Shown in pieces: positions 1-64,000 of a stretch of 64,000 nucleotides of DNA. This DNA comes from Prochlorococcus sp. AG-409-K04. GTDB taxonomy: Bacteria; Cyanobacteriota; Cyanobacteriia; PCC-6307; Cyanobiaceae. Position 1 is the first letter of the stretch, and each line of letters opens with the position of its first letter. Location: the NCBI GenBank assembly GCA_003215555.1, contig QCKE01000004.1, positions 1 through 64,000 of the forward strand, in the 5' to 3' direction. The notes under the pieces are model-generated. The model was not told the DNA's origin. It was given only the letters and a program-made list of their open reading frames with translations, and searched no databases. A program made the translations under genes and the position numbers.

Positions 1-1120
1 AACTGCCACTATTGTATTCATTAGGCTGAAGCTGTTTGGATCTAGAACGTTTAACCAAATCAGCCCATTGACGTGAAAGTTGAAATAAGTCAGTGCTATT
101 AGCATTCTGAAGTACAGGAGTAATAAGACCTCCTTCTTCCATGGCAACAGCCACAGCTACATTCACTTGAGTTGGATAAACCATACCCTCACTACTGAAA
201 GCAGCATTTATCTGAGGATGTCGAGCAAGAGTATTCCCAACTGCTTTAGCTAAAATGGCTGTCATTGTAACGCCATTAGGTTTTACTTGTTTATAAAAAG
301 CATCCAATTTATCTGTAATGATTGAATAACCAACTCTAAAACAAGGTACTGACAAGCTTGACTCCATATTCCTATTGACAGCCTGTTGTAAGGTATTAAA
401 TGCTATTGTCTGACCAGGATCTCCAAAGCTATTCCCTGATGGAACTTCTTCCATCTTCTGACTTTTTGAAGAAGAATTTATATCAGATGAATAAGTCGAT
501 GAACTTGGCAATGATACAGGAGCATTGCTTTCGGCAATCCAAGGTATCGTAATTGGCTGCCCTTGGGCCATCTGAACATCCTCAGCTTGAATCCTTCCAT
601 GAGGACCACTTCCAAGAACAGTTGCCAAGTCAACACCAAGTTGTGTAGCAAGTTTTTTAGCTCTAGGAGTAGCAACAACTCTTCCATCTCTTTTAATGCT
701 TGGCAAAGGGGTAGAGGGCTGTGGTATAGATTTCTGGGTGGCAACTGTTTCTGCACCTGGCTTTTGAGTCGGAGATGGAGAGGATGAAGCTTTTACCTCA
801 GATGATTGAGATGTTTCTTCTGAAGAAGAAACATTAGTCTTTATGGGGTTATTGGCCTGTACTGAAGAAATTTCGTCTTCATTTTCTACTATCAATCCAA
901 TTGTTTCTCCAACTGGAACTGTGCTACCAGAAGGCATTAAGACTGCAGCTAAAAATCCTTCTTGAAAAGATTCAACGTCCATATCAGCCTTGTCAGATTC
1001 AACCACAAGTACTGACTCCCCTCGCGCTACTTTATCTCCTGGCTTCTTAAGCCATTCCACAATCTTTCCCTCAGTCATAGTTGAACTAAGAGCTGGCATA
1101 AAAATGTCGTGGCTTGCCAA
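1..1120 (-). CDS. pdhC: Pyruvate dehydrogenase E2 (dihydrolipoamide acetyltransferase), 3' end cut by window
   Basis: E2 component of pyruvate dehydrogenase, which transfers the acetyl group from lipoyl-lysine to CoA. The reading frame runs off the left edge, so the C-terminal catalytic end is missing. The N-terminal lipoyl domain (about residues 1-80) contains the lipoylation motif ESDKADMDVE, the lysine being near residue 43. An acidic/serine-rich linker follows, then a short E3/E1-binding domain with RVVATPRAKKLA, then the start of the acetyltransferase domain. The start is TTG at 1120, preceded by AGGGAG; the next upstream in-frame codon block ends in a stop, so no earlier start exists. 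lipB, which makes the required lipoyl group, lies about 2.6 kb upstream on the same strand. Confidence 0.95.
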   Translation of the reverse strand, partial: MASHDIFMPALSSTMTEGKIVEWLKKPGDKVARGESVLVVESDKADMDVESFQEGFLAAVLMPSGSTVPVGETIGLIVENEDEISSVQANNPIKTNVSSSEETSQSSEVKASSSPSPTQKPGAETVATQKSIPQPSTPLPSIKRDGRVVATPRAKKLATQLGVDLATVLGSGPHGRIQAEDVQMAQGQPITIPWIAESNAPVSLPSSSTYSSDINSSSKSQKMEEVPSGNSFGDPGQTIAFNTLQQAVNRNMESSLSVPCFRVGYSIITDKLDAFYKQVKPNGVTMTAILAKAVGNTLARHPQINAAFSSEGMVYPTQVNVAVAVAMEEGGLITPVLQNANSTDLFQLSRQWADLVKRSRSKQLQPNEYNSGS

Positions 1121-1183
1121 TACCGTCTCCCTAAAGTCTTACCCCAATCTTAAAGACCTTTGGTAAAAGATACAAAAACGAAT

Positions 1184-1627
1184 TCAGTCTTGATTAATAG
1201 ATTCAACAACGCCATCTCTTACAACAAGAGAGATCTGCATTTTTTTTACTAAATTATCCCCAACTTTAATGTCACAAAAACTCTCAAGTTGTCCTTGATC
1301 CACAATTTGCTCCATCTCAAATTCTCTTACCTGCGATTGCTGTTGCAACAAATTCCTCTTTTGTTCTTCTATCTCTGATCTTTTTTCAGCAACTTGTTGC
1401 TGAACTTGTGCAACTTGCTCCTGAACTCTTGGATCCAAAGGATTAGCACTTTGTGTCCTTAATCCATCTACAATTTGTTGTCCTTCTTTTTCTAATTGAG
1501 CTAATTGCTCATCACTCGAAGAAATCGCAGAACTTATTTCTTTTTCAGCTTCTTCTTTCCAAAATGGAGTTACAACTGCTCGGATAGCAATAGATCGTTT
1601 AATTGAAACAGAACTTACTTCAGACAT
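1184..1627 (-). CDS. YlqD-family protein
   Basis: 147-residue protein matching the YlqD family known from cyanobacteria and Bacillus, whose function is unknown. It has a short N-terminal beta-type segment (SIKRSIAIRAVVTPFWKEE), a long glutamine/glutamate-rich stretch (about residues 28-105) with strong coiled-coil character, and a C-terminal segment DIKVGDNLVKKMQISLVVRDG that looks like a small beta fold. There is no signal peptide or membrane segment, so it should be cytoplasmic. It sits between the acyl-CoA synthetase gene and pdhC on the same strand, 64 bases from the former and 63 from the latter, and may be cotranscribed. The family assignment is from memory of the sequence pattern. Confidence 0.8.
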   Translation of the reverse strand: MSEVSSVSIKRSIAIRAVVTPFWKEEAEKEISSAISSSDEQLAQLEKEGQQIVDGLRTQSANPLDPRVQEQVAQVQQQVAEKRSEIEEQKRNLLQQQSQVREFEMEQIVDQGQLESFCDIKVGDNLVKKMQISLVVRDGVVESINQD

Positions 1628-1691
1628 GTAAAAAAAGTATCAATGTAAGGTTCTCAAGCAAATCGCAAAAGGTCAACCAAATCCATCGAAT

Positions 1692-3689
1692 TTAAGCAAT
1701 TTTTCGACCAAAGATTTCATCTATTGCATCATTATCACGTTGCACAATCAAATCGCGTCTTTGCTTAAGAGTCTGGGTTAATAATCCATTATCTATTGAA
1801 AAAGGCTTTACAATTGCAACTCCAAGCAATCTTTCATTTGTTCGAGAGCCTTTTCGATTAGCAAGCAATTGATTGAATTCTTTTTTGAGAAGCATTCTTA
1901 ATTTACTATTTCCGAAATAATTAAAAGAATCTACATTTCCCAAAAAACCTCTTTGCGCAGCCCAAAGCAAAACATTTTCTTCATTAGGTACTAATAAAGC
2001 CCCCAATTGCCTTTCATCTTGACCCACTATCATTAATTGATTCACTAATGGGCTAGCCAAAAGAGATTCTTCCAAGGGTCCTGGCTCTATATTTTCTCCA
2101 CTAGTTAAAACAATTGTATCTTTAGCTCTACCAGTAAGAACGATAGAGCCATCTTCTAGCAACATGCCCAAGTCACCAGTATCAAACCAACCATTTTCAT
2201 CTAGCACTTTCTTTGTCGCATTCGGTTTTCTCAAATAACCTCTCATAACCTGAGGTCCTCTTACTAAAACCCTGCCTTTTTCAGAAAATCTCAAAGGCAA
2301 GCCATTTTCCGGATCAACAATTTTGAACTCTGTTTCTGGCAAAGGAAGACCGGAACTACCACGGATATTCCTCCAAGGTCTTCTACAACTAACAACAGGA
2401 CTAGTCTCGGTAAGGCCATATCCAACCAACAATTCAATTCCCACAGACTCAAAAAATTCATCAACATGAGGAGCTATTGCACCTCCTCCATTAATGGGAA
2501 AACGTAATTTCCCGCCTGAAAGTTGACTAAGGACTTTTGGCCACAAAATTAATACTGCTAAAAAGTGCAGTGGCCAGCGATAGAGCACCTCTAAGAAAGC
2601 TACTAATCTCCCCATTTTGTTGACCTTGATCAATAAAAGATCTCGAGATTTCCTTACAGATGCCTTATACAAGCGACTATTATTAAGCGCAAGTTTCAAG
2701 ACCCTTTGTCGAGAGCTTGGCATTTTGCTTAATGCATCATCAAAACCCGTTTTAATTGCTTCCCAAAGTCTTGGGACAGTAGCCATAACAACAGGTTTAA
2801 CTATCTGCAGGTCTTGCTTGAGGTGTTTGATCGTGGTATAAGTCTGAGAACAAGCACAAGAAAAAAAATAATACTCAGCACTTCTTTCATAAGAATGCCA
2901 AATTGGCAAGATGCTCAACAATCTATTGCCAGGATCTGGGCTTGCAATACAAGACAAGGATCTAATTTGATGCAGCAAATTTTTATGCGTTAGAGGAACT
3001 CCCTTAGGCTTTCCAGTTGTCCCGGAAGTATAAAGAACAGTTGCAATGGCATTCTCTGATAATTGGACATCAATATCTCGAGAAGAATGGATAAGTTTTT
3101 TTTTATTGCCTATATCAATAAATTGATCCCAGCCAAGTAAATCGTCTGTAAGAGTCTCATCTTCAATTTGTAAAACAAATTTAAATTTATTTTTGTACTC
3201 TTCACCTAAATCAAGATCTTTCCATAATTGAGCAGATTGAACAATCAGACCCGTAGCACGAGAATCATGCAAAATATACCTAAGTTCTTCAACAGGGGCC
3301 GAGCTACCTCGAACTGCATTACAAGCTCCTATTCTCATGAGGCCTTGATCTAAAATCAACCATCTCGGACTATTTTCGGAAAACAATGCGACCACATCAT
3401 CTTTAGCAACTCCTAACTCATAAAAAGCTCTTGCTGCTGTAGAAATTTTGTCAGAAAGTTCTTTATAGTTATATCTCTGAGGGGGAGTGCAATGGGGGGC
3501 GTCAACAGCCAAAATTTCTCCATGGTTGTTTTTGAGCCATGACCAAATTTGATCCACCCGATCAATTTTTTGAACAAAACGATGAGATGCTAAAGCTTTT
3601 TTCTCAGCCTTAGTAGGAGCCCAAGTAGCCTCCGCAAAAGTTGAATTTCTTCTCGAATTCGAACCTTTGACTCTTCTAAAAAATGCCAA
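1692..3689 (-). CDS. aas: AMP-binding long-chain acyl-CoA/acyl-ACP synthetase
   Basis: 665-residue adenylate-forming enzyme that activates free fatty acids; cyanobacterial members act as acyl-ACP synthetases that recycle fatty acids released from membranes. The P-loop-like AMP motif YTSGTTGKPKGVPLTH lies near residue 218. The later motifs are VGYGLTETSPV, GWFDTGDLG and the hinge-region GRAKDTIVLTSGENIEP. A hydrophobic segment in the middle (around VLYRWPLHFLAVLILWP) is typical of the membrane-associated bacterial members. Length is as expected for the family. It lies downstream of lipB in the same direction. The symbol is by analogy to cyanobacterial Aas; whether ACP or CoA is the acceptor cannot be read from the sequence. 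Confidence 0.9.
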   Translation of the reverse strand: MAFFRRVKGSNSRRNSTFAEATWAPTKAEKKALASHRFVQKIDRVDQIWSWLKNNHGEILAVDAPHCTPPQRYNYKELSDKISTAARAFYELGVAKDDVVALFSENSPRWLILDQGLMRIGACNAVRGSSAPVEELRYILHDSRATGLIVQSAQLWKDLDLGEEYKNKFKFVLQIEDETLTDDLLGWDQFIDIGNKKKLIHSSRDIDVQLSENAIATVLYTSGTTGKPKGVPLTHKNLLHQIRSLSCIASPDPGNRLLSILPIWHSYERSAEYYFFSCACSQTYTTIKHLKQDLQIVKPVVMATVPRLWEAIKTGFDDALSKMPSSRQRVLKLALNNSRLYKASVRKSRDLLLIKVNKMGRLVAFLEVLYRWPLHFLAVLILWPKVLSQLSGGKLRFPINGGGAIAPHVDEFFESVGIELLVGYGLTETSPVVSCRRPWRNIRGSSGLPLPETEFKIVDPENGLPLRFSEKGRVLVRGPQVMRGYLRKPNATKKVLDENGWFDTGDLGMLLEDGSIVLTGRAKDTIVLTSGENIEPGPLEESLLASPLVNQLMIVGQDERQLGALLVPNEENVLLWAAQRGFLGNVDSFNYFGNSKLRMLLKKEFNQLLANRKGSRTNERLLGVAIVKPFSIDNGLLTQTLKQRRDLIVQRDNDAIDEIFGRKIA

Positions 3690-3771
3690 GCTTTAACTCC
3701 AAAGCTACAAAAAAATGAGGAAAAGGTTCATTCCCTATATTTAATTTGTATCTATTTAAAAGTCTTTTTAA

Positions 3772-4446
3772 CTAGGTCCATAACAATCCGAAATGCTTAT
3801 TCAAGCTTTTTTTCATCAAAGACCGAACCTGCATCATTGTTATATTCGGCAACCATTTGCTAAGTCTACCTGTTGGATATCCGTGAAGTCCACATGGGAC
3901 TATTTTTTGGAACCCAGTTAAATCACAATTAACATTAAGAGACATACCATGTTGCGTAATCCATCTTTTACACCCCACACCAATAGACCCAACTTTTTCT
4001 CCCTGGCACCAAACACCTGTCATGCCTTCCAATCGATAACCATTCAAACCCAATTCATCTAATACATCTATTAACACGTTTTCCAGCTTTCTTAGATACC
4101 AATGCAAATCTGTCTTATACCTGTGAAGATCTAAAACCAGATAAATGACTAACTGCCCTGGCAAATGATGCGTAACTTCTCCACCACGATCAATACGATA
4201 TAAATTAAATTTTGAATCATTAAGATCAAAACGCAAGTTTTTTTCACTCGCCCCCCTGCCTAGGGTGTAACAATATTGATGCTCAAGCATCCAAACTGCC
4301 TGAAATGAGAAGGGATCTTCTATTAATTTATATTGCCAAGTTTTTTGCCAATCCCATGACTCTGGGAAGTCGATTAATTCAGATGGTTGAAAAAGAACCG
4401 TAGAGGAGCCATCTTCTGTTAAATAATTTATAGCTAAATTATCCAT
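3772..4446 (-). CDS. lipB: Octanoyltransferase LipB
   Basis: Transfers the octanoyl chain from octanoyl-ACP to lipoyl domains, the first step of lipoate assembly on E2 and GcvH proteins. The 224-residue protein has the family signatures RGGEVTHHLPGQLVIY, the KVGSIGVGCKRWITQHGMSLNV block with the conserved lysine, and IVPCGLHG containing the catalytic cysteine. Length and motif order are normal. It is divergent from lrtA, with only 25 bases between the two ATG starts, so both promoters must overlap the neighbouring coding ends. It is the first gene of the minus-strand run lipB-aas-ylqD-pdhC, which puts lipoylation next to its E2 substrate. Confidence 0.95.
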   Translation of the reverse strand: MDNLAINYLTEDGSSTVLFQPSELIDFPESWDWQKTWQYKLIEDPFSFQAVWMLEHQYCYTLGRGASEKNLRFDLNDSKFNLYRIDRGGEVTHHLPGQLVIYLVLDLHRYKTDLHWYLRKLENVLIDVLDELGLNGYRLEGMTGVWCQGEKVGSIGVGCKRWITQHGMSLNVNCDLTGFQKIVPCGLHGYPTGRLSKWLPNITMMQVRSLMKKSLNKHFGLLWT

Positions 4447-4471
4447 AACTTCCAGACATGGAGAAGAAAAA

Positions 4472-5059
4472 ATGAAATTGCTGATTCATGGGCGAAATCT
4501 TGAATTAACTCCAGCATTACGTGAATACACAAAATCAAAACTAGAAAAGGCGATTCATCACTTTGACGAACTCGTTAAAGAAGCTGATGTTCACCTATCA
4601 GTAGCAAAAAACCCAAGAGTACCCCAACAAACTGCTGAAGTAACCGTTTTTGCTAATGGAACTATTATTCGAGCACAGGAACGAAGTCAAAATCTTTATG
4701 CAAGCATTGATCTAGTAGCAAACAAACTATGCAGACAATTAAGAAGGTATAAAGAACGTCATAGTAATCATCATCATAGTCATGGCCATAGCGCCTCATT
4801 AACACCTGCAACCGAAGAAGTAGTAGAAGACAAATCTATAGAAGGGTCTCTTTTATCAGGAAAAACACCTCAACTTCCAAGTCCTGGAATAAGAAGAAAA
4901 TATTTCCACATGCCCCCCATGAGTATTGAAGAGGCTAGGCATCAGCTAGACCTTATAGACCATGATTTCTATGTATTTAAAGACGAAAAAAATGGTGAAT
5001 TACAAGTTATTTATAGAAGGAATCATGGAGGTTATGGCGTAATTCAAGCCAAAAACTAA
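4472..5059 (+). CDS. hpf: Long-form ribosome hibernation promoting factor (LrtA/HPF)
   Basis: 195-residue ribosome hibernation factor that dimerizes 70S ribosomes in stress or darkness. The N-terminal S30AE/YfiA domain (residues 1-100, MKLLIHGRNLELTPALREY, DLVANKLCRQLRRYKERH) is followed by a histidine-rich linker and a C-terminal domain (from about 140: MSIEEARHQLDLIDHDFYVFKDEKNGELQVIYRR) that marks the long form. In cyanobacteria this gene was first named lrtA, a light-repressed transcript. Its stop overlaps the deoC start by one base (TAATG), so translation is probably coupled. The stretch HSNHHHSHGHS in the linker might bind metal, but that is only a guess. Confidence 0.95.
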   Translation: MKLLIHGRNLELTPALREYTKSKLEKAIHHFDELVKEADVHLSVAKNPRVPQQTAEVTVFANGTIIRAQERSQNLYASIDLVANKLCRQLRRYKERHSNHHHSHGHSASLTPATEEVVEDKSIEGSLLSGKTPQLPSPGIRRKYFHMPPMSIEEARHQLDLIDHDFYVFKDEKNGELQVIYRRNHGGYGVIQAKN

Positions 5060-5754
5060 TGCCATACAAATCAGTGCCTAGTGAATTAAATAATATTGCT
5101 TCTTTTATTCACGAATCCGCACTAGACCCTCACGTTAATTTTAATTATTTAAGGCAAATATGTGAGGCATGTAATCATTTTAACTTTGATGGCCTATGCA
5201 CAAATTTAATTAGGATTGAATCCGCAAGACAATTTCTTGGCAAAAATAAAACAACAAAACTAATTGCAGTTATAGCTTTTCCATTTGGTGATATCCCATA
5301 CAATATGAAAAGATCTCAAGCTGAATGGGCTGCTGAGCATGGAGCTGATGAATTAGATATAGTTCCAAATTTTCTTCACCTTCACGAAAACAAAATAGAA
5401 GAGTTTGCGGAGGAAATAGCGGGGATTATTTCTATTGGGCTTCCTTCGAGAATAATCTTAGATACTATGAAAATTCACAAAGAGAAGCTTGCTCTCTCAA
5501 TAGACGCAGCAATAGATGCTGGTGCTATAGGTATACAAACAGGGAATGGATTTGGTCCTCCTATTAATAGCTTACATTTGAAAGAATTAGCCTCTTTAGT
5601 AAAAAATCGTTGTTCGATAAAAGCTGCAGGAGGTATTAAAAAACTTGATCAAGTTTTAGGACTCATAAAGGCAGGAGCCTCTTCCATTGGGACATCAGTT
5701 GGTTCAGATATAGCTCAAGATTTCAAACTTTTTATGAAAAATAATGAGTATTGA
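5059..5754 (+). CDS. deoC: Deoxyribose-phosphate aldolase
   Basis: Class I aldolase cleaving 2-deoxyribose-5-phosphate to acetaldehyde and glyceraldehyde-3-phosphate, in deoxynucleoside catabolism. The 231-residue sequence has the TIM-barrel motifs LIAVIAFPFGD, ELDIVPNF, RIILDTMK, GAIGIQTGNGFG and the Schiff-base region IKAAGGIKKLDQVLGLIKAGASSIGTS, with the catalytic lysine in IKAAGGI. The ATG overlaps the hpf stop by one base and its 3' end overlaps recO by 11 bases, giving a tight hpf-deoC-recO unit. In the last barrel strands the family's usual GTSTG is GTSVG. Confidence 0.93.
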   Translation: MPYKSVPSELNNIASFIHESALDPHVNFNYLRQICEACNHFNFDGLCTNLIRIESARQFLGKNKTTKLIAVIAFPFGDIPYNMKRSQAEWAAEHGADELDIVPNFLHLHENKIEEFAEEIAGIISIGLPSRIILDTMKIHKEKLALSIDAAIDAGAIGIQTGNGFGPPINSLHLKELASLVKNRCSIKAAGGIKKLDQVLGLIKAGASSIGTSVGSDIAQDFKLFMKNNEY

Positions 5755-6532
5755 AAAAAGAGTAAAAGGTTTGGCTTTAAAAGTCGGCCCTTTAGGCGAA
5801 AATGATCGCCTTTTAACGTTATTAACTTTTGAAGAAGGTATCTTACGCATAGCTGTCCCAGGTGCAAGGCGTCCGAAAAGTCGCCTAGCAGCGACATCTG
5901 CATTAACTTTTCTCGAATTACATATAGGAGGCAAAAGCAAACTCCTTAAAGCTAGACATATCAAAATTCTTGAAAGTTTTAGCAAATTTGGTGAAAAGCT
6001 GGAAACTCTCGCTACAGCACAGTCATTAACTGAACTATCTATGCTACTAGTGAGTTCCAATGATCCACAACCAGAAATACTAGAAGCAATATTGATTCAT
6101 TTTAAACGTCTTCAGCACGCTCAGAACTCATCTCTAGTTGTATTAGCAAATTGCGTACAAGCACATGTTCATTTATTAGCACTAGGCGGGTATGGGTTAC
6201 CTGTTCAAACATGTTGCCGCAGCAGAGAACCACTCATACCTCCTATTGGAAACTGGGATTGGTCTTGTGGCTTTATAAAAAATGAGGGTTTTGCTATCGA
6301 AGAAACAGCTAATTCTGACATCCTATTAAATGCCTCTGAGTTAGCACTCCTACAACGTTTACTTAGTCCTTCCCTTCCCTTAAATAAAGAAGGAAAAATC
6401 CTAGGTCCATTAGATGTCTGGTTAAAGTTTTTAACCTTATTGGAACTTTGGATAGAAACTCATTTAAATCGAAACATCAAATCTTTTGAAATGCTCAAGA
6501 AGTCATTAATATCAATTGAAAATGTTTTTTAG
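5744..6532 (+). CDS. recO: DNA repair protein RecO
   Basis: RecFOR-pathway mediator that anneals single strands and loads RecA. The 262-residue protein has the N-terminal OB-fold (residues 1-80: RVKGLALKVGPLGENDRLLTLLTFEEGILRIAVPGARRPKSRL) and a helical C-terminal region. A zinc finger would be expected around residues 155-185; only CC in VQTCCRSREPL and a single C in WSCGF are visible, so the four-cysteine finger is incomplete, as in many cyanobacterial RecO proteins. The start overlaps the deoC end by 11 bases, indicating translational coupling. Confidence 0.92.
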   Translation: MSIEKRVKGLALKVGPLGENDRLLTLLTFEEGILRIAVPGARRPKSRLAATSALTFLELHIGGKSKLLKARHIKILESFSKFGEKLETLATAQSLTELSMLLVSSNDPQPEILEAILIHFKRLQHAQNSSLVVLANCVQAHVHLLALGGYGLPVQTCCRSREPLIPPIGNWDWSCGFIKNEGFAIEETANSDILLNASELALLQRLLSPSLPLNKEGKILGPLDVWLKFLTLLELWIETHLNRNIKSFEMLKKSLISIENVF

Positions 6533-6598
6533 AGATTCAACTCTTAGAAAAATCTCTTAAACACCTGCTAACTTTCTAGAAGCAAACAAAAGTTTTAG

Positions 6599-7759
6599 GT
6601 GGTACATATAGCGTGGCTTGGCAAAAAATCACCATTTTGCGGAAATGTAAGCTACGGCTTAACAACCACACAAGCTTTAAAAGAACAAGGGCATCAAATA
6701 AATTTTATTCACTTTGACAATCCAACCGATTCTGATCCTTCGCAAACATCTTTGTTAGCAAATGATCCAGATGTCAGTCTTCCTTATTTAATAAAATCTC
6801 AAGTTTATACAATTCCTTCTCCAAGAGCACAAAGAGAACTAAGAGAATCACTAGACAGACTCAAGCCCGATATTGTTCATGCCAGTCTTACTCTTTCTCC
6901 CCTGGACTTCAGATTACCTGACTTATGCCAACAAATTGATGTTCCTCTAGTAGCAACATTTCACCCACCTTTTGACTCTAAAATAAGAACACTTGCTGCA
7001 AGTACTCAACAACTCACTTATCAACTTTATGCACCATCGCTCTCTCGCTTTGAAAAAGTCATAGTTTTTTCAGAAAAACAAGCTGAAGTACTTATCAAAT
7101 TGGGAGTCAAAGAAAATCGTATTGCAATCATTCCAAATGGCATTGACCCGGAATTATGGTCTCCGAAAACAAAGCAACCACTAAATGATATTCAACTTAA
7201 AGTTCGAAAAAAACTTGGAGAAAAAAGAACATTTTTATATATGGGGAGAATAGCCGCAGAAAAAAACGTAGAAGCGCTTCTAAGAGCTTGGCAATCAATA
7301 AACACAACAGGATGTCAACTAGTAATTGTAGGCGATGGACCTCTTAGACCAACATTAGAAAACAACTTTTTATCAACAGAAGATTCTCCAATTCTATGGT
7401 GGGGATATGAATCTAACCTGGAAACAAAAGTTGCTCTTCTTCAAGCTACAGAAGTTTTTATCCTTCCAAGTTTAGTAGAAGGATTATCGTTGGCATTGCT
7501 CGAGGCAATGTCAACAGGGACAGCATGTATTGCTACGGATGCAGGTGCTGATGGAGAAGTACTTAAAGCAGGTGCTGGCATTGTTATGAGCACAGAAAAT
7601 GTTACTTCTCAATTAAAAACTCTATTACCCGTTCTCAAAGAGCATCCACTTTTAATTTCAGAACTAGGCAATAATGCTCGATCGAGAATAATCGAAAAAT
7701 ATACACTTAAAGAAAATATAAATACACTCAAAGACCTCTATCAAAAAATTCTTAAATAA
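6599..7759 (+). CDS. Glycosyltransferase family 4 (GT-B), SqdX-like
   Basis: 386-residue GT-B glycosyltransferase starting at GTG. The N-terminal Rossmann domain carries a glycine-rich acceptor loop (GNVSYGLTTTQAL) and HASLTLSPLDF. The C-terminal nucleotide-sugar domain has FLYMGRIAAEKNVEALLRAW, LVIVGDGPLRP and the retaining GT4 motif EGLSLALLEAMSTGTACIATDAGA with the paired glutamates. It resembles SqdX-type sulfoquinovosyltransferases and related diacylglycerol or sugar-phosphate glycosyltransferases, but the acceptor cannot be told. It follows recO by 66 bases in the same direction and converges on proC, its stop lying two bases from the proC stop. Confidence 0.85.
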   Translation: MVHIAWLGKKSPFCGNVSYGLTTTQALKEQGHQINFIHFDNPTDSDPSQTSLLANDPDVSLPYLIKSQVYTIPSPRAQRELRESLDRLKPDIVHASLTLSPLDFRLPDLCQQIDVPLVATFHPPFDSKIRTLAASTQQLTYQLYAPSLSRFEKVIVFSEKQAEVLIKLGVKENRIAIIPNGIDPELWSPKTKQPLNDIQLKVRKKLGEKRTFLYMGRIAAEKNVEALLRAWQSINTTGCQLVIVGDGPLRPTLENNFLSTEDSPILWWGYESNLETKVALLQATEVFILPSLVEGLSLALLEAMSTGTACIATDAGADGEVLKAGAGIVMSTENVTSQLKTLLPVLKEHPLLISELGNNARSRIIEKYTLKENINTLKDLYQKILK

Positions 7760-7761
7760 TT

Positions 7762-8595
7762 CTAATTTTCTGACAACTCTCTACTTTTCTTAGCAGCAAG
7801 AACAACAGCTTCAATCAAAGCAGAGCGAACTCCTTGCTCCTCCAAGTGGCGAAGGGCTCTAATAGTAGTCCCAGCTGGAGAAGCAACCATATCTTTGAGT
7901 TCTCCAGGATGCAAGTCTTTTTGCTTGAGCAATAGTGATGTTCCTTCAAGAGTTAAATTTGTTAATTTAGTTGCCAAGTTTCGGGGCAAGCCAACTGCCA
8001 CAGCCCCATCAGCCAAAGACTCTGCAATCAAGGCCAAATAAGCAGGGCCCGATGATGTTAAGGCAAGGAAAGCATCTAATTGATCTTCAGGCAATTGAAA
8101 TACTTCACTTGTTGGATTGAAAATTCTTTCTACTAAAAGTTTCTGTTCTATTGAAATTCCATCTCCCCATGCAAGACCAGTCAAGCCTGCCCCAACGATT
8201 GCTGGAGCATTAGGAACAGCACGCACACATACATGTGAAGGGAATAAAATCTGCAATTTTGCCAACTTCACTCCAGCCAAAACCGAAATCAATAAAGGTT
8301 TTTCATCCTGCGAAAACGTTCTGTCTGATGATATTTTCTCAGTGATCTGATGCAAATTTTGTGGCTTAATCGCCAACAATTTCACAGGTGAGTCCCAAGC
8401 ATTATTTGCTTTGAGATCATTAGAATGTACTACTGAAAGTTCAGCAGGAAATTGATTGACTACTCTATCTATGCTCTTTGGCTGTCCTACAATACCTAAA
8501 ACTTCTTCTGGCTTATATTGATTTTGTTCAAATAGGCTATGAAGAATAAGCTGAGCCATTCTCCCCAGCCCAATTACACTAAGTGAATAAGACAC
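7762..8595 (-). CDS. proC: Pyrroline-5-carboxylate reductase
   Basis: Last step of proline synthesis, reducing pyrroline-5-carboxylate with NAD(P)H. The 277-residue protein has an N-terminal nucleotide-binding fold (SLSVIGLGRMAQ), the central CVRAVPNAPAIVGAGLTGL, and the C-terminal dimerization helices with ALTSSGPAYLALIAESLADGAVAVGLPR and KDMVASPAGTTIRALRHLEEQGVRSALIEAV, the family signature. The start is GTG and follows the sepF stop directly with no gap, so the two genes are translationally coupled. The order pipX-pipY-sepF-proC is a familiar cyanobacterial arrangement. Confidence 0.96.
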   Translation of the reverse strand: MSYSLSVIGLGRMAQLILHSLFEQNQYKPEEVLGIVGQPKSIDRVVNQFPAELSVVHSNDLKANNAWDSPVKLLAIKPQNLHQITEKISSDRTFSQDEKPLLISVLAGVKLAKLQILFPSHVCVRAVPNAPAIVGAGLTGLAWGDGISIEQKLLVERIFNPTSEVFQLPEDQLDAFLALTSSGPAYLALIAESLADGAVAVGLPRNLATKLTNLTLEGTSLLLKQKDLHPGELKDMVASPAGTTIRALRHLEEQGVRSALIEAVVLAAKKSRELSEN

Positions 8596-9177
8596 CTAAA
8601 CGGATACAGCAGCAGAGGGAATAGAATTTCCCCATGCGGGTTCTGGAGAAATTGACTTTTCACTAACATTATTTTCAGATTCTTTGGACATCACGCTGGA
8701 AGGCGAAGGTTCTTCCTGAAATGAATTTGTCACAGTTACACAATTTGGAGTAAAAAGAAAAATACTTTCGCCCACTCTTTCTTGATTACCGTCAATTGCA
8801 AAAGTACCTCCCGCAACAAAATCCACTGCCCTTTGAGCTTGGTCAGGATCCATCATTGTCAAATTCAAAATAACAGTCTTTCTTTCCCTTAAAGCTTGAA
8901 TAGCCTTTGGCATTTCATCAAAGCTTCTAGGCTCCATCAAACTCACTTCTGCAGTAGCTGTGGAAATGCCTGGCATACCAATAACATTAGAAGGTGAACG
9001 TCTATTGCTAAAAGGATTAGCATTAGACAGAGATGATGCTAATCCACTTGCATAATTTCTACTTACATCATTCTGCGCTTCAAAGCCATCTCCTGATTCA
9101 TAATCAAGTTCGTCAAAATCTCCATCTAAATAATCATCACCAGCAACGACAGCTTTAAGGCGTGAAATAAGCGACAC
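8596..9177 (-). CDS. sepF: Cell division protein SepF
   Basis: FtsZ-associated protein (Ycf/Cdv2 type in cyanobacteria) that bundles and anchors FtsZ at the septum. The 193-residue protein begins with an amphipathic helix ([15 protein letters not shown]) fitting membrane anchoring, then an acidic, low-complexity linker, then the SepF core (about residues 75-150: [48 protein letters not shown]). A serine/glutamate-rich tail follows. The start codon is GTG. A 156-base gap separates it from pipY upstream, long enough for its own promoter; downstream it abuts proC. Confidence 0.94.
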
Positions 9178-9333
9178 CTGTTGAATCCTCTCTGAATAAA
9201 TTTAAAATACTTCGGAAAAACCGAATGTAAGGGGATTAACCCTAAAAAAAGAGTAAATACATCCTTATGTACCTAAATAGCGTCATTTAAAAGCAGGGGC
9301 AAGCTTTTCAATTGCTTTTCTTGATATCTCTGC

Positions 9334-9972
9334 TCAATTGTGATTATCTCTATCACCAAACAACAAAGAGCCCACACGAATCCATGTGGCTCCCATCTCA
9401 ACTGCTTCTTCCCAATCATTGCTCATTCCCATTGAACAATCCTTTAATCGCAAATGATCTGCAAATAATCTGCATTCACGAAAGAGAAGCTTTCTTTCAT
9501 CAGATTTTAATGAAATAGGTGCAATCGTCATCAAACCAATAATATCGATACTAGTTAATTGCTTAAATTCTTTCCATACAGACAAAAGCTCTTCGACAGA
9601 AAGTCCAGATTTATTAGGATCTTCTCGAAGCTTAACTTGTATCATGACCTTTGGTTTCTTAAATTCTTCACTGGCAATTCTGGATATTCTTGAAGCCAAT
9701 TTCAAAGAATCAATGGAATGAATTACATTAAAATTCTTAACTACTTGTCTTACTTTATTTGCTTGTACTTTACCAATAAAATGCCATGTGATTTGATTTA
9801 AATCCTGCAATGCATCTAACTTTGGCAATGCTTCTTGGACTCGGCTTTCACCAAAATTGCATTGCCCCTTCGAAGCTAGATAACGAATCTTTTGAACTGA
9901 CTGCCCCTTGCTAACGGCTAACAAACTGACATCGCTTGGTAACGATTCAAATTTTTTTTTAATATCATCCAT
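9334..9972 (-). CDS. pipY: PLP-homeostasis protein PipY (YggS/COG0325 family)
   Basis: Pyridoxal-phosphate-binding alanine-racemase-fold protein controlling vitamin B6 and amino-acid pools. The 212-residue sequence shows LLAVSKGQSVQKIRYLASKGQCNFGESRVQEALPK, in which the lysine of AVSKG is the PLP Schiff-base residue. Also visible are WHFIGKVQANKVRQVV, the phosphate-binding GLMTIAP and the C-terminal SMGMSNDWEEAVEMGATWIRVGSLLFG. Length is slightly short but motif-complete. It lies 13 bases downstream of pipX on the same strand, matching the known cyanobacterial pipX-pipY pair. Confidence 0.94.
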   Translation of the reverse strand: MDDIKKKFESLPSDVSLLAVSKGQSVQKIRYLASKGQCNFGESRVQEALPKLDALQDLNQITWHFIGKVQANKVRQVVKNFNVIHSIDSLKLASRISRIASEEFKKPKVMIQVKLREDPNKSGLSVEELLSVWKEFKQLTSIDIIGLMTIAPISLKSDERKLLFRECRLFADHLRLKDCSMGMSNDWEEAVEMGATWIRVGSLLFGDRDNHN

Positions 9973-9985
9973 CTAAGAATTTTGA

Positions 9986-10258
9986 TTAAATAAAAGTTTG
10001 CTTAAATAGTGTTTGCCAAATTGACAATTCTTCAGATCTAATTTTTCTACATCGTGCAATATTAATTTCCGCATAATGCCTTGCATCCATATATGGGATC
10101 ACTTCAAACTCTGCTCCTCTTGGCTGCAAGGTCACTAAAAAAAACATTTTTTGAGCATATAAGGTTGCATAAATATCCCTACCTTCTCCCGCAGGTGCAA
10201 CCAAGTAGAGCATCCCAAAAGTTGGGTGATTAAGATATCGCTCAGAAGATAGTTGCAA
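9986..10258 (-). CDS. pipX: PII-interacting protein PipX
   Basis: Small Tudor-like coactivator that shuttles between PII (GlnB) and NtcA in nitrogen regulation of cyanobacteria. The 90-residue sequence has the hallmark ERYLNHPTFGMLYLV, then DIYATLYAQKMFFLVTLQPRG and the C-terminal helix LWIT-type block ending SIWQTLFKQTFI, closely matching the Synechococcus PipX pattern. The start is TTG at 10258; there is no better upstream ATG. It heads the pipX-pipY pair. No clear NtcA box (GTA-N8-TAC) is visible in the 105 bases upstream. Confidence 0.95.
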   Translation of the reverse strand: MQLSSERYLNHPTFGMLYLVAPAGEGRDIYATLYAQKMFFLVTLQPRGAEFEVIPYMDARHYAEINIARCRKIRSEELSIWQTLFKQTFI

Positions 10259-10363
10259 TTTTGAAAAAACGAAATTTTTTTTATTAACAATATGATACTT
10301 CGATGAAGAGCAAAAATACTAATTTCAAAAACCCAGTTCTAGCTCACTCAATCCATAAGAATA

Positions 10364-11287
10364 TTAAAGAGAGCCAAATGATGATTGCCTAAGAATTAAA
10401 ATTCCAATCAAAACAATTATAGAAAATATATTTAATCCAAACGTTTCCCTATGGCCAAATAAAATTTTTGGTTTAAATAAATCCGGGCTCAACATAAAAC
10501 CACCATTTCTAATAATTAAAGCATCTGCACCTTGTTCTGCTCTTAACAAAATATTTGTCAATAGTCTTTCGCCAATAACAAGTAAGACACCTACTGATTT
10601 CTTGAATCCCAATTTTTTCAAGCTGACCCCTCTAGTTAATATAGATCTAATTAGATTCTGAAACTCTTCTTGCACTAATGGAATGAAACGCAGTGCCAAA
10701 AGAAGCTGAAAGCTCAGTCTCTCCAAGGGGAATCCAATGAAAGTCAAAGGTGTTAAATACCATCTTAAAGTCCACATTAAATCTTCTGGAGATGTAGTTA
10801 TCAACATCAAATTGACACTATGAACAACCGTAAAAATCAATGTGGCAGTTTTCATCCCTAATTCTGCGGAGCGTTGGTCAACAACGAACAACCCAAGGGG
10901 AATCGGACCTAAATCAATAGGTCCGATTCTTATTATTTCCCAAGAGTTACTAAATGTCATTGCCTTAGGAATTTCTTGACTAGAACGAACAGTTAGCGTA
11001 CTTACAGGTTCATTAGTTGGAAGAAAAATAGCTAAAAGACCAAAAAGGAAAGAAAGCATTATCAAAATTAACAGAGGTCGCTTAATAACCCTCCAAGGCA
11101 AAGAACCAAATGCTGTAATACACAACAGCGTAACTACTAATCCAAGACGCCAAAATAACCCTGAAAGAACAGGGGAAATCAAAAACATCAATACCCAAGC
11201 AAATTTCAACCTTGGATCCAGACTTCTTAACCAACCGGAGCCACCTGATACATACTGACCTATAGGAACATTCCTTAAAAATTCCAT
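10364..11287 (-). CDS. EcfT/CbiQ-family energy-coupling transmembrane protein
   Basis: 307-residue polytopic membrane protein of the CbiQ/EcfT family, the shared transmembrane scaffold of energy-coupling-factor vitamin and metal importers. It starts IGQYVSGGSGWLRSLDPRLKFAWVLMF, the typical N-terminal signature. There are about six hydrophobic segments, and the cytoplasmic coupling region contains ALRFIPLVQEEFQNLIRSILTRG and ERLLTNILLRAEQGADALIIRNGG, where EcfT proteins carry their paired A-R-G coupling motifs. No ATPase (EcfA) or substrate-binding S subunit is encoded nearby. It is two bases downstream of der and upstream of pipX on the same strand. The substrate is unknown. Confidence 0.88.
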   Translation of the reverse strand: MEFLRNVPIGQYVSGGSGWLRSLDPRLKFAWVLMFLISPVLSGLFWRLGLVVTLLCITAFGSLPWRVIKRPLLILIMLSFLFGLLAIFLPTNEPVSTLTVRSSQEIPKAMTFSNSWEIIRIGPIDLGPIPLGLFVVDQRSAELGMKTATLIFTVVHSVNLMLITTSPEDLMWTLRWYLTPLTFIGFPLERLSFQLLLALRFIPLVQEEFQNLIRSILTRGVSLKKLGFKKSVGVLLVIGERLLTNILLRAEQGADALIIRNGGFMLSPDLFKPKILFGHRETFGLNIFSIIVLIGILILRQSSFGSL

Positions 11288-11289
11288 GC

Positions 11290-12660
11290 TTAATCCATAG
11301 AATTGTCTTTTTGACGCTTTAAATCTCTCTCAACTTCACGTCGTTGCTTCCCTCGCCAAAACAATTTTAGAGGCGTACCTTTGAAGCCAAGACCTTCTCT
11401 AATTTGACGTTCCAAATACCTTCGATAAGAATCACCAAAAAGTTTTGGATCATTTACAAAAAGAGTAAAACTAGGCGGAGAACTAGCGACTTGAGTTCCA
11501 TAATATAATCTTCCTTGTCTACCTCCACGACTTGTAGGTGGACTCCTCCAACTCAATGCTTCTGTAATAACTTCATTTACCACAGAAGTGGAAACTCTTC
11601 TTCTATGTTGCTCAACAGCTAAAGAAGCGAACTTAAACACCTGGTCAACTCTCTGTTTCTTAAGAGCTGATGTAAATAACATATTAGCCCAATCCAAAAA
11701 ATACAATTTTGAACGAAGTTCCTTCTCCATCAATGGCATTGTGTAAGTGTTTTTTTCTACTGCATCCCACTTATTCACAACAACCAAACAAGCGCGCCCT
11801 TCCTCTTCTATCCTACCTGCCAGACGCTGATCTTGCTCTGTAACGCCATCAGTAGCATCAATAACCAATGCACATACATCACTCCGTTCAATCGCCTTAA
11901 AACTTCTATTTATCCCAAAATACTCAGGGCCATAATTAACACTTTTACGTCTACGAATACCAGCTGTATCGATCAATTTCCATGCCTTATCTTCTCTTAC
12001 TATCGAGGTATCTATAGTGTCACGCGTAGTTCCTCTGATAGAACTTACAATAGCGCGATTCTGTCCGCAAATTGCATTAAGTAAGCTTGATTTCCCAACA
12101 TTTGGCCGACCAATAATTGCAAGTTGAATAGGATCAATCTCTTCTTCATCAAACTCTTTTGATGGGAATATTTTAACTAATCGATCAAGTAAATCTCCGG
12201 TACCTGATCCATGAATCGCAGATATAGGAAAAGGTTCACCAAGACCTAAGCGCCAAAATTCTCCTGCCATTGAAAGACCAAGTTCAGGAGATTCGCATTT
12301 GTTAACTGCCAAAAGAGTGTCACACCCAATGCTTCTAATCCATGCAGCAATGGCCTCATCAGCCGCAGTAACACCTTGCTGACCATCAACAATTAATAAC
12401 GCTATTGAGGCTTCAGATAGTGCCAAGTTAACTTGTTCTCTTATTTCTGGAAGGAACTCACTATCATCATCAAAAACCAGTCCCCCTGTATCTACAACTT
12501 TAAATTCTCTATCAGCCCAATAGCCATCTTGATAACTTCTGTCTCTGGTTACGCCAGGTTGATCATGAACAATCGCATCTCGACTATGACACAGCCTATT
12601 GACGAGAGTGGACTTTCCAACATTTGGACGTCCTATTATAGCGACAATAGGTCGCACCAT
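11290..12660 (-). CDS. der: Ribosome-associated GTPase Der (EngA)
   Basis: Double-GTPase required for 50S ribosomal subunit assembly. The 456-residue protein has two G domains: the first with [14 protein letters not shown] and DTGG, the second from about residue 178 with [18 protein letters not shown] and [10 protein letters not shown]-terminal KH-like domain follows, with [35 protein letters not shown]1-G4 motifs are complete in both halves. The stop is two bases upstream of the ecfT-like start, suggesting one transcript, and the der-ecfT-pipX order recurs in cyanobacteria. Confidence 0.97.
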
Positions 12661-12749
12661 TTATCCACTCACATAATTTATTTGTATATTTAGAATACTT
12701 ATATGCAGCGAAATTCAGCAACTATTCCTTGAAAAAATCAAAATATAAA

Positions 12750-13211
12750 TCACTCAATTTCAGGATCGCCAAAATGCCCCTTTCGAGGGTCCGGAGACGG
12801 TTCACTATGCACTGGCATAGGGCCAAGATCAGACAACATTTCCTTATTAATTATTGTCCATGCCAGTAGCCAATTGACGGCAGTGGCTCTCCGAGTTTTT
12901 CTAGGGAAAAGCTCATCAATTTTATATCCTTGAAAATTTAAAACTGTCTTCAAAGATTGCTTATGCTCCTTAGGAATTGATCTCGTCAAATGAACAGATG
13001 CTATTCGTTTAGAGATAATTTCTGGTGCCTCTGGAAACTTTTGACTCCAATAAACTGGGGTCGAAGCAGTACACTTAAAAATATCTAACTTTTCATCTAA
13101 GCGCTTATAACCAAGTCTGTCCCAAACAAGCTTAGCAACAAATCGATCAGTAATTTTATCCGCAAGTATTGCCATCAAAAGCGATCGACTCAAGGGCCAT
13201 AAATCATCCAT
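12750..13211 (-). CDS. DUF1823-like protein of phototrophs
   Basis: 153-residue soluble protein without signal peptide or membrane segment. The pattern of a mixed N-terminal region (LVWDRLGYKRLDE), then RIASVHLTRSIPKEHKQSLKTVLNFQGYKIDELFPRKTRRATAVNWLLAW, resembles DUF1823, a family I recall as restricted to cyanobacteria and plants. Its function is not known. The tail PMPVHSEPSPDPRKGHFGDPEIE is polar and probably disordered. It lies upstream of der, separated by 89 bases, and downstream of cobI by 111 bases on the same strand. Confidence 0.75.
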   Translation of the reverse strand: MDDLWPLSRSLLMAILADKITDRFVAKLVWDRLGYKRLDEKLDIFKCTASTPVYWSQKFPEAPEIISKRIASVHLTRSIPKEHKQSLKTVLNFQGYKIDELFPRKTRRATAVNWLLAWTIINKEMLSDLGPMPVHSEPSPDPRKGHFGDPEIE

Positions 13212-13322
13212 AAAATGATCCGATTAGCCTCCTAAATTTCTGATTATTATCAAAGCAAACCTACTACAGAAATCACATAAAAAAGGTAGAAAAATTATTA
13301 AAAATAAAATTCCTACAAAAAA

Positions 13323-14054
13323 TTAATTCAACAAATAATCAATTTTCTTCCTCACAATTAATAAAGAAAAATAAGAAGGTTCTTCCAACCTAACATCACT
13401 CGCTTTCAGAAGTATTTGATCAGGAAAACCAATCTTTTGAGCAAAAATTGTACTTTCTATTAAGGACTTTTTAATTAATATACGCTCAACCCATGGCCAA
13501 TTATTACCTAATTTTAGCAATACAAGCACTTTACCAAAGTCAATTACATCATCCAAAAGTTTTTCCAATTTTTTTGGATGATCAGGAACAGGACATACTA
13601 ATAGATCCTCTTTTTGTAATGATAATGGAATTTTTGCTAAAGCTGATGCTGCATTAAAAGAGCTAACACCTGGTATAACTTTCATTAGCAATGAAGGTTC
13701 TTTTTGTTTTATATAATGAATAAGATAAGCACTCGTTGAATATAAAGATGGATCTCCAAGACAAATAAAAACAATTGATTGACCTTTTACAGCTTCAGCT
13801 ATTAATTGGTTAGCAGCGTCTGTCCAAACTATTTTTAATTTTTCAATATCTTTGATCATAGGTAAAATAATTGGTAAGCACTTTTTCCCCTCAAGAAACT
13901 CAGATACAATTTCTCTTGCAATACTTTTTGCAGACAACCTTGCTACTGGATATGCAATTATAGATGCTTTATTAATTGCATTTACAGCTGCAAGGGTTAA
14001 TAAGCTTGGATCACCGGGCCCAACACCTGCAAAGGTTAATCCTGGCTTAATCAA
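13323..14054 (-). CDS. cobI: Precorrin-2 C20-methyltransferase
   Basis: SAM-dependent methyltransferase of the corrin pathway to (pseudo)cobalamin. The 243-residue tetrapyrrole-methylase fold begins with GLTFAGVGPGDPSLLTLAAVNAI, followed by FICLGDPSLYSTSAYLIHYI and VIPGVSSFNAASALAKIPLSLQKEDLLVCPVP. The last of these is characteristic of the C20 enzyme rather than CobA or CobM. The C-terminal substrate-binding half is somewhat diverged but of normal length. It follows the miaE-like gene on the same strand after 63 bases. No cobalamin riboswitch could be recognised. Confidence 0.92.
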   Translation of the reverse strand: MIKPGLTFAGVGPGDPSLLTLAAVNAINKASIIAYPVARLSAKSIAREIVSEFLEGKKCLPIILPMIKDIEKLKIVWTDAANQLIAEAVKGQSIVFICLGDPSLYSTSAYLIHYIKQKEPSLLMKVIPGVSSFNAASALAKIPLSLQKEDLLVCPVPDHPKKLEKLLDDVIDFGKVLVLLKLGNNWPWVERILIKKSLIESTIFAQKIGFPDQILLKASDVRLEEPSYFSLLIVRKKIDYLLN

Positions 14055-14117
14055 GGTACTATTTTCATTACACTCAAATCAAATATAGATGAGAAAAAAG
14101 TTAATTGGCAATCTTCT

Positions 14118-14744
14118 TCAACTGTGCATTCTTGGCATTGGATGAAGTACAGACAGAAGATTTGATTCAATAGTTGCAAGCTCCATTAATCTCGACAAAA
14201 TCAAAGATTCCTCAAAACGTTCACTCGCTAAACACCAATAAAGACCAAAATGACGAGATTCACTTTTCAATAAATCTCCATAAAGTTCCTTAAGTTCTTG
14301 GTCTGGAGAATGGGCTGATAATAAGCCCATTCTTTCATGGCTTCGTGCTTCAATCAAACCAGCAACAAGAAAACTATCTAGCATTCTTGATGGTTCTTCT
14401 TTCCTAATATTTTTAGAGAGCAAGGCTGCATATGGGGGCGAAGGCAAAGGCTCTAAATAGCGACCTCTAGATTTTAAAATTGAAAGAACTCGATCAAAAT
14501 GCTCAAGTTCTTCTTTCACCAAAGGACTAAGAACCTCAGCCAAACCTGGTTCACACAAATATCTAAACATCATTTGAAGAGCTACACCCGCAGCTTTTCT
14601 TTCACAATGTGCATGATCTATAAGCACTTCAATGGGATTGGAAATTGCTTGTTCAATCCAACTTGAACTAGTTGCACTAATTAGCCATTTAATCTTTGAA
14701 GTCAATGGGCCTGTCTCATTTAAAGCTTTCATTCTTTTATTCAC
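14118..14744 (-). CDS. miaE: MiaE-like tRNA hydroxylase (diiron ferritin-like)
   Basis: 208-residue ferritin-like diiron protein resembling tRNA-(2-methylthio-N6-isopentenyl-A37) hydroxylase. Iron ligands are visible in [17 protein letters not shown] (E and preceding H), [21 protein letters not shown] and [11 protein letters not shown], which together give the paired E/ExxH pattern. The enzyme would hydroxylate the isopentenyl group at position 37 of tRNAs reading U-starting codons. Its 3' neighbour is cobI; upstream its start overlaps the aroQ stop by eight bases. Whether Prochlorococcus tRNAs carry this modification is not known to me. Confidence 0.85.
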
Positions 14745-15177
14745 CAGTCTTCAAATGAGCCAATATTCCATCAAATGCAAGTTCATAACTTCTTCCACCA
14801 AAACCGCTCACTACCCCTATAGCACAATCAGCCAGTAATGACTTATGACGAAATTCCTCTCTTGCAAAAGTATTACTAAGATGTACTTCGACATAAGGTA
14901 TTCCAGTAGCCAGCAAAGCATCTCTTAAAGCAATGGATGTGTGGGTATAAGCTCCTGCATTGATCAAAATCCCATCAACCTTACCTAAAGCATTATGAAT
15001 ACAATCAACCATAGCCCCTTCAGAGTTGCTCTGAAAACTTTCAAGCACAACCCCTTCTTTTTCAGCCTTCTTTTGAAGTGCAACTTCAATAGAGTTAAGA
15101 GTCTCAGCTCCGTATATCGAAGGTTCTCTTAAACCAAGAAGATTAAGGTTTGGACCATTAACAATTAATAACTCCAT
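14737..15177 (-). CDS. aroQ: Type II 3-dehydroquinate dehydratase
   Basis: Third step of the shikimate pathway, dehydrating 3-dehydroquinate. The 146-residue flavodoxin-like enzyme shows [25 protein letters not shown], where the catalytic tyrosine and active-site arginine loop lie, then [34 protein letters not shown] and [18 protein letters not shown] with the catalytic histidine. Length is typical for a subunit of the dodecamer. The 3' end overlaps the miaE-like start by eight bases. Confidence 0.96.
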
Positions 15178-15286
15178 TAGGCCTTCAAGGTCTAGTACTT
15201 TTCAAATCGTATCGATTGCACTATAAATCGACCAACATATTTGGGGAATTAAGTCACTTAAATCTGTTAAGGTCCTTTAGTGGTTA

Positions 15287-15368
15287 GGGTCGGTGCCCGA
15301 GTGGTTAATGGGGGCGGACTGTAAATCCGCTGGCTCTGCCTACGTTGGTTCAAATCCAACCCGGCCCA
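15287..15368 (+). tRNA. tRNA-Tyr (GTA)
   Basis: Class II tRNA with a seven-pair acceptor stem (GGGTCGG at the 5' end, CCGGCCC at 15361-15367), discriminator A, D arm with GAGTGGTTAATGG, anticodon GTA in the loop CTGTAAA, a long variable arm and a T arm GTTGGTTCAAATCCAAC. The CCA end is not encoded. It is followed after ten bases by tRNA-Thr, so the two are probably processed from one transcript. Confidence 0.97.
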
Positions 15369-15378
15369 CCTTCCACAA

Positions 15379-15450
<72 letters not shown>

Positions 15451-15818
15451 TCGTCGGAACCCAAAGCAGGGCAATCGATCTTCGACACTAGGATCGCTAA
15501 TCTTTGAAAGTGGAGATCCACTTTTTAGTCCACTTATACTCTCCCGAACATTCTTGCTTGGCGCATCTAACCTGATGCAAGTAAAGAAATGGCAACTATT
15601 AGAAAGAGCGGCAAAGACCAAGAAGCATTAATCAAAAAGAAGCAATGTCAAGGACCAAAAGGCGCCATATTATATATCGAAACTTAGAAGAGTTAGACCA
15701 GATAAGACCTAGAGATTCAAAAAAGCGATCAGAAATAAGCCTAAAAAACTTTTGAATATACATATCAATCATTTGATCATAACTAGTCACTAATATCTTT
15801 AAAATAGTCAGAACAAAT
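15451..15818. other. Intergenic region after the tRNA pair
   Basis: Apart from the hairpin at 15507-15526, the only open stretch is a 32-codon plus-strand frame at 15589-15687 starting MATIRKSGKDQEALIKKK, lysine-rich and without recognised relatives. No promoter or RNA structure could be assigned. Confidence 0.4.
15507..15526 (+). terminator. Rho-independent terminator after tRNA-Tyr/tRNA-Thr
   Basis: The inverted repeat AAAGTGG-AGAT-CCACTTT followed by further Ts forms a seven-pair stem with a four-base loop 57 bases after tRNA-Thr. It fits a terminator of the tRNA transcript. Confidence 0.65.
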
Positions 15819-16019
15819 TTAAAACTTTAAAATTATTTTCTCAACAATCAAAGTCACGGCAACTCCCTTAAAAAATACCAACCAAAGCAATCCATAGTCA
15901 GATAAACCAAGTTTCTTTTGATACCAAAAAATAAGTTTCTTGTGTTTTTCAATTAATTGAATACCTTTCACAATTTTAATGATTATTAGCATCATCAATA
16001 AGAGCATAAAATTGATCAT
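15819..16019 (-). CDS. Possible small two-helix membrane protein
   Basis: 66-codon frame with an N-terminal hydrophobic helix (MINFMLLLMMLIIIKIV), a basic middle segment (EKHKKLIFWYQKKLGLSDYG) and a second hydrophobic helix (LLWLVFFKGVAVTLIVEKI). That composition looks like a real small inner-membrane or thylakoid protein rather than chance. No good Shine-Dalgarno sequence is seen upstream and I do not recognise the family. It lies isolated between the tRNA pair and a secreted-protein gene. Confidence 0.45.
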   Translation of the reverse strand: MINFMLLLMMLIIIKIVKGIQLIEKHKKLIFWYQKKLGLSDYGLLWLVFFKGVAVTLIVEKIILKF

Positions 16020-16381
16020 TGCAAGGCAAATTTCCCAATTTCAGACATGAATATATGCAATCAATTATTTTACAAATTGTAAATTTCTTCAAAAAAATAT
16101 GATTATCAAACTAACAATTCCAACTATTTTGACTACCAAAGTTTCAAAAGCCAATGATTTTTGTTTGTAACTTTGTAGGTTGAATAAAGGAATTTAATTT
16201 AATTACTTGTTTCTCAAATAATATGAGCAAAGTATCCGCAATTTGATTATTTACATATCATCATAAATTACTTGAAATCAAAATCTAATAAACAATAGAG
16301 TTAATCCTTTAATAGGGAAAGAAAACTTTTTTCTATTAGATTTGGAAAGTGTTAGCATCTAAAAAATAATTCCCCAAACTG
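16020..16381. other. AT-rich intergenic region
   Basis: About 360 bases of very AT-rich sequence between the small membrane-protein frame and the secreted-protein gene. Only short frames are present. The promoter of the 16382 gene should lie near its right end, but no convincing -10/-35 pair could be chosen. Confidence 0.5.
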
Positions 16382-16789
16382 ATGAAATTAAAATGCATGA
16401 GAAATATCTTATTTAGCCATTTAATTCTTCTCATCATTTATTTTCCAATCAAAACAGATGCTTTAATCCATGACTGGATAGCAGTTCCTAGTAGTCAATA
16501 TGGAGAACAATTATGGGATAAAAATAGTTTTCAAAAAAATCAAGATAGTTCTATAAGAGTGTTCAGTAAATTTATCCCTAAAAGAACTACAAAAATTACC
16601 AAAGAAATTCTTTATACAATGGATATTGATTGTTCCAACAAATCATTTAAGGATGTTGCAATCGGTCAAAAAACATTTAATAAATTCAAAAGCAAGAATT
16701 CTGAATGGCAAAGTCCCAATGGAGACAAACTAATTCTAGGTATAATCGATCAAGTTTGTACTTTTGATAGCAATAAAAATATCTCTTAA
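16382..16789 (+). CDS. Small secreted protein of unknown function
   Basis: 135-residue protein with a clear signal peptide (NILFSHLILLIIYFPIKTDA, cleavage probably after the alanine near residue 27). The mature part is about 108 residues and starts LIHDWIAVPSSQYGEQLWD. Two cysteines (DIDCSNKSFKD and DQVCTFD) could form a disulfide in the periplasm. The short repeat-free, strand-rich pattern resembles small periplasmic proteins found in picocyanobacteria that describe themselves only as surface-adhesin-like. I do not recognise a function. It precedes the glycine-pentad cluster, which is on the opposite strand. Confidence 0.7.
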   Translation: MKLKCMRNILFSHLILLIIYFPIKTDALIHDWIAVPSSQYGEQLWDKNSFQKNQDSSIRVFSKFIPKRTTKITKEILYTMDIDCSNKSFKDVAIGQKTFNKFKSKNSEWQSPNGDKLILGIIDQVCTFDSNKNIS

Positions 16790-16906
16790 ATCCTCAGGGT
16801 TTAAACCAAAAGAATTGATTCCTAAAATTAGCCAAATGTTTTGATATGGTTCACATGTCATTGAGAAAAAGGTTAACTGCAACTAAAAAATATTTAGGCA
16901 ATTCTC

Positions 16907-17143
16907 TTAAGACAGTCCCATAACTTTGAATCCATAAACTATTAATCCGCATCCAACCAGGCAAGCATTAAGCAATCCCATCCCAACCGCACCTACTGTA
17001 ATAACTCCCATCGAGACTCCTCCAATAGCAACAAATCCCATTGGAACCAACCCAATAGCAATAATTCCACGAGGAGCTATCCCAAAGGCAACTAATTTGA
17101 ACATGCGTTGAGAAACTTCACCATTTTGAAGAGTTTTTGTCAT
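16907..17143 (-). CDS. Glycine-pentad hydrophobic repeat protein (short paralogue)
   Basis: 78-residue protein of unknown function. From residue 21 to 76 a glycine recurs at every fifth position (21, 26, 31 ... 76; only 61 is Cys), with hydrophobic residues between and a PMG/SMG alternation, e.g. GLVPMGFVAIGGVSMG. The pattern may form either a membrane-inserted element or a tight beta-solenoid with one strand per pentad. It is clearly a paralogue of the repeat part of the neighbouring 17186-17617 protein, including the shared break NA(C/S)(L/I)VG. It lacks the C-terminal DUF3721-like part. No signal peptide is seen. Confidence 0.72.
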   Translation of the reverse strand: MTKTLQNGEVSQRMFKLVAFGIAPRGIIAIGLVPMGFVAIGGVSMGVITVGAVGMGLLNACLVGCGLIVYGFKVMGLS

Positions 17144-17185
17144 TTAATAATGAAGAAAAGAAATTTTTTAGCAGGAATTAAAAAG

Positions 17186-17617
17186 TTACTTAGAAGTGCC
17201 ATGAGTGGCACATGGCATCCAAAAATGTCCCATTTTGTGAACACCTAAGCATCCAAGTTTTCTAGCCTCTTTCTCTGCCTCAGTTCTGGTTGAATAAGCG
17301 TAAATATTCTTTGAAGAGTCGTTGGACTCAGTAAGAGTTCTTTGCAACGTTTCTCCTTCTGGGCTCCAGACTTTAAGGCCCATTGTCGTTATCCCTGCTG
17401 AAAATATTCCCATACCAACTATGGAAGCGTTAACAACTCCCATGGCCACCACTCCCAGTGAGACAACGCCCATTGGAACTATCCCAATAGTAACAATTCC
17501 CATTGGAACCACCCCAATAGAAATTACACCCAGTGGAGCTATACCAATTGCAATTTTTTTTGGCTTACCACCACAATGAGAAGGAACTTGTGATTGTTTC
17601 TGATCAGAATCATTCAT
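17186..17617 (-). CDS. Glycine-pentad repeat protein fused to a DUF3721-like domain
   Basis: 143-residue protein. Residues 25-80 hold twelve consecutive five-residue units with glycine at positions 25, 30, 35 ... 80 (65 is Ser), alternating the types VISIG and VVPMG, so the true period is about ten. The C-terminal part (about 103-140: YSTRTEAEKEARKLGCLGVHKMGHFWMPCATH) matches the short domain I recall as DUF3721 in marine picocyanobacteria, with two conserved Cys and the HKMG motif. The repeats are overwhelmingly hydrophobic. The neighbour at 17668 encodes the same C-terminal domain on a lipoprotein. Function unknown. Confidence 0.75.
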   Translation of the reverse strand: MNDSDQKQSQVPSHCGGKPKKIAIGIAPLGVISIGVVPMGIVTIGIVPMGVVSLGVVAMGVVNASIVGMGIFSAGITTMGLKVWSPEGETLQRTLTESNDSSKNIYAYSTRTEAEKEARKLGCLGVHKMGHFWMPCATHGTSK

Positions 17618-17667
17618 AATTTTGATTAAGAAATTACCAATTCATATAATGCTTTTTATCAAATGTT

Positions 17668-17877
17668 TTAGTGCTCTTTATGAGATGAATGACTTTCACA
17701 TGCCATCCACTTCTCACCCATTCTATGAGCACCAATGCAATTGATTTTTTCAGCAGCCTTTTCAGCTTCTAGCTTAGTATCAAAAAGTACTTTTACACTA
17801 GTTTCTTTGTTTTGATAAGAACAGCTACTGAGAAGAGCAAAAGGCAAAAGAAAAGTGAAAAAGTAATTTTTTTTCAA
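17668..17877 (-). CDS. Small lipoprotein with DUF3721-like domain
   Basis: 69-residue protein starting with a lipoprotein signal (KKNYFFTFLLPFALLSSCS; lipobox LSSC with the lipid-modified Cys near residue 19). The mature part holds the domain VLFDTKLEAEKAAEKINCIGAHRMGEKWMACESH, with paired cysteines about 15 residues apart and a histidine-rich tail (ESHSSHKEH). The Cys/His pattern suggests metal binding or a disulfide, which is inference. It is upstream of the two glycine-pentad genes on the same strand. Confidence 0.72.
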   Translation of the reverse strand: MKKNYFFTFLLPFALLSSCSYQNKETSVKVLFDTKLEAEKAAEKINCIGAHRMGEKWMACESHSSHKEH

Positions 17878-17933
17878 AGTAAAGCTCCAATTAATAAATG
17901 GAATGATAGAGAAAGAGTATTAAATAATCCCAT

Positions 17934-18599
17934 TCAATTCATATTTTTACCATAATTTAAATTTTCAAACTTTTTCTGAACTTCATTCATTTGTTGGGAA
18001 CTTAGCAAAAAAGGCTCGCCTATTTGAGAAGCTTGCAAATACATTTTTGCGAGCGTCTCAATCTCTATGGCAATCTGAAAAGATTCTCTCAAATTAATGC
18101 CAAGCGCAATCTGTCCATGATGAGCAAGCAAGCATGCCAAACGACCCTCAAGCGCTTTTAATGCTAATTTGGATAATTCTTTTGTCCCAAAAGTTGCATA
18201 TGGTGCACAACGAACATCATGCCCACCAGCCACTGCAACCATATAATGAAAACTTGGAATAGATTTTTTATGACAAGACAAAGAAGTCGCATAGATTGAA
18301 TGACAATGAAGCACAGCACCTACATCAGGTCTATTAGCTAAAATATCTGCGTGAAATTGCCATTCTGAAGAAGGTTTCAGTTGATCAGGAGAAAAAGGAT
18401 TTCCTAAAAAATCAATGGCAACCAAATCTTTTGGCTTCATCTCCTCATATGGCAAAGAGCTAGGGGTAATCAATAAACCATCTTTTATCCGTACCGAAAG
18501 ATTGCCTGATGTTCCTTGATTGAGGCCTATTTCATTCATACGTTTTGCTATTGAAACAAGTTCTCTTCTAAGTCCATGTTCGCGAAGATTTTGAATCAT
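17934..18599 (-). CDS. FucA-type class II aldolase, probable Ald2 of a DHAP shunt
   Basis: 221-residue zinc aldolase of the class II aldolase/adducin family. It is close to L-fuculose-1-phosphate aldolase: GLNQGTSGNLSVR and ITPSSLPYEEM bind phosphate; KPSSEWQFH has the catalytic Glu; HCHS and LLAHHG hold the zinc histidines; HYMVAVAGG and CAPYATFGTKEL are FucA-like. MtnB dehydratases of the methionine salvage pathway share the fold but have different motifs here. Its start overlaps the mtnA stop by four bases (ATGA). That link suggests it cleaves 5-methylthioribulose- or 5-deoxyribulose-1-phosphate to DHAP and an aldehyde, as described for Ald2 in Rhodospirillum and some E. coli. Substrate is inferred. 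Confidence 0.85.
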   Translation of the reverse strand: MIQNLREHGLRRELVSIAKRMNEIGLNQGTSGNLSVRIKDGLLITPSSLPYEEMKPKDLVAIDFLGNPFSPDQLKPSSEWQFHADILANRPDVGAVLHCHSIYATSLSCHKKSIPSFHYMVAVAGGHDVRCAPYATFGTKELSKLALKALEGRLACLLAHHGQIALGINLRESFQIAIEIETLAKMYLQASQIGEPFLLSSQQMNEVQKKFENLNYGKNMN

Positions 18600-19693
18600 T
18601 TTAAGTACAAGCTTTTCAAGCCTGATTCACTCGCAGCACATACTCCTTTTTCAGTAATCAAACCTGTTATTAACTTACTAGGCGTAACATCAAAGGCAGG
18701 GTTAAACCCCTTGCTTTGAGAAGGACACAACCTTACTCGAACAATTTCATCATTTTCTGAATGCCCTTCAATTTCAAGAACTTCAATTTCAGAACGAGTC
18801 TCAATAGGAATCTCCTGAAGTCCATCTAATACTGACCAATCAATCGTTGAACCAGGCAAAGCGACATAAAAAGGAACAGAATTATCAAAAGCTGCTAATG
18901 CCTTGAGATATGTACCAATTTTATTGCAAACATCACCAGTTTTTGTTGTGCGATCAGATCCCACTATTACGACATCCACTTGTCCATGTTGCATTAAATG
19001 TCCACCAGCATTGTCAACAATCACAGTATGAGGAATGCCTTCACACCCAAGTTCATATGCTGTAAGGCTTGCACCTTGATTACGAGGACGAGTTTCATCT
19101 ACCCAAACATGTAAGTTCATTCCAGTCCTATGGGCTTTATAAACTGGCGCCAAGGCCGTACCCCAATCAACAGCTGCAAGCCAACCGGCATTGCAATGGG
19201 TTAAGACATTCAAAGGTTTGCCTTGTTGCTCTCTTTGTTTCTCTGCATTTATCTGCTTGAGAACCAGCAATCCTTGTTCCCCAATTTCCTCACAAATCAA
19301 AACATCTTCCTCAGCAATTTCTTGCGCTTCTTCTTTTGCAGCCTCTGCTCTTAAATGCAATGGCAAGTTTATGACGTGCTCTCTAACTCTGGACAAAGCC
19401 CAATTAAGATTTATTGCCGTTGGTCTAGAAGAAACCAAGTTTTTGTAAGCAAAATCCAAAGAAGCATCTGAAGCATCTTTCTGCAAAGCCAGCATCAACC
19501 CATAAGCTCCAGTAACTCCAATCAAAGGAGCACCGCGAACAACCATTTGGCTAATAGCCTCAACAGCGTCTTCTAAGCTGCGAATAATATGAATATGTAA
19601 AAAGTGAGGCAGTTTCCTTTGATCAATAACTCCAACAGAGCAGCCATCATCTTCCAACCAAATTGTTCTCCAGTCTCGACCTTTAATTCTCAT
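18596..19693 (-). CDS. mtnA: Methylthioribose-1-phosphate isomerase
   Basis: Isomerises 5-methylthioribose-1-phosphate (and 5-deoxyribose-1-phosphate) to the ribulose form. The 365-residue protein of the eIF2B-like family has VRGAPLIGVTGAYGLMLAL, the catalytic cysteine in NVLTHCNAGWLA, HVWVDETRPRNQGASLTAYEL, and the catalytic aspartate in VGSDRTTKTGDVCNKIGTY, so both essential residues are present. Length is normal. It overlaps the aldolase start by four bases and lies 46 bases after apt on the same strand, placing MTA/5'-deoxyadenosine salvage in one transcript. No mtnP phosphorylase gene is visible in the window. Confidence 0.94.
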   Translation of the reverse strand: MRIKGRDWRTIWLEDDGCSVGVIDQRKLPHFLHIHIIRSLEDAVEAISQMVVRGAPLIGVTGAYGLMLALQKDASDASLDFAYKNLVSSRPTAINLNWALSRVREHVINLPLHLRAEAAKEEAQEIAEEDVLICEEIGEQGLLVLKQINAEKQREQQGKPLNVLTHCNAGWLAAVDWGTALAPVYKAHRTGMNLHVWVDETRPRNQGASLTAYELGCEGIPHTVIVDNAGGHLMQHGQVDVVIVGSDRTTKTGDVCNKIGTYLKALAAFDNSVPFYVALPGSTIDWSVLDGLQEIPIETRSEIEVLEIEGHSENDEIVRVRLCPSQSKGFNPAFDVTPSKLITGLITEKGVCAASESGLKSLYLK

Positions 19694-19739
19694 GAAAATG
19701 GAAAATCAACAAGCAATCACTAAGATTATTCATCTTAAA

Positions 19740-20258
19740 TTAATAAGATATTTGAGAGAAAACAGGAAAGTCCAATTTTAACGTACCGTTTAACTTACTT
19801 AACTCAATAACTACAAGGAGTCCCAAAACCTCCTTGCCAAGTGATTTCACAATATTTGAGACACATTGAACTGTTCCTCCAGTTGCCAGCAAATCATCAA
19901 CTATTGCATATTTTTGAAAAGGTTTCAAAGATTCTATTTGCATAGATAAAGAATTAGAACCATATTCAAGCTCATATGATTTAGTAATCAAATGCCCAGG
20001 AAGTTTGCCAGGCTTTCTAGCAACAATCATTGGTATGCCTAGCTTTAGAGCAATCCCTGAGGCAAACAAAAATCCCCTCGCATCAATTGCAATAATAGCC
20101 TCCACATCTTTAAAAATAGGAGCAGATGCCATATTTTCAATCAACTCTGAAAAAAGTTCGGGTTTCGAAAAAATTGGCATGATATCTCTAAAAAATATTC
20201 CTTTTTCAGGAAAATCAGGATAAGTCTTGATTGATTTATCAATTTCTTCTAATAGCAT
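19740..20258 (-). CDS. apt: Adenine phosphoribosyltransferase
   Basis: Converts adenine and PRPP to AMP. The 172-residue protein carries FRDIMPIFSKPELF, AIDARGFLFASGIALKLGIP, ARKPGKLPG and the PRPP loop KYAIVDDLLATGGTVQCVSNIV. Length matches the family. In this position upstream of mtnA it would recover the adenine released when methylthioadenosine or 5'-deoxyadenosine is phosphorolysed, which fits a salvage operon. The upstream 150 bases before rubredoxin hold the likely promoter. Confidence 0.95.
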   Translation of the reverse strand: MLLEEIDKSIKTYPDFPEKGIFFRDIMPIFSKPELFSELIENMASAPIFKDVEAIIAIDARGFLFASGIALKLGIPMIVARKPGKLPGHLITKSYELEYGSNSLSMQIESLKPFQKYAIVDDLLATGGTVQCVSNIVKSLGKEVLGLLVVIELSKLNGTLKLDFPVFSQISY

Positions 20259-20412
20259 TAACTAAAAACCCAAATACAGCACTTCACTAATATTACTGCA
20301 TTTTATAATTCTTTATTGTTTTCACCTTGTTTAAAAATATAAAGAATAACGTTAATCTTAATTAAATCATTTACAGAAAAATGAAAATATTAATTGTCAA
20401 AACACGAAATCA

Positions 20413-20625
20413 TTGCCAACTTTAAAGAAATGCCATAATTTTTTGGAATCAACCATCTCAACAAAAATCTTTAAATGCAAAGATTGTATTTATGCTTACA
20501 ACCCTAAAATGGGAGATAAGTCTCAAGGAATTCCACCAGGAACAAGTTTTCAAGAACTTCCAGAAAACTGGGTATGCCCAATTTGTAAAGCAAGAAAAAA
20601 AAGATTTGCGGCCTCTCGTTATTAA
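20413..20625 (+). CDS. Rubredoxin-like iron protein
   Basis: 70-residue protein with a full rubredoxin site: FKCKDCIYAYNPKMGD supplies CxxC, GIPPGTSFQELPENWVCPICKARKKRF supplies the second CxxC. A roughly 18-residue N-terminal extension precedes the domain. Unlike the photosystem II-associated RubA, no C-terminal membrane anchor is present, so it should be a soluble one-electron carrier. The second-site glycine (CGA in most rubredoxins) is CKA here. Divergent from apt and upstream of the LptF/G permease. Confidence 0.9.
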   Translation: MPTLKKCHNFLESTISTKIFKCKDCIYAYNPKMGDKSQGIPPGTSFQELPENWVCPICKARKKRFAASRY

Positions 20626-20750
20626 TCTAGTAGTATTACAAAGCTATAAATTCACATAAGAATAAAATCCAATGAGAATAATTTCATTTTTTAAATCTAG
20701 GCATAATATATCATCATATCTTATAAGCTCATCATTTAAATAATAATAAT

Positions 20751-21929
20751 ATGTTGAAAAATAGAATTAAAATAAGCAATAAAACATTGGATTTAAAGGA
20801 ATGGGTTTCAAGTAAATGGGAAGAAATACCTGCTATTGATAAATGGATTGTAAGAGAAATAATACCTTCTATTTTTTTCGGGGTAACAGCTTTTACTATT
20901 CTTTCATTATCTCTTGGTGAAGCATTAGATTTAATTAGACAAATTATTAGTTCGAATTTACCTTTAATTAAGGCTATAGAAGTTCTTATATTAAGGATGC
21001 CAGGTTATTTGGTAATCTCTTTCCCTATGGCAACATTACTTGGATGCCTAATTACTTTTTCAAAGCTAACATCTAATAGCGAAATCAAAGCATTACATAG
21101 TCTAGGAATTACGCGTAGAAGAATAATTTCTTCAGCAATGATTGTAGGTACAATAATGACTTTAATAACATATATTTTCAACAATTCGATTGTACCTTAT
21201 GGCAATAGCAAAGCATTTTATGGCTTACAAGAGGGACTTAGATATGAACGTTCTCAAGACAATATCACATACTCTGAATTCAATAGAAATGAGAAGCTAA
21301 AAACCCTATTTTATGCAAAAAGGTATTACTTTAAAAAAGATTATATGATTGACATAGCCATAGTAGATTATTCAATACCGGACCAAAAAAGACTTTTTCT
21401 AGCCCAAAAAGGTTTGTGGGATAAAAATAATAAAAACTGGACATTAATTAATGGCACTATATCTACTATTAATTCAGATAATGAGCCAAGCATTATAAAC
21501 TTCAACAAATATTCCTATGATTTAAATTCAGCCCCTTTTGATATTGCAAAATTACCAAAAAATTCTAATAATATGACCTTAAACCAAGCCATTCGTGCAA
21601 AAAATTTGTATAAATCATCTGGGAATAGAAAAGAAGAGCTTCGATTAAAAGTAAGACTTCAAGAAAAAGTGACTGTTCCATTATCATGCTTAGTATTTTC
21701 AATTATTGGGACATCTCTTGCAATAACACAAAACAAGATAAGAGGAAAAGGAGAATTCATATCTTTTGGTATAAGTATTATTCTAATATTTGTATATTAC
21801 ACCATTTCATTTATCTCAAGTGCATTTGGTATATCAGGAATTATAAATCCAATATTGGCGGCTTGGGTGCCAATTGGATTATTTATATTTTGTAGCGAAT
21901 ATTTAATTAGAGAAAAAAATAAATTTTAG
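20751..21929 (+). CDS. LptF/LptG (YjgP/YjgQ) family permease
   Basis: 392-residue membrane protein of the family that forms the permease of the lipopolysaccharide transport complex. There are three N-terminal membrane segments (EIIPSIFFGVTAFTILSLSLG, LVISFPMATLLGCLITF, ISSAMIVGTIMTLITYIF), a long periplasmic beta-jellyroll region (about residues 165-285), and three C-terminal membrane segments starting VPLSCLVFSIIGTSLAI. The motif KVTVPLSCLVFSIIGTSLA is characteristic. Cyanobacteria usually carry one such gene. It converges on the VTT protein, with a four-base overlap of the 3' ends. Confidence 0.87.
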   Translation: MLKNRIKISNKTLDLKEWVSSKWEEIPAIDKWIVREIIPSIFFGVTAFTILSLSLGEALDLIRQIISSNLPLIKAIEVLILRMPGYLVISFPMATLLGCLITFSKLTSNSEIKALHSLGITRRRIISSAMIVGTIMTLITYIFNNSIVPYGNSKAFYGLQEGLRYERSQDNITYSEFNRNEKLKTLFYAKRYYFKKDYMIDIAIVDYSIPDQKRLFLAQKGLWDKNNKNWTLINGTISTINSDNEPSIINFNKYSYDLNSAPFDIAKLPKNSNNMTLNQAIRAKNLYKSSGNRKEELRLKVRLQEKVTVPLSCLVFSIIGTSLAITQNKIRGKGEFISFGISIILIFVYYTISFISSAFGISGIINPILAAWVPIGLFIFCSEYLIREKNKF

Positions 21930-22654
21930 ATCATTCTTGAATTTCTTTTAATAAAAATATTTAAAATAGCCAATAAAAAGACAATCACGATAGAAGAAAT
22001 AAATATCAATAAATAATGACCTCCAATGAAATCAACTTCACCATTTAATATTTGACTAATGCTAATATTTTTTAAATCTCTTATTGCAAATCCCCCAGCA
22101 ACAAAAGGAGCATCTGAAATAATAATACTAATTGATAAAGCAGGAAGAAATCTCCTCAAAGAAATTTTTGTTAGCCCAATAGAGTAACAAACAAAATCAA
22201 AAAATTGCGTCATGAGGCAAGCTACCATCAAAAAGAAATTTTTCTCTAAGTATCGATGACCTATTTCCTCAACTTTTCTCATTTGCTTAGAACCTAAAAA
22301 AAGCTTCACAAAATCTTTTCCTAATCGCCTGGCAATCAAGAAAGAAGATGTGCAAGCGAAAAGATCAGAAAAGAAAATAAGAACTAAACCGACTTCAAAA
22401 CCATAAAGATATCCCGCTATAACAGAGCAATAAGTTCCTGGTAACATAGGTATAATAATACTAATAGAACGCAAGAAAAATAATAATAAAATTCCCCATA
22501 TAGACCATTCTAGATATTGATTTTGAGTAAAAATACTGTTTATTTTATTAATATCAAAATATCCTATAATAACTATAAAAAAAATTACAAAAAGGAAGGT
22601 AAATAGATATTTAAAAGAAAATACTTTTTGAAAAATTTCTTTCATAAGTAGCAA
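21926..22654 (-). CDS. VTT/TVP38-TMEM64 family membrane protein
   Basis: 242-residue polytopic protein of the DedA-related VTT family, implicated in lipid scrambling and envelope homeostasis. There are about six hydrophobic segments. The motif region IIPMLPGTYCSVIAGYLYGFEVGLVLIFFSDLFACTSSFLIARRLGKDFV corresponds to the family's re-entrant loop with its G-x-x-x-G and R-x-x-G elements. A basic tail (IFIKRNSRMI) follows. It is convergent with the LptF/G gene. The specific lipid is unknown. Confidence 0.82.
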   Translation of the reverse strand: MLLMKEIFQKVFSFKYLFTFLFVIFFIVIIGYFDINKINSIFTQNQYLEWSIWGILLLFFLRSISIIIPMLPGTYCSVIAGYLYGFEVGLVLIFFSDLFACTSSFLIARRLGKDFVKLFLGSKQMRKVEEIGHRYLEKNFFLMVACLMTQFFDFVCYSIGLTKISLRRFLPALSISIIISDAPFVAGGFAIRDLKNISISQILNGEVDFIGGHYLLIFISSIVIVFLLAILNIFIKRNSRMI

Positions 22655-22803
22655 TTAGTATCAAGTTTATCAAGATTAAAATGTTTTATTATTTCATTAT
22701 CTTGAATCAAAAGTAAAGGGAGCATCATCTTTTTCGAAGCAAAAGTTAAATGAAAAATGTTTAAAGTAAACCTGCTTTCAAAAGTCAATGAAAAAGCATT
22801 ATC

Positions 22804-24069
22804 TTGAAAGAGTATAGACTAATTTCAATTTTGAAAGAACTACTTGAGTTAGTTGTTATAGGAGGAGGCCCTGCAGGCTACATGGCTGCGATTACAGCTG
22901 CTGAGAATGGAGCAAATTCTATTTTAATTCTTGAGTCAACTTCGAAGACACTTGAGAAAGTAAGAATCAGTGGAGGTGGAAGGTGTAATATCACAAATTC
23001 ATGTGCAGAAACAAAAGATCTAGTTCTAAATTACCCAAGGGGCGAAAAACCATTATTAGGCGCCTTCAGTCGATTTTCTACAAGTGATGCTATCGCCTGG
23101 TTTTCAGAAAGCGGCTTGGAATTAAAAGTTGAAAAGGATGGGCGAATATTTCCTCAATCAAACTCTTCAGCTGACGTCATATCATTTCTTCGTAATCGTG
23201 CATTACAAGCAAACATAAATTGTCTTAAGAATATGACAGTTAAAACAGTAGAAAAGATAAATCATAATCAATTCAAGATTTCATGCAAAAATAAAACTAT
23301 AATTTACGCAAAAAAGGTTCTAATTGCTACCGGTGGGAATGAAAGTGGGAGAAAAATTGCATCATCACTCGGACATAAAGTAATAAAATCAGTTCCATCT
23401 CTTTTTACATTTAAATTAGACTCTTCATGGCTCACATCTTGCAAAGGAATTAGCTTAAAAAATGTAAGTTTAAAGTTAATAGTAGGGGACAAAGTATTTA
23501 GTCAGAATGGAAGTTTATTAATCACTCATTGGGGTCTAAGTGGTCCATCAATTTTAAAACTTTCTGCTTTTGCAGCAAGAGCATTATATAACAACAAATA
23601 TAAAGGAGAATTAATCATAAATTGGGTCAACGATGACTTTTTAAATGTAACAAAAATCTTGAGTGAACATAAAGTAATTTTTGCAAGAAAAAGAATAAGC
23701 AATAGTTGTCCTTTCCCGAATATTCCTAAAAGACTTTGGTTTACTTTAACAAAAAATATTGGAATTAAAAATGAAATAAATTGGGCTAATTTATCTATTT
23801 TATGTCAAAATAAATTATGCAATGCTTTACACCAAGATTCTCACAAAATTTTTTCTAAAGGTCCTTATGGCGAAGAATTTGTAACTGCTGGCGGTGTATC
23901 ATTAGACGAAGTAAACATTAAATCTATGGAAAGCAAGAAATGTGATAATCTATATTTTTCTGGTGAAATCATGAATATAGATGGATTGACTGGTGGCTTT
24001 AATTTTCAACATTGTTGGACAAGTGGTTGGATTGCAGGGAATGCAATTGCAAAGGGTCTTAAATATTAA
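22804..24069 (+). CDS. HI0933-like flavoprotein (BaiN/RdsA family)
   Basis: 421-residue FAD protein. The dinucleotide fold ELVVIGGGPAGYMAAITAAENGANSILILE is followed by the family motif KVRISGGGRCNITN and by the C-terminal FAD-contacting LYFSGEIMNIDGLTGGFNFQHCWTSGWIAGNAI. An inserted domain in the middle (residues about 200-350) belongs to the HI0933 fold. The physiological substrate of the family is unsettled. A TTG at 22804 gives the longest form; a second TTG at 22831 starts KELLELVVIGGG, nearer the usual distance to the FAD motif, and may be the true start. Confidence 0.88.
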   Translation: MKEYRLISILKELLELVVIGGGPAGYMAAITAAENGANSILILESTSKTLEKVRISGGGRCNITNSCAETKDLVLNYPRGEKPLLGAFSRFSTSDAIAWFSESGLELKVEKDGRIFPQSNSSADVISFLRNRALQANINCLKNMTVKTVEKINHNQFKISCKNKTIIYAKKVLIATGGNESGRKIASSLGHKVIKSVPSLFTFKLDSSWLTSCKGISLKNVSLKLIVGDKVFSQNGSLLITHWGLSGPSILKLSAFAARALYNNKYKGELIINWVNDDFLNVTKILSEHKVIFARKRISNSCPFPNIPKRLWFTLTKNIGIKNEINWANLSILCQNKLCNALHQDSHKIFSKGPYGEEFVTAGGVSLDEVNIKSMESKKCDNLYFSGEIMNIDGLTGGFNFQHCWTSGWIAGNAIAKGLKY

Positions 24070-24253
24070 TTTTTTTTCTATATGAAGAAAAATTTAATTC
24101 AATTTTTAAATTATTTTTTACACAAATAAAAATCTAAAGCAGGAACGGCAAGTATTAACATAAATTCCAGATTTGATTGCATTTTCTTAATCCATCTTCT
24201 CAAAGGGTATAATGTAAAATACAGTCTAATGTTGTTTTAGAGGATATAGAGGA

Positions 24254-24643
24254 ATGATCGAATATCCATATTTAATTGCCATAGCATTAATTGAACAAGA
24301 AAACTATAGATTAATGCCTCTTGGAGGAAAGTCTTTACCAAAAAAGATCTGTTCAATAGACCATGTAAAAAAAATGGGTGAGCCACTTGTCACCCAATTA
24401 CTAATTAGAGTATTTCAACAAAGTTCAGAAGCTCCTATAAAAAGCGCTTTCAAAGAGGAGAGCCTCCTTTTAATTCAAATTCCCATGAATGTAATGCAAG
24501 AAAAAATACCCTTGTTAAAAGCAAAATGGATTAAGAACGGAGATAATAGTATTTTTTTTAGTGAGCTAAAGCAAATCTGCCAAGATGTCTGGAGTGTAAG
24601 ATTTAGCAAGGAAAAAGGTATTTATATTTCCAGTCTGAAATGA
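24254..24643 (+). CDS. Hypothetical protein
   Basis: 129-residue soluble protein with no recognised domain. It begins MIEYPYLIAIALIEQENYRLMPLGG, is rich in lysine and isoleucine, and has no signal peptide or membrane helix. A plausible ribosome site (AGAGGATATAGAGGA) precedes the ATG by a few bases, which supports translation. It sits between the flavoprotein and the aldehyde dehydrogenase on the same strand, but gaps of 184 and 354 bases argue against an operon. Probably a lineage-specific Prochlorococcus gene. Confidence 0.7.
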   Translation: MIEYPYLIAIALIEQENYRLMPLGGKSLPKKICSIDHVKKMGEPLVTQLLIRVFQQSSEAPIKSAFKEESLLLIQIPMNVMQEKIPLLKAKWIKNGDNSIFFSELKQICQDVWSVRFSKEKGIYISSLK

Positions 24644-24997
24644 TGAAATTACTATCTTGTAATTTTCAAATTTAATTTTTAACTTATGAAATCATTAACA
24701 ACAGTGATGGTATAAAACTCTCCTAATTTGTTGACAATCAAGTGTAAACTCGAATTTTGAGCGAATTATAACTTTCACATCAAAGAGCATCACAATTAGA
24801 GAACCATAAGCTAATAATTTAACAAAACATAAGAAGTAAAATACTGAGTCATTTTTCCAGATCATGCTAGGAAAAAATAATCCGTTATTATCTTTAAAAT
24901 CCAAAAAATAATTTTCCAACAATTCATACCGCATTAGACATTTTTTTTCGTTTAAATTTTTATGATGGTAAAAGCAAATTAATTAAGCTTTAGAACT
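24644..24997. other. Intergenic region upstream of the aldehyde dehydrogenase
   Basis: About 350 AT-rich bases. A minus-strand frame of 79 codons (24695-24934) contains a hydrophobic stretch but no ribosome site and odd composition; I do not accept it as a gene. The aldehyde dehydrogenase promoter should lie near the right end. Confidence 0.4.
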
Positions 24998-26374
24998 TTG
25001 CAATTCTCCCATCTAGAACTAGATCATCTTCGCCAGGAAGTCAATTCAGGAAATTCAAGACCTGAAGAATGGAGAAGGAAACAACTAAGAAATCTTAAGG
25101 AACTTATCAATCAAAATGAAACTGAGATATTAAACGCATTATCTGAAGATCTAAACAAACCAAAAACTGAAGGTTTTTTTGAAATTCTATCCTTACGCCA
25201 AGAGATCTCTTTAGTTGAGAAAGAATTATCTAAATGGATGAATCAAAAAAAAATAAACTTACCCTTATGGCTTAAGCCTGGCGAAGCCACTGTCCGAAAA
25301 GAACCATTAGGTTGCATTCTGATTATTGGTCCATGGAACTATCCATTTATGTTAACTTTGCAGCCTCTTATATCTGCGCTGGCTGCAGGAAATACAGCCA
25401 TTCTTAAACCCTCAGAGTTTGCCCCAGTAACTTCAGAATTAATAGAAAGATTAATTGATAAATATTTTTCTATTAATACTGTAAAAGTTTTTCAGGGAAA
25501 TGCTAACGATACAGAAAAACTTCTTCTTGAAAAATTTGATCATATTTTCTTCACAGGTGGTAGTCAAATCGGAAAAAAAATTATGTTAGCTGCCGCAAAA
25601 AACTTAACACCGGTAACTCTTGAACTTGGAGGGCAAAATCCAGTCTTAGTAGTAAAAAAAGCTAATCTAGATATTACGGCTAAAAGAATTATATGGGGAA
25701 AAGTTCTGAATTGTGGGCAAACCTGTTTAGCTCCAAATCACCTATTAGTTTCTGAAGAGTTAAAAGATAACCTAATAGAAAAAATGAAAATTAATATTAA
25801 TACTTTCTATGGAAGTACTCCTGAAAAGTCCTTAGATTTAGCAAGCCTAAATGATAAGCAATTTGAAAAACTTGTCCATCAAATTGAACAGGCAAGAAAG
25901 CATAATAAAATTATATTTGGAGGAAGTATTAATTTTATAGACAGAAAGATCTGTCCTACATTAATTAATATAGAAAATATGGACGATGAAATTCTTTCCG
26001 AAGAAATTTTCGGACCTATTTTACCTATATTAAGTATTTCTAATTTCAATGAAGGTCTAAATATAATAAAAACTCAAGAAAAACCACTAGCAATTTACAT
26101 GTTTGGAGGCAGTGAACAAGAAAGAAATGATCTTCTTCAACAAACACATTCAGGAGGAATTTGCTTTAATGATGTAATAATGCAAGCAGGAATGCCTGAA
26201 CTTCCTTTTGGTGGAATAGGCGAAAGCGGAATGGGGCAATACCATGGAAAAGCTGGGTTTGAAACTTTTTCACATAAAAGAGCAGTTTTATCAAGGCCAT
26301 TCTGGATAGACCTTAATTTCAGATATCCTCCTTATAAAATGGATCTTTCATTACTAAGCAAGCTAATAAAATAA
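24998..26374 (+). CDS. NAD(P)-dependent fatty aldehyde dehydrogenase-type enzyme
   Basis: 458-residue class 3-like aldehyde dehydrogenase. Motifs seen are ILIIGPWNYPFMLTLQPLISALAAGN with the catalytic Asn, AILKPSEFAPVTSELI, IFFTGGSQIGKKIM, VTLELGGQNPVLV with the general-base Glu, and GQTCLAPNHLLV with the nucleophile Cys. The C-terminal PELPFGGIGESGMGQYHGKAGFETFSHKRAV is also typical. It is shorter than class 1 enzymes, as in AldE-type cyanobacterial enzymes that oxidise fatty aldehydes. The start is TTG with no better alternative. The end region RPFWIDLNFRYPPY resembles eukaryotic fatty aldehyde dehydrogenases. Confidence 0.92.
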   Translation: MQFSHLELDHLRQEVNSGNSRPEEWRRKQLRNLKELINQNETEILNALSEDLNKPKTEGFFEILSLRQEISLVEKELSKWMNQKKINLPLWLKPGEATVRKEPLGCILIIGPWNYPFMLTLQPLISALAAGNTAILKPSEFAPVTSELIERLIDKYFSINTVKVFQGNANDTEKLLLEKFDHIFFTGGSQIGKKIMLAAAKNLTPVTLELGGQNPVLVVKKANLDITAKRIIWGKVLNCGQTCLAPNHLLVSEELKDNLIEKMKININTFYGSTPEKSLDLASLNDKQFEKLVHQIEQARKHNKIIFGGSINFIDRKICPTLINIENMDDEILSEEIFGPILPILSISNFNEGLNIIKTQEKPLAIYMFGGSEQERNDLLQQTHSGGICFNDVIMQAGMPELPFGGIGESGMGQYHGKAGFETFSHKRAVLSRPFWIDLNFRYPPYKMDLSLLSKLIK

Positions 26375-26443
26375 ATAATTATTTGTATAAAACTGGCAAA
26401 TTCACCAAAAACACCTTATCTTTTGTAAGAGTTTAATATAATC

Positions 26444-27328
26444 ATGAAAAGAAAAACCTTTCTATTTTTTATTATATTACTAGGCATACAATCTACTACT
26501 ATTGCTAATGAGATTATTGTTACCGAAGGCGACACATTAGCCAAGATTGCAGAAAATTATAATATAACTATTAGATCGATAATGGATACAAACAAACTTT
26601 ACGATGGTGATAATTTAAAAGCTGGTGATAAACTAATTTTGCCTGCAAATGCGATTATAAAAAAAGAAGAAATTAGCTCAATAAAACATACTGTTATTAA
26701 AGGAGATACTTTAGATAAAATATCAAATAAATACTCAATAGATAAAATGAAAATTATTAATCTAAACAAGCTTAAAGACCCAAACATATTGCAGCTAAAT
26801 CAAATATTATTATTACCCAAAGAAGCCAAGATGCCTCTCAAAAATTATCAATATCATACCCTTTCTGAAGGAGAAACAATATATCAAATATCTAAAAAAT
26901 ATGATATCTCAATCAAAGAGATAGTAAGTCTTAATAATATAATTGAGACATCCAACCTAATGACAGGTACGCGGATTAAACTTTTTGAAGTTGAAGACCT
27001 AGAAATAAAAAAAAATAACGATAGAATTGGCTCAAATTCCAAGCAAAAAGATAAGTCCTTAATGAAAGAAAATAACAAGTTTACTGGAGGAGATGATTGG
27101 AGATATTATGGTCCACTAAAGATCAATTGGTCTTCATGGAGAACTGTTAACGGAAGCTACGTTGCTCCTGCAAAGCATAGCAACGGAAGAAGTTTATTTT
27201 TAGCTATTAATTGTAAATCAAGCAAAATAACTTCTAGTAAATCCAATGGGAAATGGAAAAAATGGGTCACTCCTAAAACTTACTTTGAATACAACTTATT
27301 AGACGAAAGGTGTGAAAATGCAAGTTAA
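26444..27328 (+). CDS. Secreted protein with three LysM domains
   Basis: 294-residue protein with a signal peptide (TFLFFIILLGIQSTTIANE), then three LysM repeats at about residues 23-70 (VTEGDTLAKIAENYNITI), 80-127 (VIKGDTLDKISNKYSIDK) and 137-185 (LSEGETIYQISKKYDISI), which bind peptidoglycan. A lysine-rich spacer leads to a C-terminal block (from about 215, GDDWRYYGPLKINWSSWRTVNG, ending CENAS) with two cysteines. I do not recognise that block as an enzyme. No peptidase or amidase motif follows the LysM domains, so it may be a structural or adaptor protein. Confidence 0.88.
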   Translation: MKRKTFLFFIILLGIQSTTIANEIIVTEGDTLAKIAENYNITIRSIMDTNKLYDGDNLKAGDKLILPANAIIKKEEISSIKHTVIKGDTLDKISNKYSIDKMKIINLNKLKDPNILQLNQILLLPKEAKMPLKNYQYHTLSEGETIYQISKKYDISIKEIVSLNNIIETSNLMTGTRIKLFEVEDLEIKKNNDRIGSNSKQKDKSLMKENNKFTGGDDWRYYGPLKINWSSWRTVNGSYVAPAKHSNGRSLFLAINCKSSKITSSKSNGKWKKWVTPKTYFEYNLLDERCENAS

Positions 27329-27357
27329 TTCAAAACTATAAAAAAACAATCAAGTTT

Positions 27358-28389
27358 TTATAGAGTTTCTGGATAATCAATTTCTTCCTCAACAATTTGA
27401 AGCCTGATTTTTTTTCCTCCAAAAAGTTCACCTAGAGAGACTCTCATTGTAACTCCACTAAGTGTCTGCAATACTTTCAGAACATCTCTTAGATAAGGCG
27501 TGCTACTTCCACTTTCAACCCATAGCCTTTCATTTAAATCACCCAAACGTCTCCACGCAGTATGAAATCTTAAAACTGAAGCTTCAATGGTTTTTGCTTG
27601 TGACAAAGCTTCTGCTAAAAAATTCAAAGCATCTATGCGCTGTGCCTCTTGGGTTGCCTTTGCTAAATCCAAATCATCTCTCTGTAAAGCTCTAAGAGCT
27701 AATGAAGCATCGTTAGATTTTCCTATCCATCTGGCTGCATTTGTGACCTCTTTTATTGAATCGATATCTGGATATTCCTTTAAAACCTTTCTAAAGTCCT
27801 CTTGAAGAGTTTCAGGTAGCTTTGATAGTTCTTTCGCCAATGGTGCGACTATTTTAGGAGGCAAAAGATTTTCTTGAGTTCTTTGTCTAATTTCATCTGG
27901 TAACAGAGGACTTGTTGCAGAGGTAAATTCGTCAGAAAGTCTGCGAACTTCTTTTCTTGTAATTTCATTTCCCTTGTTAGCAGATTCTGCAATCATTTGC
28001 TGTACCTCTGGAGAGGACTGAGCTGTTTCTACAAATGATCTTCTGGAAAAGTTATTAACACTTTCTTCTGAGAGGATTCCATCAACAACAAGTTCATCAG
28101 CGGACTCAGCTAATTGAATTAAAGAATATGCTCTTGTTTTACTAATCTCCATCTCTCTTAGCCATTGCAAAAATCCAGCACCTCTTCCTTCTCCCCCTCT
28201 TTTTTCTCTATCTCTAACAACTCTTAAAATTCTTCCTCTCCAAATATCAGTGTGCAAATCAAATCTTTCACATATACTCCAAGCCTTTTGTAAACGATCT
28301 AAAAACTCTAGGCTAGTGAGTTCATCTGTGTTGGGATCTGGTAAATCCAGTTCAATGATAGATGGATCAGGGTTTTCTATTGTTTTCAC
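27358..28389 (-). CDS. Conserved protein with a possible HTH segment
   Basis: 343-residue soluble protein, family not recognised. The segment around residues 50-95 (WRGRILRVVRDREKRGGEGRGAGFLQWLREMEISKTRAYSLIQLAESAD) resembles the helix-turn-helix of ParB/DUF3102-like DNA-binding proteins; the rest is acidic and helical with no enzyme motif. It is transcribed divergently from psaE across a 121-base gap that holds a CRP-like palindrome. A regulatory role is therefore conceivable, but this is inference. Length and composition are uniform with neighbours. Confidence 0.65.
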   Translation of the reverse strand: MKTIENPDPSIIELDLPDPNTDELTSLEFLDRLQKAWSICERFDLHTDIWRGRILRVVRDREKRGGEGRGAGFLQWLREMEISKTRAYSLIQLAESADELVVDGILSEESVNNFSRRSFVETAQSSPEVQQMIAESANKGNEITRKEVRRLSDEFTSATSPLLPDEIRQRTQENLLPPKIVAPLAKELSKLPETLQEDFRKVLKEYPDIDSIKEVTNAARWIGKSNDASLALRALQRDDLDLAKATQEAQRIDALNFLAEALSQAKTIEASVLRFHTAWRRLGDLNERLWVESGSSTPYLRDVLKVLQTLSGVTMRVSLGELFGGKKIRLQIVEEEIDYPETL

Positions 28390-28442
28390 TAATAAAAAGC
28401 AAGCAAGCTAAATGCTTGTAAAAAAAATAAAGGGAGACATTC

Positions 28443-28458
28443 TGTGACGCTAATCACA
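28443..28458. promoter_or_regulatory. Perfect CRP-type palindrome upstream of psaE
   Basis: TGTGACGCTAATCACA fits the CRP consensus TGTGA-N6-TCACA exactly. It lies 52 bases before the psaE ATG and 53 bases before the start of the divergent gene, in the only gap between them. Cyanobacterial CRP homologues such as SYCRP1 recognise the same core. Chance occurrence in one window is possible. Confidence 0.5.
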
Positions 28459-28510
28459 AATTTTACTTGTCCCACGATAATCTTATTATTGAAATAACAG
28501 TATTAACAAA

Positions 28511-28720
28511 ATGGCTATTTCAAGAGGCGACAAAGTTAGAGTCAAAAGACCAGAATCCTATTGGTTCAATGAAATAGGGAAAGTGGCTTCTGTCGATACT
28601 TCTGGAATCAAATACCCTGTAGTAGTTAGATTCGAAAAAGTTAATTATGCAGCTTTTAGTGGTGTTGATGGTGGTAACAACACGAACAACTTTGCAGAGA
28701 ATGAACTAGAAGCAGTTTAA
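28511..28720 (+). CDS. psaE: Photosystem I subunit PsaE
   Basis: Stromal-side subunit of photosystem I that helps dock ferredoxin and supports cyclic electron flow. The 69-residue protein begins [28 protein letters not shown] and continues [33 protein letters not shown], the SH3-like fold typical of PsaE. Its ribosome site region (AACAGTATTAAC) is weak but the ATG is the family start. mutM starts five bases after its stop. Confidence 0.97.
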
Positions 28721-28725
28721 GATTT

Positions 28726-29577
28726 TTGCCTGAGTTACCTGAAGTAGAAACAATCCGCAAAGGATTAGATAGGGCTTTACAGGATTTTCGCATAAACCGT
28801 GTAGAAGTTATTACTGAAAGAACAATCGCAAGCCAAGGTGGGGCAAAGGTTTTTGTATATCAAATGAATGGTTTATCAATAGGCGAATGGACTAGAAGAG
28901 GGAAATATTTAATTTGCAATCTTTTTTCAGAATCAAAAAATATTTCCGCTGGATGGTGGGTGATTCATTTAAGAATGACAGGGCAATTCCAACTTTATGA
29001 ATCGACAACACCAGCTTGTAATTACACTAGAGTTCGCTTATGGAATATAAAAGGGAGAGAATTGCGTTTTATTGATACAAGAAATTTTGGGCAAATGTGG
29101 TGGTTAGGGTCTCAAAATTTGCCCGAAAGTACAATAAAAGGAATAATAAAACTAGGTCCAGAACCGTTTAGTAAAGAATTTAATTCTACTTATTTAGAAG
29201 AGTCTCTTAAGAATAGAAAGCGCTCAATAAAGGCATCATTATTAGATCAAACAACTGTAGCTGGTGCTGGAAACATTTATGCAGATGAAAGCCTTTTTGA
29301 AGCTGGAATAACCCCTTTCAAACAATCGAAACAACTAAAGAAAAAAGAAATTTCAAACTTGTGTATAACATTAACAAGAGTTTTGAAAAAAAGTATTGGA
29401 AAAGGAGGTACGACTTTTAAAGACTTTAGAGATTTAGAAGGTATCAATGGAAATTATGGAGGCCAAGCATGGGTATATGGACGAGCTGGTAAAGCATGCA
29501 GGAAATGTGGAGCAATTATTTTAAAAGAAAAACTTTGCGGTAGAGGAACTCATTGGTGTCCTAATTGCCAAAAATAA
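28726..29577 (+). CDS. mutM: Formamidopyrimidine-DNA glycosylase
   Basis: Base-excision repair enzyme removing 8-oxoguanine and ring-opened purines. The 283-residue protein begins with PELPEVETIRKGLD, whose N-terminal proline is the catalytic nucleophile exposed after Met removal. It has KYLI, the helix-two-turn-helix region KASLLDQTTVAGAGNIYADESLFEAGI, and a C-terminal zinc finger CRKCGAIILKEKLCGRGTHWCPNCQ with four cysteines. The start is TTG at 28726, required to place Pro at position 2. It lies five bases after psaE, so translation is likely coupled to a photosystem gene. Confidence 0.97.
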   Translation: MPELPEVETIRKGLDRALQDFRINRVEVITERTIASQGGAKVFVYQMNGLSIGEWTRRGKYLICNLFSESKNISAGWWVIHLRMTGQFQLYESTTPACNYTRVRLWNIKGRELRFIDTRNFGQMWWLGSQNLPESTIKGIIKLGPEPFSKEFNSTYLEESLKNRKRSIKASLLDQTTVAGAGNIYADESLFEAGITPFKQSKQLKKKEISNLCITLTRVLKKSIGKGGTTFKDFRDLEGINGNYGGQAWVYGRAGKACRKCGAIILKEKLCGRGTHWCPNCQK

Positions 29578-29578
29578 A

Positions 29579-29603
29579 CCCTATCTCAATTCTAGAGACA
29601 GGG
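29579..29603. terminator. Bidirectional hairpin between mutM and 5S rRNA
   Basis: CCCTATCTC and GAGACAGGG form a nine-position stem with one mismatch and a seven-base loop. Read on the minus strand the stem is followed by TTTATTTTT, which suits termination of the rRNA operon; on the plus strand it ends mutM. Confidence 0.6.
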
Positions 29604-29640
29604 TGATTAAATCTACAAATAATTTTTGAAAAATGTTTTA

Positions 29641-29757
29641 CCTGGCATTGAGCTATTTTCTCAGGGGGCTTCCCCCCAAATATCGTTGCCGCTGATGCGT
29701 TTCACAACCGAGTTCGGGATGGATCGGAGTGGGTCCACATCGCAATGAACACCAGGA
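29641..29757 (-). rRNA. rrf: 5S ribosomal RNA
   Basis: About 117 bases recognisable by the reverse-strand core CACTCCGATCCATCCCGAAC and the terminal stem TCCTGG/CCAGG. It lies about 110 bases after the 23S 3' end. Ends are estimated to a few bases. Confidence 0.93.
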
Positions 29758-29865
29758 AAACATTTTCATGTTCAAGGTTGGAGCCTTGAGAACTGCATAG
29801 AAATATTCTTTAAAGAATTTAGTTGGAAAAATAAAGCCTCTTTTCTTTTGCTAGAGGAAGAAGAA

Positions 29866-32738
<2,873 letters not shown>

Positions 32739-33078
32739 TTAGTTACTATTGAAAAAATACTTTTTAAAAGCATTTTCATCAAAAGTAAATTTGCTCTAAC
32801 TCAAGAATTAAGCAAAAAGTATTAATGTTAGAAGTACTAAATTAATAGCTTTTTGCATCTATGAGATGCTTTATTTTTCCAGACTTTCCTATGCAGTTGT
32901 CAAGGTTCTACTGAATCAAACTACTAAAACTTTCGAATAGTAGTGAGCCCAGCGTCTTATCAGCCAAATACAAATATATTAGGTATGATAGGAAGCTAGG
33001 TTCATTCAGATTGAACAACATCTAAGTCACTTTAACCAAATAACAATCTCCAAATTGAGTTATCAGGTAGTTGATCAG
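32739..33078 (-). other. Spacer between tRNA-Ala and 23S rRNA
   Basis: About 340 bases of the internal transcribed spacer. It should hold the half-stems that RNase III pairs around 23S, but I did not define them. No gene is visible. Confidence 0.6.
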
Positions 33079-33151
33079 TGGAGGTAAGCGGACTCGAACC
33101 GCTGACATCCTGCTTGCAAAGCAGGCGCTCTACCAACTGAGCTATACCCCC
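33079..33151 (-). tRNA. tRNA-Ala (TGC)
   Basis: Minus-strand tRNA in the rRNA spacer. Acceptor GGGGGTA pairs with TACCTCC, D arm GCTCAGTTGGTAGAGC, anticodon loop TTTGCAA with anticodon TGC, T arm GCGGTTCGAGTCCGC, discriminator A at 33079. CCA is not encoded. Confidence 0.97.
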
Positions 33152-33160
33152 AACAACGAA

Positions 33161-33234
<74 letters not shown>

Positions 33235-33402
33235 AGGAGAAAGTTTGTTGGGTGTGACCTAGACAAGTTTAGGAACTAAAATTGAAAAGTAAAATTGAGA
33301 ATCAACTTCACTTAAATATCAATCTGAGGTACCGATCGACCTAAGGTGACAGGATTACGGCCTAAATTTTATTCAGACATCATAATCAGTTTATGTCTCC
33401 CT

Positions 33403-34889
<1,487 letters not shown>

Positions 34890-35552
34890 GATCAGACCCT
34901 ATTGCCGAAATTTTTCTTTTCAACTCAGTCCGACTTGCTGCATCTATTATGATCAATACAGTTGTACTGCAAATTAGATTTAGCCTCCTTAGTTTTTAAG
35001 GGTTCAAAGAGTGCACTAAAGAAATATTTCCTTGTGACTTTCCGAGATCTCAGATCCGGTATTGCTAAAACAATGAAAATTAAGAGATTAAGACGTGATT
35101 CCTAATCTCAATAATTGCAAAGTCCAGCAATTAATTTTTTGACGGGACCTCACACTTTAATCGCATTAACATTCACAAATGCATATAGCAAAGTGAACGC
35201 GAATAAAGCGTCAGTTCCTAAACTTTTTAGTTGTCCAGGTTCTGCTTGGACTCATTTTCACAAGTCTCAGCGTTGTGATCAAAGACCACCCTAGAAACCT
35301 ACATCAGCTCATGGATTACTCCGTTCCTGATGTAAGGGCTCTCTAACAAAACTTAGGAAATAAGGTTTGATCGATAAGCCTTGAATTAGTAATTAAACCA
35401 ATTCACATCCAGTCCCCAATGGTAGACCACTAACCCACATATGCGCAACAACAATTTCTAAAAACCAAGTCTAGTTGATCTTCTTTTTCTTCTCTAGTAT
35501 GGAAATAGCTTGTCATCACAAGCCTTTGAGAATTGCATCAAAACACACATAA
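34890..35552 (-). promoter_or_regulatory. rrnA leader: rRNA operon leader and promoter region
   Basis: About 660 bases upstream of 16S and divergent to the invertase gene. It should hold the rrn promoter and processing stems. Two structures are visible: a boxA-like element GCACTCTTTGAA on the minus strand (35003-35014), and an eight-pair inverted repeat TACATCAG/CTGATGTA at 35300-35307 and 35327-35334. No protein-coding frame looks real. Exact promoter positions could not be fixed. Confidence 0.45.
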
Positions 35553-36995
35553 ATGCCAGAAAGATTTAGCCAACGACGCCAAAGGGTACGCCCTAATTCC
35601 AATGAGGAAGCTGTCATAAAAAGAGCTATGGAGCATTTTGAACGATCTTTAATCAAGATCGACGGCCATTTTGCAGGCAGTGTTGCAGCACTTGAACATC
35701 CTGCGAATAATGATGCTCTTAATTATGGGGAAATATTTTTAAGAGATAATGTGCCAGTAATGATTTATCTACTAACTCAAAAAAGATATGAAATAGTCAA
35801 AAAATTCTTATCTGTTTGCCTCGATCTGCAAAGCACTAGTTACCAAACCAGAGGTGTTTTTCCCACAAGCTTTGTAGAGGAAAATAATGAACTAATCGCT
35901 GACTATGGGCAAAGGTCCATTGGGCGCATAACCTCTGCTGACGCAAGCCTTTGGTGGCCAATTTTATGTTGGCTATATGTGAGAAAAAGTAAAGATACAA
36001 CTTTTGGAATAAGTCAAAAGGTACAAAGAGGCATTCAACTTCTGTTAGACCTGGTTCTTCATCCAACTTTCGAAGGGACACCAGTTCTTTTTGTTCCTGA
36101 TTGTTCATTCATGATTGACCGCCCTATGGACGTTTGGGGCGCACCATTAGAAGTAGAAGTTCTTCTTTATGCATCTCTCAGTAGTTGCATTGAGCTAATG
36201 GATCTTAGTAGCAAGCATCAAGTTAGTCGTTTATTAGATCAAAGACTTTTACTTACAAGACAATGGGTGCATGACCTTCGTCAATTCCTTCTAAAGCATT
36301 ACTGGGTAACAAGCAAAACAATGCAAGTACTTAGACGGAGACCTACTGAACAATATGGAGAAGACCAACATCAAAATGAATTCAATGTCCAACCTCAGAT
36401 AGTTCCTCCTTGGCTTCAAGACTGGCTGGAAAATAGAGGAGGATATCTTATAGGAAATATTCGAACTGGAAGACCTGATTTTAGATTTTACAGCCTAGGG
36501 AACTCCCTTGCTTGCATGTTCGGAGTACTTACTGCACCTCAACAAAGAGCTCTGTTCAGATTAGTACTTCACAATCGAGAGCACTTAATGGCTCAAATGC
36601 CTATGAGAATTTGTCACCCACCCATGGAAGTAGAGGAATGGCAAAACAAAACTGGTTCGGATCCCAAAAACTGGCCTTGGAGTTATCACAATGGAGGACA
36701 TTGGCCAAGCATTCTTTGGTTTTTTGGGGCTTCTATTCTTCTTCATGAACAGAGATATCCAAAAGCAGATGTATTACTAATGGGCCAAATGAGATCCTTG
36801 TTAGAAGAATGCTACTGGAGTCAGCTTAATCAACTTCCAAAACAAAAATGGGCTGAATACTTTGATGGTCCAACTGGAACGTGGGTTGGACAGCAATCAA
36901 GGACTTATCAAACTTGGACTATTGTGGGATTTCTTCTTATGCATCACTTCTTAAAAGTATGTCCAAAGGACGTTGAGATGTTGGATTTAAATTAA
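35553..36995 (+). CDS. Alkaline/neutral invertase, GH100
   Basis: Hydrolyses sucrose to glucose and fructose in the cytoplasm. The 480-residue protein has the GH100 signatures NYGEIFLRDNVPVMIYLL, ITSADASLWWPILCW with the likely acid/base Asp, RFYSLGNSLACMFGVL, and CHPPMEVEEWQ followed by NWPWSYHNGGHWPSILWFF. Length matches cyanobacterial InvA. No signal peptide, as expected. Its 3' end converges on petD with a ten-base gap. It implies that the cell makes and re-uses sucrose. Confidence 0.94.
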   Translation: MPERFSQRRQRVRPNSNEEAVIKRAMEHFERSLIKIDGHFAGSVAALEHPANNDALNYGEIFLRDNVPVMIYLLTQKRYEIVKKFLSVCLDLQSTSYQTRGVFPTSFVEENNELIADYGQRSIGRITSADASLWWPILCWLYVRKSKDTTFGISQKVQRGIQLLLDLVLHPTFEGTPVLFVPDCSFMIDRPMDVWGAPLEVEVLLYASLSSCIELMDLSSKHQVSRLLDQRLLLTRQWVHDLRQFLLKHYWVTSKTMQVLRRRPTEQYGEDQHQNEFNVQPQIVPPWLQDWLENRGGYLIGNIRTGRPDFRFYSLGNSLACMFGVLTAPQQRALFRLVLHNREHLMAQMPMRICHPPMEVEEWQNKTGSDPKNWPWSYHNGGHWPSILWFFGASILLHEQRYPKADVLLMGQMRSLLEECYWSQLNQLPKQKWAEYFDGPTGTWVGQQSRTYQTWTIVGFLLMHHFLKVCPKDVEMLDLN

Positions 36996-37005
36996 ATCAA
37001 AATTT

Positions 37006-37488
37006 TCAAAATAGGCCTAGAGTCAAAGACTTATCGATAGGAAGGCAAGCACCTATTCCTAAATATAGTGTTAACAAAGTTCCGAATAAGAAAAAACCCA
37101 TCGCAACTGGTCTTCTAAATGGGTTGGAAAATTTGTTTACATTCTCGATGAAAGGAATCAAAATTAAGCCTAAAGGAATCAAGGTTTGCAAAGCTATTCC
37201 CAAAAGTTTATTTGGTACTACCCTGAGAATCTGAAAAACCGGATATAAATACCATTCAGGAAGAATCTCCAATGGAGTAGCAAAAGGATTTGCTTTATCC
37301 CCAAGAAATGCTGGATCTAATACTGCAAGTCCAACAACGCATGCAATTGTTCCAAGGATAACTACTGGGAAAATATATAAAAGATCATTAGGCCAAGCTG
37401 GCTCACCGTAATAATTGTGACCCATACCTTTAGCAAGCTTTGCCCTTAATTTTGGATCAGATAAATCAGGTTTCTTAAGAGTAGACAT
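37006..37488 (-). CDS. petD: Cytochrome b6f complex subunit IV
   Basis: Thylakoid membrane subunit of cytochrome b6f, bearing part of the plastoquinol-oxidation site. The 160-residue protein begins [41 protein letters not shown] and has three membrane helices; [21 protein letters not shown] contains the PEWY motif of the Qo site. Two codons upstream another start exists (MIM), but the STLKKPD start is the family form. It is 42 bases downstream of petB on the same strand, the usual order. Confidence 0.97.
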
Positions 37489-37530
37489 AATCAAGTGTAA
37501 TTTTATAGAGATTAATTAATTTCCTAATGC

Positions 37531-38187
37531 TTACAAGGGTCCTGAAATCCCCTGCTTTCTAATCATAAGAAAATGCATAAGCATAAAGATTGCAAGAGTC
37601 CAAGGGAGAACAAAGGTATGCAAACTATAAAAACGTGTAAGGGTTGTTTGCCCAACACTCTCTCCACCTCGAAGCAATTCAACCATAAAATCCCCAACGA
37701 CTGGTATTGCAGCTGGTACGCCTGAAACAATTTTGACAGCCCAATAACCAACTTGATCCCATGGCAAAGAATATCCAGTCACTCCAAATGCAACTGTAAT
37801 AACAGCCATTACAACACCAGTGACCCAAGTTAGTTCTCTAGGTCTTTTAAATCCACCTGTTAAATAAACTCTAAATACATGCAATATCAACATCAAAACC
37901 ATCATGGAGGCACTCCAACGATGAACTGATCTAATCAACCAGCCAAAACTAACGTCAGTCATTAAATAACTGACTGAATTATAAGCTTCTGTTACTGTCG
38001 GCTTGTAGTAGAACGTCATTGCAAAACCAGTTGCAAATTGAATCAAGAAGCAGACAAGTGTGATGCCTCCAAGACAATAAAAGATGTTTACATGAGGAGG
38101 CACGTATTTTGAAGTGACATCGTCTGCAATGTCTTGTATCTCAAGTCGTTCCTGGAACCAGTCGTAGACAGGTGAGGAGTTCGCCAT
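37531..38187 (-). CDS. petB: Cytochrome b6
   Basis: Four-helix heme protein of cytochrome b6f. The 218-residue sequence begins [41 protein letters not shown], where the early cysteine binds heme c(i). Heme-ligating histidines lie in [34 protein letters not shown] and in [33 protein letters not shown]. Length is close to the usual 215 with a few extra N-terminal residues. It is divergent from ctpA; the short gap contains both promoters. Confidence 0.97.
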
Positions 38188-38262
38188 GAATCAGATGAAC
38201 TTGATAAGTAATACAAACAGTGTACTGAATGTGCCCCATGGTTCGCACAATTGATTAATCCA

Positions 38263-39624
38263 ATGCTTCCAACTGTAAAAACCTGTTCAAAACAATTCCG
38301 GCAATTTTTTGCTGGTTTCCTCAGTTTTTTACTTGTGTTAGTAATAACTGTTGAGCCCATCTTTGCTTTAAATGATGGGCAGGAACTGGTTTTAGAAACA
38401 TGGAATATCGTAAATGAAGGGTTTTTAAATCCTGACAAATTCAATGAAGTGCAATGGAAGCGTTTGAGGCAAAAAGCTATTGAAAAACCAATTACAACAT
38501 CAGATGAAGCATATTCAGCTATCGAAACAATGCTTCTTCCTCTTGGAGATCCATATACAAGACTTCTAAGGCCAAATGATTACAAAGCTTTAAAAGAGAG
38601 CAACATTGGGAGCGAAATAAATGGGGTTGGTCTCCAACTAGGAGCTAGAAACGAAGATGGTGAAATTGTTGTAATAGCTCCTTTAGAAGGATCTCCCTCA
38701 GCAGATGCAGAAATTCTCAGCGGATCAATTCTCCTCAAAGTTGCTGAAGAATCACCAAAAAGACTTGGATTAGAGGCTACTGCGTCAAAACTTAGAGGTG
38801 AAACTGGTTCAAAAGTATCTATTGAGATTGAATCACCAGATCATGAAATTAAAGAAATAATTTTAGAAAGAAGAAGTGTGGATTTAAGACCAGTTAGGAC
38901 AAGAAGGCTTCTAACCGGAAACCATACACTTGGATATCTACGAATTACCCAATTTAGCGAAGGGGTTCCTGAACAAGTTAAAGAAGCACTAAAAGAACTT
39001 TCTGAGAAGGATATAGAAGGGATAGTACTAGATTTGAGAAATAACTCTGGTGGTTTAGTTAGTTCTGGATTGGCTGTTGCAGATTCTTTTTTAAGCGAAA
39101 AACCAATTGTTGAAACTAAAAATCGCGAAGAAATTAAAGATCCAATTCCATCGAATAAAGAAACCCTATACGACGGACCTTTAGTAACACTTGTCAATGG
39201 AGGAACTGCAAGTGCTAGTGAGATTCTGGCTGGAGCTCTTCAAGACAATGGAAGATCTCTTTTACTAGGCAAACGCACTTTTGGAAAAGGACTAATTCAA
39301 ACACTTACAAACCTTAGTGACGGCAGTGGGTTAGCAGTAACGGTGGCAAGCTACCTCACTCCTTCAGGAAGAAATATACAAGACCTGGGTATCGAGCCTG
39401 ATAGAAAATTAGATCTACCTGAGCCTTTAAACCCAGGAGGTGAAGAAGATAGATGGTTGCTAGATGCAGAACTGCTAATGGAAGCAAATCTCGACAATCA
39501 GAGCATTGAAGATGCTCAAAGCATCAAAAAAGAAACTAATGAACCAGAAGGAGAAGAAGAAATTTTGGGAATGAATTCTTCAATCAATAAGAAACAAGAA
39601 TCAATAGAAACAAACAATACATAA
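38263..39624 (+). CDS. ctpA: Carboxy-terminal processing protease
   Basis: Lumenal serine protease of the family that matures the C-terminus of PSII D1. It has a signal peptide (FFAGFLSFLLVLVITVEPIFALNDGQE) and a PDZ domain (about residues 100-185: GVGLQLGARNEDGEIVVIAPLEGSPSADAEIL). The protease domain has LRNNSGGLVSSGL and the Ser/Lys dyad in GGTASASEILAGALQDNGRSLLLGKRTFGKG. The C-terminus is a long glutamate/serine-rich tail. A TTG at 38251 gives four extra residues; ATG at 38263 is preferred. Confidence 0.94.
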   Translation: MLPTVKTCSKQFRQFFAGFLSFLLVLVITVEPIFALNDGQELVLETWNIVNEGFLNPDKFNEVQWKRLRQKAIEKPITTSDEAYSAIETMLLPLGDPYTRLLRPNDYKALKESNIGSEINGVGLQLGARNEDGEIVVIAPLEGSPSADAEILSGSILLKVAEESPKRLGLEATASKLRGETGSKVSIEIESPDHEIKEIILERRSVDLRPVRTRRLLTGNHTLGYLRITQFSEGVPEQVKEALKELSEKDIEGIVLDLRNNSGGLVSSGLAVADSFLSEKPIVETKNREEIKDPIPSNKETLYDGPLVTLVNGGTASASEILAGALQDNGRSLLLGKRTFGKGLIQTLTNLSDGSGLAVTVASYLTPSGRNIQDLGIEPDRKLDLPEPLNPGGEEDRWLLDAELLMEANLDNQSIEDAQSIKKETNEPEGEEEILGMNSSINKKQESIETNNT

Positions 39625-39644
39625 ACAAACATCTTCTCAAGTAA

Positions 39645-40913
39645 ATGGTAACAAGAACCTATTACGATCCTTTGCATCAAGGCATAACTCTTGATGAAAA
39701 GATTCCTGAAGAAAAGATGATAATCAAGCTCATCGACTCTTCTCCATTTCAACGGCTTAGAAAAATCAAACAACTTGGCCCTGCTTCCCTAACATTTCAT
39801 GGAGCAGAATCAAGTCGATTCAGTCATTCCCTAGGAGTTTTTTACATAGCCAGAAGAGCATATGAAAAACTATTAATCATCAAACCTAAATTAAAAGAAT
39901 ATAAAGGACTTCTTTTTGCATCAGCTCTTTTACATGATATTGGGCATGGTCCATTAAGTCATAGTAGTGAAGAAATGTTTGGTTTAAAACATGAATATTG
40001 GTCAGCAAAAATTATCCGAGAGCATCCTGAAATTTATACATGTCTCAATAATTTGAATAGCTCCTTGAGTGAGGAAGTAGCTGATCTAATAGAAGGCAAG
40101 AACACGACTTGTAAGTTAATAAGAACACTTGTTAGCAGTCAACTTGATTGCGATCGGCTGGATTACTTAATGAGAGATAGTGAAAGCAGTGGAACTAGCC
40201 TTGGAAGTATTGATCTAGAAAGAATATTATCAACATTAACGATTGCACCAGATGGTGATTTAGCGATAAATCCTAAGGGTTTAATAGCTGTTGAACACTA
40301 TTTAATAGTAAGAAATTTAATGTATAAGAGTATCTATAACCATAGATTAAATGAAGTTTGTAACTGGATACTTGAAAAAATTATTGAAACAGCAAGACAA
40401 TTAGGTCCTAAGAAAATCTGGGCTGACAAATACTTATCAGTTTGGCTATGGGAGATGAAAAAGCTAAACATAAAAACATATCTAGCAAATGATGATGTAA
40501 GAACTATGTATCATTTTTCAAGATGGGAAGAAGAAGCACCAAATCCCTTAAAGTTACTCTGCAGAAGCTTCCTAAATAGAAAATTACTTAAAGCAATGAA
40601 TATAGAAAATTTAAATATTGAATTTCAATTAGAAGCGCTTGCCATTGCTAGAAAACTTACATCAGAAATAAATAAAGATCCAAACATTTTTTGCGGAATT
40701 AGACATAACAAAATCTTTGGTTATCATCCATATAAAAGCGGCCTAAGACTTTGGGATGGAAAAAATCTTAAAGCACTTGAAAAAGAATCATTATTAATAG
40801 AAAGATTAATAAGTCCATCTAAGACAGCATGGCTAATATATCCTAAAGAAATTGATAAGCTTCTACAAAATAAAATCTTAAATTTAAGAAATCAATCAAT
40901 CTCTCACATATAA
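39645..40913 (+). CDS. HD-domain phosphohydrolase (SAMHD1/dGTPase-like)
   Basis: 422-residue metal-dependent phosphohydrolase of the HD superfamily. The metal site is built from SSRFSHSLGVFYIARRAYE, LLFASALLHDIGHGPLSHSSEEMFG (the HD pair) and SSQLDCDRLDYLMRDSESSGTSLGSID with the last Asp. These blocks match COG1078-type dNTP triphosphohydrolase-like proteins. The C-terminal half is lineage-variable. The substrate is not determinable here. It begins 20 bases after ctpA and four bases before minC. Confidence 0.88.
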   Translation: MVTRTYYDPLHQGITLDEKIPEEKMIIKLIDSSPFQRLRKIKQLGPASLTFHGAESSRFSHSLGVFYIARRAYEKLLIIKPKLKEYKGLLFASALLHDIGHGPLSHSSEEMFGLKHEYWSAKIIREHPEIYTCLNNLNSSLSEEVADLIEGKNTTCKLIRTLVSSQLDCDRLDYLMRDSESSGTSLGSIDLERILSTLTIAPDGDLAINPKGLIAVEHYLIVRNLMYKSIYNHRLNEVCNWILEKIIETARQLGPKKIWADKYLSVWLWEMKKLNIKTYLANDDVRTMYHFSRWEEEAPNPLKLLCRSFLNRKLLKAMNIENLNIEFQLEALAIARKLTSEINKDPNIFCGIRHNKIFGYHPYKSGLRLWDGKNLKALEKESLLIERLISPSKTAWLIYPKEIDKLLQNKILNLRNQSISHI

Positions 40914-40917
40914 AATT

Positions 40918-41583
40918 ATGAATTCATTCAATTCTAAAAAAAATCAAATAATACTATCTCAGTCATTTAAAAAGAATTGGCAAAAACAATTTGAATTAGA
41001 TATAAAAGGAAATAAATATAGTCAATTAGAAATATTTCTAGGGAAATGGAAATTGACTTGTAACGATATAAATTATATTATTAATTATTGCAAACGACTA
41101 AACAAAACAATCTCTAATGTATTCTCCTCTGAACCAGAAAGCATTATAAGTGCATCTAATCTAGGATTAAATACTTCACTAATCCTAGAAAAAAATACGC
41201 GTATTGAAAGAGATTTAAATATAGAAAATTCTTCTAATAGTAAGAAAGCAGAGGTTAGTATTATATTTCACCAAGGAACTCTCCATGCTGGAGAAATAAT
41301 AGAAGTTGAAAGTGATATTCTATTAATTGGAGATGTAAATCCAGGAGCAATTGTAAGAGCAACAGGAAATATAATGATTTGGGGAAGGCTTCTTGGAATT
41401 GCACATGCTGGTAAAGAAGGAAATCACGAATCTAAAATCACAGCGCTTCAACTTAGACCAGTTCAATTAAGAATCGCAGATAAAATTGCTAAAGGTCCAA
41501 AAGAAAAACCGGAAGAAGGTTTAGCCGAAGAAGCACAAATTCAAGGAGATGTAATTGTCATAAAACCAGCAAGAACTAGATAA
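40918..41583 (+). CDS. minC: Septum site-determining protein MinC
   Basis: Inhibitor of FtsZ polymerization, targeted by MinD. The 221-residue protein has a weak N-terminal domain and a recognisable C-terminal beta-helix (from about residue 115: ILFHQGTLHAGEIIEVESDILLIGDVNPGAIVRATGNIMIWGRLLGIAHAGKEG) including the MinD-binding RSGQ-like region. It ends in IQGDVIVIKPARTR. It precedes minD after 139 bases, an unusually long gap for this operon, so minDE may have its own promoter. Confidence 0.92.
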   Translation: MNSFNSKKNQIILSQSFKKNWQKQFELDIKGNKYSQLEIFLGKWKLTCNDINYIINYCKRLNKTISNVFSSEPESIISASNLGLNTSLILEKNTRIERDLNIENSSNSKKAEVSIIFHQGTLHAGEIIEVESDILLIGDVNPGAIVRATGNIMIWGRLLGIAHAGKEGNHESKITALQLRPVQLRIADKIAKGPKEKPEEGLAEEAQIQGDVIVIKPARTR

Positions 41584-41722
41584 GCAAAAGAGAATAATAT
41601 TCTAGAAAGCTAGTTATATCATGATTTTTTATTTAGATAGAAGAATTTTTTCGAGGTTTTTATTTTTTTTGCATTGCTATTAAATGAAATCCAATTAAAA
41701 TTATTCAACTCCTAAGAGGTAC

Positions 41723-42538
41723 GTGACACTAGATACTCGAGTGATCCTTATTTGCTCTGGAAAAGGTGGTGTTGGCAAGACCACTCTTACCGCAAATCTA
41801 GGTATTTCTCTTGCCAGTAAAGGCTCTCCAACAGCAGTTCTAGACGCAGATTTCGGTTTAAGAAATCTTGACCTTTTATTAGGTCTAGAAAATAGAATTG
41901 TTTATACAGCACAAGAAGTTCTAGAAGAGGCCTGTCGTCTTGATCAAGCATTAGTCAAACATAAACAAGAACCAAACTTATCCCTACTACCTGCAGGTAA
42001 TCCACGGATGCTTGATTGGTTAAAGCCTGAAGATATGAAAAAAATAATTGAAATGCTAAGTAAAGAATTCAAATACGTGTTAATTGACTGTCCAGCTGGA
42101 GTAGAAGATGGATTTAAAAATGCTGTAGCCGCATCAAAAGAAGCAATCATTGTAACTAATCCTGAGGTATCTGCAGTTAGAGATGCAGATAGAGTAATTG
42201 GGCTTCTAAATACACATGGGATAAAACCAGTTCAATTAGTACTCAATAGAGTTCGCCCAAAAATGATGGAAACTCAGGAAATGCTTTCTATAGAGGATGT
42301 CACAGATATACTTGCCTTGCCTTTATTAGGATTAGTTCTAGAGGATGAGCAAGTAATAGTCAGCACAAACCGTGGAGAGCCACTGACCCTAATAGGCAGT
42401 AAATCTCCTGCAGCACGTTGCTATTCAAATATTGCTGGTCGTCTTCACGGTGAAGAGATACCTCTTATCGATCCTTCTAAAGAAGGGACTAGTTTCAGAG
42501 ACAAATTTCGTCGCTTGATGCAAACAAAGATCTTCTAA
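41723..42538 (+). CDS. minD: Septum site-determining ATPase MinD
   Basis: Membrane-cycling ATPase of the Min system. The 271-residue protein has the deviant Walker [40 protein letters not shown], a Walker B-like LIDCPAG, and the C-terminal amphipathic membrane-targeting helix [15 protein letters not shown]. The start is GTG preceded by AAGAGGT. minE follows after four bases. Confidence 0.97.
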
Positions 42539-42542
42539 CAAA

Positions 42543-42893
42543 ATGACCCTAAGAGACATTTTAAACAAACTATTTGGAAGACAACCAGCTAGTGCTGCTA
42601 AAGCTAGAGAACGCCTTCAATTAGTTTTAGCGCATGACAGAACTGACTTAAGTCCTGATCTGTTAGATCAAATGAGAGAAGAAATACTTGGTGTCGTTGC
42701 AAAATATGTAGAAATTGACTTTGAAGGAGGAGCAGTAAGTCTAGAAACTGAAGACCGAATGACTGCCTTAGTGGCCAACCTACCAATAAAAAGAACAATA
42801 TCTGGTCAAATTAAATTAAAAGAACAGCATTCAGAGAAAGAAAAAGAGAAAGAAAAAGAGAAAGAGAACCTTTCTCTTGAAACATCTGAATAA
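42543..42893 (+). CDS. minE: Cell division topological specificity factor MinE
   Basis: Drives MinD release and pole-to-pole oscillation. The 116-residue protein has the N-terminal membrane/MinD-binding part ([31 protein letters not shown]) and the topological domain ([47 protein letters not shown]). A C-terminal tail [12 protein letters not shown] is unusual and encoded by a purine-rich tandem repeat. It ends the minCDE run 82 bases before a tRNA-Thr. Confidence 0.96.
42834..42867 (+). repeat. Purine tandem repeat in minE
   Basis: GAGAAAGAAAAA-type units repeated about three times within the minE coding end, encoding the alternating Glu/Lys tail. Slippage here would change tail length in steps of codons or shift the frame. 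Confidence 0.75.
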
Positions 42894-42975
42894 GGTCTTA
42901 ATGAACTTTATGTTTCTCTTCAGGAATTATAAGATTGGAAAAAATCAAACAATACATTAACCTAGCTGTATGAAA

Positions 42976-43047
42976 GCCGGCTTAGCTCAGCGGTAGAGCA
43001 GCGCTTTTGTAAAGCGAAGGTCATCAGTTCAAATCTGTTAGCCGGCA
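42976..43047 (+). tRNA. tRNA-Thr (TGT)
   Basis: Acceptor GCCGGCT pairs with AGCCGGC, D arm GCTCAGCGGTAGAGC, anticodon loop TTTGTAA with anticodon TGT, T arm ATCAGTTCAAATCTGTT, discriminator A at 43047. A second threonine tRNA besides that at 15379; CCA is not encoded. Confidence 0.96.
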
Positions 43048-43067
43048 TTTAATTTGTGAATTCATTT

Positions 43068-43238
43068 TCAACTTTGACTCTCATTTTGAACAGCAGAGAA
43101 AATCCATATTATTAAAAAGAACACTATGAGCCATACCCCTCTAAGCTCAAATAATTCAGTAACACCAACAATCAACGGATTAAAAAGCAAATTCCAGCCA
43201 ACTTGAAGAAAAATCAAAAATATAAAAAGCCAAATCAT
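43068..43238 (-). CDS. Small two-helix membrane protein overlapping the tsaC-like gene
   Basis: A 56-residue frame that starts MIWLFIFLIFLQVGWNLLF, continues NPLIVGVTELFELRGVWLIVFFLIIWIF and ends SAVQNESQS. It has two hydrophobic helices, each about 18-20 residues, and a short polar tail. Its ATG overlaps the stop of the upstream gene in a TAATG arrangement, which strongly supports coupled translation. No family recognised; probably a conserved small thylakoid or plasma-membrane protein. It ends 20 bases from tRNA-Thr on the other strand. Confidence 0.7.
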   Translation of the reverse strand: MIWLFIFLIFLQVGWNLLFNPLIVGVTELFELRGVWLIVFFLIIWIFSAVQNESQS

Positions 43239-43834
43239 TAGTTTTTTACTTCTGAAGGAATAACAGAACCTTTTCTAATAAGTTTCCAGTGTCCAGATCC
43301 CTTCCATTCAATGACTGTACTTCCTAAGCCCGAAAAACTCGGCCAAGGAACAGGACCCAATAAAGGCAATTCAGGGAAAATTCTGGAGATTTCTTGTGGA
43401 CAAAAAGAAGGATTTGTTCCAGAAATATTTGCACTTGTAGTCGCAAGAGGTCCACTCTTTTTAAGAAAATCTCTTGTCAAAGTGCAATCTGGGACTCTCA
43501 AACCAATTGAATTTCCATGAGGATTCAATTGGTTTAAAACTTCCCCAATAGCAGGCAAAACAATTGTCAAAGCGCCTGGCCACCAATTAGTGCTCATACT
43601 AATTGCATCTTTTCTTGCCTCAGGCAAAACATGCTCAAACAATTGATCTGAGGAAGATCCCATTAAAATCAATGGCTTAGTCAAGGTCCTTTTTTTAATC
43701 TTCCACAAAAGATTGGCATTTTCAGGCAAAGAACCTAAGGCAGGCAGAGTATCTGTAGGGAATAAAACTGGAGAACCATTTTTAAGGAAAGTCAAAAGAT
43801 TTTCTGACTGATGTATAGGCAAAGGGCTTTTCAT
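43238..43834 (-). CDS. tsaC: L-threonylcarbamoyladenylate synthase (TsaC/Sua5/YrdC family)
   Basis: Makes threonylcarbamoyl-AMP for the t6A37 modification of tRNAs reading ANN codons. The 198-residue protein has VLFPTDTLPALGSLP, KIKKRTLTKPLILMGSS, WWPGALTIVLPA, SIGLRVPDC and GPLATTSANISG, the ordered YrdC-domain motifs. No C-terminal Sua5 domain is present, so it is of the short TsaC form; YciO-type paralogues cannot be fully excluded. It lies four bases downstream of prmC. A threonine tRNA lies just beyond on the opposite strand. Confidence 0.88.
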   Translation of the reverse strand: MKSPLPIHQSENLLTFLKNGSPVLFPTDTLPALGSLPENANLLWKIKKRTLTKPLILMGSSSDQLFEHVLPEARKDAISMSTNWWPGALTIVLPAIGEVLNQLNPHGNSIGLRVPDCTLTRDFLKKSGPLATTSANISGTNPSFCPQEISRIFPELPLLGPVPWPSFSGLGSTVIEWKGSGHWKLIRKGSVIPSEVKN

Positions 43835-43837
43835 CCT

Positions 43838-44719
43838 TTAAGGGTTTCTTCCAAAAGCAAAGCGCCGAATTCCTTGCAAGTCTTTTTCAAATTCGACATT
43901 CAAAAATCCAGCATTTATCATCATTGCCAAAGCCATATCGCTTTGATCAAAATGATGCTCAAAAATCAACCATCCTCCTGAAGAAAGAAATCTTCTGGCA
44001 CCATTAATAATTTCTCTACATCCTTCCATGCCATCATCACCTCCACATAGCGCTACATGGGGTTCATGATTTCGAACAATTGGATCAAGGTCTAACAATT
44101 TCGACTTCGGAATATATGGAGGATTAGAAACAACTAAATCAACTTTGTCAACACAATTATATAAAGGTTGCCACCAATGGCCCAAATGCAATGTAATTTT
44201 CGAATCTGAAACTAAATTTTTTATATTTTTTTTTGCAAGAAAAATCGCATCTTGACTGCAATCCACTGCATGTCCTACCCAAAAAGGAAATTCTTTAGCC
44301 AAAGCAATTGCCAACACACCTGATCCAGTTCCCAAATCAACCCAGGTTCCTTTATCAATAGAAGAGGATTTAGTTTTTTGTAAGACAATATCAATAATAA
44401 GCTCTGTTTCTTGACGTGGTATTAAAACCGAAGGATTAACTTCTATCTCAAAATCCCTCCAAGGACATTTGCCTACCAAAAACTGCAAAGGCACCGCATC
44501 TTTTACATGACTTCTCCAAAGTTTTGAGAGTTGATTAAGAGATGAAAAAAGAGAATAATATTTTTCTGGAAAAAGTTTTATTTGAGAAAATTCACCGGGA
44601 GACAACCCGCCCCCTAATTGCAATAACCAATCAAGATTTGTAGCGCTACCGCCAATAGAAAGTTGAATCTTTCTCCACTGTAAAATTTCTTCACCTGAAA
44701 ACGTTTTAAGAGAGCTCAT
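43838..44719 (-). CDS. prmC: Peptide chain release factor N5-glutamine methyltransferase
   Basis: Methylates the GGQ glutamine of release factors. The 293-residue protein has a helical N-terminal domain and a SAM-methyltransferase domain with VLIPRQETELII, WVDLGTGSGVLAIALA, and the catalytic NPPY in LVVSNPPYIPKS. The end EFEKDLQGIRRFAFGRNP is typical. The start overlaps the thioesterase stop by 14 bases, and tsaC follows after three bases, forming a translation-quality group. Confidence 0.95.
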   Translation of the reverse strand: MSSLKTFSGEEILQWRKIQLSIGGSATNLDWLLQLGGGLSPGEFSQIKLFPEKYYSLFSSLNQLSKLWRSHVKDAVPLQFLVGKCPWRDFEIEVNPSVLIPRQETELIIDIVLQKTKSSSIDKGTWVDLGTGSGVLAIALAKEFPFWVGHAVDCSQDAIFLAKKNIKNLVSDSKITLHLGHWWQPLYNCVDKVDLVVSNPPYIPKSKLLDLDPIVRNHEPHVALCGGDDGMEGCREIINGARRFLSSGGWLIFEHHFDQSDMALAMMINAGFLNVEFEKDLQGIRRFAFGRNP

Positions 44720-45164
44720 CTTTTAAAGGCCCATTTTGTAAATCTTCAAATGCTTTCTGAATCATTTCTGGTGATTTCCTAAGTAATCTATTTCCTTGGT
44801 TTTCCCTTTTAATTAATACCAAATCTACAATTGATATAGCGGTAACATCATTAAGAGGATTAAAGAACTTTGTATTCCATTGCCATCTTGCACCCTTTCC
44901 ACGAAATACCCAACTTTTTAACAAAACATTTTCTCCAAGCAAAAGTGGGCTCTTATATTTAATGTTTAAGTTCACAACTGGAAGTTCAAATCCCTTTCTA
45001 GACAACTGGCTATAACTTAAACCTACTTTTAATAGTGCACTAATCCGTGCTTCCTCCAGCCATGAAAGATATGACCCATGCCACATAACTCCAGCATGAT
45101 CTGTGTTTTGCGGGAAAACAATTTTTTTTAGAACCCAAGGATAAACATCGAAATGACTATTCAT
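44706..45164 (-). CDS. Hotdog-fold thioesterase, probable DHNA-CoA hydrolase
   Basis: 152-residue 4-hydroxybenzoyl-CoA thioesterase-like protein. The motif NTDHAGVMWHGSYLSWLEEARISALLKVG holds the catalytic Asp and the hotdog helix; NIKYKSPLLLGENVLLKSW follows. Cyanobacterial members hydrolyse 1,4-dihydroxy-2-naphthoyl-CoA in phylloquinone synthesis, the cofactor of photosystem I, which would suit this organism. The specificity is inferred from family membership. It overlaps prmC by 14 bases. Confidence 0.82.
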   Translation of the reverse strand: MNSHFDVYPWVLKKIVFPQNTDHAGVMWHGSYLSWLEEARISALLKVGLSYSQLSRKGFELPVVNLNIKYKSPLLLGENVLLKSWVFRGKGARWQWNTKFFNPLNDVTAISIVDLVLIKRENQGNRLLRKSPEMIQKAFEDLQNGPLKDELS

Positions 45165-45240
45165 TTCAAGTAATTACTCATATAAAGTTAGGCCTAAACT
45201 TTTTAAATTTAAAAAACAATAAATTCAAATTCCAAGATCA

Positions 45241-45266
45241 TAAAAGCCTCTTAATAAAAGAGACTT
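45241..45266 (-). terminator. Probable psbM terminator
   Basis: On the minus strand AGTCTCTT-TTATT-AAGAGGCT forms an eight-position stem (one G-T pair) followed by TTTTA, about 40 bases after the psbM stop. Confidence 0.5.
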
Positions 45267-45303
45267 CCATCAATCTGACTATTTGTTCTTAGAACAAAGG
45301 AAT

Positions 45304-45456
45304 TTAACTTTTTGGCCCTAGCTTGCCCTTCCCTGAATCTGAGAAGAAACTTGATTTTTCTCCGTCACTTGTGGAGATATATAAACCGACTAGAAAAATC
45401 GTTGGAACCCCAACGAAAAGCAAGCTGATAATAAAACCGAAATTGGTGGTTTCCAT
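45304..45456 (-). CDS. psbM: Photosystem II protein PsbM
   Basis: Small single-helix subunit at the PSII dimer interface. The 50-residue sequence begins METTNFGFIISLLFVG, continues VPTIFLVGLYISTSDGEKSS and ends SGKGKLGPKS. The N-terminal half is the membrane helix; the extended polar C-terminal tail is typical of Prochlorococcus PsbM, which is longer than the roughly 35-residue form of other cyanobacteria. It stands alone between the thioesterase and ferredoxin genes on the same strand. Confidence 0.93.
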   Translation of the reverse strand: METTNFGFIISLLFVGVPTIFLVGLYISTSDGEKSSFFSDSGKGKLGPKS

Positions 45457-45597
45457 GAACTCAAGTAACTGCTAATTGAAATTAGAATTAATAAGACTAT
45501 AAATGGATATCATCCAACTCTTTTGCAAATCAGGATAAGAATTAGATGTTGTAACGAGAAACCACGAAAAGTTTGAATTTGATCACTCATAATAAAG

Positions 45598-45960
45598 CTA
45601 TCTTGAGAGATCTTTGGACAATGCATCTTTTATCAGCTCTTTAGTGTTAGCAGGGGGAGATTGCGGCTTGGTTAGAACAATTAACGAAGATTGGACAACG
45701 CATTGACAAGCAAGCCTCCAATTAGAAGGACGATTCTTTAATTTTAATTTTTCTACTTCTGTCATGGGAGATAATGCACGCTCATTACCACCTTCAACAG
45801 ATACAAAACACGTAATGCATTGCCCACAGCCTCCACAGTTTCCCAATGTTCCTTTTAATCCATAAAGCTGAATACCTTCTTTTAAGGCAATTTGGCGAAG
45901 ATTTTCTCCAGGTTTGCATTGAACATCTCTTCCTTCTCTAACAAAACGGATGGTTGGCAT
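45598..45960 (-). CDS. 2Fe-2S ferredoxin-like protein near psbB
   Basis: 120-residue ferredoxin beginning MPTIRFVREGRDVQCKPGENL. The cluster-binding cysteines lie in GTLGNCGGCGQCITCFVSVEGG and RLACQCVVQSS, giving the plant-type CxxCxxC...C spacing in modified form. A polar C-terminal tail of about 25 residues follows. The start at 45960 is chosen from the domain boundary; the frame stays open 53 codons further upstream without similarity. It is divergent from psbB, a placement shared by many cyanobacteria. Its electron partner is unknown. Confidence 0.9.
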   Translation of the reverse strand: MPTIRFVREGRDVQCKPGENLRQIALKEGIQLYGLKGTLGNCGGCGQCITCFVSVEGGNERALSPMTEVEKLKLKNRPSNWRLACQCVVQSSLIVLTKPQSPPANTKELIKDALSKDLSR

Positions 45961-46201
45961 TGTTTCAAAAGTAACAACTCTGCAAAACAATTTTGACTGT
46001 TCTATTCCCCAAACGTGGCTAAATAACTGGCAAATCGAACATTTCAACTGAATTTTTTGAGCTTCAAAACCTGTTTTAAAAATTCCTGGAATATCAACAG
46101 TCGTTGCAGCTCGGCCCAACCTGCCCCGTGTTCGATAGAAGAACCTTTACGATCAACGGGTCTAGCTGCATTAAGCAGCTTCGTTATTCGAAAACTTACC
46201 C

Positions 46202-47755
46202 ATGGGATTGCCCTGGTATCGGGTGCACACAGTCGTAATTAACGACCCTGGCCGACTTCTGGCCGTGCACCTCATGCACACAGCTTTGCTTGCCGGCTGG
46301 GCCGGCTCCATGGCCCTATATGAATTGGCCATATTTGATCCTAGCGATCCAGTCTTGAACCCTATGTGGCGCCAAGGTATGTATGTCATGCCTTTCATGG
46401 CCCGTCTAGGTGTAACGAGTAGTTGGAATGGTTGGGACCTAACAGGTGGTGTCGGTTCATTCGACTTTGATTCATTAGGGTTCTGGGGAAAAGCTCTTCC
46501 TTATTCAACTTTTGAAGGTGTCGCCGCAGCTCATATCATCTTCAGTGGTCTTTTAATGCTTGCTGCAATCTGGCATTGGACTTACTGGGATCTTGAACTC
46601 TGGGAAGACTCTCGTACTGGAGAGCCAGCTTTAGACCTTCCAAGAATATTTGGAATACACCTTTTACTTGCAGGACTTGCTTGCTTCGGTTTTGGTGTAT
46701 CACTTTCTTCTGTTGGAATGTGGGTTTCAGACCCATATGGACTTTCTGGTCATGTTGAGAAAGTTGCCCCGGTATGGGGTGCAGCTGGATTCAACCCATT
46801 TAGTGCTGGAGGGATAGTAGCCAACCATATTGGTGCTGGCCTTATAGGCATTATTGGGGGTGTATTCCATATCACCAACAGACCTGGTGAAAGGCTATAC
46901 AGAAACCTCAGGATGGGAAGTCTTGAAGGAGTTCTTGCAAGTGCATTAGCAGCTGTTTTATTTGTTTCTTTTGTTGTCTCAGGAACAATGTGGTATGGCT
47001 CAGCCACAACTCCTATTGAGTTATTTGGACCTACCAGATATCAGTGGGACTCTAATTATTTCCAAAACGAAATAAACAGAAGAGTTGAAGCATCTATTAA
47101 TGACGGAGCATCAAAGGAAGAAGCATATTCAGCTATTCCTGAAAAACTTGCTTTCTACGATTATGTAGGAAATAGTCCCGCAAAAGGTGGTCTATTTAGA
47201 GCAGGAGCTTTAGTAAATGGAGATGGTGTCCCAACTGGCTGGCAAGGACATATTTCCTTCACAGATAATGAAGGAAATGATCTTCAAGTAAGAAGAATGC
47301 CTAATTTCTTTGAGAACTTCCCTGTAATTCTTGAAGATAAAGATGGCAATGTCCGTGCTGACATCCCATTCCGCCGAGCAGAAGCCAAATACTCATTTGA
47401 GCAAACTGGTATTACTGCAACAATTTATGGTGGCGAATTGAATGGGCAAAAGTTTACTGATCCAGTTGTAGTTAAGCGATTAGCTCGTAAAGCTCAACTT
47501 GGGGAGTCATTTAAGTTTGATAGAGAACGCTACAAGTCTGACGGTGTGTTCAGAAGCTCTCCAAGAGCTTGGTTTACATATGCACACTTATGCTTTGGCT
47601 TGCTCTACTTGTTTGGACATTGGTGGCATGCTGCCAGAACTCTTTACCGTGATACCTTTACTGGTGTTGATCCTGACATTGGTGATCAGGTCGAGTTTGG
47701 TCTATTCAAGAAACTTGGAGACGAAACAACACGACGCGTCCCTGGGCGTGCTTAA
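46202..47755 (+). CDS. psbB: Photosystem II CP47 chlorophyll apoprotein
   Basis: Core antenna of PSII. The 517-residue protein begins [42 protein letters not shown], has six membrane helices with chlorophyll-binding histidines ([70 protein letters not shown]) and a large lumenal loop between helices five and six (residues about 260-450). The length is slightly above the usual 508. psbT follows after 31 bases, as in most cyanobacteria. Divergent from ferredoxin across 241 bases. Confidence 0.98.
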
Positions 47756-47786
47756 TCGCAAGCAAACTTTAGTCATCATCTAAGCC

Positions 47787-47882
47787 ATGGAAGCTTTTAC
47801 TTACACTCTCCTCATGGCATTGGGAGTAGTAACACTTTTCTTCGCAGTCGCATTTCGCGATCCGCCGAAGTTTGATAAATAA
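47787..47882 (+). CDS. psbT: Photosystem II protein PsbT
   Basis: 31-residue single-helix PSII subunit: [20 protein letters not shown], then [11 protein letters not shown]. It lies near the D1/D2-CP47 interface in known structures. Start and stop are clear, and it lies immediately after psbB and before a strong terminator hairpin. Confidence 0.97.
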
Positions 47883-47892
47883 ATGCCTCAAA

Positions 47893-47922
47893 GCCTCGCT
47901 ACAATAGCGAGGCTTTTTTTTT
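47893..47922 (+). terminator. psbB-psbT rho-independent terminator
   Basis: GCCTCGCTA-CAA-TAGCGAGGC forms a nine-pair stem followed by nine Ts, eleven bases after the psbT stop. The strongest terminator seen in the window. Confidence 0.95.
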
Positions 47923-48086
47923 AGGATCTAATTGCAGACAAGACTTTCTCAAAAGCTAAGTACTAGAAATTCTTAAAAAGACTATTAACCTATATCAAAG
48001 CTTTTTAGATTTAATCGTCTTAGCCCTTCTCATTAGACAAATACTTGTATACATTAATATTGAAACCAAATAAATCCTAGGGCAGC

Positions 48087-48560
48087 ATGCAATGCCCCGC
48101 TTGCCAACACACAGATAGTCGTGTCCTCGAATCACGTTCTGCTGATGCAGGAAAGTGTGTCAGAAGGCGCAGGGAATGTTTAAATTGTGATTTTCGTTTT
48201 ACAACTTATGAACGAGTCGAAACAGTTCCCATCACAGTTATTAAAAGAAGAAATAACAAAGAAATTTTCTGTAGAAATAAACTTCTAAATGGCCTTAACA
48301 GAGCTTGTGAAAAGACATCAATTAATACTCAAACTATGGAAATGATTGTTGATGAAATAGAAATGCAACTTCAACAGCGAAATCCCAAAGAAATCAAAAG
48401 CTCAGAATTAGGGGAGATGATCCTTAACCATTTAAAAGAGATCAATGAGGTTGCATATATACGTTTTGCGTCTGTTTATAGACAATTCAATGGAATCAAT
48501 GATTTTATCGAAACATTAGATAGCTTTAAATCCTCCAAGAAATTTGCAGCAATTTTGTAA
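48087..48560 (+). CDS. nrdR: Transcriptional repressor NrdR
   Basis: ATP/dATP-sensing repressor of ribonucleotide reductase genes. The 157-residue protein has an N-terminal zinc ribbon ([42 protein letters not shown]) with two CxxC pairs and an ATP-cone domain (from about residue 48: [27 protein letters not shown]). No nrd gene is in the window. It precedes rps1 by 95 bases. Confidence 0.97.
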
Positions 48561-48655
48561 TTGCAAAGGTGTAGAGTAGAGCATTAGTTATTTAAGGTGG
48601 GTAGGCCTTGAATAACAAATACACGCATTGCCTATAGGCATACTGCCTTACAACC

Positions 48656-49717
48656 ATGTCTGAAAATCCAAGCTCAACTGCTCCAGAATTAGAAGTAGAC
48701 CAAACTGCTATTGGTGATGAGTCTGCAATAGAAGAATCGTCCATTCCAGAAAACATTCCTTCTGCAGATGATCCAAGTAGCAGAATCAAGAAATATGACT
48801 TAAATGATGCTGGATTTTCACTAGAAGAATTTGACTCGTTATTAGGTAAATACGATTACAACTTCAAACCTGGAGACATTGTTAACGGAACTGTCTTTGC
48901 CCTCGAAACCAAAGGAGCAATGATTGACATAGGTGCTAAAACTGCAGCATTCATGCCTATGCAAGAAGTATCAATAAATAGAGTAGAAGGCTTAAGTGAT
49001 GTTCTCCAGCCTTCAGAAATCAGGCAATTCTTTATAATGAGTGAAGAGAATGAGGATGGTCAGTTATCATTATCAATTCGCAGAATTGAATATCAACGCG
49101 CTTGGGAAAGAGTTCGTCAATTACAAAAAGAAGATGCAACAATATACTCTGAGGTTTTTGCAACGAATAGAGGAGGTGCACTTGTCAGAGTTGAAGGGCT
49201 CAGAGGTTTTATCCCAGGTTCTCATATCAGTACTAGAAAAGCTAAAGAAGAACTAGTAGCTGACTATCTTCCTCTAAAATTTCTAGAAGTTGATGAAGAA
49301 AGAAATCGCTTGGTACTAAGCCATCGAAGAGCTTTGGTGGAGAGAAAGATGAATCGCCTAGAAGTAGGAGAAGTTGTAGTAGGTGCAGTTAGAGGTATTA
49401 AGCCATATGGAGCATTTATTGATATCGGTGGAGTAAGTGGCTTACTCCACATTTCAGAAATCAGTCATGAACATATAGAAACTCCTCATACAGTTCTAAA
49501 TGTAAATGATCAAATGAAAGTCATGATTATTGATCTAGATGCAGAACGAGGTCGCATATCTCTATCTACAAAAGCTTTAGAGCCAGAACCTGGAGATATG
49601 CTCACAGATCCACAAAAGGTCTTTGATAAAGCTGAAGAAATGGCAGCAAAATACAAGGAAATGCTTCTAGAACAAGCAGAAGAAGGAGAAAACCCAATAG
49701 CCTCAATGGAAATTTAA
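48656..49717 (+). CDS. rpsA: 30S ribosomal protein S1
   Basis: 353-residue S1 with three S1 RNA-binding domains at about residues 72-140 (GDIVNGTVFALETKGAMIDIGAKTAAFMPMQE), 158-225 (ATIYSEVFATNRGGALVRVEGLRGFIPGSHIS) and 240-312 (GEVVVGAVRGIKPYGAFIDIGGVSGLLHISEISHEHI). An acidic N-terminal extension precedes them. Three domains is the cyanobacterial and chloroplast form, against six in E. coli. The HAD gene starts 12 bases after its stop. Confidence 0.96.
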   Translation: MSENPSSTAPELEVDQTAIGDESAIEESSIPENIPSADDPSSRIKKYDLNDAGFSLEEFDSLLGKYDYNFKPGDIVNGTVFALETKGAMIDIGAKTAAFMPMQEVSINRVEGLSDVLQPSEIRQFFIMSEENEDGQLSLSIRRIEYQRAWERVRQLQKEDATIYSEVFATNRGGALVRVEGLRGFIPGSHISTRKAKEELVADYLPLKFLEVDEERNRLVLSHRRALVERKMNRLEVGEVVVGAVRGIKPYGAFIDIGGVSGLLHISEISHEHIETPHTVLNVNDQMKVMIIDLDAERGRISLSTKALEPEPGDMLTDPQKVFDKAEEMAAKYKEMLLEQAEEGENPIASMEI

Positions 49718-49729
49718 CTTCCAAATCTA

Positions 49730-50509
49730 GTGCCGACAATATATTTAAAGGGAAAATATATTGGGGAAATTAATGGTATTTTATTTGATAAAGATGGCAC
49801 CTTAATTAATAGCGAAAAAAGGTTATTGGATTTGTCAAGATTTAGAATTAATGAGGCAAAAAAGAAATTCAAGAAAGAAAATTATCCTAATGAGATAATA
49901 TCAACATTAGAAGATTTACTTTCTAAAGCATATGGAATAGACTCACAAGGTATAAACCCAAATGGTTCTATTGCAATAGCATCAAAGCAAGATAATTTAA
50001 TAAGTACTGCTACTATCTTTTCCCTAATAACACAAAACTGGCCGAAATCACTAGAGATTGCAAATGAAATTTTTTCCAAATCAAAGGCATCGGACTCAGG
50101 AGGCAATTACAAAAGTAAAGGAATGAATCTTCTCCCAGGAGTAATTTCTATGCTTAACAAAGCCAAAGATTTTAATATCAAGCTAGGAATAATTAGCAAT
50201 GATACGAAAATTGGTATCAAAAAATTTCTCAAAGAAAATCGATTAGAAGATAAATTTCATTATCTTTGGAGTTCAGATGATATACCTTCAAAACCAAATC
50301 CCAATGCTGTGAAATACATGTGCAAATCAATGAAATTAAATATTTCAAAATGTGCCCTAATTGGAGATTCAAATAGTGACATGCGAATGGCTCGCAAAAG
50401 TGGAATCAAATTAGCCCTGGGCTATATTTCAGGATGGAAACGTGAGCCTTTGCTATATGAACATCATCATCTCATTTACCATTGGAATGATTTAAATTTC
50501 CAAGATTGA
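49730..50509 (+). CDS. HAD-superfamily hydrolase
   Basis: 259-residue haloacid-dehalogenase-type phosphatase. Motif I is NGILFDKDGTLINSEKRLLDL (nucleophile and second Asp in DKDGT), motif II LGIISNDT, and motifs III/IV are KPNPNAV and ALIGDSNSDMRMARKSG. The cap between motif I and II is helical. It resembles phosphoglycolate phosphatase-like members, but substrate cannot be assigned. The start is GTG at 49730. It lies between rps1 and metK on the same strand with short gaps. Confidence 0.85.
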   Translation: MPTIYLKGKYIGEINGILFDKDGTLINSEKRLLDLSRFRINEAKKKFKKENYPNEIISTLEDLLSKAYGIDSQGINPNGSIAIASKQDNLISTATIFSLITQNWPKSLEIANEIFSKSKASDSGGNYKSKGMNLLPGVISMLNKAKDFNIKLGIISNDTKIGIKKFLKENRLEDKFHYLWSSDDIPSKPNPNAVKYMCKSMKLNISKCALIGDSNSDMRMARKSGIKLALGYISGWKREPLLYEHHHLIYHWNDLNFQD

Positions 50510-50551
50510 TTATAAAATAAATTCTCAAACAAACAATTAACTCAAATACAC

Positions 50552-51784
50552 GTGTCGAGCTTTGTTTTTACTTCTGAATCAGTAACAGAAGGTCACCCTG
50601 ACAAAATATGCGATCAAATAAGTGATGCTGTCCTAGATTCGCTTTTAGAACAAGATCCATATAGCAGAGTTGCTTGTGAGACTGTTGTAAATACAGGCCT
50701 ATGCCTAATTACAGGAGAAGTAACTTCTAAAGCAAAAGTCGATTTCATCAATCTTGTAAGAGAGGTTATTAAAGAGATTGGTTATTGCGATGCAAAAGCA
50801 GGAGGTTTTGATGCAAATAGCTGCTCTGTACTGGTTGCACTAGATCAACAATCTCCAGATATTGCACAAGGAGTTGATGAAGCTGATGATCATAGTGGCA
50901 ATGTTTTTGACAAGATTGGGGCCGGAGACCAAGGGATCATGTTTGGATATGCGTGTAATGAAACTCCTGAATTAATGCCTCTTCCAATAAGTTTGGCGCA
51001 CAGACTTTCAAGGAAACTTGCAGAAATTAGACACGAAAAAAAATTAGACTATCTGCTTCCCGATGGAAAAACTCAAGTAAGTGTTATTTATGAAAATAAC
51101 AAACCAGTTGCAATAGACACAATAGTTATATCTACACAACATACTCCCAAAGTCAACGGCTTCTCAAATGAAACAGAAATAAGAGATCAAATCAGCAAAG
51201 ATCTCTGGGAATTGGTTGTTAACCCTGCTACAGAAGATCTGTTAATCAAACCAAATAAAGAAACCACGAAATTTCTAGTTAATCCCACAGGAAAATTTGT
51301 TGTTGGAGGTCCTCAAGGAGATGCTGGACTCACTGGGCGCAAAATCATTGTGGACACATATGGAGGATATGCAAGGCATGGAGGTGGTGCCTTCTCAGGA
51401 AAAGATCCTACAAAAGTAGATAGATCCGCAGCATATGCAGCAAGATTCGTATCAAAATCTTTAGTAGCAGCTGGTTTTGCAAGTCGAGTTGAAACGCAAC
51501 TTAGTTATGCAATAGGAGTAGCAAATCCTGTATCGATTTTGGTTGAAACGTTTGGCACAGGAACGATCTCCAATGAAGAGTTAACCGAATTAGTTAGGAA
51601 TAATTTTGATCTCCGTCCTGCAGCAATTATTCAACAATTCAAACTTAGAGAACTCCCTAAAGAAAATAAAGGTCGTTTTTATAGAGACGTAGCAGCATAT
51701 GGTCATTTTGGAAGAACTGATCTAATGCTTCCTTGGGAAGATGTTCAATCAAAAGCTGATGAATTAGTGAAATTGAAAAGTTGA
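50552..51784 (+). CDS. metK: S-adenosylmethionine synthetase
   Basis: Makes SAM from methionine and ATP. The 410-residue protein begins [28 protein letters not shown] and has [23 protein letters not shown] and the glycine-rich [22 protein letters not shown]. The start is GTG. Its stop overlaps the start of the FGGY kinase by four bases (TTGA), so the two are translated together. SAM made here feeds cobalamin, tRNA and rRNA methylation as well as radical-SAM reactions. Confidence 0.97.
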
Positions 51785-53031
51785 AGCAATTTATTCCCAA
51801 CGAGCCATTAGTTCTTGGAATAGATTTAGGGACAAGTGGTGCACGAATAGCTGTAATTAATAAAGAAAAGTCACTCAAATATTTTGCATCTACTCAATAT
51901 GAATCAGGTTTAGACAATTGCTATGACTGGCAAGCATCATGCAAACATCTCATTAGCAAAATACCTTTAGAGATAAAGAATCAAATTATTGCATGCTCAG
52001 TTGATGGAACTTCTGGGACATTAATGGGATGCAATGAGCAGGGGACTCCATTAAGCAAGGCTTTACCTTATTTTCATGAATGCATGAAAAAGCTAGACAG
52101 TCTCCAAGAATTCGAAAAAGTTGAAAAAGGTTTTACAAAAAAAAATGGGAGTCTTGCAAGAGCTTTTAAACTAATCACTCTTCATGGTCATCAAATTCTT
52201 TTAAGGCATCAAGCAGATTGGATTAGTGGCTGGCTTCTCAATGATTGGTCAATGGGTGAAGAAGGAAACAATCTAAAACTAGGCTGGGACTACTTAAAAC
52301 AAAGCTGGCCTATTGAGGTGGAAGATTTTCTAGGAAAAAAAACATTGCCCACAATTGTTCCTAGTGGAAGTTCAATGGGAACAATTTCACCGATAGTTGC
52401 AAAAGAATTAAATTTGCCTAATACACTTGAAATCATTGCTGGAACAACAGATTCCAATGCTGCTGTATTAGCTACAGATGCCTCACCTTCAGAAGGTATC
52501 ACCATCTTAGGTAGCACTATAGTAATTAAACGTTTTACTAAAACACCTATAAAAGATTTAGGAATAACTAATCACAAAGTATGTGACCAATGGTTAATAG
52601 GAGGAGCTTCTAATGCAGGCTGTTTAGTCTTAAATCAATTCTTTTCCACAGAAAACGTAATCGAATTAAGCAAGCAAATTAACACTGAATATGGCAGCGG
52701 ACTATTTTATAGACCACTACCTTCAAGAGGAGAACGCTTCCCTAAGTATGATCCAGATTTAGAACCAATTCTTAAGCCAAGGCCAGTTAGCGATTCTCTT
52801 TTTCTTCATGGCTTACTTGAGGGACTTTCAAGAATTGAGGCTCAAGGATGGGAAAAGTTTAGAAACCTTGGGTTAGGAATTCCAAGCAAAATAATTACAC
52901 TTGGAGGAGGCTCTCGAAATCCACAATGGCGAAAAATTCGAGAAAAATTAATAGGCATTCCAATTCGAACATGCGTAAAGCAGCCAGCAGAAGGGGTTGC
53001 GCGAATTGCTTTAAAAGCAATTAAAAAATAA
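51781..53031 (+). CDS. FGGY-family sugar kinase
   Basis: 416-residue sugar kinase of the ASKHA fold. The N-terminal phosphate-1 motif is [20 protein letters not shown], the adenosine region includes [32 protein letters not shown], and the C-terminal [24 protein letters not shown] with [16 protein letters not shown] closes it. It resembles the short cyanobacterial/plant xylulokinase-like kinase that was shown in Synechococcus to prefer D-ribulose. The start is TTG, overlapping metK by four bases. The true substrate in this organism is unknown. Confidence 0.88.
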
Positions 53032-53156
53032 TTTCAGAAAAATCTTCAACTTAAAAACAATTTCATTAAACGAGCATTCATAAATCCAAAAATTTTTCTA
53101 AGAGGAATAAGCATTGAGATAAGATAATAGTCGGCTATTTATTAGAATAGAAACAA

Positions 53157-53229
53157 GCCGGGATAGCTCAGTTGGTAGAGCAGGCGACTGAAAATCGCCG
53201 TGTCCGCAGTTCAAATCTGCGTCCTGGCA
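53157..53229 (+). tRNA. tRNA-Phe (GAA)
   Basis: Acceptor GCCGGGA pairs with TCCTGGC, D arm GCTCAGTTGGTAGAGC, anticodon loop CTGAAAA with anticodon GAA, T arm GCAGTTCAAATCTGC, discriminator A at 53229. CCA is encoded at 53230-53232, unlike the other tRNAs here. Confidence 0.97.
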
Positions 53230-53489
53230 CCATTTATCTTCGATCAGTGCATCAAACCAGATTGACCATATTCTTTTATTATCAAAAAAACTTTTAACCT
53301 GGTGCATACAAGATTTCAAATCTATTCAGCAAAATCATAATTAACTAAATTTTTAAGGTCGATTTTTAACAAGCAAAACCTAGTCTGTCATTTTAAAAAT
53401 CAAATAATTATATATAAATATAAGCCAAAATAGAATCAAGACTCTGATAATCTATTTGCATTGTTTTTAAAATAGTTCTAAAAACTATT

Positions 53490-53711
53490 ATGAAAGAATA
53501 TAGTAATGCCTTCAACAATGCTGATAGCTTCGCGATGATCTTTGACGAAGCATGGAAAAAAACACTTAACGACAGTGAAAAAGCTTTAACAGTTGACCAA
53601 CGGATTCAAAACATTATTGAAGAAAACAAGGATCATCCATTCATAAAATCTTCTCCTGAAAAAGCCTTCAGTGTTGCAAAGTTTCGCTTGCGACTTCTTC
53701 AACTGGAATAA
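53490..53711 (+). CDS. Small acidic hypothetical protein
   Basis: 73-residue soluble protein of unknown function: MKEYSNAFNNADSFAMIFDE, then helical charged sequence ending KAFSVAKFRLRLLQLE. It lacks signal and membrane segments. It lies between tRNA-Phe and the PucC-type gene on the same strand, 88 bases from the latter. The 257 bases before it, after tRNA-Phe, appear empty. Likely a picocyanobacterial family gene. Confidence 0.65.
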   Translation: MKEYSNAFNNADSFAMIFDEAWKKTLNDSEKALTVDQRIQNIIEENKDHPFIKSSPEKAFSVAKFRLRLLQLE

Positions 53712-53799
53712 ACAGATGATTCATTTTATTCTTTTCAAGGTAATGAGTAGATTATTCAAATCTGTTTCAATGCGATGACCTATTGAGAGTCAAATTCTC

Positions 53800-55188
53800 T
53801 TGGAAAACAAAAAAACATTACATCCCCTTAATCTCTTAAGACTAAGCTTATTTCAAGGCTGCTTGGGCTGTTTAGCAGTGATTTTCGCTGGGATGCTCAA
53901 CAGAATAATGATTACAGAGCTGGCATTCCCAGCACTTCTTGTAGGCGGAGGACTTGCATTTGAACAAATTGTTTCGCCTTCACGAGTCTTGTTTGGAAAT
54001 ATCTCAGATAGTTGGCCAATTAAAGGAAGAAAAAGGACGCCATATATCCTTTTAGGATCTGCAGCATTTTGCTTATTAGCGGTATTATCTATCCCAATAA
54101 TTTTCGAAACAGAAAAAGCCTTGAATCAGGGATCATTTTCTTCGATTACATTTAGCATAATTTCTTTATGTTCACTTTTTGCCTTATATGGATTAGCAAT
54201 ATCAATGGCAACAACACCCTACTTAGCATTAATTATTGACCTTACCCAAGAGAAAGAAAGATCAAAAGCGGTTGGCATCATTTGGTGCATGCTAACTATT
54301 GGAATTATCGTTGGCGCAATTTCCATTTCCATTGCAACTAAAAATTTGGATGGCATAACTAATACACTTTTACTTCAAACGACACTTCAGAAATTTATGA
54401 TAAATGTTAGTGCAATAATATTTTTTATTGTACTATTTGCATGTTGGGGCATAGAACCAAAAAACAAGGAATTATCTACTAAGGGAAAGAAATCTAATAA
54501 TGAGGTTGGCCTTTCTATGGCTTGGTCTTTAATTACTTCAAGTAAACAAATATTTATTTTCTTTAGCTTTTTAATTTTTTATACTTTAGGACTATTTTTA
54601 CAAGATCCGATCTTGGAAAGTTTTGGAGCAGAAGTTTTTAATTTACCTATATCAAAAACAACTTTATTAAATGCTTACTGGGGAATTGGTACATTAATAG
54701 GTCTCTTATTGGGCGGATTGATAATAATACCTAGGATAGGAAAGTTTTATTCAGCCAAGCTAGGTTGCTGGTTGATTGCTTTATCTTTAGGACTATTAAT
54801 AATCAGTGGGTCTATACAAAATAATCATTTGCTTTTTACTGTTCTATTTATTTTCGGAATATCTGCAGGAATTGCTACAAATAGCGCATTATCATTAATG
54901 TTAGACCTTACAATGCCTGAAGTGGCTGGTACTTTTGTAGGAGTTTGGGGCCTTGCGCAGGCCTTGTCTCGGGCAATGGGTAAAGTTTTTGGTGGTGGTT
55001 TATTAGATATTGGGAGATCATTCAGCAACCAAGCAAACTCATTACCAGCATTTTCATTTGTATTTTCAATTGAAATAATCATAATTTTAATTGCAATAGT
55101 CATCCTTGATAAAGTAAGTGTGAGTAAATTCAGAAAAGAAACATCAACAAAAATGGAATCTCTATTCATGGCAGAACTTGATAACTAA
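53800..55188 (+). CDS. PucC-type (BCD family) major-facilitator protein
   Basis: 462-residue membrane protein with about twelve hydrophobic segments, of the bacteriochlorophyll-delivery (PucC/LhaA) branch of the major facilitator superfamily. Motifs include EQIVSPSRVLFGNISDSWPIKGRKRTPYILLG, GLAISMATTPYLALIIDLTQEKERSKAVGIIW and LDLTMPEVAGTFVGVWGLAQALSRAMGKVFGGGLLD. In oxygenic phototrophs these are thought to assist chlorophyll-protein or antenna assembly. The start is TTG. It lies 29 bases upstream of the phycoerythrin linker, which ties it to the antenna locus. Confidence 0.87.
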   Translation: MENKKTLHPLNLLRLSLFQGCLGCLAVIFAGMLNRIMITELAFPALLVGGGLAFEQIVSPSRVLFGNISDSWPIKGRKRTPYILLGSAAFCLLAVLSIPIIFETEKALNQGSFSSITFSIISLCSLFALYGLAISMATTPYLALIIDLTQEKERSKAVGIIWCMLTIGIIVGAISISIATKNLDGITNTLLLQTTLQKFMINVSAIIFFIVLFACWGIEPKNKELSTKGKKSNNEVGLSMAWSLITSSKQIFIFFSFLIFYTLGLFLQDPILESFGAEVFNLPISKTTLLNAYWGIGTLIGLLLGGLIIIPRIGKFYSAKLGCWLIALSLGLLIISGSIQNNHLLFTVLFIFGISAGIATNSALSLMLDLTMPEVAGTFVGVWGLAQALSRAMGKVFGGGLLDIGRSFSNQANSLPAFSFVFSIEIIIILIAIVILDKVSVSKFRKETSTKMESLFMAELDN

Positions 55189-55217
55189 TTTTTATTTTTT
55201 GTCTCAATACAGTAACT

Positions 55218-56015
55218 ATGGATTTCATCTCTCGAAACGAATTTGAACGCAGATTATCTTACATGCAAGAAAGAAAGTTTTTTAGCTATGGGAAATCACG
55301 CGTATCTGGAAGTCAAATAAGCGCATATTACATGCATATAAGGAGTGTATATATGCCTGGACAAAAGAATATATTTACTCCAAACTCTAAATCAAAACCA
55401 AAAGAAATAAATGAAAATAATATGCGTCAAATGAATCAGATTTATAAACGTGAAAAATATATCAATTACACCCAAAATAAAGGTAAAAACGAGATGTCAA
55501 ATAATCTAAATAACTATACATACAATGAATTTACTCCTTTTAGTGACGAATCATTGCTTGTTGCTATAGGAGCATCATATAAGCAGGTATATGGGAATTT
55601 TGCACCTATGGAAAGCGAACGTTCAATAGAACTTGAAAGGAGACTAAGGAATGGTGATATCCCAATCAGGGAATTTGTTAGAGGTCTTGCTAAATCAACA
55701 TTTTATTTAAACAACTTCGTATTAAAATTCTCTCAAAAGAGATTAATAGAACTCAATTTCATGCATTTATTAGGTAGGCCACTAATGAATCAGCAAGAAC
55801 TTATTCAACGAATAGACATAATTACCAATGAAGGCTTTGAACGACATGTTGATGATCTGGTCGACTCTTTCGAATATGAAAAACACTTTGGAGAAGACAT
55901 AGTTCCATTCCAAAGATTTTGGAACTCTCCTTTTGGAGGAAGAACATCAAGCTTTGTAAAAACAGCTTCCTTTAGAAAGGGTTTCGCTTCAAGTGATAAC
56001 GTATTTTATCAATAG
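55218..56015 (+). CDS. ppeC: Phycoerythrin-associated linker polypeptide
   Basis: 265-residue linker with a PBS-linker (Pfam 00427-type) domain at about residues 115-240: SLLVAIGASYKQVYGNFAPMESERSIELERRLRNGDIPIREFVRGLAKSTFYL and LMHLLGRPLMNQQELIQRIDIITNEGFERHVDDLVDSFEYEKHFGEDIVPFQRFWNSP. Basic N-terminal 110 residues contain no second domain. It should organise phycoerythrin. The N-terminal half is rich in Lys, Asn and Tyr. It precedes a 62-residue gene by 12 bases. Confidence 0.9.
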   Translation: MDFISRNEFERRLSYMQERKFFSYGKSRVSGSQISAYYMHIRSVYMPGQKNIFTPNSKSKPKEINENNMRQMNQIYKREKYINYTQNKGKNEMSNNLNNYTYNEFTPFSDESLLVAIGASYKQVYGNFAPMESERSIELERRLRNGDIPIREFVRGLAKSTFYLNNFVLKFSQKRLIELNFMHLLGRPLMNQQELIQRIDIITNEGFERHVDDLVDSFEYEKHFGEDIVPFQRFWNSPFGGRTSSFVKTASFRKGFASSDNVFYQ

Positions 56016-56027
56016 AGTTTTTATGGC

Positions 56028-56216
56028 ATGACGATAAACAGGCCCCCTTCGAATGAAAGACCAGGCAATCAAGCATCTAAAACACCATCTGGGAAAAAAG
56101 TTCCTATGGCTATGTCAATGATGGTTGATTCAATGGTTAGAATGATTCAACAAGGTAGTGAAAAATACTCTGATATTGAGCCGGAAAAAAACTTCCGCAC
56201 ACCCAATGGGGATTGA
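56028..56216 (+). CDS. Small protein between linker and cpeS
   Basis: 62-residue protein, family not recognised. The N-terminal half is polar and proline/lysine-rich (NRPPSNERPGNQASKTPSGKK), the C-terminal half is a methionine-rich helix (VPMAMSMMVDSMVRMIQQGSEKYSD). It starts 12 bases after the linker stop and overlaps the cpeS start by 11 bases, so it is translated within the phycoerythrin operon. A chaperone or assembly role is inference. Confidence 0.7.
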   Translation: MTINRPPSNERPGNQASKTPSGKKVPMAMSMMVDSMVRMIQQGSEKYSDIEPEKNFRTPNGD

Positions 56217-56739
56217 GGAGTTTCTAAAACAAAGCGAAGGAGAATGGATATCTATGAGAAGTGCTCATTCTCTTGCATTTAAGCAATTTGAAAATATTGA
56301 GAGCAATATTCAAATCAAAATCCTCACAAAAGAGGATAAGAAAATAAAAAGCTTTCTTCAAGAAAATAACTATAAGAATAATGATATATTTTCAGCATTT
56401 GAAATGTCTTGGGAAGGTATATCTACTTGGAATAATGAAAATAATCCTATGGAACTCTCTGGTAATAGCATCTTAATAGTGATCAAAAAGAAACAAAATA
56501 CTGGGCTTATTATTAGAAGTGTTGGTTATACTGAAAAAATTCAAGCAATTTCCAATTATTCATTTATTTCTGATGGAACAATAATTTTATCAACAACCTA
56601 TAATGAAACGATTGCTGAAGAACGTATTTGGTTTATCAGTAAAAATGTTCGTTGTCGTTCATCAGTCATAAAATCATTAAACAAAGAAGCTATCTTGCAA
56701 ACATCATTTGCATCTGAGATAAGAAAGAGTAACAATTAG
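56206..56739 (+). CDS. cpeS: CpeS-type bilin lyase
   Basis: 177-residue lyase of the CpcS/CpeS family that attaches phycoerythrobilin to the Cys-82 positions of phycoerythrin subunits. The sequence begins MGIEEFLKQSEGEWISMRSAHSLAFKQFE and has SGNSILIVIKKKQNTGLIIRSVGYTEKIQAISNYSFISDGTIILSTTY and ERIWFISKNVRCRSSVIKS, matching the lipocalin-like family. The start at 56206 is chosen by family alignment; an earlier in-frame start at 56158 would add 16 residues. It overlaps the 62-residue gene by 11 bases and precedes cpeT by ten. Confidence 0.9.
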   Translation: MGIEEFLKQSEGEWISMRSAHSLAFKQFENIESNIQIKILTKEDKKIKSFLQENNYKNNDIFSAFEMSWEGISTWNNENNPMELSGNSILIVIKKKQNTGLIIRSVGYTEKIQAISNYSFISDGTIILSTTYNETIAEERIWFISKNVRCRSSVIKSLNKEAILQTSFASEIRKSNN

Positions 56740-56749
56740 AAAAACAATA

Positions 56750-57325
56750 GTGAATAATATATCTAAAATTGAATATCATTTTATCAAGACACTTTGCGGT
56801 CAATATACTAATAAGCTTCAAGCACACAAATACCCAAAATTATATGCTCATATAAATATCTACTTTAGATTAGTTCCTATTAATAAAGATAGAAAATTAT
56901 ATATATATTCTGAACAAAGTTATGACCATTCGCCATGGTCGCCTTATCGCCAAGCAGTTCATACAATTTCATATAAAGAAAATATGTTTATCTTAAGTAA
57001 TTATATGATAAGCAATTCAGATAGAATTGCTGGAGCAGGATTTACATTAGATCTATTAAAAGAGATTTCAATTACAGATTTAACATTAAGAAAAGATTGC
57101 GAGATGAGCTTTTACAAAATAAACAATGATTCCTATAGAGGATTTTTAAAGAAAGAGAGAAAATGCATAGTTAAGAGAAATGAGCACTGCACTTATCTTG
57201 TCAGCAATGTTATATTTAATAAAAATAAATTCCTTAGCAAAGATGAAGGCTATGATATTAAGACTAATCAAAAAATATGGGGTTCGAATCATGGCTATTT
57301 AGTCTTCAGAAGAGTTAATGAATAA
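56750..57325 (+). CDS. cpeT: CpeT-type bilin lyase
   Basis: 191-residue protein of the CpcT/CpeT family, whose members attach bilin to the beta-subunit cysteine near position 155-165. It shows TLCGQYTNKLQAHKYPKLYAHINIYFRLVPI, YIYSEQSYDHSPWSPYRQAVHTISYKENMFIL, RKDCEMSFYKINNDSYRGFLKKERKCIV and ending KIWGSNHGYLVFRRV, the ordered family pattern. The start is GTG at 56750. It converges on cpeY with three bases between stops. Confidence 0.92.
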   Translation: MNNISKIEYHFIKTLCGQYTNKLQAHKYPKLYAHINIYFRLVPINKDRKLYIYSEQSYDHSPWSPYRQAVHTISYKENMFILSNYMISNSDRIAGAGFTLDLLKEISITDLTLRKDCEMSFYKINNDSYRGFLKKERKCIVKRNEHCTYLVSNVIFNKNKFLSKDEGYDIKTNQKIWGSNHGYLVFRRVNE

Positions 57326-57328
57326 TAT

Positions 57329-58663
57329 TCAAGATCTTTCTTGTAATAATTTTTTAATAGATTCAAGCTTTAAACTTACATATTGATTACTATCTTTTTT
57401 CAGAATTAAAAGGTTCTTCTTAGATAAATCAAATCTATTGTTATTTATCAATATTTCAGATGCTAGCAAAGCAGCATACCTAGACAACCAATAATTGGTA
57501 ATATTTTCATCTAGCCAATATTCTAAGTTTTTATAAAAAAAATCTACATCAATACTTATAGAGCTGAAAATAGCTTGTGGCTTAAATTTCATTTGGGAAG
57601 GCCAAGATTTATCTAAACAATGATGCAGAGCCAATAAACACCTTTTTCGATTTTCTTCTTCTGATACATCCACATATCTAAATAAAATTATCAGGAAGTA
57701 TAATGCTCCGTAATCTTTCAAAAATTGTTCCCAATAAGTATTGATAGCTTTCCATATACTTTTAGAGCTTTTACCTCCCAACCTACTTAGAGCATAATAA
57801 GACCGAGAAAAATCCGTACTAAATAAATCTTTTATTAATGAATTACATTCATTAATTTGATCATTAATAATTAGTCTTCTGATCTTAGTTGGATCATCAA
57901 TAACGATTGAATCAATAAAATCTAAAATACATAATTTATGTTTTTTATTAGCATCTAGAGGTAATAAACAAATAGATCTCATCCTAATTGCAGGAGAAAT
58001 TGGGGTGCTAATTACATATGGAACTAATAAAGTTAAATTAGCATCAATAATATCTTGAACTGCACAATGCCGATGATTTTGAATAGGTGAATCCAAGTTT
58101 TCTTTTAATAGTTCTAGATTTTGTTTTTTGCCAGTAAAACGTAAAATAGCTACCAATGCAGCACCTTTAATACTAGGATCTATATCTCTTTTAGAAAATA
58201 TATTGTTTATTTTTGATAATTGAGATTTCGCATTCATTTTAATTAGACTTTGAATAATAAGTCTATGATTATGATTTGGTTTATCCAATAAAGATCCGAT
58301 GAAATCATGCACATTAGGATCATTGCAACCAATTTCTTGCAACGCCCAAGCAGAATTCCCAACAATATAAGGATCACTACTTTCTAAAGCTTTGATAATA
58401 TGAGGCAATGCCTTTTTACATTTCATATTTCCTAAAACTTCAATTGCCTTTCTCTGAGCAAGAAGAACAGAATTATCTAAAGTTTTATATTTTATTAACT
58501 TTAATAATGCTTGCTCAGTTTCTATCGAAGGATATTTAGCTAAAAAAAATACGGCTTTATAATAATCACTTGATAACTTGAGATCTTTTTTAGGAGTTTT
58601 TAAAATCAGCAATGCTTCGGTTTTGCTTATTTGAGGCAAAGTATCAAAAGCTCCTGAATTCAT
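57329..58663 (-). CDS. cpeY: CpeY-type phycoerythrobilin lyase with HEAT repeats
   Basis: 444-residue E/F-type lyase, built from HEAT-like repeats through most of its length (e.g. VLGNMKCKKALPHIIKALESSDPYIVGNSAWALQEIG). CpeY with CpeZ attaches bilin to the alpha-phycoerythrin Cys-82 position in other cyanobacteria. Length fits CpeY rather than CpeE or CpcE. It is alone on the minus strand between cpeT and the CpeF-like gene, so it needs its own promoter in the 78-base gap at its right. Confidence 0.88.
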   Translation of the reverse strand: MNSGAFDTLPQISKTEALLILKTPKKDLKLSSDYYKAVFFLAKYPSIETEQALLKLIKYKTLDNSVLLAQRKAIEVLGNMKCKKALPHIIKALESSDPYIVGNSAWALQEIGCNDPNVHDFIGSLLDKPNHNHRLIIQSLIKMNAKSQLSKINNIFSKRDIDPSIKGAALVAILRFTGKKQNLELLKENLDSPIQNHRHCAVQDIIDANLTLLVPYVISTPISPAIRMRSICLLPLDANKKHKLCILDFIDSIVIDDPTKIRRLIINDQINECNSLIKDLFSTDFSRSYYALSRLGGKSSKSIWKAINTYWEQFLKDYGALYFLIILFRYVDVSEEENRKRCLLALHHCLDKSWPSQMKFKPQAIFSSISIDVDFFYKNLEYWLDENITNYWLSRYAALLASEILINNNRFDLSKKNLLILKKDSNQYVSLKLESIKKLLQERS

Positions 58664-58741
58664 CTGCTAAAAAAGCCAACCCAAATTCAAATATATGATT
58701 AAAATCAAGTTTTTTAGATTAATTTCCTCACGCACAAAAAA

Positions 58742-59644
58742 TTGAAAAAAAACCCTAGAGCTAATCACTTTAATGAAAATGAAAGTCTAAGCAAAGAAGA
58801 GGCGACAATTTTAGCTGCAGAGCTAACAAAGAGACTACAAGCAGGCGAAAAACCAATATCGAGCGAAAGTTATATAAAAAAAATCATTGCCGGTCTGTCT
58901 GATCAAAGGGGGTTATTAAGAAGGACTTTTTCAGAAAGTTTGGGCTTAATTGGGAAAGAAGCTTTACCAGGTTTGCGAAAAGTTTTATTAAAAAGTAAAA
59001 ATGTCACTGCCAGAAGAGCAGCAGCCAAAACTCTCAAACTTGTGGGCAATCCGTCAGTACTACCAGATCTATTGGAAGCATTAATCAATGATGAAGATCC
59101 AGTAGTTCAAGGTTCCTCAGTAGGGGCTATGGCAATATTTGGAGAAGAAGCGGTTGCTCATTTAATTGAGGTTTTAGAAAATCCATTGGCTACAGAAATG
59201 CAATGTGGGCTCGCATGTTGGGGTCTTTGTTTTATTGGAAAAAAAGGGGCTAGTGCTCTAAAAAGAGCCTCATTATCAAGAAATCCCAAGGTTCGTGCAT
59301 CTTCTATTGCTGCGCTAGGAGAACAAATTCAGGTTTGTAGCGATCAAGAAGCCAAAATAATTGTTAAAAATGCATTATTAGACCATTCCATAGAAGTTCA
59401 AATAGAAACGATTAAATTAATAGGACTTTTGATTGATGAGGATTGGGATCTAATTCTTCTAACATCAAAGTTAAATCATCACAATAAAGACATTAGAAAA
59501 CAAACGGCATTATCTTTAATGAAGTTAAATGCAACTAACCAAATAAATAAGTTGAAAGAAAGATTGTTTTTGGAAAAAGATCAAAATGTAAAGAAAATTT
59601 TAAATCTCAGCATTAATGCACTAGAAGAAAAGATTAATGATTAG
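58742..59644 (+). CDS. CpeF/MpeU-like HEAT-repeat lyase
   Basis: 300-residue HEAT-repeat protein of the E/F lyase clan. Repeats include LPGLRKVLLKSKNVTARRAAAKTLKLVGN and VLPDLLEALINDEDPVVQGSSVGAMAIFGEE, with LATEMQCGLACWGLCFIGKKGASALKRASLSRNPKVRASSIAALG in the middle. It resembles CpeF/MpeV, which link a doubly attached bilin at beta-Cys-50/61, and MpeU, which isomerises bilin on phycoerythrin II. I recall it being called mpeX in Prochlorococcus. The start is TTG at 58742. It lies between minus-strand cpeY and cpeZ. Confidence 0.82.
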   Translation: MKKNPRANHFNENESLSKEEATILAAELTKRLQAGEKPISSESYIKKIIAGLSDQRGLLRRTFSESLGLIGKEALPGLRKVLLKSKNVTARRAAAKTLKLVGNPSVLPDLLEALINDEDPVVQGSSVGAMAIFGEEAVAHLIEVLENPLATEMQCGLACWGLCFIGKKGASALKRASLSRNPKVRASSIAALGEQIQVCSDQEAKIIVKNALLDHSIEVQIETIKLIGLLIDEDWDLILLTSKLNHHNKDIRKQTALSLMKLNATNQINKLKERLFLEKDQNVKKILNLSINALEEKIND

Positions 59645-59657
59645 AAAAAGATGAAAA

Positions 59658-60254
59658 TTAATAGTTCAATGCTTCAATCGCATTATTTCTAATTATTAGA
59701 TCTATAGTTAAGTCTTTAGACAATTCCACAAGGAACAATTGCAAAGAAGGCTCTGAAATTTCAATTAATGCCGTAATAGCAGCTTTGGCTTTCAAAACAT
59801 TTTCATCTCTACAAAGTTTTTTTAACTGTGGCACAGAAATTGTTCCCAATTGTCTTAATAAAGAAATTGCTGTTAATATTATCTCAGTGGAATCATCTTG
59901 AAGAGCATCTAGAGTTACAGAATCAATATCATCTTGAAAATCATCTAAATTGTAATTAGATGCTAATATTACTAATATTTTCAAGCAACTAATCTTTAAA
60001 GTAATATTTGCGCTTGAAAAATATAATTCGACTATTTTATAAATAATCTCCACCCCATGAAATGCAATTGCCTTTACAGATATTCGTCTTAGATGAATAT
60101 TACTACTATCTAAATTATTAATTAATCTCTCAATTGATTCTTTCGGCCATTCCTTTCTCATACTCACAAAAGCCTTTCTTTGAATGTTCGGATTTGGGTG
60201 GTTTAAATCAGAAAATAAATCATCTAAATTAGACTGATGAATATCAACGCTCAT
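59658..60254 (-). CDS. cpeZ: CpeZ-type lyase subunit with HEAT repeats
   Basis: 198-residue HEAT-repeat protein that forms a lyase or chaperone pair with CpeY. It has LFSDLNHPNPNIQRKAFVSMRKEWPKESIERLINNLDSSNIHLRRISVKAIAFHG and similar units to the end. Length matches CpeZ. It follows cpeA by 43 bases on the same strand, so cpeB-cpeA-cpeZ is one probable transcript. The 3' ends of cpeZ and the CpeF-like gene are convergent, 13 bases apart. Confidence 0.88.
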   Translation of the reverse strand: MSVDIHQSNLDDLFSDLNHPNPNIQRKAFVSMRKEWPKESIERLINNLDSSNIHLRRISVKAIAFHGVEIIYKIVELYFSSANITLKISCLKILVILASNYNLDDFQDDIDSVTLDALQDDSTEIILTAISLLRQLGTISVPQLKKLCRDENVLKAKAAITALIEISEPSLQLFLVELSKDLTIDLIIRNNAIEALNY

Positions 60255-60297
60255 CTTTATTTCTTATACTAACTAGTACAAACCTAATATGTATGTT

Positions 60298-60765
60298 TTA
60301 AGCTAATGCATGAATTAAATAATCCAGAAGACTCTTAAACTCTGCAGCTGCTTGCTGACTCATATCTCCTGGTATATCTAAATTATCTCTAATAAATGTA
60401 AATGACTCAATATAAGCAATGGTAGGCAATTGCTGCGCACGAATCACTTCGCGCATACCCGCAATACCCCATTCATCCAAAGGACCTGTGCCACCAGTAA
60501 CCAAACAATAATTCAGCAGTCTTAAGTAATGATTGATATCTCGAGCACATTTATCTTTATTTGCTTGTTCATAAGAATGTGTGCCATAAACATGGTCTAA
60601 GGCTTGAGAAGTCAATCTATCTATGCTTACGGCCAATTTTTCTGCAGCTTCTAATCGAGCATGTGCTCTATCAAATGATCCTTTAACAGATTCAATATCA
60701 CTAATTGTAGGGAAACGACCTGCTGCATCTGCGGATGCGATTACGGTGGTAACTGCTGATTTCAT
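60298..60765 (-). CDS. cpeA: Phycoerythrin alpha subunit, reduced
   Basis: 155-residue alpha-phycoerythrin. It begins KSAVTTVIASADAAGRFPTISDIESVKGSFDRAHARLEAAEKLA. The bilin cysteine equivalent to alpha-82 is Cys73 in KDKCARDINHYLRLL, and CLVTGGTGPLDEWGIAGMREV follows. About nine residues are absent before that site compared with the usual 164-residue form. The second site (alpha-139, normally RNRGCAPRDM) is RDNLDIPGDM without cysteine, so only one bilin is expected. Downstream of cpeB by 50 bases. Confidence 0.95.
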   Translation of the reverse strand: MKSAVTTVIASADAAGRFPTISDIESVKGSFDRAHARLEAAEKLAVSIDRLTSQALDHVYGTHSYEQANKDKCARDINHYLRLLNYCLVTGGTGPLDEWGIAGMREVIRAQQLPTIAYIESFTFIRDNLDIPGDMSQQAAAEFKSLLDYLIHALA

Positions 60766-60815
60766 GGCTCTGATTGTTTTGAATTAATAAAAGCGATTTT
60801 GCATAGAATCAAGAT

Positions 60816-61451
<636 letters not shown>

Positions 61452-61600
61452 TCAAATAGATCCTTCGGAAGAACAATGCAATGCTTCGTAACTGAAGTTT
61501 TGGAATAAAAGGATATCTGACAAAATATCCTTAAGAAAATAAATTCTCCATAAGTTTGTGAGTTTTTGAGCTAGCCTTTTATTGATTTAAAAAAAGTATC

Positions 61601-61810
61601 TTGCAACCGACTCCAAAAGAGCTGAATGATTCCATTCAAGAATTAACAAATTATAGGAATAGACTTCGTTCTGAAATTATAAACATGTCACAAAAACTTC
61701 GAATATCTAAAGTTAAAATACAAGAAGCCTTACAAGAAAATGACGAACTGAATAAAATAGAAAATACTATTAAGCAGTTAAAAGATCAAAGCGAATCAAC
61801 AAATTCTTAA
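61601..61810 (+). CDS. Small coiled-coil protein
   Basis: 69-residue, strongly helical protein (PKELNDSIQELTNYRNRLRSEIINMSQKLRISKVKIQEALQENDELNKIENTIKQLKDQ) with a regular heptad pattern, so a coiled-coil dimer is likely. The start is TTG. Function unknown. It lies divergent from cpeB, with 236 bases between them that include cpeB's promoter, and 61 bases upstream of uvrD. Confidence 0.7.
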   Translation: MQPTPKELNDSIQELTNYRNRLRSEIINMSQKLRISKVKIQEALQENDELNKIENTIKQLKDQSESTNS

Positions 61811-61871
61811 TTAAATTACTATTACATTAAAAACATTAGCTATTCAATCATGAGCAGACAAAGGAAATGTA

Positions 61872-64000
61872 ATGGTTAATACAACATCTTTTCTTCATGG
61901 CCTTAACACAGAGCAATCCAAGGCAGTTAAACATTCTGAAGGACCATTACTGGTTGTAGCTGGCGCTGGAAGTGGAAAAACAAGAGCTTTAACTCACCGA
62001 ATAGCACATTTAATATCAGAATATCATGTTAATCCTTCTGAGATTCTTGCCGTAACTTTTACCAATAAAGCTGCGAAAGAAATGAAAGATAGACTGGAAA
62101 TACTTCTCGCTAAAAAGTTGTCAGAAAAGGAGCTTGGACAACCATATTCAACTTTAGAAAATGCTATTCAGAATCAACTTAGAACTCGTATATATCGAGA
62201 AATAACAAAAGAATTATGGATTGGTACTTTTCATGCACTTTTTGCAAAATTACTAAGATTTGATATTGAAAAATATACGGATAAGGAAGGATTAAAATGG
62301 ACACAACATTTTTCGATTTATGATGAGACTGATGTAAATAGTTTAATCAAAGAAATTATTACACAAGACTTACAACTTGATCCAAAAAGATTTGAGCCAA
62401 AAAAAATTCGGTGGATAATAAGCAATGCAAAAAATAAAGGTATTTTACCAGAAAAATTTGAGTCCACTGCGGAAGGACCTCGAGAAAGATTGATCGCACA
62501 ATCTTATAAAATTTATAGAAAGGCACTTGCTGCAAATAATGCATTAGATTTTGATGATCTACTTTTAATTCCCGTCCAACTTCTTAAACAAAATAAAACA
62601 ATTAGAAAATATTGGCATCAACGCTTTAAACATTTACTAGTAGATGAATATCAAGATACAAATTGGACTCAATATGAACTAATTAAACTAATAGTTACAA
62701 ATGGAACAAATCCCTCAGAATTTAAAGATTGGGAAGGTCGCTCTGTATTTGTTGTAGGAGATGCTGATCAAAGTATATATAGCTTTAGAGCCGCAGATTT
62801 TAGAATATTAATGGGCTTTCAAGAAGATTTTGGGAGCAAAATTGAAAAGTATAATAAATCAAATATTGTAAAATTAGAAGAAAACTATCGATCTACAGCA
62901 AACATATTAGAAGCAGCCAACACATTAATATCAAATAATAAGGAAAGAATAGATAAAACACTAAAAGCGACACGAAATGCTGGAGATTTACTAAGGTTAA
63001 CGAAGTGCGATGATGAAATTTCAGAGGCAGAGGCTGTTGTTCATAGATTAAGAATTTTGGCTGCTAATAATAAAAATTCAAGCTGGGGAGATATTGCTAT
63101 TCTTTATAGAACAAATGCACAATCAAGGGTTATTGAGGAGTCATTAGTTCGTTGGAATATTCCATATATTGTAGTTGGTGGATTGCGCTTTTATGACAGA
63201 CGAGAAGTTAAAGATATTTTGGCTTATTTAAAGTTATTAATTAACACTTCTGACAGTGTAAGTTTACTGAGAGTTTTAAATGTTCCAAAAAGAGGAATCG
63301 GTAAAACTACCGTCAAAAAATTTACTGACGCAGCCAATCAACTAGGTATTCCTTTATGGGATGTTGTTACTGATGTAGAAGCAATTAGATCTCTAGGAGG
63401 AAGATCAGCTAAAGGCCTATTGGAATTTAGAGAAATAATTCAAAGCTTGCAATTGCAAATAAATAATTCAAGCACATCCGAAATCATTCAATTGGCTTTG
63501 GAAAAAAGTGGCTATATAAAAGAACTTATTGCCACTGGTACTGACGAAGCCGAAGAACGACGCAGAAACTTACAAGAATTAGTAAATGCTGCAATACAAT
63601 ATCAAGAGGAAAATGAAGCTGCAGACTTAGAAGGGTTTTTAGAAACTGCTGCACTTGCTAGTGATGCAGATAACAAAGAAAACTCTCCAGATCGAGTAAC
63701 TTTGATGACATTACATAGCAGTAAAGGGTTGGAATTTCCAATAGTTTGTCTAGTAGGAATGGAACAAGGTTTATTCCCAAGTTATCGATCTCTAGATGAC
63801 CCTTCTTCATTAGAAGAAGAAAGAAGGCTTTGTTATGTAGGTCTAACAAGAGCAAAAGAAAAATTATGCCTTTTTCATGCTTCTGAAAGAAGACTTTGGG
63901 GTGGGATGAGAGAGCCAGCAATTGCATCAATTTTTCTTTCCGAAATACCTCACGAGTTAATACAGCAGGATATTCAATTATCTGGAGGGACTAACTTGAT
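61872..64000 (+). CDS. UvrD/PcrA-family ATP-dependent DNA helicase, 3' end cut by window
   Basis: Superfamily 1 helicase of nucleotide excision repair and replication. The frame starts at ATG 61872 (MVNTTSFLHGLNTEQSKAVKH) and runs off the right edge. Motifs in order: Q-motif LNTEQ, Walker A VAGAGSGKTRALTHR, AVTFTNKAAKEMKDRL, Walker B LLVDEYQDTNWTQY, GDADQSIYSFRAADFR, LEENYRST, and VTLMTLHSSKGLEFPIVCLVGMEQGLFP followed by EEERRLCYVGLTRAKEKL. About 709 residues are visible; the C-terminal tail is missing. PcrA and UvrD cannot be separated here. Confidence 0.96.
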   Translation, partial: MVNTTSFLHGLNTEQSKAVKHSEGPLLVVAGAGSGKTRALTHRIAHLISEYHVNPSEILAVTFTNKAAKEMKDRLEILLAKKLSEKELGQPYSTLENAIQNQLRTRIYREITKELWIGTFHALFAKLLRFDIEKYTDKEGLKWTQHFSIYDETDVNSLIKEIITQDLQLDPKRFEPKKIRWIISNAKNKGILPEKFESTAEGPRERLIAQSYKIYRKALAANNALDFDDLLLIPVQLLKQNKTIRKYWHQRFKHLLVDEYQDTNWTQYELIKLIVTNGTNPSEFKDWEGRSVFVVGDADQSIYSFRAADFRILMGFQEDFGSKIEKYNKSNIVKLEENYRSTANILEAANTLISNNKERIDKTLKATRNAGDLLRLTKCDDEISEAEAVVHRLRILAANNKNSSWGDIAILYRTNAQSRVIEESLVRWNIPYIVVGGLRFYDRREVKDILAYLKLLINTSDSVSLLRVLNVPKRGIGKTTVKKFTDAANQLGIPLWDVVTDVEAIRSLGGRSAKGLLEFREIIQSLQLQINNSSTSEIIQLALEKSGYIKELIATGTDEAEERRRNLQELVNAAIQYQEENEAADLEGFLETAALASDADNKENSPDRVTLMTLHSSKGLEFPIVCLVGMEQGLFPSYRSLDDPSSLEEERRLCYVGLTRAKEKLCLFHASERRLWGGMREPAIASIFLSEIPHELIQQDIQLSGGTNL

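Follow-up and report, generated by a model that had tools for sequence, protein, structure and literature searches.

Here we present a lipoprotein and a hydrophobic glycine-repeat protein, encoded by neighbouring genes in Prochlorococcus and both carrying the small domain DUF3721, as a candidate pair for handling trace metal in the cell envelope, with Cu(I) as the favoured metal. Judged from sequence, this reading stands at about an even balance between right and wrong. It rests foremost on a ladder of methionine, histidine and cysteine that recurs every ten residues along the repeat. As far as could be checked, this ladder, the exchange of a tail for a domain at the end of the repeat protein, and a neighbourhood resembling petR-petP in other cyanobacteria are all new. 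An initial annotation of the same DNA had noticed the repeat and its pairing with DUF3721, and missed that the repeat is already catalogued as GLTT (PF01744) and that likely ligands lie inside it.

Genes and protein families

The window, by which we mean the whole stretch of DNA analysed, comprises the first 64,000 nucleotides of contig QCKE01000004.1 of Prochlorococcus sp. AG-409-K04 (GCA_003215555.1), a genome of 1.41 Mb in 38 contigs that is 75% complete. Three genes on its reverse strand concern us here (Table 1), and the closest named relatives of the middle one, a fusion of the repeat to DUF3721, come from Prochlorococcus single-cell genomes. Downstream of the short paralogue, a forward-strand gene (16382-16789) encodes a secreted-looking protein of 135 residues with no Pfam match. 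A phage origin was considered and rejected, since no match was found among phage records or viral contigs.

Table 1. Positions in the window of the three genes and of the features within their products
Feature	Position	Strand	Description and basis
GLTT-DUF3721 fusion gene	17186-17617	-	143 aa; ORF and Pfam matches
Fusion, N-terminal motif HCGGKPKK	17555-17578	-	residues 14-21; alignment
Fusion, repeat region	17375-17554	-	residues 22-81, about six decads G-h-x-[PAGT]-M-G-h-h-[ST]-h; sequence
Fusion, ladder	within 17375-17554	-	Met39, Met49, Met59, Met69, Met79
Fusion, DUF3721 domain	17201-17296	-	about residues 108-139; C123, H127, M129, W133, M134, C136, H139; Pfam, alignment, AlphaFold2
Short GLTT paralogue, without DUF3721	16907-17143	-	78 aa; ORF and Pfam match
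Short paralogue, ladder	within 16907-17143	-	Met35, Met45, Met55, Cys65, Met75
DUF3721 lipoprotein gene	17668-17877	-	69 aa; lipobox LSSC, TTG start, short His tail; Pfam match
Lipoprotein, DUF3721 domain	17686-17784	-	Pfam
Lipoprotein, His tail HSSHKEH	17671-17691	-	sequence

The initial annotation had described two adjacent paralogues with glycine at every fifth residue, and open reading frames do lie at 16907-17143 and 17186-17617. In the fusion, 11 of the 12 glycines between residues 21 and 85 fall in a single five-residue phase, which none of 200,000 shuffles matched, and the phase slips once, at residues 63-68 (NASIVG). The SIG and PMG types of pentad alternate as had been reported. Glycine at every fifth residue thus stands, while the pentad does not hold up as the conserved unit; that unit is, on the sequences aligned below, a decad of two unlike pentads.

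The repeat matches the Pfam family GLTT (PF01744) in both the fusion (E 9.1e-19, 67.1 bits) and the short paralogue (E 9.2e-9, 35.3 bits), each above the gathering cut-off of 21 bits. Six proteins from outside the picocyanobacterial family score 51-91 bits, and each protein is matched in two to three stretches. GLTT was described in Pfam from XGLTT repeats of C. elegans, with function unknown. Our family resembles it in having a five-residue glycine repeat that passes the curated cut-off, and differs in its decad with a Met/His/Cys position and in the metal-type tails on its proteins. The literal XGLTT pentad was not found in the window proteins, whose pentads are G-h-x-[PAGT]-M and G-h-h-[ST]-[ILVA]. 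An ordinary pentapeptide repeat of the A(D/N)LXX kind, which the initial annotation had already set aside, is rejected by the lack of any match to PF00805 at E up to 10.

The hydrophobic character first ascribed to the repeat is borne out by a stretch of 60 uncharged residues with a mean Kyte-Doolittle value of 1.90. Because KPKK precedes this stretch, the sequence hints that it enters the membrane and leaves the N-terminus on the inner side; C15, G16 and P19 of the surrounding HCGGKPKK motif are invariant in an alignment of 24 fusions.

The presence of a DUF3721-like domain in one repeat protein and in the next lipoprotein upstream, also part of the first description, is confirmed by Pfam (PF12518). 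The fusion scores 63.8 bits (E 1.2e-17, model positions 1-32 of 33) and the lipoprotein 58.9 bits (E 4e-16, positions 1-33 of 33), so that both domains are near full model length and above the gathering cut-off of 27 bits. Both GLTT and DUF3721 are catalogued families without assigned function, and no paper in the literature we searched names DUF3721, "GLTT repeat" or PF01744.

Distribution of the pair

Of 201 genomes in the Prochlorococcus family, 179 gave a match to the fusion, some of the weakest matches perhaps being to the repeat or the domain alone. In almost every one of 80 Prochlorococcus loci the gene directly upstream of the fusion encodes a lipoprotein with a lipobox, DUF3721 and, as a rule, a long stretch of His, and His runs such as GHHHHH end many of the lipoprotein orthologues. 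The lipoprotein-fusion pairing is a family trait and extends well beyond this window, where the initial annotation had allowed that it might be confined. In one near-complete, single-contig genome (L035 of G010) the fusion gene carries one in-frame TGA, either a broken gene or a sequencing error.

The two families differ in their reach. DUF3721 occurs in 36 of 292 genomes sampled across the phylum, all 36 of them inside the family of Prochlorococcus and none outside. GLTT repeats occur in 69 of the same 292, of which 33 come from other families; among 195 genomes from a different order, 58 have them too.

The Met/His/Cys ladder

When the repeats were aligned by glycine phase, every second pentad was found to have Met or His directly before Gly. 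Across 170 unique cores, Met, His or Cys occupied 845 of the 850 cells at the five positions of this ladder; at the corresponding half-decad positions the same residues filled 12 of 850, with free variation among I, L, V, A, F, T and Y. The search pattern that collected the cores put no constraint on the ladder residues. Among 32 representatives below 80% identity the figures were 155 of 160 for the ladder and 9 of 160 for the half-decad positions. All five exceptions come from a single protein, L041, and arise because one pentad was lost and the count there runs out of register. In that gene (L041:1651-2079, the fusion of genome G056) exactly one pentad is missing, the first decad being shortened and all five ladder Met kept.

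The composition of the ladder follows the kind of protein. The fusion has Met at all ladder positions, ladder 4 of the short paralogue is either Cys or Met, and many ladders outside the family have His at ladder 0-2 and then Met, others there having Met only. In register, the residues that replace a ladder Met are His, at ladder 1-2 of outgroups, and Cys, at ladder 4 of the short paralogue, and never Leu, Ile or Val. Since Met here swaps only with His and Cys, unlike a position in a hydrophobic core, the ladder looks like a site for soft-metal ligands; metal ligation best explains the exchange pattern, and candidate ligand side chains likely lie within the repeat as well as in DUF3721.

The repeat might instead be purely structural, a beta-solenoid or membrane anchor with Met in its core, leaving DUF3721 as the sole functional domain, for metal or thiol. 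Such a role would suit a hydrophobic repeat this regular, in which Gly could form the turns; Met is possible as a core residue, and L041 kept its gene after losing a whole pentad. We nevertheless consider it improbable, because a core Met should be exchanged for Leu, Ile or Val rather than for His and Cys. The missing PF00805 match also counts against it, as does structure prediction, which yields no solenoid. In an AlphaFold2 run on the fusion with 61 sequences, DUF3721 alone was resolved, and the repeat had a pLDDT of 43-49 (about 45) with no confident helices or strands. The short paralogue reached 55.5 overall, with two low-confidence helices. Structure prediction of both repeat proteins, which the initial annotation had proposed, thus gave a confident DUF3721 and a repeat without a confident fold. 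By sequence, no solved structure was a convincing relative, and VIA-align found no structural relative among 13 Foldseek candidates.

DUF3721 and the exchange of tails

In the fusion, DUF3721 was predicted at a pLDDT of about 79-93, as a helix (residues 111-121) followed by two strands (125-129 and 132-136). By strand alternation, His127, Met129, Met134 and Cys136 would share one face of the resulting hairpin. The seven residues C, H, M, W, M, C and H are each kept in at least 227 of 231 motifs, a count that is slightly circular because selection demanded four of the seven, and the same seven are invariant in the separate fusion alignment. The proposed pairing of the repeat with a Cys/His domain is real, and the invariant Cys, His and Met look like metal ligands.

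CusF is a periplasmic Cu(I)/Ag(I) chaperone, and DUF3721 recalls it in having His, two Met and Trp close together in sequence as a similar small set. It differs in its predicted helix-plus-hairpin fold, two extra Cys and a second His, and the window proteins have no Pfam match to the CusF family at E up to 10.

The repeat protein of other cyanobacteria comes without DUF3721 and ends in a tail rich in His and sometimes Met (SPHKHHQH, HNHHNH, MEMEMPME). Because DUF3721 takes the place of this tail in picocyanobacteria, where the DUF3721 of the lipoprotein gains a His tail of its own, the sequences suggest a like function for tail and domain. What this analysis adds to DUF3721, a family of unknown function, is thus a set of ligand-like residues and an exchange with a His/Met tail. 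The oxidisable Met and Cys, together with the two conserved Cys of DUF3721, would also fit an envelope thiol/redox or stress protein that has no metal role and uses these residues as oxidant sinks. That reading seems to us very unlikely, as oxidant scavenging leaves both the Met-to-His exchange in the ladder and the His-rich tails unexplained.

Neighbourhoods outside the family

We read the neighbourhoods of 40 loci outside the family, with 20 random regions as a control. In four of them (L089, L099, L317 and L303) the ladder gene adjoins genes for a BlaI/CopY-type repressor and an M48-type protease, the types that form the PetR/PetP copper switch of cyanobacteria (PMC7896320). In the first three, ladder, petR-like and petP-like genes follow in that order on one strand; in L303 the arrangement is divergent, with a PepSY gene between. 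By a rough estimate, about 0.04 PetR adjacencies would be expected by chance in 40 loci. This likeness to the known switch has its limits, as the commentary in PMC7896320 names no such protein in it, and the picocyanobacterial copies of the ladder gene lie elsewhere.

Other neighbours are of metal type as well. A cytochrome c of the c6 kind adjoins the ladder gene in L082, L313 and L318, that of L082 matching the NCBIfam model PetJ below its cut-off. CopC-CopD (L082), a copper-type P-ATPase (L097, L305), a CusA-like pump (L084) and a metal ABC permease (L320) lie near the ladder gene, and a Zn/Cd-type ATPase lies beside it in L101. Counting neighbours for any metal, 12 of the 40 loci have one against 2 of the 20 random regions (Fisher p 0.11, the loci being related by descent), so this small control shows no significant enrichment overall, and the petR-petP adjacency is the strong part. 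Metal-type neighbours accompany 12 of 25 His-type ladders against none of 15 Met-only ones (p 0.001, ignoring kinship, with types assigned by reading).

Two genomes have two ladder genes each. Those of G504 lie beside petR-petP-like genes (L317) and beside a c6-like cytochrome (L318), and of the two in G553 (L312, L313) one is beside P450-like genes and the other beside a c6-like cytochrome. PepSY-type membrane proteins occur near the ladder gene in two lineages (L303:5370-6809 and L305:6511-6837, the latter judged by eye).

The zinc island of picocyanobacteria

Within the family, the commonest neighbours are regulators of the Fur/Zur family, ZnuC, ZnuB, ZnuA, a porin and a COG0523 GTPase. These neighbours could show the function directly, with the lipoprotein and the fusion handing zinc to ZnuABC as accessories to its acquisition. 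In 39 of 155 picocyanobacterial loci znuB lies within 7 kb of the pair, in several gene orders and against a chance of about 0.8% per locus. The order porin, lipoprotein, fusion, RHH, znuB, zur, znuC, znuA, COG0523 is kept in 19 loci and, without the porin, in 6 more; other znu arrangements occur in L125/L212, L274 and the L103/L105/L151 group. Zinc would also be bound by His-rich tails. However, the other 116 loci lack znuB within 7 kb, and independent linkage events are few because most loci share one inherited gene order. A ladder of Met would, moreover, make a poor zinc site. In the window's genome, 75% complete, ZnuB has no match.

Zur-box-like sites stand at znuA in most znu loci, but 80 loci showed none ahead of the lipoprotein gene, where the best matches were no better than shuffled sequence. 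We therefore rejected membership of the pair in the Zur regulon, and consider an accessory role in zinc acquisition unlikely. A search for any shared DNA motif upstream of the lipoprotein genes returned weakly enriched A/T-rich words and nothing else. Transcriptomics in WH8102 assigned to Zur only the znu genes, bmtA and a few uncharacterised neighbours (PMC9337993).

The island has two further features. In many Prochlorococcus loci a porin-like reading frame runs divergently from the lipoprotein-fusion pair and may belong to the same metal system; in L260 and others the porin-like protein has a His/Met-rich N-terminal extension (GGGDHKGHHDHHDSHMKM..., MGGMGGMGGM). The island's ZnuA (L119:11712-13265) and COG0523 GTPase (L232) share a similar extra stretch (FEWAGVFEL.../FEWTGVFSL...), resembling a common insert.

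Discussion

In the model we favour, the DUF3721 lipoprotein, with its His tail, would capture a metal ion outside the cytoplasm and pass it to the membrane-associated GLTT-DUF3721 protein, whose row of five Met, one per ten residues, would keep or relay the metal as a store, a relay or a sensor input. The ladder protein of other cyanobacteria, which often has some His among its ladder residues, would use its His/Met-rich tail in place of DUF3721. The make-up of the sequences, the conserved ladder, the swap of tail for domain and the gene neighbourhoods are observed, and from them we infer metal binding, the identity of the metal, the membrane location and the direction of transfer alike. We rank Cu(I) as the likeliest metal, since it is liganded by Met, His and Cys and since relatives of the repeat protein lie beside petR-petP-like genes, cytochrome c6 and copper ATPases; zinc is the second choice, on account of the zinc-island neighbourhood. 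Several observations speak against the model. Metal-type neighbours occur only with His-type ladders, whereas the window's fusion is Met-only, and the picocyanobacterial neighbours suggest zinc, a metal that Met binds poorly. The lipoprotein gene lacks a Zur box, this genome gave no ZnuB match, the excess of metal-type neighbours over the small control is not significant, and AlphaFold2 assigned the repeat no confident fold.

A bolder proposal, which we put forward tentatively and think unlikely, is that the decad repeat would be a metal conduit of a novel type. Its thioether and imidazole ligands would form a linear ladder across or alongside the membrane, the end modules (His/Met tail or DUF3721) would be interchangeable, and the conduit would bring Cu(I) to targets in the envelope and, outside picocyanobacteria, inform the PetP copper sensor. 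One protein to compare is CopM of Synechocystis, which belongs to the cyanobacterial envelope and whose many Met and His bind copper, as is proposed here for the ladder protein; CopM folds as a soluble bundle of helices (PMC12292863), whereas the ladder protein consists of hydrophobic glycine repeats.

Few photosynthetic organisms are as abundant as Prochlorococcus and its relatives, for which trace metals are at once limiting and toxic. The pair described here is nearly universal in their family, strongly conserved and built from two catalogued families without an assigned function, for both of which the ladder offers a hypothesis at the level of single residues. If it is right, the pair would supply a missing component of metal handling in picocyanobacteria. 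The petR-petP-like genes beside the ladder gene in other cyanobacteria would then also point to a candidate route by which PetP, the protease in control of the switch between plastocyanin and cytochrome c6, receives copper or a signal of it.
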